Assembly (NCBI RefSeq): GCF_900089775.1
Contig: NZ_FLOB01000001.1
Location: forward strand, 682,001-746,000
Length of the DNA: 64,000 nucleotides
From: Marinomonas spartinae
GTDB taxonomy: Bacteria; Pseudomonadota; Gammaproteobacteria; Pseudomonadales; Marinomonadaceae
Direction: 5' to 3'
Shown piece by piece: positions 1-64,000 of the stretch. The position numbers were made by a program, and so were the translations under genes. The notes below the pieces were generated by a model. The model was not told the origin of the DNA and searched no databases. It saw only the letters and a program-made list of their open reading frames with translations. Each line of letters begins with the position of its first letter. Positions within the stretch are counted from its first letter, which is position 1.

Positions 1-15
1 ACCACGATAAAGAAG

Positions 16-41
16 GCCAGCTAAATTAGCTGGCTTTTTTT
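16..41 (+). terminator. Rho-independent terminator of an upstream gene
   Basis: An 8-bp GC-rich stem (16-23 with 27-34) with a 3-nt loop is followed by seven T residues. It ends a transcription unit that begins left of the window and isolates the tRNA gene that follows. Confidence 0.85.
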
Positions 42-87
42 CGTCTTGGAGCCTTATTTTTTTACATCATTGGTTCCTGCCTGTTAA

Positions 88-163
88 GCCCAGATAGCTC
101 AGTCGGTAGAGCAGAGGATTGAAAATCCTCGTGTCGGTGGTTCGATTCCGCCTCTGGGCACCA
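88..163 (+). tRNA. tRNA-Phe (GAA)
   Basis: A 76-nt cloverleaf. The acceptor stem GCCCAGA pairs with TCTGGGC and the gene-encoded CCA lies at 161-163. The D-arm AGCTCAGTCGGTAGAGC, the anticodon loop with GAA at 121-123, and the T-arm GGTTCGATTCC are all standard. A P2-like integrase remnant lies 177 bp downstream and points at the tRNA, so the 3' end of this gene is the likely chromosomal attachment site of the decayed prophage. Confidence 0.97.
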
Positions 164-264
164 TTTCTAAGTGTTTCTTAATATCCCCCAATCCCTTATA
201 TATCAAGCCTTTCAGCGTTTTTGTGTTCATTTTAAAAAATACTTGAATCAATTAATCCGTGTGG

Positions 265-344
265 CTGGTGTCCAGTAAGTGTCCTAAGAATTTTGAGAGG
301 TTGGACACCAAGCCCTTTAGACTGGTGTCCAAGAGTGTCCTAAG
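265..344. repeat. Short repeats between tRNA-Phe and integrase, possible integrase arm sites
   Basis: CTGGTGTCCAGTAAGTGTCC starts at 265, and a near copy, CTGGTGTCCAAGAGTGTCC, starts at 322. An inverted copy, TTGGACACCA (301-310), pairs exactly with 323-332 to make a 10-bp stem. P2-family integrases bind repeated arm-type sites beside att, and the placement fits. The stem could also act as a terminator for int on the minus strand. Either role is inferred. Confidence 0.5.
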
Positions 345-600
345 CGGCAACGATCATGCCTGAGCGTTCCATGATGGCGATCGGGTTTTTGTGGATGGCG
401 TCGGCCAAATAATCAGGGTGGAACTTCGCATAACGAAGGGTCATTTTTAGTGTTTTGTGACCAAGTATTTTCTGCAGATCAAAGATCGAACCTTTCTCTC
501 TCATAAAGTGCACTGCGAATGTATGCCGCATAACGTGAGTCAGTTGGCCACGAGGTAAATAAATACCAGCATTTTGAATGCCAGTCCTAAGCGCTCGGCC
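340..600 (-). pseudogene. int: P2-like tyrosine recombinase (integrase), C-terminal fragment
   Basis: Reading leftwards, about 85 residues match the C-terminal catalytic part of P2/186-type integrases. They include the box with HVMRHTFAVHF, the LGHKTLKMTLRYAKF segment carrying the nucleophilic tyrosine, and a DAIHKNP tail. The open frame runs on to 858, but its first half is antisense to a zinc-ribbon gene and does not look like integrase, so the real homology stops near 590-600. The N-terminal arm-binding domain and the first catalytic arginine are lost, so the enzyme cannot be active. The join marks a deletion endpoint inside the prophage. Confidence 0.8.
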
Positions 601-804
601 GTTGAAGCCGAGATCGTCGTCAAAGTCCTGTGCCATTCGTGCCACGACAAAGAGCTGCACATCAACATGGAGACTTGGGAGCAATGCTTCATCGCCAGCG
701 AACTCAACGATCGCGGCTGGCGGCAAGTCACCACCGAGGATGAACACATCGTCCAAACCTGCCCACAGTGTGTGGAGCAACTTGAGAAGGCATTTAAGGA
801 GTAA
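574..804 (+). CDS. Small zinc-ribbon protein, probably cut at its 5' end
   Basis: A 76-codon frame from a TTG encodes a compact acidic protein with CHSC near residue 20 and CPQC near residue 63. These are two CxxC pairs, as in a zinc ribbon, separated by a Trp-rich stretch. The first few codons overlap the integrase fragment on the other strand, so the original start was probably removed by the deletion that fused the two. Small proteins of this kind are common in P2-like phages, but I cannot name the family. There is no clear ribosome site before the TTG, so expression is doubtful. Confidence 0.5.
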   Translation: MNASPKRSAVEAEIVVKVLCHSCHDKELHINMETWEQCFIASELNDRGWRQVTTEDEHIVQTCPQCVEQLEKAFKE

Positions 805-884
805 AAGAAAGGGGGCGAAAGCCCCCTTGGTATTACGAGAGGATATTGATTTCGACATCTACCGTATGTACTTGAATGGTTCGC

Positions 885-2516
885 TTACACCCTAAATTTA
901 CCCATTCGGGCTTTGTTTAAATTGCTAGTGCTTGATATCCTATCAAGAGCTTGTTGGACCTTCTCTGCCAAATCCTCGTTGCTATTAGCAATTAGTAAAA
1001 AGACACGAATATAATCCTTTAAGTCTTTACCTTTAAATCCCATAAAAAGATTATACATTTCGTCGACTGTAAGTCTGGCTAATATTTCAGCTTCAGGAAC
1101 GTTATAAGACTGAGTGCCACGCCTCAACTCCAATATCTCTTCGACTGTCGGCTCTGGCTTTAACTCTAAATATGATTCACGTAACCTTTCAGAAAAATGT
1201 GAATCCTTCACTTCAAATGGTGAATTATCAACATCAAGTGCTTCGGGATTCTCTTTATTAGATTCAATGAATAGCTCGGTCAACTCGTCCGCTATTTTGG
1301 CATATCCAATCTCTCGTAATAACTTTACCCCTTGGCTATATTGAGCAGCTGAAGCATTAGGCGCTATATCTTTCATTCCGGCTTCAAACGCTAAAGCAAT
1401 TTCGTCTTCATTGTTACTAAAAGAATCGTGAAAAAGATTCCATGCATGATTCCAATTTTTACTAGTTCGCTGAATTTCTACCTCTTGTTGTTTTTGAGTA
1501 CAAAGAGGGAGCAGCTTTTCCGCATCAAGAAAGCCTTGCTCTATACCGCGAGCAACAGCGGCATCTATTTCATCAGTATATCTGTAACCATATTGATTTA
1601 ACGTCAAATTCCAACGCTCGGTGGTTTCTTCGTTCCAACCCAATTCATCGTTCTTTTCTCTTGATCCAAGTCGGTTTACAAATGCAAATTCCGGTATACG
1701 ATTTTCATCTGCACCGTGGCAGTAGTAGCACCAACTGAGAACGATAGTCGAGTGTATGACTTGTTTTTTGATGCTTTCATCAAAGGTGGTCACGAGTGCC
1801 AAAAACTCCTTTGTATGTTCGACGATCTTTTTTATGACCCGCTTGTTTTTGATGTCTAAGCCAATACAGCAATCACGAATGAAGCCTTTGAGTTCGAAGT
1901 CGTCAGTAATCATTATATCGAAGCATTGTTCTGCTGTTGGCTCGAAATGGAGTTGTCGGTCTACGATTTTTTCTTTGTACTTTTTATAGTCTTCGAAGGT
2001 TTCATCACCCGCATCCTCGTTGAGCAACAATACAATCTTGCAATCCTTTTGCTCCTTAAAGAATGAAACCAACCCCATGAAGTCTTTGATGGTAATTCCC
2101 TTGCTATGACGCTCTAAATCATCGAAGCAAATGATGGTCTTGTTCATGGCTAGTTGAGAAACTGAGCTAATAATGCTGCTAGTGCCTCCCACATACTTGC
2201 CGATAAAAGGTATTTTTGTATCTCCTATTAAGCTCGCCAATTTTTTTGAGTAGCTTTTGATGTTAGGTGTGTCACCAATACTTTTGGTATCAATGGCATT
2301 TAGAAATGTCATTTGTTTTAATTCGGCAATAGAGTTAATTCCAAACAGTGAAACGTAGGAGTATGACTTTAATTTGCATTCGTCTTTGAGTGCTCTGATG
2401 TTTTCTTCCCAACTGTAAGTCTTACCCACCCCCCAACAGCCTTTGATGGCGAGCACTTCGGGATTATCGGTGGAAAGAAATTTTCGAATTTGCTCTTTAA
2501 CTAAATCAACTGACAT
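885..2516 (-). CDS. KAP-like P-loop NTPase, candidate phage-defence gene
   Basis: The 543-residue protein has a Walker A GCWGVGKT at residues 26-33 and a Walker B IICFDDLER ending near 136. The YVSLFGINS segment after Walker A is typical of KAP-family and related STAND-like NTPases. A second hydrophobic strand, KIVLLLNED, follows near 165. The remaining ~370 residues are helical and charged and have no motif I recognise. There is no convincing membrane segment. The gene stands alone in the cargo interval of a P2-like prophage, between the integrase and portal remnants, the position used by old, tin and many anti-phage genes. It is intact inside a decayed element, which suggests selection for the cargo. 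The defence role is inferred from location and fold only. Confidence 0.7.
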   Translation of the reverse strand: MSVDLVKEQIRKFLSTDNPEVLAIKGCWGVGKTYSWEENIRALKDECKLKSYSYVSLFGINSIAELKQMTFLNAIDTKSIGDTPNIKSYSKKLASLIGDTKIPFIGKYVGGTSSIISSVSQLAMNKTIICFDDLERHSKGITIKDFMGLVSFFKEQKDCKIVLLLNEDAGDETFEDYKKYKEKIVDRQLHFEPTAEQCFDIMITDDFELKGFIRDCCIGLDIKNKRVIKKIVEHTKEFLALVTTFDESIKKQVIHSTIVLSWCYYCHGADENRIPEFAFVNRLGSREKNDELGWNEETTERWNLTLNQYGYRYTDEIDAAVARGIEQGFLDAEKLLPLCTQKQQEVEIQRTSKNWNHAWNLFHDSFSNNEDEIALAFEAGMKDIAPNASAAQYSQGVKLLREIGYAKIADELTELFIESNKENPEALDVDNSPFEVKDSHFSERLRESYLELKPEPTVEEILELRRGTQSYNVPEAEILARLTVDEMYNLFMGFKGKDLKDYIRVFLLIANSNEDLAEKVQQALDRISSTSNLNKARMGKFRV

Positions 2517-2641
2517 GTCTACAATTTCCCTACAGAATAGAATGCTCTGAAACAGATATTGATACTAAGCTCTAGAGCCGCTATTTGGCTATTATTTGTT
2601 ACGCTTAGTGTGGGTGGCATCCCTCGTAGACAATTGAAAAG

Positions 2642-2667
2642 AAGCCCGTGTCCTTGGATGTGGGCTT
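2642..2667 (-). terminator. Probable terminator of the Ogr-fusion gene
   Basis: AAGCCC (2642-2647) pairs with GGGCTT (2662-2667), just past the stop of the gene that ends at 2670. On the minus strand the stem is followed by CTTTTC. It separates that gene from the NTPase downstream. Confidence 0.55.
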
Positions 2668-2669
2668 AA

Positions 2670-3518
2670 TTATGCTTGTTCGATCAGGTCTGACACGTTG
2701 AAATCGTCTACTAGCACTTGGCTAAGCTGTGGGCCCGCGAGCTGGACCAGGTAAGGTCGCACGCAGTCGTCTTGGATTAGTGCTTGTACGCTGAAAGATC
2801 GGGCCATTTGTTTGTGGATTTTGTACATCTCTTCGACTTTTTGCACTTCGTTCGATACTAGGCCAGTCACGCCTGCAATGCTGCTGGTTAGGTCTCCTGC
2901 AATACGATCCAATAAGGCTTCAAATGAGGGGCGCTCCATGTCCCCGGCATCGTAATCCGTTATGCCCTGGTCTAGTTCATCCAGTGCGCTTGAGGCAGCA
3001 TTGAGATAGCGATCCGTTGCGCCTGCCAGTGTGCCAGCAATCGTTTTGATGTTGGTACAGCTTGGTGGGGCGTCATTGATGACGCTGTCGATCTCTTTTA
3101 CTGCCGCTGCGACGTTCATATCGTCTAGGAAACTTTCTAAGCGCTGTTGCACGTGGGCGTTGAGCACATTGGCCCCTTGACCATAGTTATCCAGAGCGGT
3201 GATGCAGTTTTGTACTTTGGCCGCGTTAGGTCGTGTTGCAGCTAAAGCAGGGTCAATTGTTTCGCCTTCAGCAGGTAGGTATTTTTGCAAGCGTATTTTT
3301 AACTGTGCGGCTTGGGAGCCTGTGGCGGTGGCTTTGGTCGTTGTTGCGCTCTGTAGCCCGTGGCCTGCTTGAACAACAAACGATGCATAGCAATCAGGGT
3401 TATGGCAATGGCAGTACAGGTCTATAAGAAATAGACCGTCCATATCCTCCGATACTTCGTTATTGTGGGCAATCACACCAGTGCTTTTGCAATTGGGGCA
3501 GACAACACGAAGCGACAT
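2670..3518 (-). CDS. Ogr/Delta-type zinc finger fused to a phage domain of unknown role
   Basis: From the chosen start (MSLRVVCPNC) the protein is 282 residues. The first ~60 match the Ogr/Delta zinc finger of P2 and P4, the activator of late phage genes: CPNC, then a C-x-C-x4-C cluster followed by YASFVV. Ogr is only about 72 residues. Here a ~220-residue C-terminal part follows, rich in Ala, Asp and helices, without catalytic motifs, and resembling a phage virion-associated domain. An upstream ATG at 3578 would add 20 residues, but neither start has a good ribosome site. I preferred the start closest to family length. The gene sits next to the portal relic, where some P2 relatives keep their ogr gene. 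Confidence 0.6.
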   Translation of the reverse strand: MSLRVVCPNCKSTGVIAHNNEVSEDMDGLFLIDLYCHCHNPDCYASFVVQAGHGLQSATTTKATATGSQAAQLKIRLQKYLPAEGETIDPALAATRPNAAKVQNCITALDNYGQGANVLNAHVQQRLESFLDDMNVAAAVKEIDSVINDAPPSCTNIKTIAGTLAGATDRYLNAASSALDELDQGITDYDAGDMERPSFEALLDRIAGDLTSSIAGVTGLVSNEVQKVEEMYKIHKQMARSFSVQALIQDDCVRPYLVQLAGPQLSQVLVDDFNVSDLIEQA

Positions 3519-3613
3519 AAAATGACCATATTTGTGCATATTGTTTGCGATGCCTTTAAATACTCCGTGTGTTTGCATGTGAAATTTTGGTTTTTGTATG
3601 TAAATGATATTTA

Positions 3614-3702
3614 GGGTTATTGGGGTTATAGTCTTTTTTCTTGTGGGGTTGCTGGGGTTATAGGAATTGCTAATTGGTTTTTTATGGTTACTGGGGTTAT
3701 AG
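3614..3702. repeat. Three direct repeats in the promoter region between the Ogr fusion and hicA
   Basis: Three 18-bp copies of a GGGTTnnTGGGGTTATAG unit start at 3614, 3646 and 3685. Each is itself a near-double of GGGTTA. They lie in the divergent intergenic space and look like binding sites for a regulator, perhaps the Ogr-type protein or a lost phage repressor. They differ from the classical Ogr site, a dyad of TGT and ACA. Confidence 0.6.
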
Positions 3703-3737
3703 TTTGCTTATCGTTTTATCGAGCCAAGGAAAAATAT

Positions 3738-3920
3738 ATGAAAAGCCGTGAGGTTATTCAAATGCTTGAAGACGATGGTTGGTACGAAGTTAGAAAGAAA
3801 GGTAGCCACTTACACTTTAAACACCCTAGTAAAAAGGGTTTAGTTACGGTTCCTCATCCTAAAACAGACATACCAGCAGGCACTCTGAAAAGCATTTTCA
3901 AACAAGCTCAGTTTAGCTGA
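3738..3920 (+). CDS. hicA: HicA-type mRNA interferase toxin
   Basis: The 60-residue protein has the full HicA fold: MKSREVIQMLEDDGW, then GSHLHFKH with the catalytic His24, then VPHPKTDIPAGTLKSIFKQA. HicA is a double-stranded-RNA-binding-fold ribonuclease that cleaves mRNA and stops translation until HicB binds it. The ATG at 3738 is preceded by AAGGA at 3726-3730; an upstream in-frame start at 3684 lacks this. hicB follows after an unusually long gap of 239 bp that contains a stem-loop and a palindrome. Confidence 0.92.
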   Translation: MKSREVIQMLEDDGWYEVRKKGSHLHFKHPSKKGLVTVPHPKTDIPAGTLKSIFKQAQFS

Positions 3921-3933
3921 GCTTGTTTGAAAA
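3895..3933. other. Perfect 17-bp stem-loop overlapping the hicA stop codon
   Basis: Positions 3895-3911 pair exactly with 3917-3933 around a 5-nt loop. The hicA TGA lies in the right arm. There is no T-run after it on the plus strand, but four T residues flank it when read on the minus strand. It could attenuate read-through from hicA into hicB, protect the hicA mRNA end, or be a terminator read from the other side. Confidence 0.65.
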
Positions 3934-4013
3934 CCTTAATGGCAAGTACGTAAAAATTATTAGGATAAGTCTAAGAATTTATGCGCTATCTATTCATGTT
4001 AATATGAATGAAA

Positions 4014-4049
4014 TTACTTTAATAACGTGCATGCGCATTATTAAAGTAA
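4014..4049. promoter_or_regulatory. Long palindrome, probable HicB operator before hicB
   Basis: TTACTTTAATAA (4014-4025) is the exact inverse of TTATTAAAGTAA (4038-4049), and the 12-nt centre is itself nearly palindromic. HicB proteins with DNA-binding C-termini repress their own promoters through such dyads. A second small dyad, TTCAT/ATGAA, lies just upstream. This suggests hicB has its own promoter, separate from hicA. Confidence 0.6.
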
Positions 4050-4159
4050 AGTAAAGTATACAACAACCGAAAACAAAGTAGAGAAGATCAATATATTTTA
4101 ATATTTATTGATCGTTGCTGAAACTAGACCACTTGGTCTGTGTCAGCATAGGGGGAAAT

Positions 4160-4564
4160 ATGAAATATCCTGTAGTATTGCATACCGATGATAATGAGTC
4201 TTACGGTGTTACTGTGCCTGACGTGCAAGGTTGCTTCTCTGCAGGCTCATCATTTGATGAAGCTCTTGATATGGTTGATGAAGCAATCTTCCTACATTTA
4301 GAGTTATTGTTAGAAGACGGTGAGGACATTCCTAAAGCCTCTTCTATCTCTGAATTAAAAGATAATCCTGATTATAGTGACGGTGTGTGGGCTATAGTAG
4401 ATGTTGATATCACTCCGTTATTAGGTAAGAGTGAAAAAATCAATGTAACTCTCCCGCACCTTTTGATTACTAAAATCGATAAGGCGGTTTCCTCTAACCC
4501 AAAATATCGATCTCGTTCGGGCTTTTTAGCTGAAGTATCTAAAAAAGCGCTTGAACTTGCTTAG
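4160..4564 (+). CDS. hicB: HicB-type antitoxin with C-terminal DNA-binding domain
   Basis: The 134-residue protein has the partial RNase H-like HicB fold at the N-terminus (MKYPVVLHTDDNESYGVTVPDVQGCFSAG cut here; the PDVQGCFSAG motif is diagnostic). This is followed by a ribbon-helix-helix-like C-terminus (INVTLPHLLITKIDKAV ... RSGFLAEVSKKAL). It neutralises HicA by direct binding and represses transcription. The ATG at 4160 has GGGGGA just upstream; the longer frame from 4115 has no ribosome site. The pair may be what keeps this relic in the chromosome. Confidence 0.92.
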   Translation: MKYPVVLHTDDNESYGVTVPDVQGCFSAGSSFDEALDMVDEAIFLHLELLLEDGEDIPKASSISELKDNPDYSDGVWAIVDVDITPLLGKSEKINVTLPHLLITKIDKAVSSNPKYRSRSGFLAEVSKKALELA

Positions 4565-4592
4565 TTTTCTAACCACCTTGGCTCTTTGAAAG

Positions 4593-4620
4593 ATACCCGC
4601 CCTCGTGCGGGTATTTTTTC
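4593..4620 (+). terminator. Terminator of hicB
   Basis: An 8-bp stem, ATACCCGC paired with GCGGGTAT, is followed by six T residues, 29 bp after the hicB stop. Confidence 0.85.
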
Positions 4621-4905
4621 GTTTAGAGCAGTCCAAACTCGCTGTATGGCGAGTATTTCGCTGTTGTAGTAAACCTCTCTTATATTTTGTAGATTCCCAA
4701 CCCCCTTGCGTTTAATGGCATGATGTTAGCGAGCGGCGCCAGCACACGGTGCATGTTGAGGATGTCTTACATGGTGACGGGTTTGATCTTTTCGTATTCG
4801 TCTTTGTTGTTCAGCTCCCCGATTGAAATGAGTTGTAATCTGTCTCTGGTGTGTAGCGCTTCCCTTAGTGAGTTTTTGTTACCATTCAGTATTTTCTGTT
4901 CCTAT
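4595..4905 (-). pseudogene. Relic of a P2-like capsid portal protein (gpQ)
   Basis: Read on the minus strand from about 4904 to 4600, the peptide RLQLISIGELNNKDEYEKIK, a stop, then DILNMHRVLAPLANIMP follows the C-terminal part of P2 gpQ. In gpQ this part reads roughly I-Q-L-I-P-(I/L)-S-E-V-A-x-K-D-E-F, then A-A-H-R-V-P-P-x-L-x-G-x-x-P. After a frameshift near 4695 the next frame gives GNLQNIREVYYNSEI...ALNE, matching the gpQ ending around GDVEKAA-F-NEIAPLQ. One internal stop and one frameshift make it dead. No intact open frame covers it, so it is easily missed. Confidence 0.7.
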
Positions 4906-5246
4906 ATTTTTTGCTAGTGTGAAAAAGCTAATTTCTTTATCTCAAGCCCATTAAATTTGTCTCTATCAGTTGTAATGAATTGTATTTTTTCGGGGTGCTA
5001 GGGACGCTTTCAGTGGTCACTTTTGTGGCCATTTCATGGCTATAAAGTTGACTATCTCATTGATCTTTTCTTGCTAAGCTTATCTTTTTATTTGTTTTTA
5101 TTCTTCCTGAAAGGTGTGATGAAATAGTGTGTTTCTGAGTGATCTTTACTGCTTTGTTACAAAAGCGTCATATACATTTTGTAACATGCTTCTTAAAAAA
5201 GAGGGGTGATTTTTCATCGCTCGATGTTGATCAATTGGAGAAGCAT

Positions 5247-6827
5247 GTGAACATTAACAAAAAGATGTGGGTTCTTTCTGGTGCGACAGCCATCAGTATT
5301 ATACTGGTTGGCGTCTTTGCAGCTTATATTCTCTCTTCTTTGAGGGTAGATTTTGGTCATTACAAGTCGCAAATCGCGACGTCTCAACAATTGTTTGAGA
5401 TGAAGGCAACAGGGTTGTCTGTGGCAAAAGGGGATCCTATTCTGCCTTCAACTAAAACGGCTCTTGATGCGGCGAATGTTAAAATCAATGCATTGTTAAA
5501 GTCGATTGAAGCTTCTCATGTCATAGATAAGAAGAAATCGAAACTTTTAAAGCAAATTAAATCCCTGTGGGCGGAGTATTTTAAGCAGTTCAATAGTGCC
5601 ATTAATATGGCTCAAGATAGCCCTCAAGATGCGCTGCAAATACCGGATTCTATTTATGGTTTGTACTTGTTGCCAATGATTAATGATATCGATCAGCTGG
5701 TTAAGGAAAATCAAGGGCTTGAGTCTTCATCAGACGGTATCATTTCGAAACAGATGGCGATGATCTTGTGGTTGATTTTGACGCCTCTGGTTGCGGGCGG
5801 TTTGTTTGTTGTTGCCAGTCAGCGTCTGCTTGCTCGAGATCTGAGAAAGCGAGTGTTTCGTGTTTTAGATGTAGTGAAGTTTTTAGAACAAGGAGATCTA
5901 ACCAAGCGCTTGCCGGTAGAGGGGCGGGATGAACTGTCTTCGATTGCGTCGTCTGTGAACGGGTTTGTTGATAAAACTCATTCGATTTTATGTCAGGTGC
6001 GTGAGAGTACAAGTGATGTTTCTAATGCAGCTTCTGAGTTGTTTGATGCGTCGGCACATGTGGCGAATAGTGCCAGTTCTCAGAATGAGGCAGCGTCTTC
6101 TGTTGCTGCGACGGTTCAACAACTGGCGGTGAGTATTGGCCAGGTAACGGAGCATGCTAAAAGTGCGCAGTCTTTTTCTGTGCAATCTGGCGAATTGTCA
6201 ACGCAAGCGGGTGGGGTAGTCCTATCCGCGACCAACGAAATGAATAAAATCTCTGAATACTCTCGTGGTTCATCATCGTTGATTAAAGAGTTAGAGGACC
6301 GATCTAGTGATATTTCTAATATCATGCAGGTTATCAAGGACGTAGCGGATCAAACGAATTTATTGGCTCTTAATGCGGCGATAGAGGCAGCGAGAGCTGG
6401 CGAGCAAGGGCGAGGCTTTTCTGTGGTAGCAGATGAAATTCGTAATTTGGCAATGCGAACCACTCAGTCGACCAGTGAAATTGCGCAGATTGTCGGCCAG
6501 ATACAAGAGGCAACAGAGGCGGTGTCGCTCAGTATGGAGTCTGGGCTTCAGCGGGTTGAGCAAGGTGTGTTGCTTGCGCAACAGGCCGGCCAATCTATGA
6601 ATGATGTGACAGAGAGTACCGTAAAGGTAGAAGAGTCCATTGATTATATTTGTAATGCTTTGACTGAGCAGGACCATGCTAGTGATGATATTGCTAGAAA
6701 AATTGATCGTATCGCGATGATTATTCGCGAAGATGCGGAGTCTGCAAAAAATACGGTTGAAACAGCCAAAAAGTTAGATGGATTATCAGGGACTTTGAAT
6801 ACCGCAGTGAGTCAATTCCAGTTGTAA
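5247..6827 (+). CDS. Methyl-accepting chemotaxis protein
   Basis: This is a 526-residue chemoreceptor. One membrane segment near the N-terminus ([20 protein letters not shown]) is followed by a ~160-residue periplasmic four-helix-like sensor, a second membrane segment ([17 protein letters not shown]), a HAMP domain, and the cytoplasmic signalling domain. The hairpin tip contains [20 protein letters not shown]. There is no C-terminal CheR/CheB tether pentapeptide. I chose the GTG at 5247 because TTGGAG lies six bases upstream. The longer frame from 5139 would place 36 charged residues before the first membrane helix and has no such signal. The ligand is unknown. Confidence 0.9.
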
Positions 6828-6871
6828 CCATTCCTTCTCGCTTCCTTTTTGTAAAGGAGGCTTTCTTAAGC

Positions 6872-6912
6872 AAATGCTTATCTTGTGTTGTTGATGGATA
6901 AGCATTTCTTGC
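6872..6912 (+). terminator. Stem-loop after the chemoreceptor gene
   Basis: AAATGCTTATC (6872-6882) pairs exactly with GATAAGCATTT (6897-6907) around a 14-nt loop, followed by CTTGCTTTT. The T-tract is imperfect, so this is a probable rather than certain terminator. Confidence 0.5.
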
Positions 6913-7077
6913 TTTTGTTATTCAATGCGTTGGCACTTGTCGATTATTATTTTCATTACATAACTTAACGATTATCAGGATCACGAGTACGATTCTTTGA
7001 CTATTCTTAGCATAAGCACAGTAGATCCGTTTGACGCGATATAACCTCTCTATGCTTTTTTATTTAAAGGCTTCTTC

Positions 7078-10000
7078 TTGATAAATTGGTGCTCTATGCT
7101 TAAAGGAATAGTCGTTGTAGCTCTCACTGCGCTAATGTACTGGGTTCTGGGTGTTTTAGGCTTAATGGTTGCGATTCCGCCTGGTTATGCAACCATTATC
7201 TGGCCTGCTTCTGGTGTGGCTTTAGTTGCTGCGATGTTCTTTCCGCGGGTAGGACTGTATGGGGTCTTTCTCGGTTCTTTTCTCGTTAATATATTTGCTA
7301 CTTGGTATAACTTTAATATATTTGTCGTGCTTTTACCTGCTGTCATTGCATGTGGGGCGACTCTACAAGCAGCTGTTGGGGCTTGGTTAGTGGACCGTTA
7401 CGTGGGCCTTCCGTTCGCCTTCCATAGAGTGGATTTGGTATTACGTTTTGTTTTTCTAGCCTGCGTTTTGTCCACATTGATTGGCGCTACGGTCGGTTGC
7501 TTCTCTTTGTTATATTTTAAAGTCATGGAGTGGGACAGCTTTTGGGTTAACTGGCTTGGCTGGTGGGTTGGTGATTCCATCGGGGTACTGGTTGTCGTTC
7601 CTTGGTTTGCTGTGTTGCTTCCGCGCTATTTTGGTAATTATTTTCAACATCCACTCAGTCTAATATCCGGTCTGGCTTTTATTCTTATTGTGACGGCAGG
7701 GTTATCTCTTGGAGTGAGTGAATTTGAAGAGAATAAACAATCTAAGGAGTTTCGCGCGAATGCTGAGTTACTAGAGATTTCTTTAAATAATCGAATTAAA
7801 AACAGTGTAGATTTGCTTTATGGTATTGCAGGTTTTGTTCGCGGTAGTGAATCGATAACCGCAAAAGAGTTTGATCGTTATGCAATAAATGCCATGTCTC
7901 GAGATGACTCTTTTTTAGGGGTTTCACTCAATTATTCGGTGGATGGGGTGTCTATACCAGCCTTTGAACGAGAGATTCAAAAAAGTTATCCAAATTTAGA
8001 GTTTCGAGTCAAAGAGAGGAATTCGTCAGGTAAGTTGGTAAATGCGACTCCCCGAAAACGTCATATTGTGGTCACCTATGTGGTACCTAGAGAGAAAAAC
8101 AAGGCAGCTATTGGCTATGATGTTTATTCTCAGGCAAGCAGACGAGAGGCAATTGATAAAGCGATCGAACTCAAACAAGCCTACCCAACTGAACCGATTA
8201 ATTTGGTTCAGGGAGATAAAGGTGTGTTGTTGTTTTTGCCATTTTTCAACGAGGAGACTGGGGCTTTTTTAGGCGTAGCGACAGCGGTGATTGGTTTGGA
8301 TGTATTGACTAAGGAGATTGTTAACCGAGGGTTATTGCCAAATACTGAGCTGTATCTGGTGGATATGAAAGGAGCAAATGGTACTCCCATATTAGTGACC
8401 CGCAGTGCGTCTGCCCATTTGCCTTTAGAGACTGTGATCTCGCGTTTCAACAAGGGGGACTTTGGACAGGCGGTTGCCTATGATGTGAAAGTCGGCGAGA
8501 AGCGTTGGCGCTTATTTCAAGTCAGTGAAAATCGTTTTTATAAGCAGCCTTGGGGTGTGCAGTTTGTTTTGGTATGTGGTTTCTTGGTGGCGGGTATTCT
8601 GGTTTGGTTTTTGCTGATGGTCAGTAGTCAGATGTCTGAAATTGAGAGCCTAGTACGTCGTCGCACACAGGATCTTTTAGAAGCAAACCGGTCACTTAGG
8701 GCGTCAGAGTTAGCGCATAGTAAAGCAAAGCATGAGGCTGAGGAAGCCAATCAAGCAAAGAGTCTGTTTTTAGCGAATATGAGCCATGAAATCCGCACAC
8801 CGCTCAACGGCGTGATTGGCTGTTTGTCATTGATGCTGAACACCGAGTTACGTCCTGAGCAAAAAAATCTGGCAAATTTATCTCGTCAAAGTGCGGAAGC
8901 ATTATTGGAGCTGATTAATGATATTTTGGATTTATCTAAAATCGAAAGTGGCAGCATTGTGTTGGATGAGGAGTTATTCGAGTTACGGGAACTGGTTGAG
9001 GAAGTGAGTCGGCTATTGGTTTTCAAGGCACAGGAGAAGGGGATCGAATTTAATGTACCAGCGATACTGATTCCTCGTGTGTCTATTTTTGCTGATCGGT
9101 TACGGATCAAGCAAGTGATTATGAACTTATTGGGTAACGCCATTAAATTTACTTCGCAAGGTGAAGTGAACCTATGTATCCACCTTGAGCCCCTAAATGA
9201 GGGAGCTTGTGAGTTAAGCGTTAAAGTGAGTGATACTGGTATTGGCATTAAGCAAGCTCTGAAAAAGAACTTATTCCAACGCTTTAAACAAGCGGATAAT
9301 TCGACAACTCGAAAGTTTGGTGGGACGGGGTTAGGTCTAGCCATCAGTAAAAGCATTGTTGAGTTAATGGGAGGGAGTATTGGTGTTGATTCCCAAGAAG
9401 ATAAAGGCTCTACCTTTTGGTTTAATGTGACTGTGCCGTTTGAGTCTCAAGCGGAGGAGAGTGGAAACGGTTTCCAAGATTGTGCGGCGACATTGGTTTA
9501 TCGCAATGACATGGGGCGTGACTATGTTGCTTCTTTGCTTCAAGAAATAGGGGTAAGAGTGACAACGCTAAACGATATGGCGCCACTATTAGATGACGAC
9601 TCTGAAGTGTCTAAGCAGACTGTGAAGGCGCAGTGCAATATTCTTTTATTAGACGATGACCTTTACAAAAAGGTTTCTAAAGTGGATCAAACCAAGCTTA
9701 AGAGACGGTGTGAGCAAGGAAATCTGACCAGTATTTTGTTGCAAGATTATTCTGACGAGAACACCGAACCGGATATGAAGGTGATTCATAAGCCAGTTTT
9801 CAATCGTGAGTTAAAGCAAATATTGACACAAATAGTGATTCTATCTTCGAAAACGCAAACGCATGAGTTTCAAATTGAGGAGTCTACTGAGCAGACGAAT
9901 GACAAAACGCCGCGATTTAATGCGATGGTGCTGGTGGTTGAGGATAACTTTACGAATCAGGTTGTTGCTCGGGGCTTATTAGCGCGATTAGGTATTGAGG

Positions 10001-10308
10001 TTGAGATTGCTAATAATGGTGAAGAAGCACTGGCGAAGTTGCAGCAGACGCATTACGATTTGATATTTATGGATTGTCAAATGCCTGTTATGGATGGTTA
10101 TGAAGCAACAGGGCGGATTCGCCAGCTAGAGACGGGTAAAACAGAAAAAAATGTCCCTATTGTTGCCTTAAGCGCCAATGCGATGAAAGGAGATAAGTTG
10201 GTTTGTCTTGATGCAGGAATGGATGATCATATGGCTAAGCCAATTGATCAACATGAGTTATTGGCCGTCTTGGAAAAGTGGATGCCATTTGCACTGGAAA
10301 AACACTAG
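7078..10308 (+). CDS. Hybrid sensor histidine kinase, MASE1-CHASE-HisKA-HATPase-REC
   Basis: The 1076-residue protein opens with a MASE1 membrane region of about eight helices (residues 5-220, with WPASGVALVAAMFFPR). A periplasmic CHASE sensor (about 230-480), another membrane helix and a coiled coil follow. The HisKA box FLANMSHEIRTPLNG holds phospho-His570. The ATPase has NLLGNAIKFT, DTGIGI and GGTGLGL. A first receiver-like domain (about 800-900) keeps LLLDDD but is otherwise decayed. The last receiver has LIFMDCQMPVMDG with Asp999. The TTG at 7078 is favoured by AAAGG at 7066-7070; an ATG at 7096 is the alternative. The Hpt gene follows at once, so it is a phosphorelay. Confidence 0.93.
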   Translation: MINWCSMLKGIVVVALTALMYWVLGVLGLMVAIPPGYATIIWPASGVALVAAMFFPRVGLYGVFLGSFLVNIFATWYNFNIFVVLLPAVIACGATLQAAVGAWLVDRYVGLPFAFHRVDLVLRFVFLACVLSTLIGATVGCFSLLYFKVMEWDSFWVNWLGWWVGDSIGVLVVVPWFAVLLPRYFGNYFQHPLSLISGLAFILIVTAGLSLGVSEFEENKQSKEFRANAELLEISLNNRIKNSVDLLYGIAGFVRGSESITAKEFDRYAINAMSRDDSFLGVSLNYSVDGVSIPAFEREIQKSYPNLEFRVKERNSSGKLVNATPRKRHIVVTYVVPREKNKAAIGYDVYSQASRREAIDKAIELKQAYPTEPINLVQGDKGVLLFLPFFNEETGAFLGVATAVIGLDVLTKEIVNRGLLPNTELYLVDMKGANGTPILVTRSASAHLPLETVISRFNKGDFGQAVAYDVKVGEKRWRLFQVSENRFYKQPWGVQFVLVCGFLVAGILVWFLLMVSSQMSEIESLVRRRTQDLLEANRSLRASELAHSKAKHEAEEANQAKSLFLANMSHEIRTPLNGVIGCLSLMLNTELRPEQKNLANLSRQSAEALLELINDILDLSKIESGSIVLDEELFELRELVEEVSRLLVFKAQEKGIEFNVPAILIPRVSIFADRLRIKQVIMNLLGNAIKFTSQGEVNLCIHLEPLNEGACELSVKVSDTGIGIKQALKKNLFQRFKQADNSTTRKFGGTGLGLAISKSIVELMGGSIGVDSQEDKGSTFWFNVTVPFESQAEESGNGFQDCAATLVYRNDMGRDYVASLLQEIGVRVTTLNDMAPLLDDDSEVSKQTVKAQCNILLLDDDLYKKVSKVDQTKLKRRCEQGNLTSILLQDYSDENTEPDMKVIHKPVFNRELKQILTQIVILSSKTQTHEFQIEESTEQTNDKTPRFNAMVLVVEDNFTNQVVARGLLARLGIEVEIANNGEEALAKLQQTHYDLIFMDCQMPVMDGYEATGRIRQLETGKTEKNVPIVALSANAMKGDKLVCLDAGMDDHMAKPIDQHELLAVLEKWMPFALEKH

Positions 10309-10395
10309 GAGAATAGAAGTCATGGTAGAAACAGTAGGAGAATAGAAGTCATGGTAGAAACAGTAGGAGAATAGAAGTCATGGTAGAAACAGTAG
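10306..10395 (+). repeat. Perfect 29-bp tandem triplication of a translation start region
   Basis: Units at 10306-10334, 10335-10363 and 10364-10392 are identical, plus three bases of a fourth. Each contains TAGGAG, a spacer, then ATG GTA GAA ACA. The first unit contains the stop of the kinase gene. In units 1 and 2 the ATG opens a seven-codon reading frame, MVETVGE, that ends in the next unit's TAG. In unit 3 the same ATG (10380) opens the Hpt gene. Because 29 is not a multiple of three, the copies lie in different frames. Confidence 0.97.
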
Positions 10396-10730
10396 TGTTT
10401 GATTTTAATGATTTTAAAAATCGCATGGCGAGTAGTAATGAATTGATGGCGTTAGTAGCCGCAGAGTTTTTAAGAGAGGCCGCTTATTTGGTTTCTCAAT
10501 TGGATGAGAGTATTCAAGCCGAAGATTGGTTGCAGGTAGCGCAAGTTGCTCACCGTTTGAAGGGGGCTAGTGCTGAGGTATCTGGGCAAGCCATGACAGA
10601 AAGTGCTAGGGCGATTGAGTTTGCAGCTAAGGAAGGTGATTTTTCTGTTATAGCAGAGCTTTATGTGGCATTAAATAAGTATTATGTTGCTCTTAGGGAT
10701 GAATTGTCCGAATTTTTGCTGGCGAAGTGA
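10380..10730 (+). CDS. Histidine phosphotransfer (Hpt) domain protein
   Basis: This 116-residue, all-helical protein carries the Hpt motif AHRLKGASAEVSG, in which the His takes and passes on the phosphoryl group. It lies directly after the hybrid kinase, whose last domain is a receiver, so it is the natural next step of that phosphorelay. The final response regulator is not adjacent; the REC-CheC protein near 19.9 kb is one possible target, by guess only. Its start lies in the last of three identical 29-bp repeats that each supply a ribosome site and an ATG, so its translation may depend on the copy number of the repeat. Confidence 0.9.
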   Translation: MVETVVFDFNDFKNRMASSNELMALVAAEFLREAAYLVSQLDESIQAEDWLQVAQVAHRLKGASAEVSGQAMTESARAIEFAAKEGDFSVIAELYVALNKYYVALRDELSEFLLAK

Positions 10731-10836
10731 AATGAATACGTTACTGTTTTTTTATGCTTTGTAATCGTTTATTTTGACTTGCTTTATGGTTTTTTTACCG
10801 TGGTTTTACCTAGGTTGGTTTGTGAAATAAGAGTTT

Positions 10837-10854
10837 CTGTCATATAACGGAAAT
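10837..10854 (+). promoter_or_regulatory. Probable Pho box upstream of the ugp operon
   Basis: CTGTCATATAACGGAAAT has a perfect first PhoB heptamer (CTGTCAT), an AT-rich four-base spacer, and a second heptamer matching at four of seven positions. It lies 60 bp before the ugpB start, as expected for a PhoB-activated promoter. Phosphate starvation control of ugp is established in E. coli. Confidence 0.6.
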
Positions 10855-10913
10855 AATTTGTCTATATTTTATTTGCAAACTTTAAAAACTAATGGTGTGT
10901 GAGGAATCATGAA

Positions 10914-12218
10914 ATGCGTAAATTAACGCTAGCAATGGCCGTTTTAGGTGGTCTGTCTCTTTCTGGTTCGAGCTTTGCTGCTACGGAAATTCAATGGTGG
11001 CATGCAATGGGTGGTGCTAATGGCCAAGAGCTAAATAGGATTGTCAAAGAATTTAACGATTCTCAAAATAAGTACAAAGTCGATCCTGTATTTAAAGGGA
11101 CATACACTGAAACCATGACTTCTGCTATTGCGGCATTTCGTGCCCATAAGCAACCTGCCATTGTGCAAGTTTTTGAAGTAGGCACAGCCAGTATGATGGC
11201 GGCGAAAGGCGCTATCTACCCTGTCTACCAATTGATGAAAGACACCCGCGAACCGTTCAATCCAAAAGATTACCTCAGTTCCGTCACCGGTTATTATTCG
11301 GACCTAAAGGGCAATATGTTGTCGATGCCGTTTAATAGCTCAACACCGGTTCTTTACTACAATAAAGACATGTTTAAAAAAGCAGGTATTAGCTCACCAC
11401 CAAAAACTTGGGAAGAAGTGGCTGCTGATTCTAAGAAGTTGTTAGCAAGTGGTGCTAAATGTGGTTTCACCACTGGCTGGCAGTCTTGGGTGCAGCTAGA
11501 AAACCTCAGTGCTCGACATAATGTTCCTTTTGCCTCAAACGACGATGGTTTTGCTGGCCTGAATACCAAGCTGTTATTCAATGGCCCTCTTCAAGTAATG
11601 CATATCACCAAAATGCACGAATGGCAAAAGAGCGGTATTTTCAGTTATGGTGGCCGTCGTAGTGATAGTGTACCTAAGTTCTATAGCCAGCAGTGTGCCA
11701 TGTATACAGGCTCTTCTTCTGCTTACGGTGGCATGGTGAAAAATGCGAAGTTTGACTTTGGTGTATCGTCTTTACCTTATTGGGCAAGTGAAGTGAAAAA
11801 GCCGAGTAATACGATTATCGGCGGTGCGTCATTGTGGGTTCTTAGAGGCAAATCTAAAGAGCAGTACAAAGCAGTTGCTGCGTTTCTGCACTTCTTGTCA
11901 ACGCCAAAAATTCAGGCAGAATGGCACCAGTTTACGGGCTACTTGCCCATTACTCATGCCGCTTATGAGTTAACCAAGAAAGAAGGCTTTTATAAAACTC
12001 ACCCAGGTACAGACGTAGCAGTACTTCAGATGACTGCAAGCAAGCCAACGGTGAATTCTCGTGGATTGCGCTTGGGTAATTTTGTGCAAATTCGCGATGT
12101 AATCAACAGCGCTCTGGAAAGTGTCTGGAGTGGTCAAGCAACACCGCAAGCAGCACTGAATACTGCGGTAAAACGTGGTGATGCCTTGTTGCGTAGATTC
12201 GAAAGAGCGCATCAGTAA
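10914..12218 (+). CDS. ugpB: sn-Glycerol-3-phosphate-binding periplasmic protein
   Basis: A 434-residue ABC solute-binding protein with a signal peptide (MRKLTLAMAVLGGLSLSGSSF, cleaved at SSFA-ATE). The mature start TEIQWWHAMGGANG and the later segment with STPVLYYNKDMFKKAG are close to UgpB of E. coli. It captures glycerol 3-phosphate or glycerophosphodiesters in the periplasm. The ATG at 10914 follows GAGGA at 10901-10905. A GTG at 10899 in the same frame overlaps that ribosome site and is less likely. It is the first gene of ugpBAEC-ugpQ-HAD and is set apart by a stem-loop from ugpA. Confidence 0.92.
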   Translation: MRKLTLAMAVLGGLSLSGSSFAATEIQWWHAMGGANGQELNRIVKEFNDSQNKYKVDPVFKGTYTETMTSAIAAFRAHKQPAIVQVFEVGTASMMAAKGAIYPVYQLMKDTREPFNPKDYLSSVTGYYSDLKGNMLSMPFNSSTPVLYYNKDMFKKAGISSPPKTWEEVAADSKKLLASGAKCGFTTGWQSWVQLENLSARHNVPFASNDDGFAGLNTKLLFNGPLQVMHITKMHEWQKSGIFSYGGRRSDSVPKFYSQQCAMYTGSSSAYGGMVKNAKFDFGVSSLPYWASEVKKPSNTIIGGASLWVLRGKSKEQYKAVAAFLHFLSTPKIQAEWHQFTGYLPITHAAYELTKKEGFYKTHPGTDVAVLQMTASKPTVNSRGLRLGNFVQIRDVINSALESVWSGQATPQAALNTAVKRGDALLRRFERAHQ

Positions 12219-12246
12219 AATAATCCTTACTCTACTGGGTGTTTGT

Positions 12247-12276
12247 CATCCCCATCGGCGAAAGTCGGTGGGGATG
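12247..12276 (+). other. Intercistronic stem-loop between ugpB and ugpA
   Basis: CATCCCCATCGGC and GTCGGTGGGGATG pair around GAAA-like bases, with one mismatch, in the 86-bp gap. No T-run follows. Such hairpins after binding-protein genes usually protect the upstream mRNA and give more binding protein than permease. Confidence 0.65.
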
Positions 12277-12304
12277 TTGATGTTTGAATTTACCGAGCGA
12301 TGCT

Positions 12305-13180
12305 ATGTCCGTTTATTTTCCGCAAAAAAAGTTGCCTTATCTTCTTGTGTTACCCCAGCTCATCATTACGGCTATCTTCTTTCTATGGCCAGCAGGTCAA
12401 GCCTTTAAACAAGCGTTTTATCGAGAAGACGCGTTTGGTTTGAGCCAAACCTTTATTGGTTTTGGAAACTTTATCGATCTTTTTCAAGACCCGCTTTATT
12501 ACAAGTCCATGGGGGTGACCATGGTGTTTAGTTTTTCCGTTGCGTTTTTCGGTATTGCTATCGCCCTGTGGTTAGCGGTGATGGCGGATCGTGTGATTCG
12601 TGGAAAAATGGCCTATCAAACCTTACTGGTTTGGCCCTATGCCGTGGCACCGGCTCTTGCTGGGGTGCTATGGTGGATTTTATTTGATCCCAATATTGGA
12701 CCTATTGCGTTGTTTTTGGATCGTATTGGTATCCATTGGAATCACTTTTTAAATGGTGATCAGGCCATGATATTGGTGGTCATTGCGGCGACTTGGAAAC
12801 AAATCAGTTACAACTTCTTATTTTTCCTAGCCGGTCTGCAAGCCATTCCGCGCTCTTTAATTGAAGCAGCTGCTATTGATGGAGCCGGTCCGTTTAAGCG
12901 GTTCTGGGATATCGTGTTTCCCTTGCTATCACCCACTACCTTCTTTTTGTTAGTCGTGAATCTGGTTTATGCCTTTTTTGATACGTTTGGTGTGATTGAT
13001 ACCACGACTCAAGGTGGGCCAGATGGCAGTACCAATACTTTGGTGTATAAAGTGTTCAAAGATGGCTTTATCGGTTTAGATAGTGGTGGCTCGGCGGCTC
13101 AATCGATTGTGTTAATGGCCATTGTCGGATTGATGACCGTGGTTCAGTTCCGTTTTATTGAGCGTAAGGTGCAATACTAA
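12305..13180 (+). CDS. ugpA: Glycerol-3-phosphate ABC transporter permease UgpA
   Basis: A 291-residue membrane protein with six predicted helices. It carries the inner-membrane EAA loop ([22 protein letters not shown]) that docks on the ATPase, written here as [14 protein letters not shown]. The N-terminus [19 protein letters not shown] is typical of UgpA. The ATG at 12305 is chosen over an upstream TTG because it fits the family start. It forms the channel with UgpE. Its stop overlaps the ugpE ATG by one base (TAATG). Confidence 0.92.
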
Positions 13181-14025
13181 TGATCGAAAATCGTCCTTGG
13201 CTCAAATTGTTTAGCCATTTTATTCTTATTGCTGGTGTGCTGATTGTAGCCTTGCCTGTATGGGTGGCGTTGGTGGGCTCAACCCAATCAGCAGGTAGCT
13301 TTGCTGACAGTGTGCCTCTGTGGTTTGGTGATCAAGGGGTTCAGAACTGGAGCCATGTGCTGTTTCATGCGGCAGGCAGTACCCTACAGATTCCTGTTTG
13401 GCACTTGTTGTTAAACTCGATGATTATGGCTCTGGGTATTACCTTTGGAAAAATCGCCATCTCGATGATTTCGGCTTATGCTATCGTGTTTTTTCGCTTT
13501 CCGTTTCGCTCACTGATTTTCTGGGTGATCTTTATTACTTTGATGTTACCAGTGGAAGTGAGGATTGTGCCGACCTATCAAGTCATTGCCAATCTTAATA
13601 TGTTGAATTCATACAGTGGTTTGATTTTGCCCATGATTGCCAGTGCTACAGCGACATTCCTGTTTCGTCAATGTTTTATGTCCATGCCTGGTGAGTTAGT
13701 GGAGGCGGCTCGTATTGATGGTGCTGGCCCGATTCGTTTCTTTTTCGATATTTTATTGCCCATGTCTCGCACTAATATCGCTGCCATGTTTGTGATTATG
13801 TTTATTTATGGGTGGAATCAATATCTATGGCCATTGATTATTACCACAGACGATACTTATTACACCTTGGTGATGAGTATTAAGAATATGTTGTCTGTCC
13901 CAGATGGGGACATTGAGTGGAATAACGTGATGGTAACCACCCTATTGGCGATGATTCCCCCTGTGGCCGTGGTAGTTGGTATGCAAAAATTATTTGTAAA
14001 AGGCTTGGTTGACGCGGAGAAGTAA
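13180..14025 (+). CDS. ugpE: Glycerol-3-phosphate ABC transporter permease UgpE
   Basis: The second channel subunit, 281 residues and six helices, with the EAA loop VEAARIDGAGPIRFFFDILLP. The SGLILPMIASATATFLFRQ region and the LWPLIITTD segment are usual for the MalG/UgpE family. Translation is coupled to ugpA by a TAATG overlap, and ugpC follows after three bases. Confidence 0.92.
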   Translation: MIENRPWLKLFSHFILIAGVLIVALPVWVALVGSTQSAGSFADSVPLWFGDQGVQNWSHVLFHAAGSTLQIPVWHLLLNSMIMALGITFGKIAISMISAYAIVFFRFPFRSLIFWVIFITLMLPVEVRIVPTYQVIANLNMLNSYSGLILPMIASATATFLFRQCFMSMPGELVEAARIDGAGPIRFFFDILLPMSRTNIAAMFVIMFIYGWNQYLWPLIITTDDTYYTLVMSIKNMLSVPDGDIEWNNVMVTTLLAMIPPVAVVVGMQKLFVKGLVDAEK

Positions 14026-14028
14026 GTA

Positions 14029-15105
14029 ATGACCGATTTAGTATTAAAAAACATTGGTAAAACCTACCCAAATGGTTACCAAGCGATTCCAAGTATCGAT
14101 TTAAGCATTGAAGAAGGGGAGTTCATTGTATTGGTTGGGCCATCAGGTTGTGGCAAGTCTACCTTGCTGCGCATGGTGGCGGGGCTTGAAACCATTACCC
14201 AAGGGGATTTGCTGATTAAGGGAAATCGCGTCAATGAGAAAGAGCCAGCAGATCGTGATATCGCCATGGTATTTCAGAATTATGCTCTGTACCCCCACAT
14301 GACCGTTCGGGCGAACATGGCCTATGGCCTTAAAAATCGAGGTGTCCCAAAAGAAGAGCGCGATACTAAGGTAGACAGTGTGGCAACCATGTTAGGGCTG
14401 GAAGAGTTGCTGGACCGTAAGCCAAATCAGCTGTCTGGTGGACAGCGTCAGCGTGTGGCGATGGGGCGCGCCATGGTGCGAGATCCTAAAGTCTTCTTGT
14501 TCGACGAGCCCTTATCTAACTTGGATGCGAAGCTTCGCGTACAAATGCGTGTTGAGATTCGTCAGTTACAACGCAAGCTGGCAACCACCACCTTGTATGT
14601 GACCCATGATCAGGTCGAGGCGATGACCTTGGCGGACCGTCTTGTCGTGCTAAATAAAGGGAAAGCTGAACAAATTGGCACGCCAATGGAGCTGTATAAT
14701 AAGCCCACGTCGACCTTTGTTGCCGCTTTCATTGGGTCTCCGGCGATGAATTTATTAGACGCTGAGGTGACAGGTAAAGGTATTAAGCTGAATGAATCCA
14801 TAGTGTTACCGTTCTCTCACGATTATCGAGGTAAAGTCATTTGGGGCATTCGACCTGAGCATTTAGTAGCGAGTGACGAGCAAAATGGTGATATCGCTTT
14901 GCAAGTACAGGCAGTAGAATCTCTCGGTGCAGAAACCTTGATTCACGGGGTGCTTGTGGGGAGTCAGCAAACTGATGGCTCAGCCGTGCCTTTGGTGGTG
15001 CGTTTGTCTGGCCCGCATTTGCCCGATATTGGGAGCCATCTTTGGTTCACTGTGCCAAGGGAAGATTGGCATCTATTTGATGCCAATACACAGCAACGAC
15101 TATGA
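14029..15105 (+). CDS. ugpC: Glycerol-3-phosphate ABC transporter ATP-binding protein
   Basis: A 358-residue ATPase with Walker A GPSGCGKST, Q-loop FQNYALYPHM, signature LSGGQRQRVAMGRA, Walker B VFLFDEPLSNLD and switch His in YVTHDQVEA. The ~120-residue C-terminal OB-fold (with WGIRPEHL) marks it as the MalK/UgpC regulatory-domain group. It powers uptake through UgpAE. Confidence 0.95.
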   Translation: MTDLVLKNIGKTYPNGYQAIPSIDLSIEEGEFIVLVGPSGCGKSTLLRMVAGLETITQGDLLIKGNRVNEKEPADRDIAMVFQNYALYPHMTVRANMAYGLKNRGVPKEERDTKVDSVATMLGLEELLDRKPNQLSGGQRQRVAMGRAMVRDPKVFLFDEPLSNLDAKLRVQMRVEIRQLQRKLATTTLYVTHDQVEAMTLADRLVVLNKGKAEQIGTPMELYNKPTSTFVAAFIGSPAMNLLDAEVTGKGIKLNESIVLPFSHDYRGKVIWGIRPEHLVASDEQNGDIALQVQAVESLGAETLIHGVLVGSQQTDGSAVPLVVRLSGPHLPDIGSHLWFTVPREDWHLFDANTQQRL

Positions 15106-15163
15106 TGCTTTCAGAGTGTCTTTAAGCGTCGTGCAATGAAGCCATTTTATCAGAGAGAGTCCA

Positions 15164-15910
15164 ATGAAAAGCCCAAAAAAAGATATCATTAACGCGAAAG
15201 TGATGGGGCACCGTGGTGCCGCTCTATTGGCACCAGAAAATACCTTGGCGTCTATCCGTGCTGCCGCAGCGACCGGGGTGACTTGGGTAGAAATCGATGT
15301 GTATTTGATTGGTGAGGATGGTTTGATCATCTTTCATGATGATGAGTTGAGTCGTTGTACGAATGGTGTAGGGGTGACTCGTCAAGCATTGCCTGAATAT
15401 GTTGCTGGATTGGATGCGGGTGGTTATTTCTCAGCGGAATTTGCCAGTGAAAAAGTGCCTACTCTGGTCGAAGCGTTAGAATGTATTCAGTCCCTTGGGT
15501 TAGGGTTGAACCTAGAGATTAAACACGATGAGTCCGATGTGGAGAACATTGTACCACCCGTCTTAGCCGCTTTAGATGCACATTGGAAAGATAACGATAA
15601 GTTGTTGATTTCCAGTTTTAACCATGGGGCTTTGCTGCTATGTCACCAACTGGATAAGACGCGTCATCTTGGTCAGTTGTATGGACCAATCCCAGAGGAT
15701 TGGCAGACTCAACTTGAAGCCATACAGGCTTACAGTTTGAACTGTGACTATCGGGCATTAACACAAGAGAAGGCCCAAGCTATTAAAGGGGCAGGCTATC
15801 AATTGCTGTGCTATACCGCGAACGATATGGCATTGGTTGCCCAGCACTGGGAGTGGGGAATGGATACTATTATTACGGATGACCCAACCCGTTTTGCGCC
15901 TTTGTTGTGA
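15164..15910 (+). CDS. ugpQ: Glycerophosphodiester phosphodiesterase
   Basis: A 248-residue cytoplasmic enzyme of the GDPD TIM-barrel family. It has the paired motifs HRGAALLAPENT, with the first catalytic His and the metal Glu, and EIDVYLIGEDGLIIFHDD, with the metal Asp and second His. It hydrolyses glycerophosphodiesters brought in by UgpBAEC to glycerol 3-phosphate and an alcohol. There is no signal peptide, as for UgpQ and unlike periplasmic GlpQ. It lies 58 bp after ugpC and 3 bp before the HAD phosphatase, in the same operon. Confidence 0.93.
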   Translation: MKSPKKDIINAKVMGHRGAALLAPENTLASIRAAAATGVTWVEIDVYLIGEDGLIIFHDDELSRCTNGVGVTRQALPEYVAGLDAGGYFSAEFASEKVPTLVEALECIQSLGLGLNLEIKHDESDVENIVPPVLAALDAHWKDNDKLLISSFNHGALLLCHQLDKTRHLGQLYGPIPEDWQTQLEAIQAYSLNCDYRALTQEKAQAIKGAGYQLLCYTANDMALVAQHWEWGMDTIITDDPTRFAPLL

Positions 15911-15913
15911 TTC

Positions 15914-16720
15914 ATGGAGCAGGATTTGATTAAACCATTAGAAGCGCTGACGAAGAGCGATTGCCAAGCTGTTCGCTATATTCTCACCGATGTGGACGAT
16001 ACCTTGACCTGGGAAGGACGCTTGCCAACGGACAGTTTGGTTGCATTAGAGCAGTTAGCCTCTAGAGGCTTGACGGTTATTCCTGTTACAGGAGGGTGTG
16101 CCGGTTGGTCTGATATGATGGCACGAACTTGGCCCGTGGCTGGGGTGATTAGCGAAGGGGGTGGGGTCTTTATCCACAAAGAGAATTCAAGCTCATTAAC
16201 CTATCAGTTCTGGCAGGATGAAGCTTTGATGACGACACAAAAAACAGAAATGCTTGCCATCGTGACGTTGGTTCTAGACCGTTTTCCTGCGCTACGCCTT
16301 GCTCGTGATCAAGCCTATCGCTTAACGGACGTCGCCATCGACTTTGCACAAGATGTGAGGCCACCAGCTATCGAAGCGAAAGAAGCCTGTTTATTGGCAT
16401 TGAAAGAGCTTGGACTAAATGCGAAAGCCAGCTCTATTCATATTAATGTCAGTGGGGAAGGCTATGATAAATTTGCCATGGCCAAGCGCGTATTGAACCA
16501 TGTTTATGGCTTGGGTGATGAGGGCTTTGCTGCTCAAGTTATGTATGTAGGAGATGCACCCAACGATGAAAGCATGTTCGAGCGTTTTCCCCTAAGTGTT
16601 GGGGTGGCGAATATTGCCGAACATCTTCCTAGCATGGCTTATGTTCCGCGTTTTCAAACGAATTTCCCCGGAGGATTCGGTTTTGCTGAGCTGACTCAGC
16701 ATTTATTATCCTTGCGCTAG
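15914..16720 (+). CDS. HAD-IIB family phosphatase in the ugp operon
   Basis: A 268-residue HAD hydrolase. It has motif I DVDDTLTWEG with the nucleophile and acid/base Asp residues, motif II VTGG, motif III lysine in GYDKFAMAK, and motif IV GDAPNDESMF, with a Cof-type cap between. Relatives act on sugar or polyol phosphates such as mannosyl-3-phosphoglycerate or sucrose 6-phosphate. Its place three bases after ugpQ suggests it removes phosphate from a product of the operon, perhaps glycerol 3-phosphate or a headgroup phosphate. The substrate is not shown by the sequence. Confidence 0.85.
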   Translation: MEQDLIKPLEALTKSDCQAVRYILTDVDDTLTWEGRLPTDSLVALEQLASRGLTVIPVTGGCAGWSDMMARTWPVAGVISEGGGVFIHKENSSSLTYQFWQDEALMTTQKTEMLAIVTLVLDRFPALRLARDQAYRLTDVAIDFAQDVRPPAIEAKEACLLALKELGLNAKASSIHINVSGEGYDKFAMAKRVLNHVYGLGDEGFAAQVMYVGDAPNDESMFERFPLSVGVANIAEHLPSMAYVPRFQTNFPGGFGFAELTQHLLSLR

Positions 16721-16888
16721 CGCTGTTTTTTCAAGGTGAATAGTCAGTTTGTTGTATGAAGCTTCAGCTTGTTGAAACGAAAAATCAAACATATGCGTTT
16801 CCTATATCTTAGAGTGATTCTTCATGTTATATAGTCGCCGCGTTTCGCGCATTTATAAAAGAATCATTTATGTGTATAGGGAGTTGCC

Positions 16889-17284
16889 ATGCGTTTATAT
16901 ATACCTGTTGTTTTGGCTACATGTTGTCTTGTTATTCCACAAGTTTACGCACAAGATGCGCAACCTGCTGGAACAAAATCGACTCCTGAAGTCAAAAAAG
17001 AAACCATCCACAAGGCGGTTAGCTCTACATCAAAAGAGAAAACTGTTCATAAGCTGGTTGCTAAGAAACATCATAGCAAAGAAGTACTAGCTGCTCAAAA
17101 AGATCTGTTGACGTTGGGTTATAAAGAAGTTGGTCATGCAGATGGACTAATGGGCCGCAAAACAATGGCGGCTGTAAAACAGTTCCAAAAAGACCATCAT
17201 TTAAAAATGACGGGCCATGTTAACAAGGCACTTGTGCACGAGTTAGCACACGCTGTTCATCTTAAAGCGAAAAAAGTAAGCTGA
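16889..17284 (+). CDS. Secreted peptidoglycan-binding domain protein, Lys-rich
   Basis: 131 residues: signal peptide (about 1-22, ending VYA-QDA), a low-complexity Lys/Thr/Ser linker (23-68), and a PG_binding_1 domain (about 69-120) with AAQKDLLTLGY, DGLMGRKTMAAVKQFQ and a TGHVN turn. It should bind the cell wall in the periplasm. Many genes of this kind belong to envelope stress responses. A protein of similar design, also Lys-rich after its signal peptide, begins at the far right of the window (63791). Confidence 0.85.
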   Translation: MRLYIPVVLATCCLVIPQVYAQDAQPAGTKSTPEVKKETIHKAVSSTSKEKTVHKLVAKKHHSKEVLAAQKDLLTLGYKEVGHADGLMGRKTMAAVKQFQKDHHLKMTGHVNKALVHELAHAVHLKAKKVS

Positions 17285-17311
17285 TAAACGGATGCTCTAA
17301 TCTGATGTTTG

Positions 17312-18250
17312 TCAATGTGCTTCCTCCTTACTAAAGGGGGAAGCTATGGCAATAGCCACCCCTCCTAATACCAAGCCGATAAAAATGTTAAACAAGACAC
17401 CTAGGGTGCCAGTTAAAAAAGAAGAAGATAGTGCGTGGCTAGAGGAAATCGCATGTTCAATACCATGTAATAGAGGTAACCCGTGAACAAATATCCCCCC
17501 ACCAACTAAAAACATTGCTACCGTTCCTACCACCGTTAATAATCTAATAAGCCAAGGGGCGCTTTGTAAAATCACATTTCCTGTGGTTTTAACAAGAGTG
17601 TGTTTGGATTTAAACAATGCGAGACCAATATCATCTAACCGCACAATTAGGCCCACCAAAGCGTAGACCCCAACCGTCACCACAAACGCAATAACGCTAA
17701 CCACGAGTGCTTGAATTAAAATACTCTGATTTTCTACTGTGCCTAGCGCGATGACAATGATTTCTGCAGACAAGACAAAGTCTGTACGAATAGCTCCCTT
17801 TACTTTGATCTTTTCCTGTTTTTTTAGTGCTTCTTCGTCTAACTTGGGCTCGGTTTGTTTGATTTGTGCTGTAAGGCGACTCACGACGGATTGCTGGTGG
17901 GTTTTCTTGTGGTGGCGTTGTTTAATGCTGTGCAGCACTTTTTCTGCCCCTTCATAACACAGGTACAGTCCACCCAGCATGAGTATGGGCTGAATCAGCC
18001 AAGGTAGAAAAGCACTGACTGCTATAGCTAGAGGCACCAAGATGGCTTTGTTAACTAATGAGCCTTTTGCGACGGCCCACACCACAGGCAGTTCTCTGTC
18101 TGCGCTAAAGCCTGACACCTGCTCCGCATTGAGGGCGAGATCATCCCCTAATACTCCAACGGTTTTTTTTGCCGCCACCTTTGATAGCACAGCGATGTCG
18201 TCGAGTAACGTGGTGATGTCATCAAGTAGAGCCAGTAATCCTATCGACAT
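17312..18250 (-). CDS. DUF808 family inner-membrane protein (YedI-like)
   Basis: A 312-residue protein starting MSIGLLALLDDITTLLDDIA. It is followed by the conserved KTVGVLGDDLALNAEQV segment and about seven hydrophobic helices, as in E. coli YedI. The function of the family is unknown. It is convergent with the peptidoglycan-binding gene, with only 27 bp between the stops. Confidence 0.88.
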   Translation of the reverse strand: MSIGLLALLDDITTLLDDIAVLSKVAAKKTVGVLGDDLALNAEQVSGFSADRELPVVWAVAKGSLVNKAILVPLAIAVSAFLPWLIQPILMLGGLYLCYEGAEKVLHSIKQRHHKKTHQQSVVSRLTAQIKQTEPKLDEEALKKQEKIKVKGAIRTDFVLSAEIIVIALGTVENQSILIQALVVSVIAFVVTVGVYALVGLIVRLDDIGLALFKSKHTLVKTTGNVILQSAPWLIRLLTVVGTVAMFLVGGGIFVHGLPLLHGIEHAISSSHALSSSFLTGTLGVLFNIFIGLVLGGVAIAIASPFSKEEAH

Positions 18251-18519
18251 AACAGATCATCCATCTGGTTTTGAATCTTGGCGTATTGTGCGTGAAAGCG
18301 CGAATAAAGCCAAACTCTGTGTCTTATTGTTCTGTGTTTTTGTATGTTCAGTCCCTCTTTTAAGTTGCGCTCGACTGTGCCTTGCGCGTTTTGGGCTGGA
18401 CTTCGTCTATTTCTATGATGGCGCTGTGAAAGACGAGCTTCGCAGGGTAAACTTTGCGCAGTTTTTGTCGTTATGACGATAAGTTATGTTTCTAAAGTCT
18501 GTTTAGCAAAGGGGTTGTT

Positions 18520-19713
18520 ATGTCTACTACTTGTCGTATTTGGCGTCGTTTGCAGGTGCCAGATCCGGTTCGCATACACCGTTATGAAAGCTTGCCGGAA
18601 CAGGGACCAAAAGTCTTGTTTTTTAGTGGCGGCTCAGCGTTTAACAAAGCCAGTCGTGAGCTAAAGAAATTTACCCATCACTCCATTCACTTGGTAACAC
18701 CATTTGATTCGGGTGGCAGTTCCGCTCGTTTGCGTGCTGAATTTGACATGCCTGCGGTGGGGGATTTACGCAGTCGTCTGATGGCGTTAGCGGATGAAAC
18801 GGTGATGGGGCAGCCGGATGTGTATGCGCTATTTACCCATCGTTTTGCGCAAACGGATAGCCTTGACGTGTTAGCCGAGCAGTTACAACAATTGGTGGAT
18901 GGTCATCATCCCTTGATTGAGCCGATTCCCAATCCCATGCGTGCTTTAATCCAGACGCAGCTAGCGGTTACGCAAGCGAAAATTAGCCCTGAGTTTGATT
19001 TGCGCGGGGCGAGTATTGGTAATCTGATTATTGCGGGTGGCTATCTGAATAATCAGCAACAGTTAGATCCTATCGTGTTTTTATTCTCACGAATTGTAAA
19101 AACCTTAGGAGAAGTGAAAACCATCTTAGATTCTCCCTTTCACCTTGGAGTGGAGCTAGAAGATGGCAGTGTCATTTTAGGGCAACACAAGATAACGGGT
19201 AAGGAACATGCCCATTTGGCCAGTCCGATTAAACATATTTGGTTAAATAAAGGCTTGCGAGGAGTGGTGCCGATTAATCGTCAAATTGCTGATGATCGAC
19301 GTAATATGATCGCCACAGCGGATCTAATTTGTTATCCACCGGGTAGTTTTTACAGTAGTTTGTTGGCAAATTTATTACCAAAAGGGGTCGGACTTTCCAT
19401 CTACGGTAACCCCAATCCTAAGGTATACATTCCCAATTTAGGCGTTGATCCAGAGCAAATAGGTTTGTCTTTAATGGGGCAAGTGGAGCGTTTAATGTCT
19501 GTGATTCAGCAAGATTGCGATGCCGAGTCTGCCGGCAATGGGTTTTCTGTTTTAGATTACCTTCTGCTTGATGATAACTATTATTATGGGACTCTTGATA
19601 TTGAAAAACTATCCGAACTTGGTATTCAGGTAATCAAAACCCCTTTGATTCGACATAAGATGGACCGCTATGACGAGGTACTCATCGTGAAGGCGCTCCT
19701 GTCATTAACTTGA
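18520..19713 (+). CDS. CofD/YvcK-like protein
   Basis: The 397-residue protein has the fold signatures of the CofD/YvcK group. These are a Rossmann-like start VLFFSGGSAF, the TPFDSGGSSARLR loop, RGASIGNLIIAGGYL in the middle, and ADLICYPPGSFYSSLLANLLP near the end. CofD makes coenzyme F420; YvcK is a UDP-sugar-binding morphology factor. F420 genes are absent nearby, and the length is greater than either. Some long CofD-like proteins belong to the so-called GAK gene set with an ATP-grasp partner; a RimK-type ATP-grasp lies 2.3 kb away but is not adjacent. I leave the function open. The ATG has AAAGGGG upstream. Confidence 0.75.
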   Translation: MSTTCRIWRRLQVPDPVRIHRYESLPEQGPKVLFFSGGSAFNKASRELKKFTHHSIHLVTPFDSGGSSARLRAEFDMPAVGDLRSRLMALADETVMGQPDVYALFTHRFAQTDSLDVLAEQLQQLVDGHHPLIEPIPNPMRALIQTQLAVTQAKISPEFDLRGASIGNLIIAGGYLNNQQQLDPIVFLFSRIVKTLGEVKTILDSPFHLGVELEDGSVILGQHKITGKEHAHLASPIKHIWLNKGLRGVVPINRQIADDRRNMIATADLICYPPGSFYSSLLANLLPKGVGLSIYGNPNPKVYIPNLGVDPEQIGLSLMGQVERLMSVIQQDCDAESAGNGFSVLDYLLLDDNYYYGTLDIEKLSELGIQVIKTPLIRHKMDRYDEVLIVKALLSLT

Positions 19714-19888
19714 TCTTATTAACATAACTCCACTATATTCGCGTGCCGATTGAGCTAAAATTATAAGTCATGTATTGATAGGTCGTTAATTTAATATCAA
19801 ACAAGTATGGATTATCTACGTTGTGAAGATTGCTTTATAAGATTGTTTTTATACTTGAATGATATGGACTTCCAGGAAGAATGTATTA

Positions 19889-20899
19889 ATGAGTACCCGT
19901 GTACTGATATGTGATGACTCAAGCATCGCAAGACGACAACTTGCTAAGGCCTTACCCGTTGATTGGGATATCCAGGTAGACTACGCAGAGAATGGACAGG
20001 AAGCACTGGATATTATCGCTTCAAGACCCATTGATGTGCTTTTTCTCGATTTGAATATGCCGGTCAAAGATGGCTATCAAACCCTTGAAGCTCTGCAGCA
20101 TGTGCCTCAAGCTCCTCATGTCTTTGTTGTGTCTGGTGATGTACAGCCAAAGGCCGTGCAAAGAGTCAAAGAGTTAGGGGCAAGTGAATTCCATAAAAAG
20201 CCCATTAGGCCTGAAGTCATGCGTCAGTCTTTATTGGCGCTAAACCTAATGGTCAGTGACGAAACAGCTGCACGGCACTCTATCCCTAGCGACTTTGATT
20301 TAGATAACTTTTCTGTTTCGGACTGTCTGCAAGAAGTGTCAAATGTAGCAATGGGGCGTGCGGCGAGTGTGTTGGCGGATATGCTTAATGTTTTTATCAA
20401 GTTACCCGTTCCTTCTGTTCACATTCTCGAAGTTAGCGAGTTGCAGATGGCACTTGATTATACTAACCGAGGAGCGAGTTTTTCTGCGGTATCACAAGGC
20501 TTTGTTGGGGCTGGTGTGGCGCTGGAAGCTTTGTTGATTTTTAACGATGCCAGTTTTTCGGACATGGCAAAGTTGCTTGGTGCTTCCGGTAACCTTGAGA
20601 ATACAAAAGAAATTGAGCTTCTAATGGACGTCGCGTCAGTGTTGGTCGGGCCCTATATGGATGCGCTGGGTAAGCAGATGGACATCGACTTTAGTTATGG
20701 GCATCCCTCTTTACTTGGTCAGCATGTTAAAATGGATAGCTTGATTAGCGCAAAAAAAGCCCAGTGGAAGCGTACGTTAACAGTAGAAATTGTCTACGAA
20801 GTGGAGAATTACAATATTTGCTGTGACTTGCTGTTGCTATTTACCGAAGACTCGGTACCGGTTTTAGAAAAACGTTTGTCTTATTTGGTTGAGGATTGA
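19889..20899 (+). CDS. Response regulator with CheC-like phosphatase domain
   Basis: 336 residues. The receiver domain (1-125) has CDDSS, FLDLNMPVKDG with the phospho-Asp, and a KKP lysine. A CheC-like domain (about 145-336) carries one full active-site motif, D-CLQ-E-VS-N followed 23 residues later by Pro. The second motif near MDVASVL is degenerate. CheC-type enzymes dephosphorylate CheY-P, so this is a receiver fused to a possible phosphatase for itself or another receiver. The start at 19889 follows AGGAAG. The next gene, a diguanylate cyclase, starts at the base after its stop codon. Confidence 0.88.
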   Translation: MSTRVLICDDSSIARRQLAKALPVDWDIQVDYAENGQEALDIIASRPIDVLFLDLNMPVKDGYQTLEALQHVPQAPHVFVVSGDVQPKAVQRVKELGASEFHKKPIRPEVMRQSLLALNLMVSDETAARHSIPSDFDLDNFSVSDCLQEVSNVAMGRAASVLADMLNVFIKLPVPSVHILEVSELQMALDYTNRGASFSAVSQGFVGAGVALEALLIFNDASFSDMAKLLGASGNLENTKEIELLMDVASVLVGPYMDALGKQMDIDFSYGHPSLLGQHVKMDSLISAKKAQWKRTLTVEIVYEVENYNICCDLLLLFTEDSVPVLEKRLSYLVED

Positions 20900-21865
20900 G
20901 TGAGTATGCAACGTCATGCAGAAGAGATAATGGAGCTGCACTGGTTATTTGATATGCTCAATCACATTGATCTTGGTCTTGTTGTGATCAATAAGCAATA
21001 TCAAATAACACTGTGGAACAGCTTTATGGAAAACCATAGTGGAAAAAGTTCTACCGCCGCTAAGGGACAGGATTTTTTTGAACTCTTTCCTTCCATCGAT
21101 AAAGCGTGGTTGAAACGTAAAATCGATAACGTATTTGGCTTGCGCACGTCTGTTTTTATCTCTTGGGAACAATGTCCGCATTTGTTTCCTTTTAAAAGCT
21201 ACCGTCCTATTACTGGGCTGGCTGAAAAAATGTACCAAAATATCACGTTACGCCCGTTAACGAATGCAGATGGTACATTAGAACATGCGTGTATTGCGGT
21301 TTATGATGTGACGGATGCGGCGAGTAATAGAGTGGCGCTGTCGTCTGCGAACCGTCAGTTGGAGCTGCTAAGTAAGATTGATCCATTAACTGAGTTAAAC
21401 AATCGCAGTGGCTTGGAAAAGGCGCTGGAACTGACCTTTAGTTCATTCTTGAAAAAAGGCACGGGGCCACACTCTTTGGTAATGATCGATTTGGATCGCT
21501 TTAAGGATGTTAATGATCAGCATGGGCACTTGGTAGGTGACCAAGTTCTTAAGGAGATTGCCGCCGAAATGATTGCCTCCACACGACGGGGGGATTTTGT
21601 GGCACGCTATGGTGGCGAAGAGTTTATCATGCTGCTGCCCAATACCGACCAACAGAGTGCCAAGTCCTTTTGTGAGAAATTACGTGAACGAATCGCTACG
21701 CGAGTGTTTGAAACCAAATCGGCAAGCCTTAAGGTCACAATTAGTTTGGGAATTGCTGAGCTGAATGAAAAAGATGGTAGCGCTTTTGCTTGGCTAAATC
21801 GGGCGGATCAGGCTTTGTATCAATCCAAAAAAGCGGGTCGCAACCAGTCCACAATATCCGCTTGA
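20900..21865 (+). CDS. PAS-GGDEF diguanylate cyclase
   Basis: 321 residues. An N-terminal PAS domain (about 10-135, with NHIDLGLVVINKQYQITLWN) is followed by a GGDEF domain with the active GGEEF site in RYGGEEFIML. The product-inhibition motif R-R-G-D lies exactly five residues before it. It should make c-di-GMP from two GTP and be feedback-inhibited. GTG directly abuts the stop of the REC-CheC gene, with GAGGA five bases before; the two are a coupled operon, and the partner likely controls the cyclase. There are no membrane helices. Confidence 0.93.
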   Translation: MSMQRHAEEIMELHWLFDMLNHIDLGLVVINKQYQITLWNSFMENHSGKSSTAAKGQDFFELFPSIDKAWLKRKIDNVFGLRTSVFISWEQCPHLFPFKSYRPITGLAEKMYQNITLRPLTNADGTLEHACIAVYDVTDAASNRVALSSANRQLELLSKIDPLTELNNRSGLEKALELTFSSFLKKGTGPHSLVMIDLDRFKDVNDQHGHLVGDQVLKEIAAEMIASTRRGDFVARYGGEEFIMLLPNTDQQSAKSFCEKLRERIATRVFETKSASLKVTISLGIAELNEKDGSAFAWLNRADQALYQSKKAGRNQSTISA

Positions 21866-21946
21866 TGTGTGCCTTTGCCTACATAGAGCTTGTATTGGCC
21901 TAAAATAGAATTTCAATTTCACTCTAAGTGTTTACAGAAAATCTTG

Positions 21947-21971
21947 TGCCCATCAAGCTGTTTGATGGGCA
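21947..21971. terminator. Convergent-gene hairpin after the cyclase and rimK-like genes
   Basis: TGCCCATCAA and TTGATGGGCA form a perfect 10-bp stem with a 5-nt loop, between the convergent stops at 21865 and 21978. T-runs are weak on both sides. Confidence 0.55.
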
Positions 21972-21977
21972 CCGTGT

Positions 21978-23363
21978 TTACTCGCTGGTGATGCGCAACT
22001 GCTTTTCGATTGCCATGATCATCTTGACGGCAATGTCTTCGTTAGCCGCTGTTTCGATACCTTGCAGGCCTGGAGAAGAATTGACTTCTAGTACTAAGGG
22101 GCCTTTGTTTGAACGAATGAGGTCGACGCCCGCTACCTTTAAATCCATGGCTTTGGCCGCTTTAATGGCTAGGCGCTTTTCTTCTGCTGTAACTTTAATG
22201 AGCTCGGCTCGCCCACCTAGATGAATATTGGCACGAAACTCGCCAACAGCGGCGATACGTTGAATGGAGGCCACCACTTTGCCATCAATCACAAAACAGC
22301 GTAAGTCTTTTCCGCTGGCTTCCTTGATAAACTCCTGAACCAAAATGTTGGCATTGAGGCTCTTAAACGCATTGATGACGCTGTCGGCAGCTTTGCGGGT
22401 TTCTGCTAGAACAACACCTTTGCCTTGTGTTCCCTCCAGTAATTTGACGATTAACGGGGCTCCGCCGACCATATTGATTAGGTCGTCAGTATCGAGTGGC
22501 GAGTTAGCAAAGCCTGTAGTGGGGATCTGTATACCGTTGTCCAGCAATAATTGTAGAGAGCGTAGCTTGTCACGGGACTTTGTAATTGCCATGGAGGTAT
22601 TTAAGCAATACACACCGAGTGATTCGAACTGGCGTAATAAGGTACATGCGTAGAAGGTTTTGCTAGGGCGAATGCGTGGGATGATGGCGTCTAAATCATT
22701 TAATAGACGACCACCACGGTAATGAATTTCCGGTGTGGTGGCATCGAGCTTCATATAACAATTTTTAATGTTTAAAAATTGAATTTCGTGACCACGAGAT
22801 TCGGCCGCTTCAATAATGCGGCGGTTGCTGTACAAGTCTGGATTGCTTGCCAGTAAGCCAATTTTTAATCCCTCAGTACGCATTTCAGGGGCTTTATATA
22901 AGTTCGCTAAATCGTTTTGACAGCAGTCACCTAATAAGCAAGAACCTTCAGGGTCGACTAGAATTCGGCCGTTCATAGCCTCACGTCCCAACAGCATACG
23001 ATAGCCCATGCTGTCGCGATCGGTGAGCGTGACTTCGATTGTCCAAGATTTTTCACCAATGGCTAAAGGGACTCGGATAACAGGACGTTTTTCCTTGTCG
23101 CCACTGGAACTTTTAACGACACGATGGTCGATAATTGGCGCTTCACACTGCACGGTAATTTTGCGGTTTTCCTGTAGAGGGTGCACTTCAAAGCTGGCCC
23201 ATTGGACGCCGTCGCGAGTGAAAAAATGAATGTTGATCGCGTGAAGAGACGAGGTTTTTGCTCCAGAATCGATACGGGCTTTTACCGCAGGGATATTGAT
23301 AGATGGAAAGGCGCACCATTCCTCACTACCGATGACCATTTTGGGTTCATTAAATTGATTCAT
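21978..23363 (-). CDS. rimK: RimB-RimK fusion: retropepsin-like domain plus ATP-grasp glutamate ligase
   Basis: 461 residues. The N-terminal ~145 residues match the PF05618/RimB family of retropepsin-like proteases, with the aspartyl motif [14 protein letters not shown] and MLLGREAM. The C-terminal ~300 residues are RimK, with [14 protein letters not shown], the ATP-grasp lysine in [17 protein letters not shown], and the metal ligands in [14 protein letters not shown]. RimK adds glutamates to the C-terminus of ribosomal protein S6, and RimB trims such tails. Here writer and eraser are one chain. It stands alone, divergent from the mutarotase gene. Confidence 0.88.
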
Positions 23364-23404
23364 TAATAAAACTCTTCATCGATTAACCGATTAGACCAAA
23401 AAAT

Positions 23405-23434
23405 TAGGCGTTTTTTCGTCATAAAAAACGCCTA
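23405..23434. other. Perfect 12-bp inverted repeat in the rimK / mutarotase divergent promoter region
   Basis: TAGGCGTTTTTT and AAAAAACGCCTA pair around CGTCAT, 42 bp upstream of the rimK-like start and 154 bp upstream of the mutarotase start. It may be an operator or a leader hairpin. It lacks a T-run beyond the stem, so it is not a classical terminator. Confidence 0.6.
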
Positions 23435-23587
23435 TCGTTAGGCTGGTTTATAGCTTAAAACGGCCTTGAGGTTAAGTCTTAATTCCATAAACTTTTACAA
23501 GCAAAATAGTCGCCATAAGTGTAGGCTATTGTAATCGTCTACTGTCAGGATACTATGTGCATACTGGATTATCTAATGGAGTCATGA

Positions 23588-24502
23588 ATGAATGGCCAAC
23601 TAATACAAGAGTTGGAAGCGCTGGGTGGGGATTTATTGCCCGCAAGCCTTAGAGAGTGTGATGAAATTGTTATCGATCAGCCTGAATACCATGCTCGAAT
23701 TGCGTTGTGGGGCGGTCATTTAGTGAGTTTTGTGCCAACTGGCCAGAAGGATCTTTTGTTTCAGTCTGCTAATCAGGGAGATCAAACGCGTTTCGGCCGC
23801 CGTCATTTTGGGGTGCCTGTTTGTTGGCCATGGTTTGGGGCCAATGAAAAACAACTGGATTACCCTGCCCATGGCTTGGCTCGTTACTTTCGCTGGCAAT
23901 TTTCTGAAGCCGGACGCTTCAAAAATGGCGATGTGAAAATTGTACTACGTCTTGCTTCTGAGGATCATCCTTTGCTAGAAGAAATGTGGCCTCAGGCATT
24001 TGAACTGCGTCAGGTCTTCCGCTTTACTGGCGATGGGTTCAGTATCAACTTCTCTGCGGCTAATTTATCGGATAAGTCAATGGCAGTGACAGAGGCGTTA
24101 CATACCTATTTTCATGTGGGAGACAATCGCCAAGTTCAGGTTCAAGGGTTAGATGGCGTGTCGTTTATCGATAAGCTCGACAACGGTGCTCGTAAAAAGC
24201 AGAGCGGTGTTATCACGCCATTTGAATGTCTGGACAGTGTGTATATTGATTCGCCTGATGAGTGTGTTATTGAGGATGTCAGCTTCGCTCGTAAGATTAC
24301 CCTTCGTACAGAAGGCAGCCAAAGTACTGTGCTGTGGAATCCAGGCCCTGAACTGGCTAAAAAACGCGCGGATATGGAAGACGAGGATTATCGTCACTTT
24401 GTCTGTGTGGAAACTGCCAATGCATTAAACAATGGTTATGAGATCGCCTCTGGTGAAATGCATCAGCTTAGGCTATCTGTCACTGTTGAGGCACTCAGCT
24501 AA
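23588..24502 (+). CDS. D-hexose-6-phosphate mutarotase (YeaD family)
   Basis: A 304-residue aldose-1-epimerase-fold protein. Signatures are ALWGGHLVSFVP, RRHFGVPVCWPWFGANE, PAHGLARYFRW with a catalytic-site His, EALHTYFHVGD with the second His, and WNPGPELAKKRADM. These match E. coli YeaD, which interconverts alpha and beta glucose 6-phosphate. It acts in the cytoplasm and is monocistronic, ending at a strong terminator. Confidence 0.9.
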   Translation: MNGQLIQELEALGGDLLPASLRECDEIVIDQPEYHARIALWGGHLVSFVPTGQKDLLFQSANQGDQTRFGRRHFGVPVCWPWFGANEKQLDYPAHGLARYFRWQFSEAGRFKNGDVKIVLRLASEDHPLLEEMWPQAFELRQVFRFTGDGFSINFSAANLSDKSMAVTEALHTYFHVGDNRQVQVQGLDGVSFIDKLDNGARKKQSGVITPFECLDSVYIDSPDECVIEDVSFARKITLRTEGSQSTVLWNPGPELAKKRADMEDEDYRHFVCVETANALNNGYEIASGEMHQLRLSVTVEALS

Positions 24503-24569
24503 TGGGGAACAAATAAATAAAGGTGGCTTAATGCTGCTCTTTGTATGTTGTTAAGGCGTATTGTCCCAT

Positions 24570-24610
24570 TAAAGCCCGTGGTCACCTTGTACCGCGGGCT
24601 TTTTACTTTT
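24570..24610. terminator. Bidirectional terminator between mutarotase and crc
   Basis: AAAGCCCG and CGGGCTTT form the base of a longer stem with inner GGT/ACC pairs, followed by TTTTTACTTTTT on the plus strand. It serves both convergent genes. Confidence 0.75.
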
Positions 24611-24646
24611 TAGCGACGAGTTTTATGGAAGTGAAAACGAGTCAGA

Positions 24647-25423
24647 TCAGTCGATATCGTATTCCATAATTAATGGCGCGTGATCGGAGAAACGCTGTCC
24701 TTTGTAGACGCTGCCTCCTTGGATAATATTGCGTAGCCCTGGTGTGGTGATCTGGTAGTCAAGTCGACCGCCTTCATCCAATTTCCAAGCGCGCTCATAA
24801 TCAGGCCACCAAGTGTACTGTTTATCTTGTTTGTTTACCTGGCGGAAGGCATCAATGTATTCATGTTCATTGAATATTTCGTTGATCCATTTACGCTCTT
24901 CTGGCAAAAAGCCAGAGTTACGTTGATTGACAAACCAGCTACTGACATCGATTGGGGAGCGCGCAACATTGGCTGTCCCGCAAAAAATAAATTCGCGTCG
25001 CTTACGGCGTGTTTTTATCAAGTGGTTTTTAAAGCCTTCCATAAAGCGATATTTATGTTCTTGTAGTGCATCTTCATGGTTTGATCCATGAGGGGTTAAG
25101 AACGTACCAATACTCACTTTATCAAAGTCTGCTTGAATAAAGCGGCCTTCAAAGTCACATTCAGGAAAGCCCATGCCGGTCATAATGGCCTTAGGCATGG
25201 TTTTGCAATAAATCGCAACACCTGCTTGATCTGGATTCTCGATGGAATCAAAGAAGTAAGTATTAAATTCTGGAGGAAAGAAAACGCTGTCATTGAGACT
25301 TCGTTCATCTGCCTGCACATCTTGCAGGCAAACAACGTCAGGATTCTGACGAACCATCCATTCAAAAAAGCCGCGGTCGGCTGCTTGTCTTATACCGTTT
25401 ACATTAAGGCTGATGACCTTCAT
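24647..25423 (-). CDS. crc: Catabolite repression control protein Crc (exonuclease III fold)
   Basis: 258 residues, the same length as Pseudomonas Crc. Typical Crc segments are [33 protein letters not shown] and [11 protein letters not shown]. In true ExoIII the catalytic motif is GDxN; here it reads CGTAN, so the Asp is gone. The LQE glutamate is LQD. The final SDHAP is kept. Crc works with Hfq to block translation of catabolic mRNAs when a preferred carbon source is present. Its place beside and divergent from pyrE is the same as in Pseudomonas, which supports Crc rather than xthA. AGGGA precedes the ATG. Confidence 0.85.
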
Positions 25424-25537
25424 TTCTGGTCCCTACAATTCCTAGCCGTGTGTTATATTAGCACCTATCCAAAGTTGGCATGGCTTCGCTCGTTCTTGGC
25501 GGCGCTTTGTTATGTATTCAATCAATCTGGAGTCGGT

Positions 25538-26185
25538 ATGAAACCTTACCAAAGAGACTTTATTGAATTCGCCATTGAGCAAAATGTTTTGCGCTTTGGC
25601 GAGTTTACCCTTAAATCTGGCCGCGTTAGTCCTTACTTTTTTAATGCAGGCTTGTTTGACTCTGGTCAAGCGCTGGCTAAGTTAGGACGCTTCTACGCTG
25701 CCGCGTTAATGGAAGCTAATGTTCCATTTGATGTTCTATTTGGGCCCGCTTACAAAGGGATTCCCCTCGCGACAACCACGGCAGTGGCTCTGTATGACCA
25801 TCATAATGTGGACACACCATACGTCTTCAACCGTAAAGAAGCAAAAGATCACGGTGAAGGTGGTTCACTTGTTGGCGCTGAACTTGCTGGTAATGTCATG
25901 ATTATCGATGACGTTATTACTGCCGGAACAGCTATTCGCGAAGTGATGACCATCATTAAAGAAGCCAATGCAACGCCTGCCGGTGTTCTGATTGCTTTAG
26001 ATCGTCAAGAGCGTGGTCAAGGCGAGCTATCCGCAATCCAAGAAGTCGAACGGGACTTCCAAATGCCTGTTATCAGTATCGTGTCGCTTAATGACATCAT
26101 GACATATCTAGCAGAGCAGGATTCCCCAAGCTTTACTAAACACCTTGATGCGGTCAAAGCGTACCGAGATCAATACGGTATCTAA
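25538..26185 (+). CDS. pyrE: Orotate phosphoribosyltransferase
   Basis: The 215-residue enzyme of UMP synthesis joins orotate to PRPP. It has [21 protein letters not shown] at the N-terminus, [28 protein letters not shown] with the flexible catalytic loop, and the PRPP motif [13 protein letters not shown]. The frame is open far upstream over crc, but the ATG at 25538 preceded by GGAG fits the family start. A hairpin terminator follows 9 bp after the stop. Confidence 0.97.
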
Positions 26186-26193
26186 CCATCAAT

Positions 26194-26225
26194 GAGGATC
26201 TTGTTTGTAAGATCCTCTCCTTTTA
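26194..26225. terminator. Terminator between pyrE and slmA
   Basis: GAGGATCTT (26194-26202) and AAGATCCTC (26209-26217) pair around a 6-nt loop, followed by TCCTTTTA. It lies between convergent genes. Confidence 0.75.
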
Positions 26226-26245
26226 CTTTAGCGATGCCCTTTATT

Positions 26246-26839
26246 TTAGCGATTTAGCATCAAATTTTGTGCCAATGTGGACCACTGTTCCGTCCATACG
26301 TTGGTTGGTTTAACTTTAAAGTCGCTGCGTACATAGTGGCGGATCTTGCCTTCTATTATGGCGATCAAAAGATCGGCACAGGGTGCGACGCCCATGGCTG
26401 GGCGTAGACCTTGTTTTAAGTCCGCTTCGCGCATCACTTGCTTTAGCTGCGTTTCGATGCGTTCAAATAATTGTGCGATGCGAATACGCAGGCGATCCGT
26501 TTCGCCAGCGAGTACGTCAGCCGTTAACAGGCGGCACATGCCAGGGTTATGTTCTGCAAAGCCAAGCGTCAGTGTCAGTATCATCTCGATACGAGTTAAT
26601 ACATCAGCTTCTCCTTGAACAATGCGGTGTATACGAGTAAACAATGATTCTTCAATGAACTCGATCAAACCCTCAAACATTTTGGCTTTACTAGGAAAGT
26701 GGCGATAGAGCGCTGCTTCCGAGACTCCAACTTGTTTTGCCAAGGCTGCAGTAGTTATGCGGGCACCTGGGCTACTTTCAAGCATCTGTGCCAGAGCTTG
26801 AAGTATTTGCGTGCGTCGATCACTTTTTTTTGTGCTCAT
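26246..26839 (-). CDS. slmA: Nucleoid occlusion factor SlmA
   Basis: A 197-residue TetR-family protein with the N-terminal helix-turn-helix (TTAALAKQVGVSEAALYRHFPSK) that is nearly identical in SlmA proteins. It is followed by FEGLIEFIEESLFTRI and a Gln/Arg-rich dimer region. It binds DNA sites on the chromosome and blocks FtsZ assembly over the nucleoid. The start at MSTKKSD fits the family length; an ATG eight codons upstream is possible. The place between pyrE and argB/dut is conserved in gammaproteobacteria. Confidence 0.95.
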   Translation of the reverse strand: MSTKKSDRRTQILQALAQMLESSPGARITTAALAKQVGVSEAALYRHFPSKAKMFEGLIEFIEESLFTRIHRIVQGEADVLTRIEMILTLTLGFAEHNPGMCRLLTADVLAGETDRLRIRIAQLFERIETQLKQVMREADLKQGLRPAMGVAPCADLLIAIIEGKIRHYVRSDFKVKPTNVWTEQWSTLAQNLMLNR

Positions 26840-26911
26840 CTGACCGTCCAGTATCAAACCCATTATTGTCGTTGAGTGCCTCTAATTGGGAAGGGTTAAC
26901 TTGTACGTTGC

Positions 26912-28137
<1,226 letters not shown>

Positions 28138-28596
28138 TTATTTGGTACCTGTATGACCAAAGCCGCCTTCGCCTCGTTCGGTTTTTTCGAATTCAGTGAC
28201 AATGTTAAATTCTGCTTGAACAACGGGTAATAACACCATTTGGGCAACTCGTTCACCAGGTTCAATCGTAAAGGTAGTATTACCCCGATTCCAGCAAGAG
28301 ACCATCAATTCACCTTGGTAGTCAGAGTCGATCAAGCCGACTAAATTACCCAGCACAATGCCATGTTTATGGCCAAGACCAGAGCGAGGTAGAATGGTTG
28401 CGGCGAGGTTTGGATCCTGAATGTAAATAGATAACCCTGTTGGAAGCAATGTTGTTTCACCAGGAGCAAGCTCGACTGCTTTGTCTAGGCAAGCGCGAAG
28501 GTCAAGACCTGCAGAACCTTCAGTGGCGTAGGTTGGCATAGGGATATCTTTGCCAATTTTGTCGCTCAGAATTTTTAATTGAATAGGGTGTTTCAT
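28138..28596 (-). CDS. dut: dUTP pyrophosphatase
   Basis: A 152-residue trimeric dUTPase with motif 1 GSAGLDLRA, motif 2 [10 protein letters not shown], motif 3 [10 protein letters not shown], motif 4 PGERVAQMV and the C-terminal P-loop-like motif 5 [10 protein letters not shown]. It hydrolyses dUTP to dUMP, keeping uracil out of DNA and feeding dTMP synthesis. It lies 29 bp after coaBC in the same operon. Confidence 0.98.
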
Positions 28597-28625
28597 AAAA
28601 GTTCACTTACTGTTTAAAAGAATGG

Positions 28626-29849
28626 TTAACAAGTTTTGTGGTAATGACTACCTATGTAATCTACCAGAGAGACGGCTAAATCCGCTTTTGCGGCCTTTTC
28701 TGGCTGCCATGTTGTGTCTTTGGTAATCACGGTGACTTGGTTTTCGTCACTGTTAAAGCCTATATCTGTGCGAGACACATCATTGGCGATGATCATGTCT
28801 AATCCCTTGCGAGCCAGTTTGTCTTTAGCGTAATCCATGACATTTTGTGTTTCTGCTGCGAAGCCAATAATGCAGCGAGCAAGCTGTTTGCTGGCGAGAG
28901 TAGCAATAATGTCTGGATTTTTGACCAGAGTGAGAGTTAATTCATCACTGTTGGTTTGTTTTTTCATTTTCTGATCACAGGCGGCTTTCATTTTAAAGTC
29001 CGCTACGGCGGCAGCGCCAATAAAGACATCAGCCTGTAGTGTCATGACTGTCTCACAGGCAGCAAGCATCTCATCGGCACTTTTTACCGGTATGATATGC
29101 ACGTCATTAGGTACGCTGATTTTTACTGGGCCGCTTATCAAAGTGACGTTTGCGCCACGGGCCTGTGCGGCGGCGGCTAGAGCATAGCCCATTTTACCTG
29201 AGCTGTGGTTGCTAATATAGCGAACAGGGTCAATGGCCTCCATGGTGGGGCCTGCCGTAATCACCCAATGCTGTCCTGCTAAGTCTTGAAGCATATTTGT
29301 GTTTTCAAAATGACTGATAACGGCCTGGGCAATATCCTGTGGTTCACTCATGCGGCCAGGGCCAATATCACCACATGCCTGTGTCCCCTCGGCTGGACCA
29401 ATACTGAGTACACCGCGCTCAGCTAATAAAGAGGCGTTGGCTTGGGTGGCAGGATGACGCCACATGGCTTGGTTCATGGCTGGGGCTAATAAAACAGGCG
29501 CTTGTGTTGCTAGACAGAGTGTAGTCAGTAAATCGTTTGCCATGCCCTGTGCGTAGCGAGCCATAAAGTCGGCTGATGCTGGAGCAATGATAATAAGGTC
29601 AGCCCATTTTGCGAGCTCAATATGTCCCATGCCCGCTTCGGCATTGGGGTCTAAGAGGGTGCTACGAACAGGGTTTCCCGATACCGCTTGTAATGTCATC
29701 TCGGTAACGAAGGCTTTAGCGCCCTCGGTCAGCACTACTTGAACATCCGCACCCGCTTTACTAAGCAAACGTATAAGTTCGATGCTCTTATAAGCAGCAA
29801 TGCCGCCAGTGATACCCAGTAGAATGCGTTTTTGATGGATAGACGACAT
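28626..29849 (-). CDS. coaBC: Bifunctional phosphopantothenoylcysteine decarboxylase / synthase
   Basis: 407 residues. The N-terminal flavoprotein CoaC has GITGGIAAYKSIELIR, ASADFMARYAQGMAN, PAMNQAMWRHPATQ and the substrate-recognition cysteine in QACGDIGPGRM. The C-terminal CoaB has ITAGPTMEAIDPVRYISNHSSGKMG and the KND-type motif IIANDVS. It converts 4'-phosphopantothenate and Cys to 4'-phosphopantetheine for CoA. It is divergent from radC, a pairing found in most gammaproteobacteria. Confidence 0.97.
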   Translation of the reverse strand: MSSIHQKRILLGITGGIAAYKSIELIRLLSKAGADVQVVLTEGAKAFVTEMTLQAVSGNPVRSTLLDPNAEAGMGHIELAKWADLIIIAPASADFMARYAQGMANDLLTTLCLATQAPVLLAPAMNQAMWRHPATQANASLLAERGVLSIGPAEGTQACGDIGPGRMSEPQDIAQAVISHFENTNMLQDLAGQHWVITAGPTMEAIDPVRYISNHSSGKMGYALAAAAQARGANVTLISGPVKISVPNDVHIIPVKSADEMLAACETVMTLQADVFIGAAAVADFKMKAACDQKMKKQTNSDELTLTLVKNPDIIATLASKQLARCIIGFAAETQNVMDYAKDKLARKGLDMIIANDVSRTDIGFNSDENQVTVITKDTTWQPEKAAKADLAVSLVDYIGSHYHKTC

Positions 29850-30011
29850 AAAAAACTTCTCAATTTAAGCCATGGCCGATAAGGTAATAATAAGGTGAGG
29901 CATCGTAATTGAGGTTGGTTATTTTATTTGACCAACCTAGTACAGAGTAAACCTCAGCCTTTCTAGTATAATCGCAGTAGCGCAAGATTATCATGGATCA
30001 AGGAGGAGATC

Positions 30012-30686
30012 ATGAGTATTAAGCATTGGCCTGAGCAAGAAAGACCTAGAGAAAAACTGATTCATCAAGGTGCGGGCGCATTGAGTGATTCCGAGTTGTT
30101 GGCAATTTTTCTGCGTACAGGTACGCAAGGTTTGAGTGCCGTAGAGTTGGCTCGGCAAGTATTGAGTCACTTTGGTGGGTTACGTTCGTTGATGTCGGCC
30201 AGTCGCGAGGAATTCTGTAAAGGGCTAGGGTTGGGTGATGCAAAATTCACTCAGTTACAAGCAGTACTAGAAATGTCGAAGCGACATTTGCACGAGCAAC
30301 TTGTGCGTGAAACCGTGTTTACCAGTGCAGAGCATGTTCGTACCTACTTGTCTTCTCAACTGCGTTATTCCCAGCGGGAAGTCTTCGCGGTGCTATTTTT
30401 AGACTCACAGCATCGTTTAATCCGTTATCAAGAGCTTTTTATGGGCACTATTGATGCCGCTGCTGTGTACCCACGGGAAGTGGTCAAGGCCGCTCTGCAA
30501 TATAACGCCGCTGCTGTTATCCTCGCCCATAATCATCCAAGTGGTGTGGCAGAGCCTAGTCAAGCTGATATTAATATAACGGGGCGAATCAAACGGGCAT
30601 TAGAGCTTGTTGATGTGCGTATGTTAGATCACTTTGTGGTGGGAGACAGTGCACCTGTATCACTAGCTGAGAGAGGGCTTTTGTAG
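30012..30686 (+). CDS. radC: RadC family JAB-type protein
   Basis: 224 residues. A helix-hairpin-helix-like N-terminus ([27 protein letters not shown]) is followed by an MPN/JAB metalloprotease-like domain with [18 protein letters not shown], the H-x-H-x7-D zinc motif. It is named for DNA repair, but its biochemical role is unsettled. AGGAGG precedes the ATG. Confidence 0.95.
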
Positions 30687-30704
30687 ATTCATGGTAAAAA
30701 TGAT

Positions 30705-30738
30705 AAGAGCGTCCTAGATCGTGATCTAGGGCGCTCTT
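30705..30738 (+). terminator. Terminator after radC
   Basis: A long stem, AAGAGCG-CCTAGATC with GATCTAGG-CGCTCTT, has one mismatch and a 2-3 nt loop, and is followed by TTTA. The T-tract is short but the stem is very stable. Confidence 0.7.
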
Positions 30739-30792
30739 TAACTATATTGTACTTAATATTCCAGCTTTCATTATCTAGACAGCGAGGCTAAG

Positions 30793-31857
30793 ATGAAAGT
30801 TCGAACTATTTTTTTTAGTTGGTTGATGTTGTTGTTTGGAGGATCTTCTGCTTGGGCTGATGGTTATGTTGGTGTGCAAAGTCTGGACATATTTTCATCA
30901 TTAAGAGGGAAAAATTTAGCGGTAACTATCTGGTATCCAAGTGGTAAAAATGGACAGCAGGTTCAGGTTGGTAACACTCAAATTTTTAAAGGGGTACCTG
31001 CCATTGAGAAAGCGTTACCTATTAAAGGAAGTCATCCGCTTGTTGTTCTATCTCATGGTTCAGGATCCAACATTCAAAGTATGGCTTGGCTGGCAACAAG
31101 TCTCGCGAAAGCGGGATTTATTGTCGCTGGCCCCAATCATCCAAGGACAACAACAGGCGATTCAACCCCTGAAGATACGCCCAAATTGTGGGAGCGTACT
31201 CATGACCTTTCGACATTGATAAGTTTCCTTACTTCAGATGACAGGTGGCGTGAGTATGTCGATGTGAATCGCATTGGAGTCATTGGTTTTTCATTAGGAG
31301 GGGCGGCGGCTATGGAAATAGCTGGGGCAAGGGCAGATCTTGATGACTACGTGCATTATTGTGAAAAATTTCCAACTATGGCGGATTGCCATTGGTTTGT
31401 TTCTGGTCAGGCTTATATTGATGGACGACCTGTGAAAGTTGATGCTTTTGACTTAAGACTGGTTAATCGTGCGCTGTTTGAGCAGTCAAACCGAGATGCA
31501 CGTATAAAATCGGCAGTGCTTGTAGATCCTTCTGTTGCTCAGGCTTTTAATAAACAGAGTATAGAAGGTATCCACATTCCTATGACGTTTATTAATCTGG
31601 GTCGTCCAGAGACTGTACCTGTCTCAGTTGCTGCCAAGGCTCTTGCTAAAGAGGCGCCTCAAGGAACAATCGTAAATGTGAATGATGCCGTGCATTTTAG
31701 CTTTTTACCTGAATGTCAAAATAACGCTAAGGCATTTTTAAAGAAAATAGGAGAAGTCGATCCCCTTTGTGAGGACGGTGGGGCCCGTACGCGCTCAGAT
31801 ATTCATGCAGAGCTCAAGAGGTTAATAGAAAAGGCTCTTGTTCAAACGTTGCAGTAA
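30793..31857 (+). CDS. Exported alpha/beta hydrolase (dienelactone hydrolase / PAF-AH type)
   Basis: 354 residues with a signal peptide (about 1-23, ending SAWA-DG). The fold is seen in LAVTIWYPSG, PLVVLSHGSGSN with the oxyanion strand, and VIGFSLGGAAAM with the nucleophile Ser. A late His occurs in NDAVHFSFLP, and there is a Cys pair in the cap. It resembles the predicted dienelactone hydrolases of COG4188. Its substrate is unknown. It sits between radC and rpmB, breaking a gene order that is tight in E. coli, and has its own signals on both sides. Confidence 0.85.
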   Translation: MKVRTIFFSWLMLLFGGSSAWADGYVGVQSLDIFSSLRGKNLAVTIWYPSGKNGQQVQVGNTQIFKGVPAIEKALPIKGSHPLVVLSHGSGSNIQSMAWLATSLAKAGFIVAGPNHPRTTTGDSTPEDTPKLWERTHDLSTLISFLTSDDRWREYVDVNRIGVIGFSLGGAAAMEIAGARADLDDYVHYCEKFPTMADCHWFVSGQAYIDGRPVKVDAFDLRLVNRALFEQSNRDARIKSAVLVDPSVAQAFNKQSIEGIHIPMTFINLGRPETVPVSVAAKALAKEAPQGTIVNVNDAVHFSFLPECQNNAKAFLKKIGEVDPLCEDGGARTRSDIHAELKRLIEKALVQTLQ

Positions 31858-32045
31858 AGGTGTGCTATACGGCAATTGATCATTTTTTTAACAAAAAAGA
31901 ATTGCTCAATGGCGCCGCTTATGGGAAAATGCGCGCCGCTATATCCTCGGTACGGGATTTTTTTGATTCATAAGGAATCATGCTCCGCCTGAGGAAGTGA
32001 AAGCACACTTCCAATAATTTTCTGGATAGCAAAAGGTATTTAATT

Positions 32046-32282
32046 ATGTCTCGCGTATGTCAAGTTACTGGGAAACGTCCTGTTACAGGTAATAACGTTT
32101 CTCACTCAAAGCGTCGTACTAAGCGTCGTTTTCTTCCAAACCTTCACTGGCACCGTTTTTGGGTCGAAGGTGAGAACCGCTACATCCGTTTACGTGTCTC
32201 TTCTAAAGGTATGCGTATTATCGATAAAAAAGGCATCGAATCAGTTCTTGCTGACCTTCGTGCTAACGGCGAAAAAGTATAA
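32046..32282 (+). CDS. rpmB: 50S ribosomal protein L28
   Basis: 78 residues, [20 protein letters not shown] and [19 protein letters not shown], almost the E. coli L28 sequence. It is the first gene of rpmB-rpmG. Confidence 0.98.
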
Positions 32283-32293
32283 GGATCTGAATC

Positions 32294-32464
32294 ATGGCTT
32301 CTAAAGGCGCTCGCGATCTTATTCGCATGGTATCTTCCGCTGGTACTGGTCACTTTTACACAACTGACAAGAACAAGCGTAATACTCCAGACAAACTAGA
32401 AATGAAAAAGTTTGATCCTGTTGTACGTAAGCATGTTATGTACAAAGAAGCGAAAATTAAATAA
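32294..32464 (+). CDS. rpmG: 50S ribosomal protein L33
   Basis: A 56-residue gene, shorter than usual ORF cut-offs, 11 bp after rpmB. It reads [20 protein letters not shown] then [20 protein letters not shown] and ends VMYKEAKIK. It is the zinc-independent form without CxxC pairs, as in E. coli. A strong terminator follows 21 bp later. Confidence 0.97.
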
Positions 32465-32485
32465 TTTTCGATCTTTGTCAAAAGG

Positions 32486-32512
32486 AACCGACTCAGCGAG
32501 TCGGTTTTTTTG
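32486..32512 (+). terminator. Terminator of rpmBG
   Basis: AACCGACTC and GAGTCGGTT pair around AGC, followed by a run of T residues. Confidence 0.92.
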
Positions 32513-32613
32513 TATTCGATGTTCGGTATTGAAAAATTCTTTCCTAAAATAAAGAGTTTTGTCTAAAGGGTTAGTATAATCGCTTCTTTTTAATCGTTTG
32601 TGGGATTTTATTC

Positions 32614-33432
32614 ATGCCTGAGTTGCCAGAGGTAGAAACAACGCTACGAGGCATCGAACCGCATCTTGTTAATCAGACAGTGGCTAAGATTGATATTCGT
32701 CAGCCAAAGCTGCGCTGGCCAATCACGCCTGAATTAACGGAGCAAATGCAAGGCCAAACCATAACCCACTTGTCTAGGCGAGGAAAATACATTGGCATTC
32801 ATACCGCCAAGGGAACCTTAATTATTCATTTGGGCATGTCTGGTAGCTTGTATTTTGTGCCAGCCAATACCCCACCCTTGTTTCATGATCATGTGGATTT
32901 TTGTTTTGAGGGGGAGGCGAATTGGCTGCGTTATACCGATCCTCGACGTTTTGGCGCCATCTTGTGGACGGCAAATGATTGGCTACAGCATGAACTGTTG
33001 AGCCATTTAGGACCAGAGCCTCTGTCACCAGACTTTCACGTGGATTATCTACATGAAAAGGCAAAGGGCCGTAAAGTCGCCATTAAAACCTTCATTATGG
33101 ACAGTAAAGTGGTCGTGGGAGTTGGCAATATTTACGCTAACGAAGCCCTGTTTATGGCGGGCATTCGTCCTACTCGTATGGCGAGCAAAATCAGTAAAGC
33201 TCGCTTAGCTTATTTCGTTGAGTGCATTAAAATGGTGCTTGCCTCGGCAATTAAGCAAGGTGGTACCACATTGCGAGACTTTGTCGGTGGTGATGGTAAG
33301 CCAGGCTACTTTAAGCAGGATTTGGCTGTGTATGGTCGAGCCGGTAAGCCTTGTCGTCAATGTGGTGGTGAGTTGAAAGAAATTCGTCAAGGCCAGCGCA
33401 GTACCGTGTATTGCCCAGGTTGCCAAACCTGA
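32614..33432 (+). CDS. mutM: Formamidopyrimidine-DNA glycosylase
   Basis: 272 residues. The catalytic N-terminus PELPEVETT has Pro2 and Glu3, a conserved lysine lies in RRGKYIGI, the helix-two-turn-helix contains VVGVGNIYANEALF, and a C-terminal zinc finger has CRQCG and CPGC. It removes 8-oxoguanine and formamidopyrimidines from DNA. Neighbouring rpmBG is the same order as in E. coli. Confidence 0.98.
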   Translation: MPELPEVETTLRGIEPHLVNQTVAKIDIRQPKLRWPITPELTEQMQGQTITHLSRRGKYIGIHTAKGTLIIHLGMSGSLYFVPANTPPLFHDHVDFCFEGEANWLRYTDPRRFGAILWTANDWLQHELLSHLGPEPLSPDFHVDYLHEKAKGRKVAIKTFIMDSKVVVGVGNIYANEALFMAGIRPTRMASKISKARLAYFVECIKMVLASAIKQGGTTLRDFVGGDGKPGYFKQDLAVYGRAGKPCRQCGGELKEIRQGQRSTVYCPGCQT

Positions 33433-33913
33433 CTAAATAGATAAGATCGGCATGTTTATTGCTCGCTTTAGTCGATTTTATTCGTCTATAGTATTTGATT
33501 AATGAATAAAAAATGTAGTGCTAAGAAAAGTCGATCAAAAAACAGTCTGCTTTGATTGTTTTTTGATTGCGATGTGAGTTGAATCAGTTTATTTTTGACC
33601 GGCTAGACAGTTTAAGTCTGTTACGAAAAAGTCCTCTTGTCTCAGCATGTGGATAAAAGCTTGTTAATTGAGGCAAGCATCGAATGTGAATGGTGAAATC
33701 TATTGACGAGATGCTTAACAAAGTACGAGCTTTTATATCATGCTCTAAAGGGCTTGCAGAGAAAAAATGACTCTGGATTGTGATGTTTCAAAGGTACTTA
33801 TGTTCCTTCAGCGTCGCGTCTTAATGGAAAGTTTCTCTGAAAGCCTAGGATGACTTGCTCGTATCTTCCTTAAATGTCGATGCTACAATTAAAAAACCAT
33901 AAGAGGAATTGGA
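33433..33913. other. Intergenic region before the BMP gene
   Basis: 481 bp, AT-rich, no gene seen. ATCAAAAAACA (33534-33544) pairs exactly with TGTTTTTTGAT (33557-33567), a hairpin likely ending mutM transcription in one or both directions. AAGAGGAA just before 33914 is the ribosome site of the next gene. No known riboswitch was recognised. Confidence 0.6.
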
Positions 33914-34909
33914 ATGAAAGGTGTCTTTCTTGCGTCTGTAACCGCATTGGCAATGTCTGCAACGTTAGCTCATGCCGCAACTGATAAGCCGGCGGTTGTT
34001 TACGATCAAGCTGGTAAATACGATAAGTCTTTCAATGAAGGTGTTTACAACGGCGTTCTAAAATACGAGAAAGACACGGGCCAGAAAATACGTGAGTTTG
34101 AGCCGAAAAACGAAGCGCAAGTTGAACAAGGTTTGCGTCGTTTGGCACAACGTGGTTACTCTCCAATTATTGCCGTAGGCTACAGTATGTCTGCTGCGAC
34201 AGAAAAAGTGGCCAAAGACTTTCCTAATATCCACTTTAGCATCATTGATAGCGTGATTAAGCTGCCAAATGTGCAATCGATCGTTTTTAAAGAGCAAGAA
34301 GGCTCTTTCTTAGTCGGTGCATTGGCTGCGATGAAGTCTAAAACGAATACGGTTGGCTTTATTGGTGCGATTGATGTTCCGCTGATTCGTAAGTTTAGCT
34401 GTGGCTACAAACAGGGTGTGAAATACATTGCGCCAAAAGATAAAGTGATTGTTAACTTTGTTGGTTCCACGGGAGCGGCTTTTAGTAACCCAACTCAAGG
34501 TTCTGAGTTAGCCAAAAGTCAATTTTCCCAAGGTGCGGACGTGATCTTTGCCGCCGCCGGTGGTACCGGTATTGGTGTTTACCAAGCCGCTGCTGACGCT
34601 GGTAAGTATGCAATTGGTGTAGATTCAGACCAAAACTACCTTCATCCAGGTGTAATGCTGACTTCTATGGTTAAACGTGTTGATCAGGCGGCTTATAATG
34701 TATACAAAAGTGCAGCAGCTGGCGGCTGGAAGCCAGGCGTGGTTACCCTTGGACTTGCGGATAACGGTGTGACTTGGGCATTAGACAAGTACAACCAAAA
34801 ACTGATTACTCCTGAGATGAAAGCGAAAATGAAAGCGATCCGTAAGGACATCATTGATGGTAAAATCAAAGTACATGACTACTCTGTAGACAACAGCTGT
34901 AATATGTAA
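33914..34909 (+). CDS. BMP family nucleoside-binding lipoprotein-like periplasmic protein
   Basis: 331 residues with a signal peptide (about 1-22, LAHA-ATD). No lipobox is visible, so the mature protein is probably soluble in the periplasm. BMP/Med motifs are VVYDQAGKYDKSFNEGVYNG, VGFIGAIDVPLIRKFSCGY and YAIGVDSDQNYLHPG. The family binds purine or other nucleosides (PnrA, RnsB). It starts an importer cluster that ends in cytidine deaminase, which points to nucleosides. A terminator and a 300-bp leader separate it from the ATPase gene. Confidence 0.92.
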   Translation: MKGVFLASVTALAMSATLAHAATDKPAVVYDQAGKYDKSFNEGVYNGVLKYEKDTGQKIREFEPKNEAQVEQGLRRLAQRGYSPIIAVGYSMSAATEKVAKDFPNIHFSIIDSVIKLPNVQSIVFKEQEGSFLVGALAAMKSKTNTVGFIGAIDVPLIRKFSCGYKQGVKYIAPKDKVIVNFVGSTGAAFSNPTQGSELAKSQFSQGADVIFAAAGGTGIGVYQAAADAGKYAIGVDSDQNYLHPGVMLTSMVKRVDQAAYNVYKSAAAGGWKPGVVTLGLADNGVTWALDKYNQKLITPEMKAKMKAIRKDIIDGKIKVHDYSVDNSCNM

Positions 34910-34921
34910 GAGACACACAAT

Positions 34922-34960
34922 CAAACAGCGACTTATTGGTATGAGTCGCTGTTTTTTTGT
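34922..34960 (+). terminator. Terminator after the BMP gene
   Basis: AACAGCGACT and AGTCGCTGTT form a 10-bp stem with a 10-nt loop, followed by seven T residues. It would allow high production of the binding protein with partial read-through. Confidence 0.9.
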
Positions 34961-35267
34961 ATTTGATGTTTTTTTGTTTTTGCTCTTTTGATCAATAGAT
35001 TTGTCTAGGATCTATTTTACATGAATGGTCATCCTTTCGATTACCCGTATGCGGTATGAGAGGGAGAGTACGAACAAGTGTTCTTGTCTCGATAATGGCA
35101 CCTGCATTTCCTTAATAGTCTGATTGATGCAGGACGCCGTGTATGAATAAAACATGCTTCCTAATCCGCTGGGTTAGGTGGGTTGATGCATTTGATTTTT
35201 CTCATATTGAAGAGGAGTTGAATGTATTTGCTGCCCCAATACAACATAGACGAATCATTATTTAGTT
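34961..35267 (+). other. Structured-looking leader before the nucleoside ABC ATPase gene
   Basis: About 300 bp without a gene. It contains several stems: GAAC/GTTC near 35069-35080, CCTGCAT (35101-35107) with ATGCAGG (35127-35133), and CCTAATCC with GGGTTAGG (35160-35178, loop of 3). GAGGAG near 35210 lies too far from the 35268 ATG to serve it. I could not fit any purine, guanidine or other riboswitch class I know. Confidence 0.45.
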
Positions 35268-36824
35268 ATGATAAATACAACTATTCCATACGCAATAGAA
35301 TTGCGTGATATAAGCAAGCGCTTTGGTGCTGTTCAGGCCAATAAAGACATTTGCTTGCAAGTACCTAAGGGAAGTATTCACGGTATCATCGGTGAAAATG
35401 GGGCAGGAAAATCCACTTTGATGAGTATCATTTATGGCTTTTATGAGGCAGATACAGGCCATATTGAAGTGGATGGCGAAATCGTCAACATTCGCACTTC
35501 TCAAGATGCGATAAAAGCGGGCATCGGTATGGTTCACCAACACTTTATGCTAGTGGAAAATTTTACCGTACTGGAAAACGTCATGTTAGGTGCCGAAGGA
35601 GGTGCCTTATTACGAAAAGGGGTCAGTAAAGCGCGTACTGAGTTAAAGCGATTGGCCTCCCAGTATAGTTTGGATATTGATGTCGATGCGATAGTGGAAG
35701 AGCTTCCCGTTGGCCTACAACAACGCGTGGAAATTTTGAAAGCCCTATATCGTGGCGCGCGAATTTTGATCCTCGATGAACCTACAGGGGTACTGACCCC
35801 CCAGGAAGCTGATCATCTGTTTCGTATTTTGCACTCGTTGAAAGAAAAGGGTGTGACTGTTTTATTGATCACCCATAAGTTACGCGAAATTTTGGCCTCG
35901 ACTGACAATGTTTCTGTTATGCGTCAAGGCGAAATGGTTGCTCATCGAGAAACATCGAAAACTAATAAAGAAGAACTGGCTGAATTGATGGTCGGTAAAA
36001 AAGTTCGTTTGACGGTTAATAAAGAGGAAGCTGAGCCGGGTAAGGTTGTGTTATCGGCTAAACATCTTTCTCAGTTTGACAGCCAAGGCGTAAAGCGCTT
36101 GAAAGATGTCAGCTTAGAGTTGCGTGCTGGTGAGATTCTGGGGATTGCGGGCGTCTCTGGAAACGGTCAGAGTGAGCTCTTGAATGTGTTGTCCGGTATT
36201 ACGGTTATGAGCGAAGGCGAAATTCATTTCGCAGGTGATGTCATATCTGCCACTGTACCAAAAACGGCGGCACAAGTGCGCGATATGGGAATGGCTCATG
36301 TGCCAGAAGATCGTCATAAGATGGGGTTGGTAACAGGGTTTGAGGCCTATGAGTCAGCTGTATTAGGCTACCATAATTCGCCTGTTTACAATGGTAAGTT
36401 TCTTATGAATCGCAAGGTCATGTTGGATGAATGCAGTACGCGCATGGCGGCATGGGATGTTCGTCCACCCAATCCATACCTGAAAACGGCTAATTTTTCA
36501 GGTGGTAATCAGCAAAAGATTGTGATTGCCCGTGAAGTAGAACAAAACCCAGATGTGTTGCTGATTGGTCAGCCAACACGCGGCGTTGACATTGGTGCAA
36601 TTGAAAATATTCATGAGCAAATTGTTAGTTTAAGAGACGCAGGTAAAGCGATTTTATTAGTCTCGGTAGAGTTGGATGAAATTATGGCATTGAGTGATCG
36701 CATCCTCGTGATGTTTGATGGTGCGGTGGTTGGCGAGCTGGATGCAAAAGATGCTAACGAACGCGTTCTTGGTTTGATGATGGCAAATTCTTATAGTGAT
36801 GACCCACGAGGAGAGCCAGCATGA
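35268..36824 (+). CDS. Nucleoside ABC transporter ATP-binding protein, tandem ATPase
   Basis: 518 residues with two ATPase modules, as in RbsA/NupA-type proteins. The first has Walker A GENGAGKST, Q-loop MVHQHFML and Walker B ARILILDEPTGVL, but its signature is LPVGLQQR rather than LSGGQ. The second has a weak Walker A GVSGNGQSE, signature FSGGNQQKIVIARE and a QPTRGVDIGA segment where a DEP is usual. This asymmetry is normal for BMP-linked importers. It overlaps the permease gene by 4 bp. Confidence 0.94.
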   Translation: MINTTIPYAIELRDISKRFGAVQANKDICLQVPKGSIHGIIGENGAGKSTLMSIIYGFYEADTGHIEVDGEIVNIRTSQDAIKAGIGMVHQHFMLVENFTVLENVMLGAEGGALLRKGVSKARTELKRLASQYSLDIDVDAIVEELPVGLQQRVEILKALYRGARILILDEPTGVLTPQEADHLFRILHSLKEKGVTVLLITHKLREILASTDNVSVMRQGEMVAHRETSKTNKEELAELMVGKKVRLTVNKEEAEPGKVVLSAKHLSQFDSQGVKRLKDVSLELRAGEILGIAGVSGNGQSELLNVLSGITVMSEGEIHFAGDVISATVPKTAAQVRDMGMAHVPEDRHKMGLVTGFEAYESAVLGYHNSPVYNGKFLMNRKVMLDECSTRMAAWDVRPPNPYLKTANFSGGNQQKIVIAREVEQNPDVLLIGQPTRGVDIGAIENIHEQIVSLRDAGKAILLVSVELDEIMALSDRILVMFDGAVVGELDAKDANERVLGLMMANSYSDDPRGEPA

Positions 36825-37930
36825 ATCAGGCAAAAGTCCCAGTGTGGGTCAACATTGCATTGATCCCATTGTTAAACATTACCTTGGCATTTGTGATTTC
36901 CGGTTTGGTGATTTATGCCATTGGTCAAAATCCAATTGAAGCCGCTGGCTACATGATTTACGGTGCTTTTGGTTACAGTGAAGGGATTGGCTACACCTTA
37001 TATTACGCAACAAACTTTATTTTTACTGGGTTGGCTGTATGCGTGGCCTTTAAAGCTGGGTTGTTTAATATCGGTGGTGAAGGTCAAGCCTATATTGGTG
37101 GCTTAGGCGTTGGTTTAGTGTGTCTTGCATTGGATCACACTATGCCATTTATTGTGATTGCGCCCCTAGCGATTATTGGAGCAGCGGTATTTGGGGCCGC
37201 TTGGGCCTATGTGCCTGCTTATCTCCAAGCTCGTCGTGGTAGCCATATTGTTATTACTACGATCATGTTCAACTTTATTGCGTCGTCTTTGATGGTTTAT
37301 CTCATGGTGAACTGGTTAAAAGGGACGCAAAATATGTCTTTAAACAGTCGCACGTTTGAGCACAGTGCTTGGATGCCTTATTTGCATACGCTGTTGAGCC
37401 CATTGGGAATTGATATTGGTGACTCTCCGGTCAACCTTTCGTTTTTTTGGGCCTTGTTGTGCTGTTTTGGGGTATGGCTATTAGTTTGGCATACTCGCTG
37501 GGGATATCAGTTGCGTACCTTAGGAACAAATCCTACCGCTGCAAAATACGCTGGTATTGATACCGCAAAAGTCACGATTTGGGTAATGATGGTATCGGGC
37601 GCGCTAGCAGGGTTTGTTGGTTTAAATGAAATAATGGGGGTCAACCACAGTTTGCTGCTGAATTTTGCGGCGGGTTATGGCTTTACTGGGATTGCGGTCG
37701 CATTGATGGGACGTAATCACCCTATTGGTATTTTCCTTGCGGCGATCTTGTTCGGCGCTTTATATCAAGGTGGCGCAGAGGTGTCGTTTGATATGCCGCA
37801 AATTACGCCGGACATTGTCGTAGTGGTTCAAGGTTTGGTTATTTTGTTTTCTGGTGCTTTGGAGCACATGTTTAAAGATCGCATAGAAGGCTTCTTTATT
37901 CGCAGAGCCGCAGCAGCACAGGAGAAATAA
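36821..37930 (+). CDS. Nucleoside ABC transporter permease, first subunit
   Basis: 369 residues, about ten hydrophobic helices, with FNIGGEGQAYIGGLGVG and LGTNPTAAKYAGI, hallmarks of the BPD_transp_2 permeases paired with BMP proteins. It forms the channel with the next product. The ATG overlaps the ATPase stop (ATGA). Confidence 0.94.
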   Translation: MNQAKVPVWVNIALIPLLNITLAFVISGLVIYAIGQNPIEAAGYMIYGAFGYSEGIGYTLYYATNFIFTGLAVCVAFKAGLFNIGGEGQAYIGGLGVGLVCLALDHTMPFIVIAPLAIIGAAVFGAAWAYVPAYLQARRGSHIVITTIMFNFIASSLMVYLMVNWLKGTQNMSLNSRTFEHSAWMPYLHTLLSPLGIDIGDSPVNLSFFWALLCCFGVWLLVWHTRWGYQLRTLGTNPTAAKYAGIDTAKVTIWVMMVSGALAGFVGLNEIMGVNHSLLLNFAAGYGFTGIAVALMGRNHPIGIFLAAILFGALYQGGAEVSFDMPQITPDIVVVVQGLVILFSGALEHMFKDRIEGFFIRRAAAAQEK

Positions 37931-37931
37931 A

Positions 37932-38900
37932 ATGTACGATACGCTTATTCAAATGTTGGACGCTACTGTGCGTGTTTCTGCACCACTCATTTTGGCGGCT
38001 TTGGCGGGGCTTTTTTCTGAGCGAGCAGGGATTGTTGATATCAGCTTGGAAGGGAAAATCCTCGGTAGTGCATTCGCGGCGGCGGCGGCTTCTGCCGTGT
38101 TTGGTTCTGCTTGGATTGGTTTGGTTTTTGGTATCATCGCATCCGTTGCTTTGGCTTTGATACACGGTTTTGCCTGTATTACCCATCGTGGTGATCATAT
38201 TGTCTCGGGGGTGGCGATTAACACGATTGTTGCTGGGATGACGGTAACCCTTGGTTTGCATTGGTTTCATTTGGGAGGGCAAACACCTGCTCTGTCAGGT
38301 GATCAGCGCTTCTTAGCTATTACCTTGCCATTCGCTCATGCGATGCAGGATGTCCCTGTTATTGGGCAGATATATTCGAACCTGATTAGTGGTCATAATA
38401 TTTTAGTGTATTTGGCTTTCATCATGGTGCCGGTGACGTATTGGATTGTCTATAAAACGCGATTTGGGTTACGTCTTCGTGCTGTTGGGGAAAACCCCCA
38501 CGCGGTTGATACGGCAGGTATTTCGGTAACTTGGTTACGCTATCGAGCAGTGATGGTGTGTGGTGTTTTGTGTGGAGTAGCCGGTGCGTATTTGTCGACA
38601 GCGCACAATGCGGGTTTCTTGAAAAATATGAGTGCAGGCCAGGGATATATGGCACTGGCGGCATTGATATTTGGTAAATGGCGACCTGTTCCTGTGATGT
38701 TTGCTTGTTTGCTATTTGGCTTTTTGAATGCGGTGGCAGTACGTTTACAAGGTGTGATTATTCCTGGTCTTGGAGAAGTGCCAGTACAGGCAATTGAATC
38801 GCTACCTTATGTATTAACCATATTGCTATTGGCGGGTTTTATCGGGAAAGCTGTTGGGCCAAAAGCGGTGGGTCGTCCTTATGTTAAAGAGCGAGCCTAA
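37932..38900 (+). CDS. Nucleoside ABC transporter permease, second subunit
   Basis: 322 residues, about nine helices, with FSERAGIVDISLEGKILGSAF, AVGENPHAVDTAGI and AGAYLSTAHNAGF. It starts one base after the previous stop and ends 16 bp before the cytidine deaminase start. Confidence 0.94.
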   Translation: MYDTLIQMLDATVRVSAPLILAALAGLFSERAGIVDISLEGKILGSAFAAAAASAVFGSAWIGLVFGIIASVALALIHGFACITHRGDHIVSGVAINTIVAGMTVTLGLHWFHLGGQTPALSGDQRFLAITLPFAHAMQDVPVIGQIYSNLISGHNILVYLAFIMVPVTYWIVYKTRFGLRLRAVGENPHAVDTAGISVTWLRYRAVMVCGVLCGVAGAYLSTAHNAGFLKNMSAGQGYMALAALIFGKWRPVPVMFACLLFGFLNAVAVRLQGVIIPGLGEVPVQAIESLPYVLTILLLAGFIGKAVGPKAVGRPYVKERA

Positions 38901-38916
38901 CGGCGGGATGGGAACG

Positions 38917-39315
38917 ATGGAAAATTCAGAGCTTTTTGAGCTAGCAAAAAAATCGATGGATAAGGCTTATGTGCCTTACTCCCATTTCCATGTTGGTGCG
39001 GCAATTTTGACCATGAGTGGTAAGTATTACTCAGGTTGCAATGTAGAGAATGCAGCTTATCCAGAGGGAACCTGTGCCGAAGCAGGAGCTATTGCGGCCA
39101 TGGTTCGTGGTGGTGATACTCAAATTAAAGACATTTATATAATGGGGAAAGGAGACATGTTAGTGACTCCTTGTGGTGGTTGTCGGCAGAAAATTCGTGA
39201 GTTTGCTACTGAGCAAACGAGAATCCATGTTTGTAACCCAACACAAGTACAGAAAACCCTTACTATGGATGAGTTACTGCCTTTGTCATTTGGTCCAGAG
39301 AACCTTGCCAAATAA
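38917..39315 (+). CDS. cdd: Cytidine deaminase
   Basis: 132 residues, the short homotetramer type. The zinc and catalytic motifs are CNVENAAYPEGTCAEAGAI, with the first Cys and the proton-shuttle Glu, and TPCGGCRQKIREF. It converts cytidine and deoxycytidine to uridines. As the last gene of the importer operon it processes what is taken up, the best clue that the transporter moves pyrimidine nucleosides or a broad set. An ATG three codons upstream (38908) is an equal choice; longer starts overlap the permease gene. Confidence 0.93.
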   Translation: MENSELFELAKKSMDKAYVPYSHFHVGAAILTMSGKYYSGCNVENAAYPEGTCAEAGAIAAMVRGGDTQIKDIYIMGKGDMLVTPCGGCRQKIREFATEQTRIHVCNPTQVQKTLTMDELLPLSFGPENLAK

Positions 39316-39356
39316 TAAGGGTGACTGATTCGGTCTTTAGTTTGTCTCTGTTAAAT

Positions 39357-39392
39357 AAAAAAACCACGCTTAAAAGCGTGGTTTTTTTTATG
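39357..39392. terminator. Bidirectional terminator between cdd and the AbrB-family gene
   Basis: AAAAAACCACGCTT and AAGCGTGGTTTTTT form a long stem with A-runs before and T-runs after, so it works on both strands between convergent genes. Confidence 0.93.
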
Positions 39393-39404
39393 CTCTGAAG
39401 ACGT

Positions 39405-40514
39405 TTATAGCGCGGTTTCATTTGGGCGCTTGGCGGACAACCAGCGAGCAAGTAAAGGTCCAATAATCAATACTAAGAGGAAGCGTAAAATTTGCATTGT
39501 CATGACGAAGGCGACATCGGCATTGGTGGCGGCGGCAATAATAGCGACGGAATCGGCTCCACCTGGGCTAGTAGCCAGAAAAGCTGTGAGCGGATCTATA
39601 TCGGCAAAATACACCAATAAAACAGCAAAGCAGCCATTGAGAAATAATAACGCTAATATAGAGCCTAATACATAGGGAAAGACTTTAGCGGCATGGCGCA
39701 CGACTTCTGGTGAAAATCGAAAGCCAATCCCCCAGCCCAATATGCCATAGCTAATGGTGAGATACCAAGTGGGTAATACAATGGTTAGTAGCCCGGTCGC
39801 TTTCAGTAATACACCTAAAGCAATCGAAATGAGTAAAGGGCCACCAGGCAAGCGCAGCTTCACTCCGATATAAGAGGCAATGCCAATGAGTAACAAGGTG
39901 AGCCCAAAGCCTTGCCATGAGCTGACTAAGAGCCAATTGCTGGCTGCATGATTGGACGTTGAGCTGACATTATAGATATGTGCGACAACGGATGCTGCAA
40001 CTACACAACAGGCCACTCGTAAATATTGCATCATGGCAACCAATCGAATATCGGCACCATACGCCTCACACATGAGGGTCATCGCCCCAGCGGCACCGGG
40101 AGAAGAGCCCCAGATAGCCGTGGTGCCGGGCAGTAATCCGGTGCGGCTTAGTAGCCAGCCGAGAAAACTCGATGCGACAACAGTGGATAAGGTGCCAAGT
40201 AAAAAAACAGGCCAGTCTTTGGCAACTTCAGTGTAGAGGTTTAGAGGTAGATGAGAGGCAATCATGACGCCTAGTGAACCTTGCGCCAATAGGAAGAAAG
40301 GTCTATAGAGCTTTAACCTTGCTCCTCTTATGGTGATGATAATCGCGGCGATCATTGGGCCAAGTAGCAGCGCGGCAGGTAAGTGGAACCATTCTAAGAA
40401 GCCACCGATGACGCTGGAAAGGGCAAATAACAGAATAAAAGACTGATATTTGGGTTTGTTTTCTGGCTCGCAGTGTGGTTTGTTGGTCGTCATGAGGCTG
40501 ATTTTTCGGTCCAT
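39405..40514 (-). CDS. AbrB-family membrane protein (PF05145)
   Basis: 369 residues, about ten helices in two related halves. The repeated motifs are LPAALLLGPMIAAII / LPGGPLLISIALGVL and SSPGAAGAMTLMCEAYGAD / TSPGGADSVAIIAAATNAD. The family, once called ammonia monooxygenase regulators, is thought to be transporters, but substrates are unknown. The start is uncertain: 40514 and 40493 both lack a ribosome site. Confidence 0.85.
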   Translation of the reverse strand: MDRKISLMTTNKPHCEPENKPKYQSFILLFALSSVIGGFLEWFHLPAALLLGPMIAAIIITIRGARLKLYRPFFLLAQGSLGVMIASHLPLNLYTEVAKDWPVFLLGTLSTVVASSFLGWLLSRTGLLPGTTAIWGSSPGAAGAMTLMCEAYGADIRLVAMMQYLRVACCVVAASVVAHIYNVSSTSNHAASNWLLVSSWQGFGLTLLLIGIASYIGVKLRLPGGPLLISIALGVLLKATGLLTIVLPTWYLTISYGILGWGIGFRFSPEVVRHAAKVFPYVLGSILALLFLNGCFAVLLVYFADIDPLTAFLATSPGGADSVAIIAAATNADVAFVMTMQILRFLLVLIIGPLLARWLSAKRPNETAL

Positions 40515-40651
40515 GAATAAGAGGGTTTTCAGAACATTGATTCTGGAGCATACCTGAAATATTGGCGAAAAATGATATTAAAAAGTAAACTGTCTTAAAA
40601 TATTCGCATTTTATAATTGCTCATATTAAGTCTTCATTAAATGGAACCTCT

Positions 40652-41041
40652 ATGTTAAAGATTACTGTCGTTAGTTGGATTGTGTTGCCTTTTTTATTAT
40701 CTGCTTGTGCTAGTGCCCCAATGACACATTCTGAATCGCGAGGCTTTGTCGAGTATGGTAAAGCCAGCTACTATGCGGCTAAATATCAAGGTCGAAAAAC
40801 TGCCAGCGGAGAGCGCTTTAATCAACATGCCTTAACCGCTGCACATAAGCGTTTGGCATTTGGGTCTAAGGTTAAGGTGATTAATCTAGCAAATGGTAAG
40901 AGTGTGGTGGTGAGGATAAATGATAGAGGGCCTTATAGCAGTGGTCGTATTATCGATTTGAGTAAGGCTGCTTTTAAACGGATTGCTAGTGTTCATAAAG
41001 GTGTTATTAATGTGAAAATCATTGTGTTATCTTCAAAATAG
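40652..41041 (+). CDS. RlpA-like double-psi beta-barrel lipoprotein
   Basis: 129 residues. The lipoprotein signal ends LLSA-C with the acylated Cys near residue 19. The DPBB domain has [36 protein letters not shown] and [23 protein letters not shown] with the catalytic Asp. This is RlpA, a septal lytic transglycosylase, without the C-terminal SPOR domain that carries it to denuded septal glycan. It may therefore be a paralogue with a general envelope role. Confidence 0.88.
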
Positions 41042-41074
41042 TCTCTTAAGGGCGCTAATGGCTTTTTGGGGGAT

Positions 41075-42664
41075 TTATGTGAGAAAATTTGGATGATGTA
41101 TTTCAAGGTAGTTTTCTAGTTTATCTGTTGTCATTGGGTGGGCAAAAAGCCAGCCCTGCCCCATCGCATCGGTTGATAAAGAGGTGAGGTAGGTTAATTG
41201 TTCTTGTGTTTCTATTCCCTCGAAAACTACCGTAACATCGAGCTTTTGAAGCATAAAAAAAATCGCGTTGAGCATATTTTGATTGATGGACTCCGTACCG
41301 ATAGACTGAGTAAAAATTTTATCCACTTTAATTTCATTAGGTCGTATCTTGCTTAGCCAAGACAAATTCGCATAACCTGTACCAAAGTCATCTAACGAGA
41401 TTTTATAGCCGGCTTTAGTGAACTCAGCGACAGACTTTTCAATTAAATCAACCCCATCATTTGTTCGTTCGGTGACTTCGAAAATGACTCTATCATGGGC
41501 AATATGATAGAGTTCAGCTTGTTTATTAATAAAACATAAAATTTGACCTTGCGATATGTCCTTCATTGATAGGTTAATGCTTAGGCTTATGTCTGGGTAT
41601 TTCTTCATGATAGGCGACATGTCTTGAAAGGCACGATGAACCACCAGATGGCTTAATTTTTCCATGAGATCGTGTTTTTCGGCTAAATCGATAAAGACAT
41701 CAGGAGAGACTCTTCCAAAGGTTTTATCGTGCCAGCGAGCGAGTGCTTCTACTCCTGTTATCTCATGTGTTACAAGGCAGAGTTTGGGTTGGTATTCTAG
41801 GTAAATATCACCATTATTAATGGCTCTTTTTAAATGTTGTAATTGCGACCTATGCCTTGTGCTAGATAGAAATAAGATATAACTTAAAGTTAGCCCAGAG
41901 ATAGTACTCACTATAATGGCGATTAATAAATTACTATCTGATGTGCCTAATAACCCCATTTTATTATTTTTAATAATAATGCATTGATCTTTATTTGCAC
42001 AGGATTTTTTTGTCATGCTCGTTAAAGTGGTGCCCGTTTTTGCCTTTATTAAGGTCTCAGGTGATATGTTACCATAATGTCTAAAAATATAGTTAAATGT
42101 TTTCAGTTCAAAGGCGACATTGTTATTTTTATTTAATTTGTAATAATATTTATTAAATAAATCTTTTTTTATTAAAATTAATGTGTGGCCAATGCTAAGC
42201 ATGTTAATGATAGTGTTTTTTGTAATTGGATCAGGTGTATTTTTCCAGTGTTTAAAGTTTTTTGAAAATATTTTTGACTCTTTTTGTAGAGAAATTGGAT
42301 TTTTTAGTGTTCCCCAGCTAGCAGAGCAGATAATTTGATTTTTTTTAATGTGAGCAATATCTTTAATGTACTTGTCTCTCCATAAAGCTCGTCTCATTTT
42401 ATTAAGGTTTTCTTGTGAGCAAAGAGGGCTATTGTCTGATTTTGCACTAGATAAAGCGGACATTATCTCGCTATTTAGTATTCGGCTTTCTAATCCCATT
42501 TTATCTAAGTCAGAGTTGAGGTTTTTTTTATCTTCATTGAATAAAAGGAAATGAATAAGTGTCAGCGTAATTAAAAAACCCAAAATGGCAGGAATCACCA
42601 AGAATAATAATCGATAGATTTTTTTTCGTTTTATACCAAGTGAGAGGAGGTGGGGCTGGGTCAT
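41075..42664 (-). CDS. CSS-motif EAL phosphodiesterase
   Basis: 529 residues. There are two membrane helices (about 18-42 and 245-268) around a periplasmic CSS domain with the redox motif ICSAS. A cytoplasmic EAL domain has EALARW, SINLSMKD, FEVTERT, DDFGTGYANL, KVDKIF and FEGIET, all active-site residues being present. It should break c-di-GMP to pGpG. In related Pdc proteins a CSS disulfide set by DsbA/DsbB controls activity. A second cysteine pair in SCANKDQC adds to the redox picture. The codon use is AT-rich. Confidence 0.93.
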   Translation of the reverse strand: MTQPHLLSLGIKRKKIYRLLFLVIPAILGFLITLTLIHFLLFNEDKKNLNSDLDKMGLESRILNSEIMSALSSAKSDNSPLCSQENLNKMRRALWRDKYIKDIAHIKKNQIICSASWGTLKNPISLQKESKIFSKNFKHWKNTPDPITKNTIINMLSIGHTLILIKKDLFNKYYYKLNKNNNVAFELKTFNYIFRHYGNISPETLIKAKTGTTLTSMTKKSCANKDQCIIIKNNKMGLLGTSDSNLLIAIIVSTISGLTLSYILFLSSTRHRSQLQHLKRAINNGDIYLEYQPKLCLVTHEITGVEALARWHDKTFGRVSPDVFIDLAEKHDLMEKLSHLVVHRAFQDMSPIMKKYPDISLSINLSMKDISQGQILCFINKQAELYHIAHDRVIFEVTERTNDGVDLIEKSVAEFTKAGYKISLDDFGTGYANLSWLSKIRPNEIKVDKIFTQSIGTESINQNMLNAIFFMLQKLDVTVVFEGIETQEQLTYLTSLSTDAMGQGWLFAHPMTTDKLENYLEIHHPNFLT

Positions 42665-43078
42665 CCGTTTTTGGGCCTATGAGAGAATATCTATTTTTTT
42701 TGTGATTGTAAGAAAGTGTATCTATTTTAAATATATTTTTGTTTATTTGATCGTTTTTTTACAAAAAATTACATTTTTTTCAAAATCCTTCTGCTTTGGC
42801 CTAACTATGTCGTTTACGATAAGTGGTTCTTTTTCGCTAATGAAAGTTAAGAAGTTGTCCAATGCAATTGACTGTCGATAGTGTTTTAACTCTGGAGATG
42901 GGCCAGAATAGACGTCTATTTGACGAGTTAGCTAGTACGCAGTAAGTGCTTCTTTGCTAAAGCTCGAACAGAATCTGCTCAATATTTGTTCTTTTTTAGT
43001 GTTTTTTGTTGATTGAGTCGCCTTTATTTCTAGCAGTTATGTCTGACTTTAAGGGATAATAGTCAAGCTTACTGTATT
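42665..43078. other. Intergenic region between the EAL gene and feoA
   Basis: About 415 bp of AT-rich DNA between divergent genes, rich in T-runs. No gene, tRNA or clear hairpin was recognised besides the Fur-like site at its right edge. Confidence 0.5.
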
Positions 43079-43097
43079 GATAATTATTATTATGTTC
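43079..43097 (+). promoter_or_regulatory. Fur-box-like site before feoA
   Basis: GATAATTATTATTATGTTC agrees with the 19-bp Fur consensus at 14 positions by hand alignment and ends 17 bp before the feoA ATG. Ferrous iron uptake genes are classically Fur-repressed. Confidence 0.6.
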
Positions 43098-43114
43098 ATT
43101 TTTTGGGGGCGGAA

Positions 43115-43363
43115 ATGGTTTTGTCGGAGTTAACAAGGGGTCAAGAAGCAACTATTCATCATGTGTCTCACCCGCGTGATGATATGCAAATACAACTCAA
43201 CGCATTGGGTTTTGATCCTGGTGAAACGATAAAACTATTAATGAAAGCCCCCTTAGGAAACCCCCTTCAAGTGAAAGTTGGTGCTACTTTGATTGCTATC
43301 CATACGGACGATGCTCAGCATGTACATTTGTGTGATGGGGATTGCGAGGGACACGACGAATGA
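43115..43363 (+). CDS. feoA: Ferrous iron transport protein A
   Basis: An 82-residue SH3-like cytoplasmic protein with LTRGQEATIHHV, LNALGFDPGETIKLLMKAPLGNP and an acidic/Cys tail, CDGDCEGHDE. It supports FeoB. The ATG at 43115 has GGGGGCGGA upstream; a TTG four codons earlier overlaps that site. Its stop overlaps the feoB ATG (ATGA). Confidence 0.95.
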   Translation: MVLSELTRGQEATIHHVSHPRDDMQIQLNALGFDPGETIKLLMKAPLGNPLQVKVGATLIAIHTDDAQHVHLCDGDCEGHDE

Positions 43364-45405
43364 GCCGACATATTACGCTAGTCGGTAATCCGAACACAGG
43401 TAAAACCACATTATTTAACAAGCTTGCTGGTACACGACAAAAGGTGGGTAACTGGGCAGGTGTGACCGTTGATTGTAAAACGGGCTTTTTTTCTTCTGAT
43501 CAACAGCGTGTCGACATGACAGACTTGCCTGGCATTTACAGTTTTGCAACCGAATCCGGTGGTATTGACGAAGCGGTGGCGCGCCGCTTTTTGAATGCGG
43601 GGGATTACGATGTCATTATCAATGTGGTAGATGCCACCAATTTAAAGCGTAATCTCAAGCTAACAAAAGAGTTGATTGCCTTGGGTCGTCCAATGATTGT
43701 CGTCCTGACAATGACGGATTTAGCTCGCAAAATGCGTATTATGCCCGACATTGCGAGTTTAGAGGCCAATATGGGGGTCCCCATTATTGATGGTTACGAA
43801 TTATCGGTGAATGACCTCCAATATCATGTTTGCCATTTAGTAAACGAGTTAAAAGGCAAACCGATAAACGCAGAGCCAAAGCCAATCAAAGATTGGTTGT
43901 CCGGTGTGATGAAGCAGCAGGCAAGGGCACAAAATACCACTGAATTGGTTGACCGTATTGTGCTTCATCCGTGGTTGGGGATTCCTATCTTTTTACTCGC
44001 CATGTATGCCATGTTTGCCTTTGCGATTGGTGTGGGTAACTTATTTGTTGATCCAATTGATTCTCTTGCTGGTTATTGGTTTGTGGCGTTTCCCAGTCAT
44101 TGGATGGCGCAAGTGGGCATCCCTCATTGGCTGATTATCGTCATCGCGGATGGTATTGGCGGTGGGGTGCAGTTGGTGTCTACCTTTGTACCCGTGATCG
44201 GTTGTTTATACATTTGTCTGAGCATTCTTGAAGACAGTGGCTATATGGCGCGAGCGGCCTTTATTATTGACCGAGTGATGCTGTCGATTGGTTTGCCGGG
44301 ACAAGCCTTTATCCCCCTGCTATTGGGCTTTGGTTGTAATGTGACTTCCATTATGTCTACTCGCAGTTTATCGAATCCCAAACAGCGTATGCTCACCATG
44401 GCCATGGCACCCTTTATGTCCTGTAGTGCTCGTTTAGCGGTTTATGTCATGTTCGTTTCTGTTTTCTTTCGGGAGCACGGCGGTTCTTTGGTATTTGGTT
44501 TGTATTTACTGGGTATTGCTATGGCTGTCGGTACGGCATGGATTTTCCGCAAACAGCTTTTTAAAGACGTGCAAGCTAGCTCCTTTATGGAAATGCCTCA
44601 CTATCATCGTCCTCGTTGGGGGAATGTTGGCTTGTCTAGTTGGCACAAAGTTCGAGGCTTTGTGATCCGTGCAGGTAAGACAATTGTGGTTGTTTCTGCC
44701 ATCTTAACAATATTAAACTCAGTGCCTTCGTGGCGCTCTGTTGCAGACGGTGGAAAACCATCGGCCTTGGCAGAGGTAGGACAAGTCATTACCCCCGTTT
44801 TCTCTCCGATTGGTATGGGAGATGGCAACTGGCCTGCTGCTGTCGGTGTTTTTACTGGTGTGCTAGCAAAAGAAGCGGTAGTGGGTACCATGGATGCGTT
44901 ATATACCAATGCGGCAGGGGGCAGTGTAGGAGGAGATTATGTGTCTCCACTGGTAAACCTAAAAGAAGCGGGCTCAATTTTATGGGCAAACCTTAGCGGT
45001 GTAGTGAGTACATTGATCGACCCATTAGGCTTGTCTGCTGTGTCTGAAGCGCAAACCGAAACCACCTTATCGCCAGGACACCAGCGCATGGTGTCGTTAT
45101 TTGATGGCTGGCAGGGCGCCTTCGCCTACCTTGTTTTTGTCTTGCTTTATACGCCATGTGCAGCGGCGATTGGTGCGTTGGTTAAAGAGGGCGGGTTATT
45201 GTGGACGGGGGTCGTTGTTGGTTGGAGCACATCCGTTGCATACGTGGGCGCGGTATACAGTTTCCAGGTACTGACCTTTGCTGACCACCCGATGGAGTCC
45301 TTGCTTTATATCGCCCTTGCCAGTGTATGGATTGTGCTTTTTGTGCTGGGCTTGAAATCGTGGATCAAACCTAAGATGGATAAAAGTATCATAGCGATTG
45401 GCTAA
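43360..45405 (+). CDS. feoB: Ferrous iron transport protein B
   Basis: 681 residues. The N-terminal G domain has G1 GNPNTGKTT and G3 DLPGIYS. The membrane part carries the FeoB gate motifs CNVTSIMSTR and PFMSCSARLAVY. The G4 motif, usually NMxD, reads TMTD (Thr117-Asp120), so the base-reading Asn is absent. It moves Fe2+ across the inner membrane. No feoC follows. It is shorter than the E. coli protein mainly in loops and the C-terminus. Confidence 0.95.
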   Translation: MSRHITLVGNPNTGKTTLFNKLAGTRQKVGNWAGVTVDCKTGFFSSDQQRVDMTDLPGIYSFATESGGIDEAVARRFLNAGDYDVIINVVDATNLKRNLKLTKELIALGRPMIVVLTMTDLARKMRIMPDIASLEANMGVPIIDGYELSVNDLQYHVCHLVNELKGKPINAEPKPIKDWLSGVMKQQARAQNTTELVDRIVLHPWLGIPIFLLAMYAMFAFAIGVGNLFVDPIDSLAGYWFVAFPSHWMAQVGIPHWLIIVIADGIGGGVQLVSTFVPVIGCLYICLSILEDSGYMARAAFIIDRVMLSIGLPGQAFIPLLLGFGCNVTSIMSTRSLSNPKQRMLTMAMAPFMSCSARLAVYVMFVSVFFREHGGSLVFGLYLLGIAMAVGTAWIFRKQLFKDVQASSFMEMPHYHRPRWGNVGLSSWHKVRGFVIRAGKTIVVVSAILTILNSVPSWRSVADGGKPSALAEVGQVITPVFSPIGMGDGNWPAAVGVFTGVLAKEAVVGTMDALYTNAAGGSVGGDYVSPLVNLKEAGSILWANLSGVVSTLIDPLGLSAVSEAQTETTLSPGHQRMVSLFDGWQGAFAYLVFVLLYTPCAAAIGALVKEGGLLWTGVVVGWSTSVAYVGAVYSFQVLTFADHPMESLLYIALASVWIVLFVLGLKSWIKPKMDKSIIAIG

Positions 45406-45421
45406 AATTCGTTTCGAGTTT

Positions 45422-45456
45422 GAAAAGCGATCTAAGTTATAGGTCGCTTTTCCATT
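45422..45456 (+). terminator. Terminator of feoAB
   Basis: GAAAAGCGA and TCGCTTTTC form a 9-bp stem around a 13-nt loop with short inner pairing, followed by CATTTT. Confidence 0.65.
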
Positions 45457-45505
45457 TTGGTTTTATACTAGCGACTTCATACATAGGTCTCTAATAGGAT
45501 TATTT

Positions 45506-46327
45506 TTGCAAGCATATCAGGCACGTTATCAATCTTTTCAGCCAACGTTAACGAAGGCGGGGCAAGAGCAATTTGGATTAAAGTTACAAATCCATAAACC
45601 CTGTTTCGTCTTGTCGGATGACGTGTATGCTTTTGTTGAAGTAAATACCGACTATCCCACTCGGTATCCCATCGTACCTGATGGTACTAATATTTTGTTT
45701 TTCTCTGCGTGTAGAGAGCTATTTGGAGGAACTCAATCTTCCATTTTAGATGTACCTTTAAATGCATTGGATGGACCCTATTTTGGTATCTGGTTTCAGC
45801 CTGGAAAATTGCGAAGTTTTTTTAATGTAGATGTCTCTGAGGTCACTGATCAGCTCGTCCCATTGGATTTTTTAGACAGCAAAGTGTTCTTATCTTTGCA
45901 AGAAGGCTTATATGAGAAAGCATCTTTTAATGATCGTGTTAACTACTGTGAAAATATACTGATAAAGCATACTCGATCGATATCTTTTCCTGATAAATTA
46001 AAACGCGCTCAGAATATTATCTATCAAGAATGTGGCAATATCAGTATGGCGTACTTATCGAGCCAAGTCGGTTGGAGTCATCGTCAGTTGAATCGACAAT
46101 TCCTATTGCATACAGGGCTGACTAGCAAGGCATTTGCTCAGACCATTCGTATTAATCATTTTTTAAAGCGTTGCTCGCAAGGTGATGCTCCGTATCTTCA
46201 TCATGGATTAGATCTTGGCTTTTATGACCAATCGCATCTTCTAAGAACCACGGCTCAGCACAATGTAATGTCGCTTTCTCCTGTTTCCCAGCAATTCATG
46301 TCCAATTTTTACAAGCCTCGCTCCTAG
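45506..46327 (+). CDS. AraC-family transcriptional regulator
   Basis: 273 residues from a TTG with AGGA upstream. The C-terminal ~100 residues hold two helix-turn-helix units, MAYLSSQVGWSHRQLNRQFLLHTG and the weaker LDLGFYDQSHLLRT. The N-terminal ~160 residues are a sensor without a known ligand motif. It lies 50 bp before fabA on the same strand, so it may control it. Confidence 0.8.
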   Translation: MQAYQARYQSFQPTLTKAGQEQFGLKLQIHKPCFVLSDDVYAFVEVNTDYPTRYPIVPDGTNILFFSACRELFGGTQSSILDVPLNALDGPYFGIWFQPGKLRSFFNVDVSEVTDQLVPLDFLDSKVFLSLQEGLYEKASFNDRVNYCENILIKHTRSISFPDKLKRAQNIIYQECGNISMAYLSSQVGWSHRQLNRQFLLHTGLTSKAFAQTIRINHFLKRCSQGDAPYLHHGLDLGFYDQSHLLRTTAQHNVMSLSPVSQQFMSNFYKPRS

Positions 46328-46377
46328 GCAACTTCCATACTCAACGCAACGGGTTCTAAAAAAAGCATGAGGTGAAT

Positions 46378-46869
46378 ATGAGGTTTTCTAACACGGATAT
46401 TATTGCTATGTCAGAAGGGGATTTCTTTGGTGAGGGCAACGCACAATTGCCTAGTGATGAGATGTTAATGATGGATGAAATTTCACATATTGACGATTTT
46501 GGTGGCCAATACAATAAAGGCCTATTGATCGCGAACTTAGCCATTCGTCCTGATCATTGGTTCTTTGCCTGCCATTTTAAAGGAGACCCTGTCATGCCGG
46601 GATGTTTAGGCTTGGATGCACTTTGGCAATTATTGGGCGTGTTTTTGGGTTGGTCTGGTTTACCCGGTAAAGGCCGTGCATTAGGCGTAGCGAAAGTACG
46701 CTTCTCAGGGCAAATTTATCCAGACGCTAAAAGCATTGAATACCAAATTCATATTAAACGTATTATCAAAAAGCCCTTAGGAATGGGGATTGCTGACGGT
46801 TTTGTCTTGCTCAATGGTGACGTGATCTACGAAGCAACGGATCTGAAGGTGGGATTGATAAAAGGCTAG
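46378..46869 (+). CDS. fabA: 3-Hydroxydecanoyl-ACP dehydratase/isomerase FabA
   Basis: 163 residues very close to FabA. The conserved parts are FFGEGNAQLPSDEMLMMD, PDHWFFACHFKGDPVMPG with the catalytic His, GLDALWQLLGVFLGW with the catalytic Asp, and RALGVAKVRFSGQI. It makes the trans-2 to cis-3 double bond for unsaturated fatty acids. fabB is the usual partner but does not follow; the next 376 bp are empty. The ATG at 46378 is favoured by GAGGTG; a GTG two codons earlier is possible. Confidence 0.93.
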   Translation: MRFSNTDIIAMSEGDFFGEGNAQLPSDEMLMMDEISHIDDFGGQYNKGLLIANLAIRPDHWFFACHFKGDPVMPGCLGLDALWQLLGVFLGWSGLPGKGRALGVAKVRFSGQIYPDAKSIEYQIHIKRIIKKPLGMGIADGFVLLNGDVIYEATDLKVGLIKG

Positions 46870-47245
46870 GGCAGAGATCAAAGATATTTGGCATTGAGGT
46901 TTTTAAGTGTTACGTGACAAACACTCTTTTTGGCGTTCAATGCATTGCTAATACCAAGCATCGTAGAATACTAGAACCCTGCTTAAAAATAATAAGTTAG
47001 GAATTTGAGACAAGAGGCCTAACATTGCCTTCATTATTACTTTTCTATGAATGATTATTCACTTCTTGAAAGCCTTTATAAAGTAGCTCTGTAGCGGCTT
47101 ATGAGACTATCTGTTTCTGGTCTTTGTTTATTAGAGAATTATAGGCTTTGTATTTTCATGTAACAGCACCTCGCTATTACGAATCTCTGTTCTACAGTTT
47201 AAGGATCTCATTTCACATCATCAATATCAAGGTGGCGGGTATACC
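46870..47245. other. Intergenic region after fabA
   Basis: 376 bp, no gene or strong terminator seen. AAGGTGGCGGG shortly before 47246 is the ribosome region of the next gene. No remnant of fabB was found by eye. Confidence 0.5.
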
Positions 47246-47812
47246 ATGAAAAAAGCTCTATTATTTACTACTCTTATTTCTATTCCTTCTATCCTTTTTG
47301 CTAATGAATTTGAAGGTCAGCTAACTGAATTAGCTAATACTCAAGTACGAGAACTGGTCTCGTCTCCTAAAGTTATAGAAGCGGTTGAAGTGCAGAATCA
47401 GCGCAATGCGCCTCTATCACAAAGCGATATTGATAATTTAGACCAACAATGGCGTGCAGAAGTAAGTTCTGCTGATCAGCCTCTCATATCTAAAGTGCTT
47501 GGTAATCCGCTATCTGCTTATTTGATGTCTGCCCAGGAAAAAAGTGATGGGCTTTATACTGAGATATTCATTATGGATAACAAAGGCCTTAACGTTGGTC
47601 AGAGTTCCGTTACGTCTGATTACTGGCAAGGAGACGAAGCGAAGTGGCAACAAACGTTTCTCAAAGGGTCTGGCGCCATATATGTTGGTGATGTAGAGGA
47701 AGATGAATCAACGCAAACTTTCCAATCTCAGATTAGCTATACCATTAGTGATCCCAAAACTGGCGAAGCTATCGGGGCAATTACGGTCGGAGTCAATATA
47801 GACCAAATGTAG
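47246..47812 (+). CDS. Secreted Cache-like sensor protein paired with a chemoreceptor
   Basis: 188 residues. The signal peptide is about 1-20 (ILFA-NEF). The remainder looks like a single free-standing Cache/PDC ligand domain. A long first helix (EGQLTELANTQVRELVSSPK) is followed by strands with EIFIMDNKGLNVGQS, SDYWQGDEAKWQQTF and GEAIGAITVGVNID. Such domains are usually the outside part of chemoreceptors or kinases, but this one has no membrane anchor or output domain. The chemoreceptor gene starts 28 bp after it, so it probably binds a ligand in the periplasm and presents it to that receptor. I know no named family. Confidence 0.75.
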   Translation: MKKALLFTTLISIPSILFANEFEGQLTELANTQVRELVSSPKVIEAVEVQNQRNAPLSQSDIDNLDQQWRAEVSSADQPLISKVLGNPLSAYLMSAQEKSDGLYTEIFIMDNKGLNVGQSSVTSDYWQGDEAKWQQTFLKGSGAIYVGDVEEDESTQTFQSQISYTISDPKTGEAIGAITVGVNIDQM

Positions 47813-47840
47813 AAACTGGTCATATTGATAGAGGAATGGT

Positions 47841-49391
47841 ATGAGTATTCGTTATATATTGATTCTAAGCTCTTTTCTGGTTGTAACACTGGCAATGGTC
47901 ATTATGACCGCCATTATGTGGCAAAGCAGTACAGATGCTTTGAGACAGGCAAGCATAAATAGCCACTATAGAACGTCCAATACGATTGCTGATCAGATTG
48001 CGACATCTGTGCGTTTTAAGAAAGAGAGTTCGGTTAGTAAAAAGGTTGGGCCATATCTGGAAGAATCAAAAAATGATTTAAAAGAAGTCAGTGTGTTTCT
48101 CGCTGATGGAGAGTTACTTTACAGCTCCTTGGATGGGAAAGTCGCTCCTATTGCCGTCGACGACATGGCATTTAATGATGGAACAGAGATTGCGCAGCAA
48201 ACGGGAGCCGAGTTATCTCTAGTTACACGTCTAACCTCAGGCAAAAGCGATAGTGTGGTGGGTTATGTTCGCTCAAATTGGCGTTACAGCTCTGTCATTG
48301 CGTTAGAAGAGTCATTATTGACAAAAGCACTGCTGATTGGCGGTGGTATTCTAGTTGTGACTTTACTCGGTTTGTTTTTAATGATTCGTCAGGTTCTAGA
48401 AAAGCCTATCAAGCGTTTTACCTACTTAACAGGGGAGCTATCTTCGGGTAACGGTGACCTATCACAGCGTATTCATTACGATAGTTCTAATGAGTTTGGA
48501 CAGTTGGCACATCATATCAATACTTTTATCGAGAAATTGGAAGGATCGTTTACCGGGCTACAGGGCAGTGCGGAGAAAGTTTCAAATGTGTCTATTAGTC
48601 TTGAGCGCAATGTTGAGCAGCTAGAAGAGAAGATCCGTCTAAGACGTGAAGATATCAAAGAGACTTTAGCTTTGGGCAATGAGCTACAGCACTCTGTAGA
48701 TTCTGTTAAAGAAAGAATCGAAACCGCCTCGGAGTCTTTAGAGCAGGCTGTTGAAGCAGCGCAACAAGGTCAAAGTAAATTGCAGGAGGCGGTTGAAAGA
48801 AATAGGCAACTAGCGAAAAGTACCAAATCGGCCTTCGATATTGCTGATACTCTCAATAAACAAGCTGGTGAAGTCTCCGGCATTCTAGAAATCATCCGCG
48901 ATATTGCAGACCAGACGAATTTATTAGCGCTAAATGCTGCGATTGAGGCGGCTAGAGCAGGCGAAACAGGTCGAGGGTTTGCTGTGGTAGCTGATGAAGT
49001 ACGTTCTTTGGCGGAGAAAACGTCCAATTCAACCGATCAAGTAGAGGACATTCTGACGCAACTTTTGAATTACGCCACTGACCTTGTTGGCTCCATGGAG
49101 CAAGGGTTGGATAACTCTACGGTTTGTGTTGAAGCAACAGAAGAAGCATCTTCTTATATAGAAGATATTATTGAAAAGGTAAGCAACTCTAATCGCTTGA
49201 ACTTAGATGTCGTACAAACGAATCAGCAACAGCATAAATCTATGGAGCATATGTCAAACAGACTGATTGATTTAGATCGGCAAATGGATGACTTGTTTCA
49301 TGATAGTCAGCAAATGACGGAACATAGTAAAGACCTTCTGGAAAATGCAGAGTCTACTAAAGATAGCTTGTCTTCCTTCAGTACGCGCTAA
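47841..49391 (+). CDS. Methyl-accepting chemotaxis protein, partner of the secreted sensor
   Basis: 516 residues. There is a membrane helix at about 5-28, a short periplasmic part (~130 residues), a second helix ([20 protein letters not shown]), a HAMP domain, and a long signalling coiled coil with the tip [21 protein letters not shown]. There is no CheR-binding tail. The reduced outside domain fits with reliance on the secreted sensor encoded just before. Confidence 0.9.
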
Positions 49392-49480
49392 TCGCTTCTT
49401 CGAAGAGTACCGAGACAAAGCTAGATTGAAGGAAGAGTTAGAGCATATTTTCGAAAATTAGTTTTAGTTCCCACAGAAAA

Positions 49481-49505
49481 GCACCGCCAGTCGGTGTTTT
49501 TTTGT
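49481..49505 (+). terminator. Terminator after the chemoreceptor gene
   Basis: CACCG and CGGTG with outer pairs surround CCAGT, followed by seven T residues, just before the trpR promoter. Confidence 0.8.
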
Positions 49506-49514
49506 GTCTGTTCC

Positions 49515-49554
49515 TCTTGCTTCCCTATCTCAAAATCTATAACGTACTAGTACG
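49515..49554 (+). promoter_or_regulatory. trpR promoter with Trp-repressor-like operator
   Basis: A -35 element TCTTGC (49515-49520), a 17-bp spacer and -10 TATAAC (49538-49543) run into the perfect palindrome CGTACTAGTACG (49543-49554). The palindrome carries the ACTAGT/CTAG core of TrpR operators. Bound repressor would cover the -10 and start point, giving autoregulation of trpR-trpE-trpG. Confidence 0.6.
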
Positions 49555-49597
49555 CGAATACAAAGTTCTTTTGAAAGAATTACAAAGAGTGCAGCCT

Positions 49598-49828
49598 ATG
49601 CAGGACTTGATCCAGTTTTTATCCGAAGTCGATGATGAAGTGGTGTTGGAGAAGCGTTTAAAAGTACTACTGACACCGAGTGAAATTAGTGAAATGGTGA
49701 GCCGTTTGAAGATCATTGCGTTGTTAGACGAAGGCGTGCCACAGAGAGACATTGCGAAACAATTAGGCGTAGGTATTGCTACTGTGACCCGTGGTTCCCG
49801 AGCATTGAAGGAATTAAAAGAGATATGA
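49598..49828 (+). CDS. trpR: Trp operon repressor
   Basis: A 76-residue, compact TrpR. LTPSEISEMVSRLKIIALL is followed by the helix-turn-helix QRDIAKQLGVGIATVTRGSRAL, which matches the E. coli TrpR reading head. E. coli TrpR is about 108 residues; the shorter N-terminus here is the main difference. The frame is open further upstream, but that stretch covers the promoter and operator. AAGAG lies eight bases before the ATG. It overlaps trpE by 4 bp. Confidence 0.85.
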   Translation: MQDLIQFLSEVDDEVVLEKRLKVLLTPSEISEMVSRLKIIALLDEGVPQRDIAKQLGVGIATVTRGSRALKELKEI

Positions 49829-51234
49829 GTCAATCTAATAAAAAGCCGGAGCGTATCACGCTACCGCGCAAACCTAAGTACATCACTATCAGTTCAGATT
49901 GTGATTTTTTTGATTTATTTAAAAAGGTTGAGAAGCGTTTCGACAACTGTTTTATGTTGGAATCTCTTGGTGAAGAGAGCTTTATTTCCCGCCATTCTAT
50001 TATTGGTTTTGATCCTGAAAAATTGATCTGGGCACAAGACAAGCAGCTGTTTATTCAAGAGCGCGATGGCTCGACAGAAGCTTACGAGTCTGACAATCCA
50101 TACTATTTGCTGCGTGATATCGTGCCTCAGAATATTTTGTCACGAGGCTTTGCAGGTGGGTTAACCGGTTATCTTGGTTACGACAGCATGAATTACTTCG
50201 AGCCTACACTGGATCTGCAATCGAGCGACATGTTTGATGCGTTCCGCTTTGGTTTGTTTAAGGATGGCTTGATCTACGACAAAATGACGGGTGAGCTATT
50301 CTACTTTTATTACGATGACAATCGAGTAGAACTGGTGAACCACATGATGTCAGAACCAACGCCCGAGAATGGGGCTTTTGTGGTCACGCCGGCGGGGGAG
50401 TCCATGAGTAAAAGTGACCACGCCGATGCCGTCGCCAAAGTCAAAAAAGACATTATTGATGGCAAAATCTTCCAATGCGAAGTGGGCTTTAAAATGTGGT
50501 TCGACATGGAAGGCGATACCATTAACTTGTACGAGCAATTGCGAGAAGTGAACCCCTCGCCACAAATGTATTACATCAAGTTTGGCGAGCAAAAAGTCAT
50601 TGGTGCCAGCCCCGAGTTACTATTCCGTGTACGCCAGGGGGAAATGGAAACCTTTCCACTAGCGGGTACAGCAAAACGTGGCGTGGACGAAAAAGAAGAT
50701 GTGGCTTTGGCTCGTGCTTTGTTGAACGACCCCAAAGAAATTGCTGAGCACAATATGATTGTCGATTTACATCGTAATGATATTGGCCGTGTGGCGCGTT
50801 TTGGTACGGTGAAAGTGCGTAGCTTGATGGACATTAAACGTTTCAGTCACGTTCAGCATATTTCCAGTGAGATTGTCGGCATTATGGCAGAAGATCACGA
50901 TATGTTCTCGGCCTTAGCGAGTAATTTTCCGGCGGGGACCTTGACGGGGGCGCCGAAAATCGAAGCCATGAAAATCATCGACGATTTGGAAAATGACGGC
51001 CGAGGCCCTTACGGTGGCGCGGTTGGCCAGTTCTCTTTTAATGGCGATTGTATGTTCGCGATTCCCATTCGTACCGTGTTTGCTAAGGGTAACAAAGCCT
51101 ATGTGCAAACCTGTGGTGGTAATGTATATGACTCAAACGCCGAAGACGAGTATGAAGAAATTCAACGTAAGTTTGCTGGTACCCGCCGTGTACTGGAAAG
51201 CTTTGCGCCAGCGAACCATCAAGCTAAGGTTTAA
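49825..51234 (+). CDS. trpE: Anthranilate synthase component I
   Basis: 469 residues of the chorismate-utilising family. It has the substrate motifs GASPELLFRVRQG, FPLAGTAKRG, EHNMIVDLHRNDIGRVA and TLTGAPKIEAMKIID, and GPYGGAVGQFSF near the end. With TrpG it makes anthranilate from chorismate and glutamine. Aminodeoxychorismate synthase PabB is the alternative, but the coupling to trpR and trpG argues for TrpE. trpD and trpC are not in the window after trpG, so the trp genes are split. Confidence 0.88.
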   Translation: MSQSNKKPERITLPRKPKYITISSDCDFFDLFKKVEKRFDNCFMLESLGEESFISRHSIIGFDPEKLIWAQDKQLFIQERDGSTEAYESDNPYYLLRDIVPQNILSRGFAGGLTGYLGYDSMNYFEPTLDLQSSDMFDAFRFGLFKDGLIYDKMTGELFYFYYDDNRVELVNHMMSEPTPENGAFVVTPAGESMSKSDHADAVAKVKKDIIDGKIFQCEVGFKMWFDMEGDTINLYEQLREVNPSPQMYYIKFGEQKVIGASPELLFRVRQGEMETFPLAGTAKRGVDEKEDVALARALLNDPKEIAEHNMIVDLHRNDIGRVARFGTVKVRSLMDIKRFSHVQHISSEIVGIMAEDHDMFSALASNFPAGTLTGAPKIEAMKIIDDLENDGRGPYGGAVGQFSFNGDCMFAIPIRTVFAKGNKAYVQTCGGNVYDSNAEDEYEEIQRKFAGTRRVLESFAPANHQAKV

Positions 51235-51245
51235 GGGAAGGTAAC

Positions 51246-51908
51246 ATGAAAGTTTATATTATCGACAACTACGATTCCTTTACTTACAACCTATATCAGT
51301 TTATTGGTGAAGTGTTGGAAACCGAAAAAAGTCGTGGCGATATCAGCGCCTTCGAAGTGATCGTGAAGCGTAATGATGAAGTGACCTTAGACGACATTCG
51401 CGATGCGGCGCCCGATCGCATTATTATTTCTCCAGGGCCGGGTTCACCAGACGATAAAGCATATTTTGGTGTGTGTGCCGATGTGATTTTAGAATTTGGC
51501 AAAACCATTCCCTTAATGGGGGTTTGCTTGGGGATGCAGGGTATTTGTCATGTATTCGGTGGTAAGGTTGTGAAAGCGCCCTTACCAATGCATGGGAAGA
51601 CTAGTCCGATTACCCATAATGGACAAGGTATCTTCCATGACATTCCAGACCAACTAGAAGTAATGCGTTACCATTCTTTAATTGCCGAAGCGGAAAGCTT
51701 TCCTGAGGTGTTAGAAGTCACCGCGTCGGTTGGCGACTTGCAACTAGCGGATTTTAATAATCTAGCAAGGATCCATCAAGGCGGGCAATTCGAGCTGATG
51801 GGTGTGCGCCATAAGGAATACCCGATCCAAGGGATTCAATTCCATCCAGAATCCTTTGCGACAGAAGGCGGTAAGGATTTGATTAAGAATTTCTTATTTC
51901 AGGTTTGA
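51246..51908 (+). CDS. trpG: Anthranilate synthase glutamine amidotransferase component II
   Basis: A 220-residue class I amidotransferase. It has VYIIDNYDSFTYNLYQFIG, ISPGPGSPDD, the nucleophile Cys in MGVCLGMQGICHVFGG, and the catalytic His-Glu in IQFHPESFATEGG. It supplies ammonia to TrpE. It starts 11 bp after trpE and is the last gene before a terminator. Confidence 0.94.
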   Translation: MKVYIIDNYDSFTYNLYQFIGEVLETEKSRGDISAFEVIVKRNDEVTLDDIRDAAPDRIIISPGPGSPDDKAYFGVCADVILEFGKTIPLMGVCLGMQGICHVFGGKVVKAPLPMHGKTSPITHNGQGIFHDIPDQLEVMRYHSLIAEAESFPEVLEVTASVGDLQLADFNNLARIHQGGQFELMGVRHKEYPIQGIQFHPESFATEGGKDLIKNFLFQV

Positions 51909-51935
51909 TAGGAAAGACATAGTCTTTGATACGAT

Positions 51936-51972
51936 AAAAAGCAGCGTTCGGTTATAGGCACTGCTTTTTTTT
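51936..51972 (+). terminator. Terminator of trpREG
   Basis: AAAAAGCAG and CTGCTTTTT pair around a 16-nt loop, followed by more T residues. Confidence 0.75.
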
Positions 51973-51984
51973 TGAATTGAAAAT

Positions 51985-52016
51985 ATAGTCTTAAAGCTAT
52001 ATAGTTTAAAGGCTAT
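51985..52016. promoter_or_regulatory. Tandem palindromic repeats, probable HigA operator
   Basis: ATAGTCTTAAAGCTAT (51985-52000) and ATAGTTTAAAGGCTAT (52001-52016) are adjacent near-copies, each an imperfect dyad with ATAG/CTAT ends. They lie 23 bp before higB, a normal place for autorepression by HigA or the complex. Confidence 0.6.
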
Positions 52017-52038
52017 TATTTTATGTAAAAGGGAATTT

Positions 52039-52395
52039 ATGTGGAGTATAGAAACAACGGATGTGTTCGATGAATGGTTTGAAGCTCTGGACGATATTGA
52101 TAAAGAAAACGTGTTGGCAACATTGCTTTTGCTACAGCAAAAAGGACCGCAATTATCTAGGCCTTATGCAGATGCTGTGAATGGCTCAAAGTTCGCTAAT
52201 ATGAAAGAGCTAAGGACGCAAAGTAAGGGGAACCCTATACGCTCGTTCTATGCATTCAATCCAAGCAGAACTGGTATTTTATTGTGTGCTGGAGAGAAAA
52301 CAGGGAAAGATAAGCGATTTTATGAACAGATGATTCCAGTTGCTGATAAAGAATTTGAAAAGCATCTACTGGATCTAAAAAGTCGAGGTGAGTAA
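52039..52395 (+). CDS. higB: HigB-type RelE-superfamily toxin (Gp49-like)
   Basis: 118 residues of the phage-derived Gp49-like family. WSIETTDVFDEWFEALDD opens the protein, LSRPYADAVNGSKFANMKELR is the typical core with the LRP/KELR strand, and IRSFYAFNPSR and KDKRFYEQMI follow. HigB toxins cut mRNA on the ribosome. As in higBA systems the toxin is first and the antitoxin gene overlaps its last base. Confidence 0.9.
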   Translation: MWSIETTDVFDEWFEALDDIDKENVLATLLLLQQKGPQLSRPYADAVNGSKFANMKELRTQSKGNPIRSFYAFNPSRTGILLCAGEKTGKDKRFYEQMIPVADKEFEKHLLDLKSRGE

Positions 52396-52697
52396 TGGCT
52401 AGAACACTTGATAAATTAATTTCAGATCAGAAGCCTGAAATAGTAAAAAATGCTCGTAAAAAGGCGGATGATATGTTGCTTGGTATTCATCTCGCCCAGT
52501 TGCGTGAACGCATGCAAATTACTCAAGAGGATATGGCAAACACCCTAGGCGTGAAGCAGCCAACGATTGCTGGCATGGAACGCAAAGGCCGAGATGTTAA
52601 ATTATCTACTTTGAAGCGCTATGTTGAAGGCGCTGGTGGTAAACTAACCGTGGATGTTGAATTGCCCGATGGCAGCCATTATGGGTTTAACTTATAA
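52395..52697 (+). CDS. higA: HigA-type XRE antitoxin
   Basis: 100 residues with an XRE helix-turn-helix (LRERMQITQEDMANTLGVKQPTIAGMER) in the C-terminal half and an N-terminal helical toxin-binding part. It overlaps higB by one base, so the two are co-translated. It should neutralise HigB and repress the promoter. Confidence 0.92.
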   Translation: MARTLDKLISDQKPEIVKNARKKADDMLLGIHLAQLRERMQITQEDMANTLGVKQPTIAGMERKGRDVKLSTLKRYVEGAGGKLTVDVELPDGSHYGFNL

Positions 52698-53098
52698 AAT
52701 TGAGTGTGCGCTCAGGCGCTTACTTGAAAGGATGCAGTTAATGAAAATGACTTTTGGTTTCACAAATATATATTTCCTAGGTGATGAGCATTTCGAACAG
52801 CAAAATTGGAATAAAATTAGTTTGATCTTGGCGGCTATGAAAATGAGTTAGTGTGTAATATTTATAAATCTGCTTTGGCAAATGTTAGTACAAACAGTAT
52901 TGCTTAACAAATTCTACTGCACTGATGCTCTTAGCTATTCGTTCCCGCTATAAACGCTAAATCACGCCTCAGATCAATCAAAGGGCTTTTATCTCTGGTA
53001 AAAATACTCCGATGGGTCTATTTGATAAGAAGAGCTGACGGTTATGGGCGTGTTGTCTATGACTGTGAATAGGTTTGGTTGCTAAGAAGGAGAAGATT
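52698..53098. other. Intergenic region after higBA
   Basis: About 400 bp. A 36-codon frame from 52741 has no family resemblance, and I leave it out. The ribosome site AAGGAGAAG lies near 53085 before the next gene. No terminator with a clear T-run was found. Confidence 0.5.
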
Positions 53099-53611
53099 AT
53101 GAATCTTAAATCATTGTTGGCAAGTGGGGTTGTTGTATTGTTAATGTCCAGTTTGCCGATTGCTGCTTTTGGTGAAAGTTATGGCGCGGCGGGAGCGAAA
53201 AGTCTGTCTGATAAATCGTTTACTCTAGAGCAAATGTTGCGTTTTGCGATTGAGGATGAATATCTCGCAAGAGGAGAGTATCAAAAGATTATCGAGACGT
53301 ATGGCAGTCGTAAACCTTATAGCAATATAGTAAAAGCGGAGGAGCGTCATATTTCTTGGTTAGAGCCCCTGTTCACAAAGTACGGCTTTGCTTTACCGGC
53401 GGATAAAGGAATGGAAAGTGCGGTATTGCCAGCTACTTACCAGGAAACCTTCCCCATTGGTGTTACCGCTGAAGTCAATAATATTGCTATGTATGAACGC
53501 TTTTTAAAACAGGATTTACCGAGTGATGTTAAGGATGTGTTTATACGTTTGCGTGATGCCTCAAAAAATCATCTAGCGGCGTTCCAAAAGTTTCAAACTA
53601 GGTTTCAGTAA
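53099..53611 (+). CDS. DUF2202 ferritin-like secreted protein
   Basis: 170 residues: signal peptide about 1-27 (AAFG-ESY), then a four-helix ferritin-like domain. Helices carry EDEYLARGEYQKII, KAEERHISWLEPLF, TAEVNNIAMYERFL and SKNHLAAFQKF. The Glu and ExxH residues could hold a di-metal centre. DUF2202 proteins have no proven function. The ATG at 53099 with AAGGAGAAG upstream is preferred over 53075. Confidence 0.88.
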   Translation: MNLKSLLASGVVVLLMSSLPIAAFGESYGAAGAKSLSDKSFTLEQMLRFAIEDEYLARGEYQKIIETYGSRKPYSNIVKAEERHISWLEPLFTKYGFALPADKGMESAVLPATYQETFPIGVTAEVNNIAMYERFLKQDLPSDVKDVFIRLRDASKNHLAAFQKFQTRFQ

Positions 53612-53617
53612 GTTATG

Positions 53618-53643
53618 GAGAGGCTAGCGGAGGTTAGCCTCTC
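53618..53643. terminator. Hairpin between the DUF2202 and ElyC-like genes
   Basis: GAGAGGCTA and TAGCCTCTC form a perfect 9-bp stem with an 8-nt loop in the convergent gap. T-tracts are weak. Confidence 0.6.
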
Positions 53644-53661
53644 TTGATTTCAGATTTGTCT

Positions 53662-53685
53662 AATTTCTTAATTTCTTAATTTCTT
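53662..53685. repeat. 8-bp tandem repeat at the 3' end of the ElyC-like gene
   Basis: Three copies of AATTTCTT in a row followed by ATTTCC. The third copy runs over the stop codon of the minus-strand gene, so slippage here could alter its last codons. Confidence 0.7.
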
Positions 53686-54428
53686 ATTTCCCCTTTTATC
53701 CATTGCCAGGCCCGACCAATCCATTCATAAAAGGCTCGCTCACTTTTGTGCGCGGCAGTGGCGTTAATTTGCCAATCGCTTTGTTCTGATCCTAAAAACA
53801 TAGCGGGGGCAGGGAAGACCTTAATTCCTGCTCGATGGAAAAAGATCACCGCCCGTTTTAAATGGGATGCTTCTGTGACTAAGGCGACACGTTTGTCCTT
53901 TAAGTGCGGTGCCATCATGTTGGCTTCGTCTTCGGTGTCTTTTGCTAAAGGGAATATGGTGATGCGATCTGCGCTAACCCCTAATTCTATTGCGGCTTCT
54001 CGCATCAGCTCCGCATGGGATTTGCCAATCCCACCAGAATATCCCGAAACAAATAATTGCGCGGCGGGATTAGCTTTTAAAATGCGTATTCCTTCTTCAA
54101 GTCGAAATAAGGCACTGTTTCCCAGTTCCATTACTACTGGCGTGTTGGTGAGGCGTTTATGGGCACTGCCAAGCACGACCACTACATCCACAGGTTGCTG
54201 AATATTAAAGACGGGGTAATCGTGTTCCACAGTGGCAATAAGGCGATTGGCGACGGGACTCCAGCTGGTCAAGCCTAATAATAGTATCGCGCAGCATAAC
54301 AAGAGTTTGGCGATTCTAGGTCGCTTATTGATCAGAAAAAAAGCAAGGCTCATGATCACCAAGGTGAGCGGAATGGGCATCAACATCATGCCGATGAATT
54401 TTTTACAATAGAAAAGAATAAGGCTCAT
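53676..54428 (-). CDS. ElyC/SanA/YdcF family inner-membrane protein (DUF218)
   Basis: 250 residues. Two N-terminal membrane helices are followed by a DUF218 domain with VDVVVVLGSAHKRL, LFVSGYSGGIGKSHAE, KDTEDEANMMAP and LVTEASHLKRAVIFFHRAG. E. coli ElyC affects the lipid-carrier steps of envelope building. The start at MSLILFYCKKFIG fits the family; an upstream start at 54455 adds nine residues. No clear ribosome site is seen for either. Confidence 0.85.
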   Translation of the reverse strand: MSLILFYCKKFIGMMLMPIPLTLVIMSLAFFLINKRPRIAKLLLCCAILLLGLTSWSPVANRLIATVEHDYPVFNIQQPVDVVVVLGSAHKRLTNTPVVMELGNSALFRLEEGIRILKANPAAQLFVSGYSGGIGKSHAELMREAAIELGVSADRITIFPLAKDTEDEANMMAPHLKDKRVALVTEASHLKRAVIFFHRAGIKVFPAPAMFLGSEQSDWQINATAAHKSERAFYEWIGRAWQWIKGEIRN

Positions 54429-54546
54429 GTTGTTTGTCTTGATGGAAAACGCCATTCTACAAAAGACGAATAGTAAAATCAGTATGATCTCTTATAAGAT
54501 GAGACCTTTGCACGATATGTTAGAGGCCATTTACTAAGGAAACACC

Positions 54547-55011
54547 ATGTATGCCATTCACCAAGCCGTTTTACCAAGGGATAACGAAAAAGTACTGTCT
54601 ATCTTCCGTGAATACATTGCTGCGGCGCCAGTCAACTTGGATTACCAGCAGAATGAACAAGAGTTTGAACATTTGGCAGACAAATACGCGTTGCCTGATG
54701 GGACCGTTTTACTGATTAAAAAGCAGGATGAAGTTGTGGGCTGTGGTGCTTTTCGTCGAGTGGATGAGACTGTCTGTGAGATGAAACGCGTCTATGTACG
54801 TCCTAGTGAACGCGGCCATCAATTAGGTGAGAAGCTGGTAACTCAGTTAATACAATACGCAAAGGAAAGTGGCTACCAGCGCATGTGCCTTGACGTATTA
54901 GAAAAGTTTGAGTCAGCGAGGCGTTTATATGGTCAGTTGGGTTTTAAGCCATGCGACCCTGTGAGTTACAACCCCATTCCAGGGACACATTTTTTAGGAC
55001 GCAATCTATGA
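54547..55011 (+). CDS. GNAT family N-acetyltransferase
   Basis: 154 residues with the GNAT core: VGCGAFRRVDETVCEMKRVYVRP as beta strands 3-4 (VGCGAFRRVDETVCEMKRVY is the key part), then the acetyl-CoA loop R-G-H-Q-L-G and MCLDVLEKFESARRLYGQLGF. The substrate is unknown. Its stop overlaps the start of the SGNH hydrolase gene (ATGA). Confidence 0.88.
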   Translation: MYAIHQAVLPRDNEKVLSIFREYIAAAPVNLDYQQNEQEFEHLADKYALPDGTVLLIKKQDEVVGCGAFRRVDETVCEMKRVYVRPSERGHQLGEKLVTQLIQYAKESGYQRMCLDVLEKFESARRLYGQLGFKPCDPVSYNPIPGTHFLGRNL

Positions 55012-55691
55012 TAAATGAGCGTGACTTATTAGCCTTAACGCCAGTGCCTCAAGAAGTCGATTGGTGGGCGCCTCGTCATGAACAAAAGCTGGCAGAAAAA
55101 GCCGCAATGGGTAAAGTGGATTTGGTGTTTCTTGGTGACTCCATTACTCAAGCATGGGAAGAGGAGGGGGCGGATGTTTGGGAAAAATTTTACCGTCCAC
55201 GAAATACATTGAATCTTGGCTTTAATGGCGATAAAACAGAAAATGTTTTGTGGCGTCTTGAATACGGAGAAGTTGATAATATTCAGCCTAAACTCTTGGT
55301 CTTGCTGGTGGGAACGAACAACACTGGTCATCGCCAAGATGCGCCCGAACAGACAGCATTAGGTATTAAGACAATCCTTCAGGTGTTGGCTAACAAGCTC
55401 CCAAACACGAATATTTTACTGTTGGCTATTTTTCCGCGTAGTGCCAAATCCACGCAAAAACTGCGTCTTCTTAACGATAGTGTTAATGCCTTGATTCAGG
55501 GCTATCAGGATAATGAGCGTGTTTTCTACCTTGATATTAATCAACACTTTTTAGATGACAAAGGGCACTTGAGTCGTGACATAATGAGTGATTTTCTACA
55601 CCCTAATGCCAGTCAGTATGCCGTTTGGGCAGATGCAATCGAGCCTTATGTTGATAAGCTGATGACGGATGTTAAAAGAGATGATGGTTAA
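55008..55691 (+). CDS. SGNH/GDSL hydrolase (PAF-acetylhydrolase Ib-like)
   Basis: A 227-residue cytoplasmic esterase. It has block I VFLGDSITQAW with the nucleophile Ser, block II NLGFNGDKTENVLWRL, block III LLVGTNNTGH, and the C-terminal D-x-x-H in SDFLHPNASQYA. It looks closest to acetylhydrolase Ib gamma-type proteins. Overlap with the GNAT gene and a short gap to the DapF-like gene make a three-gene operon. Confidence 0.9.
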   Translation: MINERDLLALTPVPQEVDWWAPRHEQKLAEKAAMGKVDLVFLGDSITQAWEEEGADVWEKFYRPRNTLNLGFNGDKTENVLWRLEYGEVDNIQPKLLVLLVGTNNTGHRQDAPEQTALGIKTILQVLANKLPNTNILLLAIFPRSAKSTQKLRLLNDSVNALIQGYQDNERVFYLDINQHFLDDKGHLSRDIMSDFLHPNASQYAVWADAIEPYVDKLMTDVKRDDG

Positions 55692-55702
55692 GGAGAAGTT
55701 AT

Positions 55703-56551
55703 TTGGAGTTTCGTAAGTATCACGCCCTTGGCAATGTGTATTTAGTGGTGTCACCAGAGTCGTTTCTAGATGAGCCCTCTGCTTTAATAATTAAGAATAT
55801 GTGCCATAAGCATTACGGAGTGGCTTCTGATGGTGTATTGATTGGCCCACTTCCTTCTAAGGTCGCGAATTTTGGGTTGCGTATTTTTAACCCTGATGCC
55901 AGTGAAGCAGAAAAAAGTGGTAATGGTTTACGGATTTTTTGTCGCTCCTTGTGGGATCTAGGTCTTGTCAAAGACAAGCCGTTTACCGTTGAAACCAAAG
56001 GCGGTGTGGTAAAAGCACAAGTGTTGGAGGAGGGGCGTCGAGTCAATGTCGAAATGGGCAAGGTGTCTTTTATGAGCCGAGACATTCCAGTATGGGGTGA
56101 GCCCCGAGAAGTCTTACTGGAAAATTTAAATGTCATGGGGTTGAACCATGTGTTCAGTGCGGTGACGATTGGTAATCCCCATTGTGTGATCCTGAGCGAA
56201 GCACCCACCGAGACCATGGCAAAAGAGTTTGGTCCATTGATCGAACACCATCCTGATTTTCCGAATCGAACGAATGTGCAGTTTATGCAAGTGATTGACC
56301 GCAATCATATTGTGATTGAGATCTGGGAGCGTGGCGCAGGCTATACGCTGGCCTCTGGTAGTAGTAGCTGTGCGGCGGCGGCCGTGGCATACAAGTTAGG
56401 GTTATGTGATTCGTCGATTAAAGTGATGATGCCAGGAGGGCAAATAGACATAGACATTGCTGCGGACATGACTGTCTCGATGAGCGGGAGTGTTACGTCA
56501 GTATGTCATGGTCAGATTGATGGTGAGTGTTTATCTCAAGTGTTCCATTAG
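55703..56551 (+). CDS. DapF-like epimerase-fold protein with one catalytic Cys replaced
   Basis: 282 residues with the diaminopimelate epimerase double fold: HALGNVYLVV, FNPDASEAEKSGNGLR, GNPHCVIL and WERGAGYTLASGSSSCAAA. In proven DapF the acid/base pair is Cys73 (QCGNGAR) and Cys217 (GTGxCA). Here the first position is Ser72, while Cys223 is present. The usual GAGET is GAGYT and GNDF is GNVY. A two-base DAP epimerase mechanism is therefore doubtful; related folds with Ser or Thr act as dehydratases or on other amino acids. The TTG start has AAGGAG eight bases upstream. A true dapF is expected elsewhere. Confidence 0.8.
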   Translation: MEFRKYHALGNVYLVVSPESFLDEPSALIIKNMCHKHYGVASDGVLIGPLPSKVANFGLRIFNPDASEAEKSGNGLRIFCRSLWDLGLVKDKPFTVETKGGVVKAQVLEEGRRVNVEMGKVSFMSRDIPVWGEPREVLLENLNVMGLNHVFSAVTIGNPHCVILSEAPTETMAKEFGPLIEHHPDFPNRTNVQFMQVIDRNHIVIEIWERGAGYTLASGSSSCAAAAVAYKLGLCDSSIKVMMPGGQIDIDIAADMTVSMSGSVTSVCHGQIDGECLSQVFH

Positions 56552-56691
56552 CAACGCTGGCAATATCGTGAAATGGTCTCTATAAACTATTTCCCCTTAT
56601 TTATCTGCATAACGCCTCATAAGAGAGTAAAGTAAAGGTACGACAATCATGTTGTGGGCTTTTGAGCCTTGCTGGAAATAGGGAATCCAAA

Positions 56692-57486
56692 ATGCGCGCT
56701 TTACTTATTTCAATAACGACCTTGCTTTGCAGTGTTCCCTCGCTTTATGCCGCTGAGAATTGGTATAAACCACCTGTGTCTGCAACATGGCAATGGCAGT
56801 TAGATGGGGTCGTTAACGAAGGCTACAATGTGGATCTATATGATATTGATTTATTTGATTCCCCCGTTGCGCTGATTCAACGCTTGCACGCGTCAGGTAA
56901 AAAGGTGATTTGTTACTTTTCGGCGGGTTCTTATGAAGATTGGCGACCTGATGCGGCTGAGTTTGCCAAACAGGACTTGGGGAAAACGCTAAAAGGTTGG
57001 AATGATGAGCGCTGGTTAGATATTCGATCTGAAAACGTACGAAGCATCATGCTAAAACGTTTAGATCTTGCCGTAAAAAAAGGCTGTGATGGGGTGGAGC
57101 CTGATAATGTGGACAGCTATCGAACGAATACGGGCTTTTCATTTCGCCAATATGATCAATTAGCTTTTAATCGCTTTTTAGCAAAGCAGGCCCATGAAAG
57201 AGGGCTGGCAATAGGGTTGAAGAATGACCCTGATCAGGTTCGGGCATTAGTTAGCGATTTTGATTTTGCCGTTAACGAGCAATGTTTTGCTTTTTCAGAA
57301 TGCCGCTCTTTTACTGCTTTTATTAAACAAGGAAAACCTGTACTGAATGCGGAATACCGAACCAGCTATGTGAATAATGCTGAAGATAGAGCGGCCATGT
57401 GTAAGGAATCTTTGGCTATGCAGTTTAGTACGTTAATTTTGCCAGTTAAACTTGATGATTCTTTTCGTATAAGTTGTCAGCCCTAA
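56692..57486 (+). CDS. Secreted GH114-type endo-alpha-1,4-polygalactosaminidase-like protein
   Basis: 264 residues: signal peptide about 1-20 (LYAA-ENW), then a TIM-barrel GH114 domain. Motifs are WQWQLDG, NVDLYDIDLFD, KVICYFSAGSYEDWRPD, ERWLDIRS and KKGCDGVEPDNVDSY, with the likely acid residues in DGVEPDN. Homologues cut galactosaminogalactan-type exopolymers. Two Cys residues in EQCFAFSEC could form a disulfide. It is monocistronic by spacing. Confidence 0.87.
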   Translation: MRALLISITTLLCSVPSLYAAENWYKPPVSATWQWQLDGVVNEGYNVDLYDIDLFDSPVALIQRLHASGKKVICYFSAGSYEDWRPDAAEFAKQDLGKTLKGWNDERWLDIRSENVRSIMLKRLDLAVKKGCDGVEPDNVDSYRTNTGFSFRQYDQLAFNRFLAKQAHERGLAIGLKNDPDQVRALVSDFDFAVNEQCFAFSECRSFTAFIKQGKPVLNAEYRTSYVNNAEDRAAMCKESLAMQFSTLILPVKLDDSFRISCQP

Positions 57487-57529
57487 AGTGAAAAGAGTCT
57501 GAGATATTTTTGTTGGAGGTAAGCTGAAT

Positions 57530-58363
57530 ATGACACCGACTACCCATCCTATTTTCTGGCGAGATGCTGCTTTGCCTTATATTGAGTTACGCCAAGTTCT
57601 GGAGGGGGAAAGGGTACGTTATTCTCCTCATACCCATCAAGAGTGGTCGATCGGTGCCGTTCTTGATGGGCAAAGCGAGTTCTTTTCTGATGGCAGGCTT
57701 CATCAAGTAAAAGCAGGTAGCTTGGTGTTTATGAATCCGAATGTGGTGCATGCTTGTAACCCCCGTCAAGATTCCCCTTGGGCCTATTATATGATGCATA
57801 TAGAGCCAAGTTGGCTGGCGAATGTGCTTTATCTGCATGGTTTAAGGTCTGTGGGCGATTGGCAAAATACTCGTCTGGATACTTTGACGATACCGTCTTT
57901 TTATCAAGACTTTGTTGCTTTATGCCAAGCTATTATGTCCCATCAGTTGACCGTTATGGAAAAAGAAGGCCTACTCATTGACTACTTTGTCGCCTTATTT
58001 CGTTATCTGGATACCCGCGATGGCGGAGAGGAAACCTTGTTACCACCGAATCGACTGTATCTTGTGGCGAGCTATTTAGATCAGCACTGCTTAGAAGAGA
58101 TGTCGTTGGACCTTATTAGCGAGAAATTTGGCTATAGTACAAGTTACTTAGTTCGTGCTTTTAAGCGTCATTTTAATATGACACCCCATGCCTATCGTTT
58201 GAATCGACGGGTTCAACTGGGAAAACAAGCTCTTAAACAAGGTCAGGCGATTTCTTCCGTGGCGCAGACGGTGGGATTTAGTGACCAAGCGCATTTTCAG
58301 CGTGTCTTTAAACAGCGAGTGGCTGCAACACCGGATCAATATCGCCGTTCCATGTCATCTTAA
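57530..58363 (+). CDS. AraC-family transcriptional regulator with cupin domain
   Basis: 277 residues. The N-terminal AraC_binding cupin has HTHQEWSIGAVLDGQSEFF and NPNVVHACNP. The C-terminal two-unit helix-turn-helix has SLDLISEKFGYSTSYLVRAFKRHF and ISSVAQTVGFSDQAHFQRVFK. GGAGG precedes the ATG. It is convergent with a LysE-type exporter gene, an arrangement often seen when the regulator controls the exporter. Confidence 0.92.
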   Translation: MTPTTHPIFWRDAALPYIELRQVLEGERVRYSPHTHQEWSIGAVLDGQSEFFSDGRLHQVKAGSLVFMNPNVVHACNPRQDSPWAYYMMHIEPSWLANVLYLHGLRSVGDWQNTRLDTLTIPSFYQDFVALCQAIMSHQLTVMEKEGLLIDYFVALFRYLDTRDGGEETLLPPNRLYLVASYLDQHCLEEMSLDLISEKFGYSTSYLVRAFKRHFNMTPHAYRLNRRVQLGKQALKQGQAISSVAQTVGFSDQAHFQRVFKQRVAATPDQYRRSMSS

Positions 58364-58383
58364 GTCTTATTAATCTCAGAGGA

Positions 58384-58974
58384 TTAGACCACGAGTAACA
58401 AGCAGCTAGCCGCCAATAGAACGGCAAGTGTTTTGTTCATCAAACGCATTTTTTCGGGGCTTTGAAAGTATTGTCCAAGCACGATGCCGATCCAAACCCA
58501 CACTCCTAAAGATAACCAGCAAATAGGCAGATATAAGCCAGCAAAGGTGACAACTTCGAATGCTTTTGCACTGGGAATGTAAGCGGCGATGCCTGAGAGG
58601 GAAGCCAACCAGGCTTTTGGATTCAGCCACTGCATGACAGCGCCCGTCATAAAGGTAGGCGCGTTTTTATGACCATCAGCGTCTAATCGCCCATCATCTA
58701 TGAATAATTGATAACTTAGATAAAGCAAAAACATGATGCCTAGCCATTGTAATACTTGAGTAATCCAAGTCAGCTGACTGATCAAATAATGTAGACCAAA
58801 ACCAATTACTAAAAATAAAGCGACAAAGCCCAGTGTCGCGCCAGTAATAAATCGTAATCCTGTTTTAGTACCGTAGCGGGCACTGCCACTTAGTGAGACA
58901 AGGTTAACTGGACCAGGAGATAAAGATGCCGCTAAGGCGAACAATGACATAGAGGTGATTAGAGATAAGGTCAT
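58384..58974 (-). CDS. LysE family amino-acid exporter
   Basis: 196 residues and six helices, with the family motif LSPGPVNLVSLSGSARYG and LNPKAWLASLSGI. It exports amino acids or related metabolites. The ATG at 58974 has GGA in TTGGAA upstream; a TTG four codons earlier overlaps that site. The substrate is not evident. Confidence 0.9.
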   Translation of the reverse strand: MTLSLITSMSLFALAASLSPGPVNLVSLSGSARYGTKTGLRFITGATLGFVALFLVIGFGLHYLISQLTWITQVLQWLGIMFLLYLSYQLFIDDGRLDADGHKNAPTFMTGAVMQWLNPKAWLASLSGIAAYIPSAKAFEVVTFAGLYLPICWLSLGVWVWIGIVLGQYFQSPEKMRLMNKTLAVLLAASCLLLVV

Positions 58975-59184
58975 AGCGTATTCCAAAAGAGTAAAAGTCG
59001 ATGACGACTATCCCTTTTGTTATCTTTCGAGTATTGAACAAAATTGACCTTGAGATTGGTTTGGAAGGATTTATAGCGACAAAGCTTATGTGTTAATTTT
59101 TCTGAAAAGACGGTGTACAGGTGCTCTGGAAAGGTGCAATCTAGCCATGATGAATCGTTTGGTTCCTGTACAGGAGGAATAGAA

Positions 59185-60030
59185 ATGTCATTTCGAGTGA
59201 TTAAAGGATCTTTTCATATTGTCGGTTATTCGCCAGATGGCGACTCTGTTCGCTTCAAAGCGGATGACTTAGCGCAGTGGAATTTGTTAGAAGGAAGTAA
59301 GGTTCGCTTAAATAAGCATGATCATGCTCAACTGCGAATTGAAGCCATCGATACCTTAGAAACCCATTATAAAAGTGAGCATCAGCCTGCTGAGTGGGCG
59401 GATTCTGCCACGCAATATTTATTGAAGTTACTAGGAATTAAAAATACTCAGTGGAATGACTCTCGAAGTCGAGTGGTGTCCGCAGACGATGGTGTCCCAG
59501 GTTATATTATTACGCGCATGGCCGAGCGTTATGGACGCCCTGTGGCATTTGTGTTTGCTGGCGAAACAGAATACGAAGACGGACAGGCTATCTTTCTGGA
59601 TAACCGCATAGCAAAAACCTCGATAAACTTTAAAATGTTAGCAAAAGGGTTTGCTTATCCGACGTTTTATGATGGGCTTTTCTATGATTTAAGAGCACGT
59701 TTTGCCAAAGTGGCGATTAAAGCAAGGGCAGCTAAAAAAGGCGTATGGAGTGAGGATAAAACCAACAGTTCTATTAAAATAGAGTCGCTAAGCGACCTGA
59801 CGGATGAATACGTGATTTTGCCTAAGTTGTTTCGTCGACTCGTCACTTATATGAAAGCCCATGATAGCTTTGATGCCCACGCCTTTATTGAGTCCTTGAA
59901 GGAGAAACAAGAAAAAGTATTGGTGTTGAGTGATTTGCATTTTACTCATTTCGATAACTTGATAGAAATCGATGAAAAAGGCCGCATTAAATTAGCACAA
60001 GCGCCAGAAAACTTAGTTTTCTTGAGTTAG
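59185..60030 (+). CDS. SNase-like nuclease domain protein without signal peptide
   Basis: 281 residues. An N-terminal SNase OB-fold (about 5-195) has GDSVRFKADD, a variant of the calcium site in RIEAIDTLETHY, and MLAKGFAYPTFYD then AKKGVWSED near its end. The active arginines seen in staphylococcal nuclease are only partly matched. A ~85-residue helical C-terminus is of unknown kind. There is no signal peptide, unusual for thermonucleases, so it likely acts in the cytoplasm. The ATG has AGGAGG upstream. Confidence 0.8.
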   Translation: MSFRVIKGSFHIVGYSPDGDSVRFKADDLAQWNLLEGSKVRLNKHDHAQLRIEAIDTLETHYKSEHQPAEWADSATQYLLKLLGIKNTQWNDSRSRVVSADDGVPGYIITRMAERYGRPVAFVFAGETEYEDGQAIFLDNRIAKTSINFKMLAKGFAYPTFYDGLFYDLRARFAKVAIKARAAKKGVWSEDKTNSSIKIESLSDLTDEYVILPKLFRRLVTYMKAHDSFDAHAFIESLKEKQEKVLVLSDLHFTHFDNLIEIDEKGRIKLAQAPENLVFLS

Positions 60031-60079
60031 CCCATATATTAATAGTCAGTAAATTTATGAACGATAGGAGTTCAGTTTT

Positions 60080-60379
60080 ATGATTCGTCATGTGCTATTT
60101 ATAAAGTTTAAAGACAGTGCCACCCATGAAGATATTTCGATTTGCTTCGGCAATTTTGAGGCAATTCAAACCAAGGTTGACGGAATTGAATCGGTTGAAT
60201 GGGGCGAAAACTCCAGTGTGGAAGATCGTAATAAAGGTTATTCCCATTGTGTATTGATGACGTTTGTTGATCAAGGTTCCCTTGATCATTACCTGCCACA
60301 TCCAGAGCATATGGCGTTAAAGGCGCAGCTGGGACCCATTATGGAAGATATTATTGTGTTTGATTACGAGCTGTCATAA
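60080..60379 (+). CDS. Dabb (stress-responsive A/B barrel) family protein
   Basis: 99 residues with the Dabb pattern: IRHVLFIKFKDSATHEDI, DGIESVEWGENSS, YSHCVLMTFVD and YLPHPEHMALKAQL. The dimeric alpha/beta barrels of this kind are related to heme-degrading and plant cyclase enzymes, but bacterial members have no set function. It lies 49 bp after the SNase-like gene and may share its transcript. Confidence 0.9.
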   Translation: MIRHVLFIKFKDSATHEDISICFGNFEAIQTKVDGIESVEWGENSSVEDRNKGYSHCVLMTFVDQGSLDHYLPHPEHMALKAQLGPIMEDIIVFDYELS

Positions 60380-60396
60380 TGGTCGCGTTATTCGCT

Positions 60397-60425
60397 AAAA
60401 AACCAGACGTATGTCTGGTTTTTTT
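60397..60425 (+). terminator. Terminator after the Dabb gene
   Basis: AACCAGAC and GTCTGGTT pair around GTAT, with A residues before and seven T residues after. Confidence 0.92.
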
Positions 60426-60427
60426 GT

Positions 60428-60780
60428 ATTGAAAGCCCCCTATTAGGCAGCATAAAGCCAGTAATAAGCGGCACTAGCGATTAATATAACGGCCATGTGT
60501 TCTTTCTCCCGATGGTCAATACGTTATCAGTTTTCACTATGTGTTTAGTATACGTAGTGGGAATATGACGTGCTATAGAATGGCATTTGAATCAATAATT
60601 GATCCAAATGTTTGAATAGAATCTGCCAAATTTTTGTCATAAATGGGATTAATTGTAAAATTGGCAAAGAGATGGACTCTTTCGTCTTAGCGCTTAGCTT
60701 TGCCCCTGTGACAGTCAAATAGGGATGTGTTTCAAAGCTAAGTCCGACAGGAGCTTTGGTTGTATGCAAAGGCCAGTATC
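60428..60780. other. Intergenic region between two terminators
   Basis: About 350 bp. A 74-codon frame on the minus strand (60545-60769) resembles no family I know and has no ribosome site. I treat the interval as non-coding. Confidence 0.5.
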
Positions 60781-60822
60781 AAAAAGCCCGTCACTCAATG
60801 AGATTTTGAGGACGGGCTTTTT
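60781..60822. terminator. Terminator of the DJ-1 family gene
   Basis: AAAAAGCCCGTC and GACGGGCTTTTT form a 12-bp stem with an inner CTCA/TGAG pair. It is placed after the minus-strand gene ending at 60882 and is usable in both directions. Confidence 0.88.
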
Positions 60823-60881
60823 AGTTGGATAAATAAACCAATCCGCTATTGGTTTATTTTTTTAGCGATCGAGTCAATTCA

Positions 60882-61571
60882 CTATTTTGCTAGTTGAGCC
60901 AGTAATTTTTCTGCTACAAGCTCAGAGCTCGCTGGGTTTTGACCTGTAATCATTAAGCCATCTTGCACGGCAAAAGGTGTCCAGCTGTCTGCATTTTGGT
61001 AGTCTGCTCCGCGCTTTTTCATCTCGTCTTCAAGCAAGAAGGGCACCACATCGGTAAGCTGTACCGCTGCTTCTTCGCTATTGGTAAAGCCTGTGACAAC
61101 TTTGCCTTTAATGAAGTAGTCACCTTTACTGTCTTTAATGTTTAAAAACGCACTTGGGGCGTGGCAAACAGAAGAAATTGGTTTGTTTGCTTGGATAAAG
61201 CTTTCAATGAGTGCAATAGACTCTTCGTTATTGGTTAAATCCCATAGTGGGCCGTGACCACCTGGGTAGAAAATGGCATCAAAATCATCTTGTTTCATAT
61301 CGCTCAATTTATGTGTGTTGGCGATGACATCTTGCGCTATTTTGTCTTCATAAAAGCGTTTGGTGGCCTCTGTTTGGGCATCCGGTGCTTCACTGTTTGG
61401 GTCAATGGGCGCTTGGCCGCCTTTCGGCGTTGCAACCGTCACTTCGGCAGCAGCATCAACAAAGGCGTAGTAAGGTGCGGCGAACTCTTCTACCCAAAAT
61501 CCTGTTTTGTGCCCTGTATTGCCCATTTCTGAGTGAGAAGTGAGAACCACTAAAATTTTATTCGTACTCAT
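60882..61571 (-). CDS. DJ-1/PfpI family protein (Hsp31-like glyoxalase/amidotransferase fold)
   Basis: 229 residues. Signatures are TGFWVEEFAAPYYAF with the acidic residue, AIFYPGGHGPLWDL, and ISSVCHAPSAF with the reactive Cys and His at the nucleophile elbow. This matches Hsp31-like glyoxalase III / deglycase-type proteins. It is divergent from a LysR regulator, which probably controls it, perhaps in response to an electrophile. Confidence 0.9.
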   Translation of the reverse strand: MSTNKILVVLTSHSEMGNTGHKTGFWVEEFAAPYYAFVDAAAEVTVATPKGGQAPIDPNSEAPDAQTEATKRFYEDKIAQDVIANTHKLSDMKQDDFDAIFYPGGHGPLWDLTNNEESIALIESFIQANKPISSVCHAPSAFLNIKDSKGDYFIKGKVVTGFTNSEEAAVQLTDVVPFLLEDEMKKRGADYQNADSWTPFAVQDGLMITGQNPASSELVAEKLLAQLAK

Positions 61572-61862
61572 CATTATGACTCCTTGTTGGTGTCGTGAGA
61601 CTTTTGCACGACTACTGCGCTTGCCAATACTTTGTTAAAAACAGACTCAAAATGCTCATTTATAAGTATAAACTCCGTTTTTTCGTCTTTTTTTTCCATG
61701 TCTTGGCGTCGCTCATGACATCGTGCAAAGGTCTCGTCGTATTGACTATTAAGTTGTGATCAGTATAGAGGGCGTTTAGTGATTTGAATACAGGGATAAA
61801 GTTGACTTCATTGATCTAATAATTGATACAATTGGTAGGTCAATTTCAGTCAAGGGGCATGT

Positions 61863-62768
61863 GTGGACATTTCGTTCGAGCAGTTAAAAAGTATGGTGGT
61901 GTTTGCTCAAGTGGTAGAGCAAGGCAGTTTAACTTCGGCCGCGAAAGCGATGGGAATTTCTCGCGGCGTGGTGAGCTATCATTTGAAGAAGTTAGAAGAT
62001 CAGCTTGGGGTTGTGTTACTTAATCGTACCACTCGTAGTTTGTCGCTAACCGATACGGGAGAGGCTTATTATCAGCGTTGTCGTACCATTGCTTTTCAGG
62101 CTCATGAAGCCAACCTACAAATAGAACGATCAAAACAAGAGGCCGTAGGTAAGTTAAAAATCACCTGCCCGGTGAATTTAGGATTGCAAGTTGTGGTACC
62201 TGCCTTGAATGAGTTCCGTCGTTTGTATCCTTTGATTGAACTGGATGTATCATTAAGTGATGAGGTCGTTAATATCATTAAAGACGGAGTAGATCTTGCT
62301 ATCCGTGGTGCGCCATTGGCCGACTCTGGATTACAAGCTAGTATACTGGCCTCGTTTGAAACCTATTTATGTGGCTCGCCTGAGTACTTTCGGAAGCGAG
62401 GAACACCTGTTCAACCTCAGGATTTGTATGATCATGATTGGGTTGTGTATAAGCAGGCAGCGAATTCCGTCCATCTGAGTCAAGGATCACGTTCTTATAG
62501 TTTATCAGTAATGGGCAAGGTCAGTACCAATAATGCAGCGGCTAGGACGATGTTTTTGGAAGGGGGAAATGGTATAGGGCGAATTCCTGTTTACGATGCC
62601 AAGCCTCGTATTCAAAAAGGTCTGTTAAAGCGTATTTTACCAGACTTTCGCTGTACTGATATTGATGTATACGCCGTGTTTCCACCAGGCTCTTCCAGTG
62701 CAAAAAAACTGCGTTTGCTGGTGGATTTTTTAAAAATAGAATTCGAGCGTATTACACGTGCTTTGTGA
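61863..62768 (+). CDS. LysR-family transcriptional regulator
   Basis: 301 residues from a GTG with AAGGGG upstream. The N-terminal winged helix-turn-helix has SLTSAAKAMGISRGVVSYHLKKLE. The C-terminal periplasmic-binding-type effector domain starts KLKITCPVNLG, as in the CrgA/YafC subgroup. The divergent DJ-1 family gene is the probable target. Confidence 0.93.
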   Translation: MDISFEQLKSMVVFAQVVEQGSLTSAAKAMGISRGVVSYHLKKLEDQLGVVLLNRTTRSLSLTDTGEAYYQRCRTIAFQAHEANLQIERSKQEAVGKLKITCPVNLGLQVVVPALNEFRRLYPLIELDVSLSDEVVNIIKDGVDLAIRGAPLADSGLQASILASFETYLCGSPEYFRKRGTPVQPQDLYDHDWVVYKQAANSVHLSQGSRSYSLSVMGKVSTNNAAARTMFLEGGNGIGRIPVYDAKPRIQKGLLKRILPDFRCTDIDVYAVFPPGSSSAKKLRLLVDFLKIEFERITRAL

Positions 62769-62810
62769 AGGGGAAAAGTAGTAGGGGAGCAAAACGGTGA
62801 GAAAGGCAAA

Positions 62811-62831
62811 GCGCCCATCATGGATGGGCGC
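62811..62831. terminator. Hairpin between the convergent LysR and BON genes
   Basis: GCGCCCATC and GATGGGCGC form a perfect 9-bp stem around ATG. No good T-run follows on either side, so it is a weak terminator or a transcript-end stabiliser. Confidence 0.5.
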
Positions 62832-62867
62832 AGATAAGACAAGCCTTTTCTAGTTAACCGCGACTGC

Positions 62868-63455
62868 TTATTGGGCGGCTATAGTGGCGACTTTAAGTTC
62901 ATCTTTCACTTGTTTTACATCCGTTGTGTTACGCGCTATCTGCACCGCTAGCTGTTTTTCTGCATCGCTTTTTACATCCCCTGTGAGAGTGACGATGCCT
63001 TTATCAACATCAATGTGTATTTTGGTTCCTTCTATGTTTTGGTTCCATAAATAGCGGGTTTTTAATACGGTCGCAATTTTTGTATCGATCAAGGTACTTT
63101 TAGCTTGATCTGTCATGTCGCTTTTATCGGCACCCTTTGGTGAGTTTGCGGGTGTATCAGCAATAGTGATGTTGTTTTTAACTTCTTTAACACCCTGCAA
63201 ACCTTGGACAAGTTCGCCTGCAAGGTCCTTATCGGTACTGTTATCTGTGGTGCCCGTTAAGGTCACGACACCATCTTTTACGCTGGTCTTGATGTGAAAG
63301 GCATTAACGTGCTGATTGAATAGTAAAGTAGCTTCCGCTTTGCCATCAATCCATGCGTCTTTCGCCCGGTCAGTCCAATGATCATTTGTCTGGGCGTGCG
63401 CGGCACCGGCAGTGAGTGCTGATACGAAAAGGATGGACATGATTGTATTCTTCAT
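62868..63455 (-). CDS. osmY: Periplasmic protein with two BON domains (OsmY-like)
   Basis: 195 residues. The signal peptide is 1-21 (GAAHA-QTN). Two BON domains follow (about 30-98 and 118-190), each with the VKDGVVTLTG or VDKGIVTLTGDV strand and a closing V-x-x-V-x-N/D pair. OsmY acts as a periplasmic chaperone or membrane-contact protein under osmotic stress. AGGAGA precedes the ATG. The gene symbol is by similarity only. Confidence 0.88.
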   Translation of the reverse strand: MKNTIMSILFVSALTAGAAHAQTNDHWTDRAKDAWIDGKAEATLLFNQHVNAFHIKTSVKDGVVTLTGTTDNSTDKDLAGELVQGLQGVKEVKNNITIADTPANSPKGADKSDMTDQAKSTLIDTKIATVLKTRYLWNQNIEGTKIHIDVDKGIVTLTGDVKSDAEKQLAVQIARNTTDVKQVKDELKVATIAAQ

Positions 63456-63790
63456 AGTGCTCTCCTTATTTTTAAAATGGCCATAGCGTGACTGAAGTTG
63501 TTTTCTGTCTCATGACCTTTTATTTGCTGTGAAGAGGATAATGCGATGATCGTGCCAAAACATAAGCTTATGAAATTAAAGGAATTTGTTTTTATTCGCT
63601 CATAGGAGCTTATTACCTTTTTACAAAACGAATTGTAAAAAGGATGTGCCCCAACTTAGTTATTGCAAAAAATTGGCGTCTTCTGATGGTTTGCCCTGGT
63701 TGCGTGCGTAAACTTTTGCTTACTTTTAGGTGTGATTCGCTGCTATGGTTGTGGGTACTCCGTTTTTGATTGTTATCACTAGGGTCTTTC
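63456..63790. other. Divergent intergenic region with inverted repeat
   Basis: 335 bp. CCTTTTTACA (63616-63625) is the exact inverse of TGTAAAAAGG (63634-63643), an operator-like dyad with 8-bp spacing between two envelope-protein genes. No gene was found. Confidence 0.5.
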
Positions 63791-64000
63791 ATGTTGCAAA
63801 AAATCGCACTGTGCTTGTTCGTTGGCTGTTTTGTTCATTTGGCGTGGGCTGATCAAGAAGTGAAAAAAGCCGAGTCTAAGAATCATACCTCTGCTAAAAC
63901 CGCTGTTGTGAAGAAGGCTGAATTAGCGAAAAAGACCGATGTTGCAAAAAAAACAGTGGTTAAGAGCAAAAGCAAGGCGCTAACAAAAGATTCGATGAAG
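63791..64000 (+). CDS. Secreted Lys-rich protein, cut by the window edge
   Basis: The 70 codons seen give a signal peptide (about 1-20, LAWA-DQE) and a Lys/Ala/Thr-rich linker without structure. The gene runs past the end of the window. The design matches the first part of the peptidoglycan-binding protein at 16889, so a wall-binding domain may follow. Confidence 0.7.
   Translation, partial: MLQKIALCLFVGCFVHLAWADQEVKKAESKNHTSAKTAVVKKAELAKKTDVAKKTVVKSKSKALTKDSMK

Follow-up and report, generated by a model that had tools for sequence, protein, structure and literature searches.

The DNA analyzed here, called the window, is a 64,000-nucleotide stretch of the Marinomonas spartinae genome (contig NZ_FLOB01000001.1, positions 682,001 to 746,000 of the forward strand). 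Near its start, the remains of a P2-like prophage follow a tRNA-Phe gene, and within these remains lies an intact gene encoding a KAP-like ATPase. The features, numbered by window position, are the following.

88..163, plus strand: tRNA-Phe(GAA), the presumed integration site (ARAGORN)
343..588, minus strand: C-terminal remnant of an integrase (Phage_integrase; P2 Int match and Pfam E 1.6e-7)
574..804, plus strand: small cysteine-containing phage gene, probably without its 5′ end (phrog_23105, E 5.8e-7, profile 19-85 of 92)
809..828, minus strand: terminator-like hairpin directly 3′ of the KAP gene (pattern scan; putative function)
885..2516, minus strand: KAP/STAND-like P-loop NTPase of 543 amino acids (open reading frame; phrog_4740; PADLOC PDC-S49; AlphaFold2 model)
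2642..2667, strand unassigned: weak hairpin in the interval from the DUF7217 stop to the KAP start (the scan lists the plus strand; minus-strand fold -9.4 kcal/mol)
2670..3578, minus strand: Ogr/Delta zinc finger in fusion with DUF7217 (E 3.2e-71 for DUF7217 and 8e-5 for Ogr_Delta)
3684..3920, plus strand: HicA toxin of a HicAB pair (HicA_toxin E 1.3e-22, residues 21-76 of the frame)
4160..4564, plus strand: HicB antitoxin (HicB_lk_antitox E 2.9e-48)
4695..4847, minus strand: P2 gpQ portal remnant, 51 residues (tblastn)

The window was queried with 18 P2 proteins; Int and gpQ alone gave convincing matches, and no gpA match is left there. Specifically, the integrase remnant aligns with P2 Int at 379-558 on the minus strand (57% over 60 amino acids, E 4e-17). 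The gpQ remnant, which its alignments indicate is real but short, matches gpQ of Pantoea at E 1.8e-6, those of loci L108 and L110 at 3e-6 and 8e-6, and P2 gpQ itself at 0.002. An earlier reading made from the sequence alone had placed the ATPase gene between integrase and portal remnants, and these matches bear that location out. Because the two remnants flank the cargo, the int-cargo-gpQ order of a P2-like prophage is retained in the window. The ATPase gene and gpQ share a strand, with the Ogr/DUF7217 and HicAB genes between them. The sequence-only reading had further described the gene as a lone survivor among dead phage genes. Integrase and gpQ are indeed scraps, but the Ogr/DUF7217 and HicAB reading frames are open; thus, not all phage-borne genes of the remnant are dead. 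A search of window positions 176-12000 for a copy of the tRNA-Phe end, as expected of attR, gave nothing convincing (matches of at most 15 bases, E 0.18 or worse).

The Ogr_Delta half of the fused protein scores 22.9 bits against a cutoff of 26.3. In two other members of the genus, G012 and G032, a 348-codon integrase occurs together with adjoining Ogr-like and DUF7217 genes and no KAP gene; Pfam confirms both halves in G012 and the DUF7217 half only in G032. That the two adjoin as separate genes in G012 (and, by eye, in G032) suggests a role for DUF7217 in late-gene control, and the fused protein is possibly a late-gene activator. A DUF7217 search of viral contigs returned zero relatives. The intact HicAB toxin-antitoxin pair (3684-4564, with HicA likely starting at 3738) shares the cargo zone with the ATPase gene. 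We considered the pair as the cause of the ATPase gene's retention and rejected it: G039, a genus relative described below, has the KAP gene and no HicAB match.

The hairpin that follows the KAP gene is part of a 42-nucleotide fold at -18.1 kcal/mol. The scan found 9 terminator-like sites versus 5.3 ± 2.3 in shuffles, and no such hairpin is seen by eye 3′ of KAP in G039. Promoter-like sites show no excess (9 versus 10.0 in shuffles). The KAP gene may be carried on a transcript of its own.

The ATPase gene coincides exactly with the coordinates given in the earlier reading: 885-2516 on the minus strand is an uninterrupted reading frame for 543 amino acids among the window's open reading frames. 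The Walker motifs, which that reading called intact, are so, with Walker A residues G26, W28, G29, G31, K32 and T33 and Walker B residues D132, E135 and R136 unchanged across an 11-row alignment. Across 74 aligned family members, the invariant positions are G26, W28, G29, G31, K32, T33, Y52, Y54, S56, D132, D133, E135, R136, C159, K183, N224, R226 and G328. The marks of KAP NTPases are Walker A, a DDL(D/E)R Walker B and a K(I/V) segment that follows it, and all of these hallmarks are present in the 74-row alignment. The Pfam KAP_NTPase profile (PF07693) matches 69 of the 74 members at E ≤ 0.01, and its cutoff is exceeded by the members from E. coli, phage-plasmids, Nostoc and Campylobacter. 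The window protein taken alone matches at E 0.0094 with 15.7 bits against a gathering cutoff of 20, which makes the KAP label borderline for it; we name it KAP-like or STAND-like and not a clean KAP member.

Two further profiles place the protein in a family. Residues 2-507 match phrog_4740 nearly full length (profile 2-579 of 627, E 1.3e-59), covering most of a profile for which PHROG records no function. Residues 23-204 give the best match to the PADLOC profile PDC-S49 (profile 28-209 of 624, E 2.2e-26), a candidate class label; this match covers part of the profile and not its whole length. Validated defense models gave no match. PDC-S49 is matched by all 11 family members scanned (E ≤ 0.01). 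Transmembrane helices inside the KAP P-loop domain are common, not obligatory. A hydropathy scan of the window protein found no transmembrane segment (the highest 19-residue Kyte-Doolittle mean is 1.02), and by this simple test the mean exceeds 1.6 in 6 of the 74 family members. No nuclease or membrane domain is recognized in the protein, nor does Pfam recognize a DNA-binding domain there.

The protein has two parts, an ATPase core at about residues 1-260 and an all-helical part at about 262-543. An AlphaFold2 model of the full protein has a mean pLDDT of 90.2 and a pTM of 0.73. In this predicted model, residues 1-260 are closest to ORC/Cdc6 and TnsC (Z of about 12-14): the comparison with ORC/Cdc6 7jk6_D gives Z 14.0 (rmsd 4.1, 213 residues aligned), and the TnsC-type DNA-handling ATPases score nearly as well (7mcs_B, Z 13.2, rmsd 4.2, 237 aligned). 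Foldseek returned 33 matches at E ≤ 0.001, chiefly ORC/Cdc6 subunits, along with Yta7, FtsH, RFC, SAMD9, Apaf-1 and NLRP7; Avs4 lies just past this threshold (1.3e-3). Because the TM-scores are low, we take these matches to indicate class and not function. As modeled, the core has an ORC/Cdc6-like AAA+ arrangement and would belong to the ORC/Cdc6/STAND-like ATPases. The sequence-only reading had begun its tail of unrecognized kind near residue 180; we modeled residues 262-543 instead because the ORC-like matches extend to about residue 260. The separately modeled tail is all-helical (mean pLDDT 94.5) and gave zero Foldseek matches at E ≤ 0.001. Its top VIA-align 2 Z is 6.7, and since the arrangement may be common among helical proteins, we do not claim the modeled tail as a new fold. 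A PDB sequence search of the protein produced only two hits at E ≤ 1, a threonine synthase and a meiosis protein, both judged to be chance.

Retention of the gene was followed at the tRNA-Phe sites of the genus. Sites from 40 of 47 other members (two of the stretches being short) were compared with those of G000, which carries the window, and G039. The KAP gene is present at 2 of the 42 sites, in G000 and G039. Integrase matches occur at 4 of the 42 (G000, G010, G012 and G032), and in G010, G012 and G032 as well they are of P2 type and stand immediately after tRNA-Phe. In G039, an intact KAP copy, 80% identical, sits at tRNA-Phe while the phage genes are almost gone. Its DNA aligns with window 829-2725 at 83.5% nucleotide identity, a segment that takes in scraps of the small cysteine-containing gene and of the DUF7217 gene; the KAP frame is open, with one ambiguous base, and the remainder of the prophage is absent. 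Over 542 codons, the window and G039 copies differ with a dN/dS of 0.23 (NG86) or 0.36 (YN00). dN is 0.036 at about residues 1-180 and 0.16 at about 301-543; by this comparison, the protein appears to be a constrained ATPase with a faster-evolving tail. What surrounds the gene has fared otherwise, with integrase and gpQ in the window and DUF7217 in G039 surviving only as scraps. The suggestion that the gene stays open as the phage decays is upheld by the intact G039 copy and the dN/dS of 0.23, and the substitution pattern supports the view that purifying selection has kept KAP after prophage decay.

A third member of the genus, G010, bears on the place that the gene occupies. The remnant it shares with the window comprises an integrase part (88%; 79.7% nucleotide identity over 197 bases between the two integrase remnants), the small cysteine-containing gene remnant also found in G039, DUF7217 (54%), HicB (72%) and a gpQ match. 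Between its small-gene and DUF7217 remnants, that is, at the place of KAP, G010 has other open reading frames without Pfam matches. From this arrangement, the KAP place appears to be exchangeable. G010 also holds more cargo between its integrase and small-gene remnants (positions 1755-6199 of L251, a 15201-base stretch, turned round). Five of the G010 cargo frames lack a Pfam match at E ≤ 0.01, and the sixth encodes a pentapeptide-repeat protein. One of these frames was searched for in phages, with zero matches.

In P2 itself, the slot between gpA and gpQ holds tin and old. We compared P2 proteins with the loci of the best 80 of 139 relatives from IMG/VR. In 34 of the 80, gpQ lies convergent within 1 kb of the KAP homolog, and in 31 of these 34, gpA lies upstream on the KAP strand. 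Of the other viral loci, 5 have gpQ elsewhere, 9 have at least two other P2 genes, and 32 have fewer, four of the last group having less than 250 bases downstream. Among 35 cases (34 viral loci and 1 genome locus), 30 have a gap of 35-56 bp between KAP and gpQ, taken between match ends. Among the best 80 of 393 relatives from the genome collection, many with short flanks, 1 locus adjoins gpQ, 1 has other P2 genes, and the remaining 78 lack gpQ and have at most one P2 gene; the two samples are not comparable with each other. A search of the genome contigs with a single protein gave zero relatives, and a search with an alignment gave the 393.

DNA relatives occur on the chromosome in 130 of 5,426 complete E. 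coli genomes (about 2%), with matches spanning under 80% of the query. When E. coli copies served as queries, 127 and 3 genomes matched over at least 80% of the gene, and these sets may overlap. The portal gene adjoins the homolog in all seven E. coli contexts examined. The gene upstream of KAP is annotated HsdR-N-terminal in three contexts, LA2681 HEPN in one, HNH in one and hypothetical in two, and two of the seven KAP copies are broken, one split into two frames and one interrupted by IS2 (L261). In three contexts (L259:2059-6653, L260:2059-6653 and L261:640-6570), an HsdR-N gene, KAP, portal, a partial terminase, a gpD scrap and ogr lie beside ybjL. With only a partial terminase and a gpD scrap left, these remnants lack the genes that lie between the two, and within the 5 kb flanks available, they appear to parallel the decay of the window prophage. 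The HsdR-N protein and KAP in L259-L261 may form a two-gene unit.

The sequence-only reading had assigned the gene to the cargo position of a P2-like prophage. This assignment is supported by the many P2-like contigs and E. coli prophages whose homologs lie between gpA and gpQ, by the int-cargo-gpQ order of the window and by the different genes that G010 carries at the KAP place; the window gene itself lies between int and gpQ remnants. That reading had also proposed to see whether homologs recur beside gpQ or in defense islands, and named mostly core contexts as grounds against it. Recurrence beside gpQ is seen in the 34 of 80 IMG/VR loci and the E. coli contexts, and 78 of 80 genome-collection loci, many of them with short flanks, show neither gpQ nor two or more P2 genes. 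Several close marine relatives look by eye like lone genes among ordinary ones, and the defense signal among neighbors, described below, is modest.

How often the gene entered P2-like phages was examined on a quick tree of 156 rows with long branches, from which two E. coli rows were dropped as identical to others. The gpQ-adjacent label, carried by 31 rows, needs two changes on this tree, gain or loss counting alike, and two are forced by starred branches. Thirty of these rows share a group of 34 with weak support (88), and L137 lies in a different, starred group. The window and G039 belong to a starred group of 12 rows that contains no gpQ-adjacent row. This pattern suggests more than one capture by P2-like phages. 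Relative to gpQ, the window gene points the opposite way from KAP in the main P2 group, consistent with a separate capture. Across 10 loci compared, homology to the window reaches no further than about 30 bases upstream of the start codon and does not pass the stop. Thus, with homology confined to the gene and flanks that differ, KAP seems to move as a bare unit.

P2-like elements are not the sole carriers. A second type consists of plasmids of about 105-121 kb with phage tail genes in Klebsiella, Salmonella, Citrobacter and E. coli, which we take to be SSU5-like phage-plasmids; in E. coli, this type is plasmid-located in 28 of 29 genomes. Homologs also occur elsewhere in P2-like contigs, on rhizobial plasmids, where a Rhizobium copy sits among transport and metabolic genes, and on chromosomes. 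Homologs are patchily distributed, occurring in 7 of 369 genomes of the class (E ≤ 1e-20) and in 5 of 143 relatives, the genome under study being included in both. Several close marine relatives, from Pseudoalteromonas and Vibrio, appear by eye to be lone genes among ordinary genes, with differing flanks.

Some homologs have defense-type neighbors: by locus, a TIR protein, ThiF with Mov34 and DUF4238, or a helicase paired with an AAA ATPase. Other loci have a helicase alongside a DNA modification enzyme, or an S8 peptidase with an ATP-binding protein. PglZ, BrxL and type IIG restriction-modification each have single matches among near neighbors, whose commonest Pfam families are DUF2288 (5/150) and AAA_21 (4). 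Over 42 genome loci at E ≤ 1e-8, PADLOC matched 139 families for near neighbors (150 of 168) versus 45 for far neighbors (145 of 162). We read this contrast as weak support, because most of the models listed are matched by just one or two proteins, several represent the same gene in variant form, and restriction-modification and BrxC matches turn up among the far neighbors as well. Individual loci deserve mention. In Vibrio metschnikovii (L024:4137-6658), about 3 kb before the KAP homolog, the gene for an AAA ATPase and a probable HNH gene overlap; judged by eye, they look like a possible Septu-type pair. The Nostoc plasmid homolog (L017:8001-17671) has as neighbors a DNA modification enzyme and a large helicase, which may make up a restriction-type defense locus. 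The Aliamphritea homolog (L041:10001-11650), between two tRNA-Gly/Cys groups, is frameshifted after about residue 188.

Comparison with known systems begins with the plasmid F protein encoded next to pifC, which we take to be PifA. Its Walker B and K(I/V) segment align with those of the family, over only 75 columns and with a probability of 64, and it matches PF07693 far better than does the window protein (E 3.2e-43 versus 0.0094). The core fold is common to the window protein, the STAND/Avs proteins and the ORC/Cdc6 AAA+ ATPases, at about 10% identity; in contrast to these, the window protein has no recognized effector domain, and its helical tail has no confident match. Tmn is described as a KAP NTPase that inhibits T2, P1 and other phages by a mechanism unexplored in that account (PMC11846954). 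Tmn possesses two transmembrane domains (PMC11846954), whereas no 19-mer of the window protein exceeds 1.02. QatA, the predicted KAP NTPase of qatABCD, is described as multimerizing and binding DNA, and its mutation or deletion as not fully disrupting qatABCD defense (PMC12424860). For mechanism, both comparisons could serve as leads only.

Regarding the slot, Rousset et al. 2022 (PMC9122126) describe the gpA-gpQ interval of P2 as a hotspot with anti-phage systems. The slot is common to old, tin and the KAP homologs, and its cargo is variable; P2 tin has no match in any KAP locus, and where Old does match, in L021 and L084, the match is not in the KAP gene. In the examined places of that paper's text, the KAP NTPase is not named, and at least one of the two occurrences of "kap" is an author name. 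A literature search on PDC-S49 and KAP yielded no recognizable paper on this ATPase family, which Table S5B of the Rousset supplement may list. With the hotspot already published, we place the KAP-like family as a further cargo of the P2 anti-phage slot and a candidate defense.

An intact gene in a wrecked P2 remnant, with relatives in a slot used against rivals, makes a good candidate antiviral gene. We consider it probable, if far from settled, that the gene is stand-alone anti-phage cargo of a P2-related prophage, encoding a soluble KAP/STAND-like ATPase that infection switches on and that blocks the phage or arrests the cell. When a competing phage infects, the protein would be switched on by way of the ATPase core; the helical part at the C-terminus would most likely be a sensor or partner-binding surface; and the activated protein would then block phage growth or arrest the infected cell. 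We infer each of these elements: the action against phages, the sensing of infection by the tail, the ATP-dependent switching and the effector step. A bolder proposal, possible but doubtful, is that the family comprises widespread, unnamed one-gene immune receptors of soluble KAP/STAND type, whose helical tails sense a phage product and lead to oligomerization and arrest, and which P2-like phages and phage-plasmids have captured more than once and hosts have retained as prophage fossils when the phage itself was dead.

The benefit need not be defense. An ORC/TnsC-like DNA-handling ATPase could aid prophage maintenance, replication or segregation, or a stress response, and the core fold is nearest ORC/Cdc6 and TnsC, DnaB-like helicase and primase genes are found close to the phage-plasmid copies, and the gpA-gpQ slot is noted to carry partition and other non-defense genes too (PMC9122126). 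Yet one phage replication role would not explain homologs in the P2 slot, at other P2 sites, on phage-plasmids and rhizobial plasmids, and on chromosomes, and Pfam's lack of a DNA-binding domain also speaks against it; we judge a non-defense benefit unlikely. Quite improbable, in our estimation, is that KAP is half of a two-gene defense system with a nuclease neighbor (HsdR-N, HEPN or HNH), the window copy being a solitary leftover or having a distant partner. The upstream E. coli genes with those annotations invite the idea, but neighbors vary, two contexts have hypothetical proteins there, and homology among close marine relatives stops at the KAP gene, yet selection persists. A neutral leftover awaiting decay would suit the decaying remainder of the prophage, the frameshifted Aliamphritea copy and the two broken E. 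coli copies; the low dN/dS across the gene and the low dN of its first 180 or so residues, beside flanking phage genes reduced to scraps, make this reading very improbable indeed.

P2-like phages are already recognized as a reservoir of anti-phage genes, and the KAP-like family is listed as unknown (phrog_4740) or as a part-matched candidate class. If the family is defensive, it would be related to PifA and Tmn yet compact and membrane-free, and it would offer an example of hosts retaining a prophage's weapon once the prophage itself is lost.
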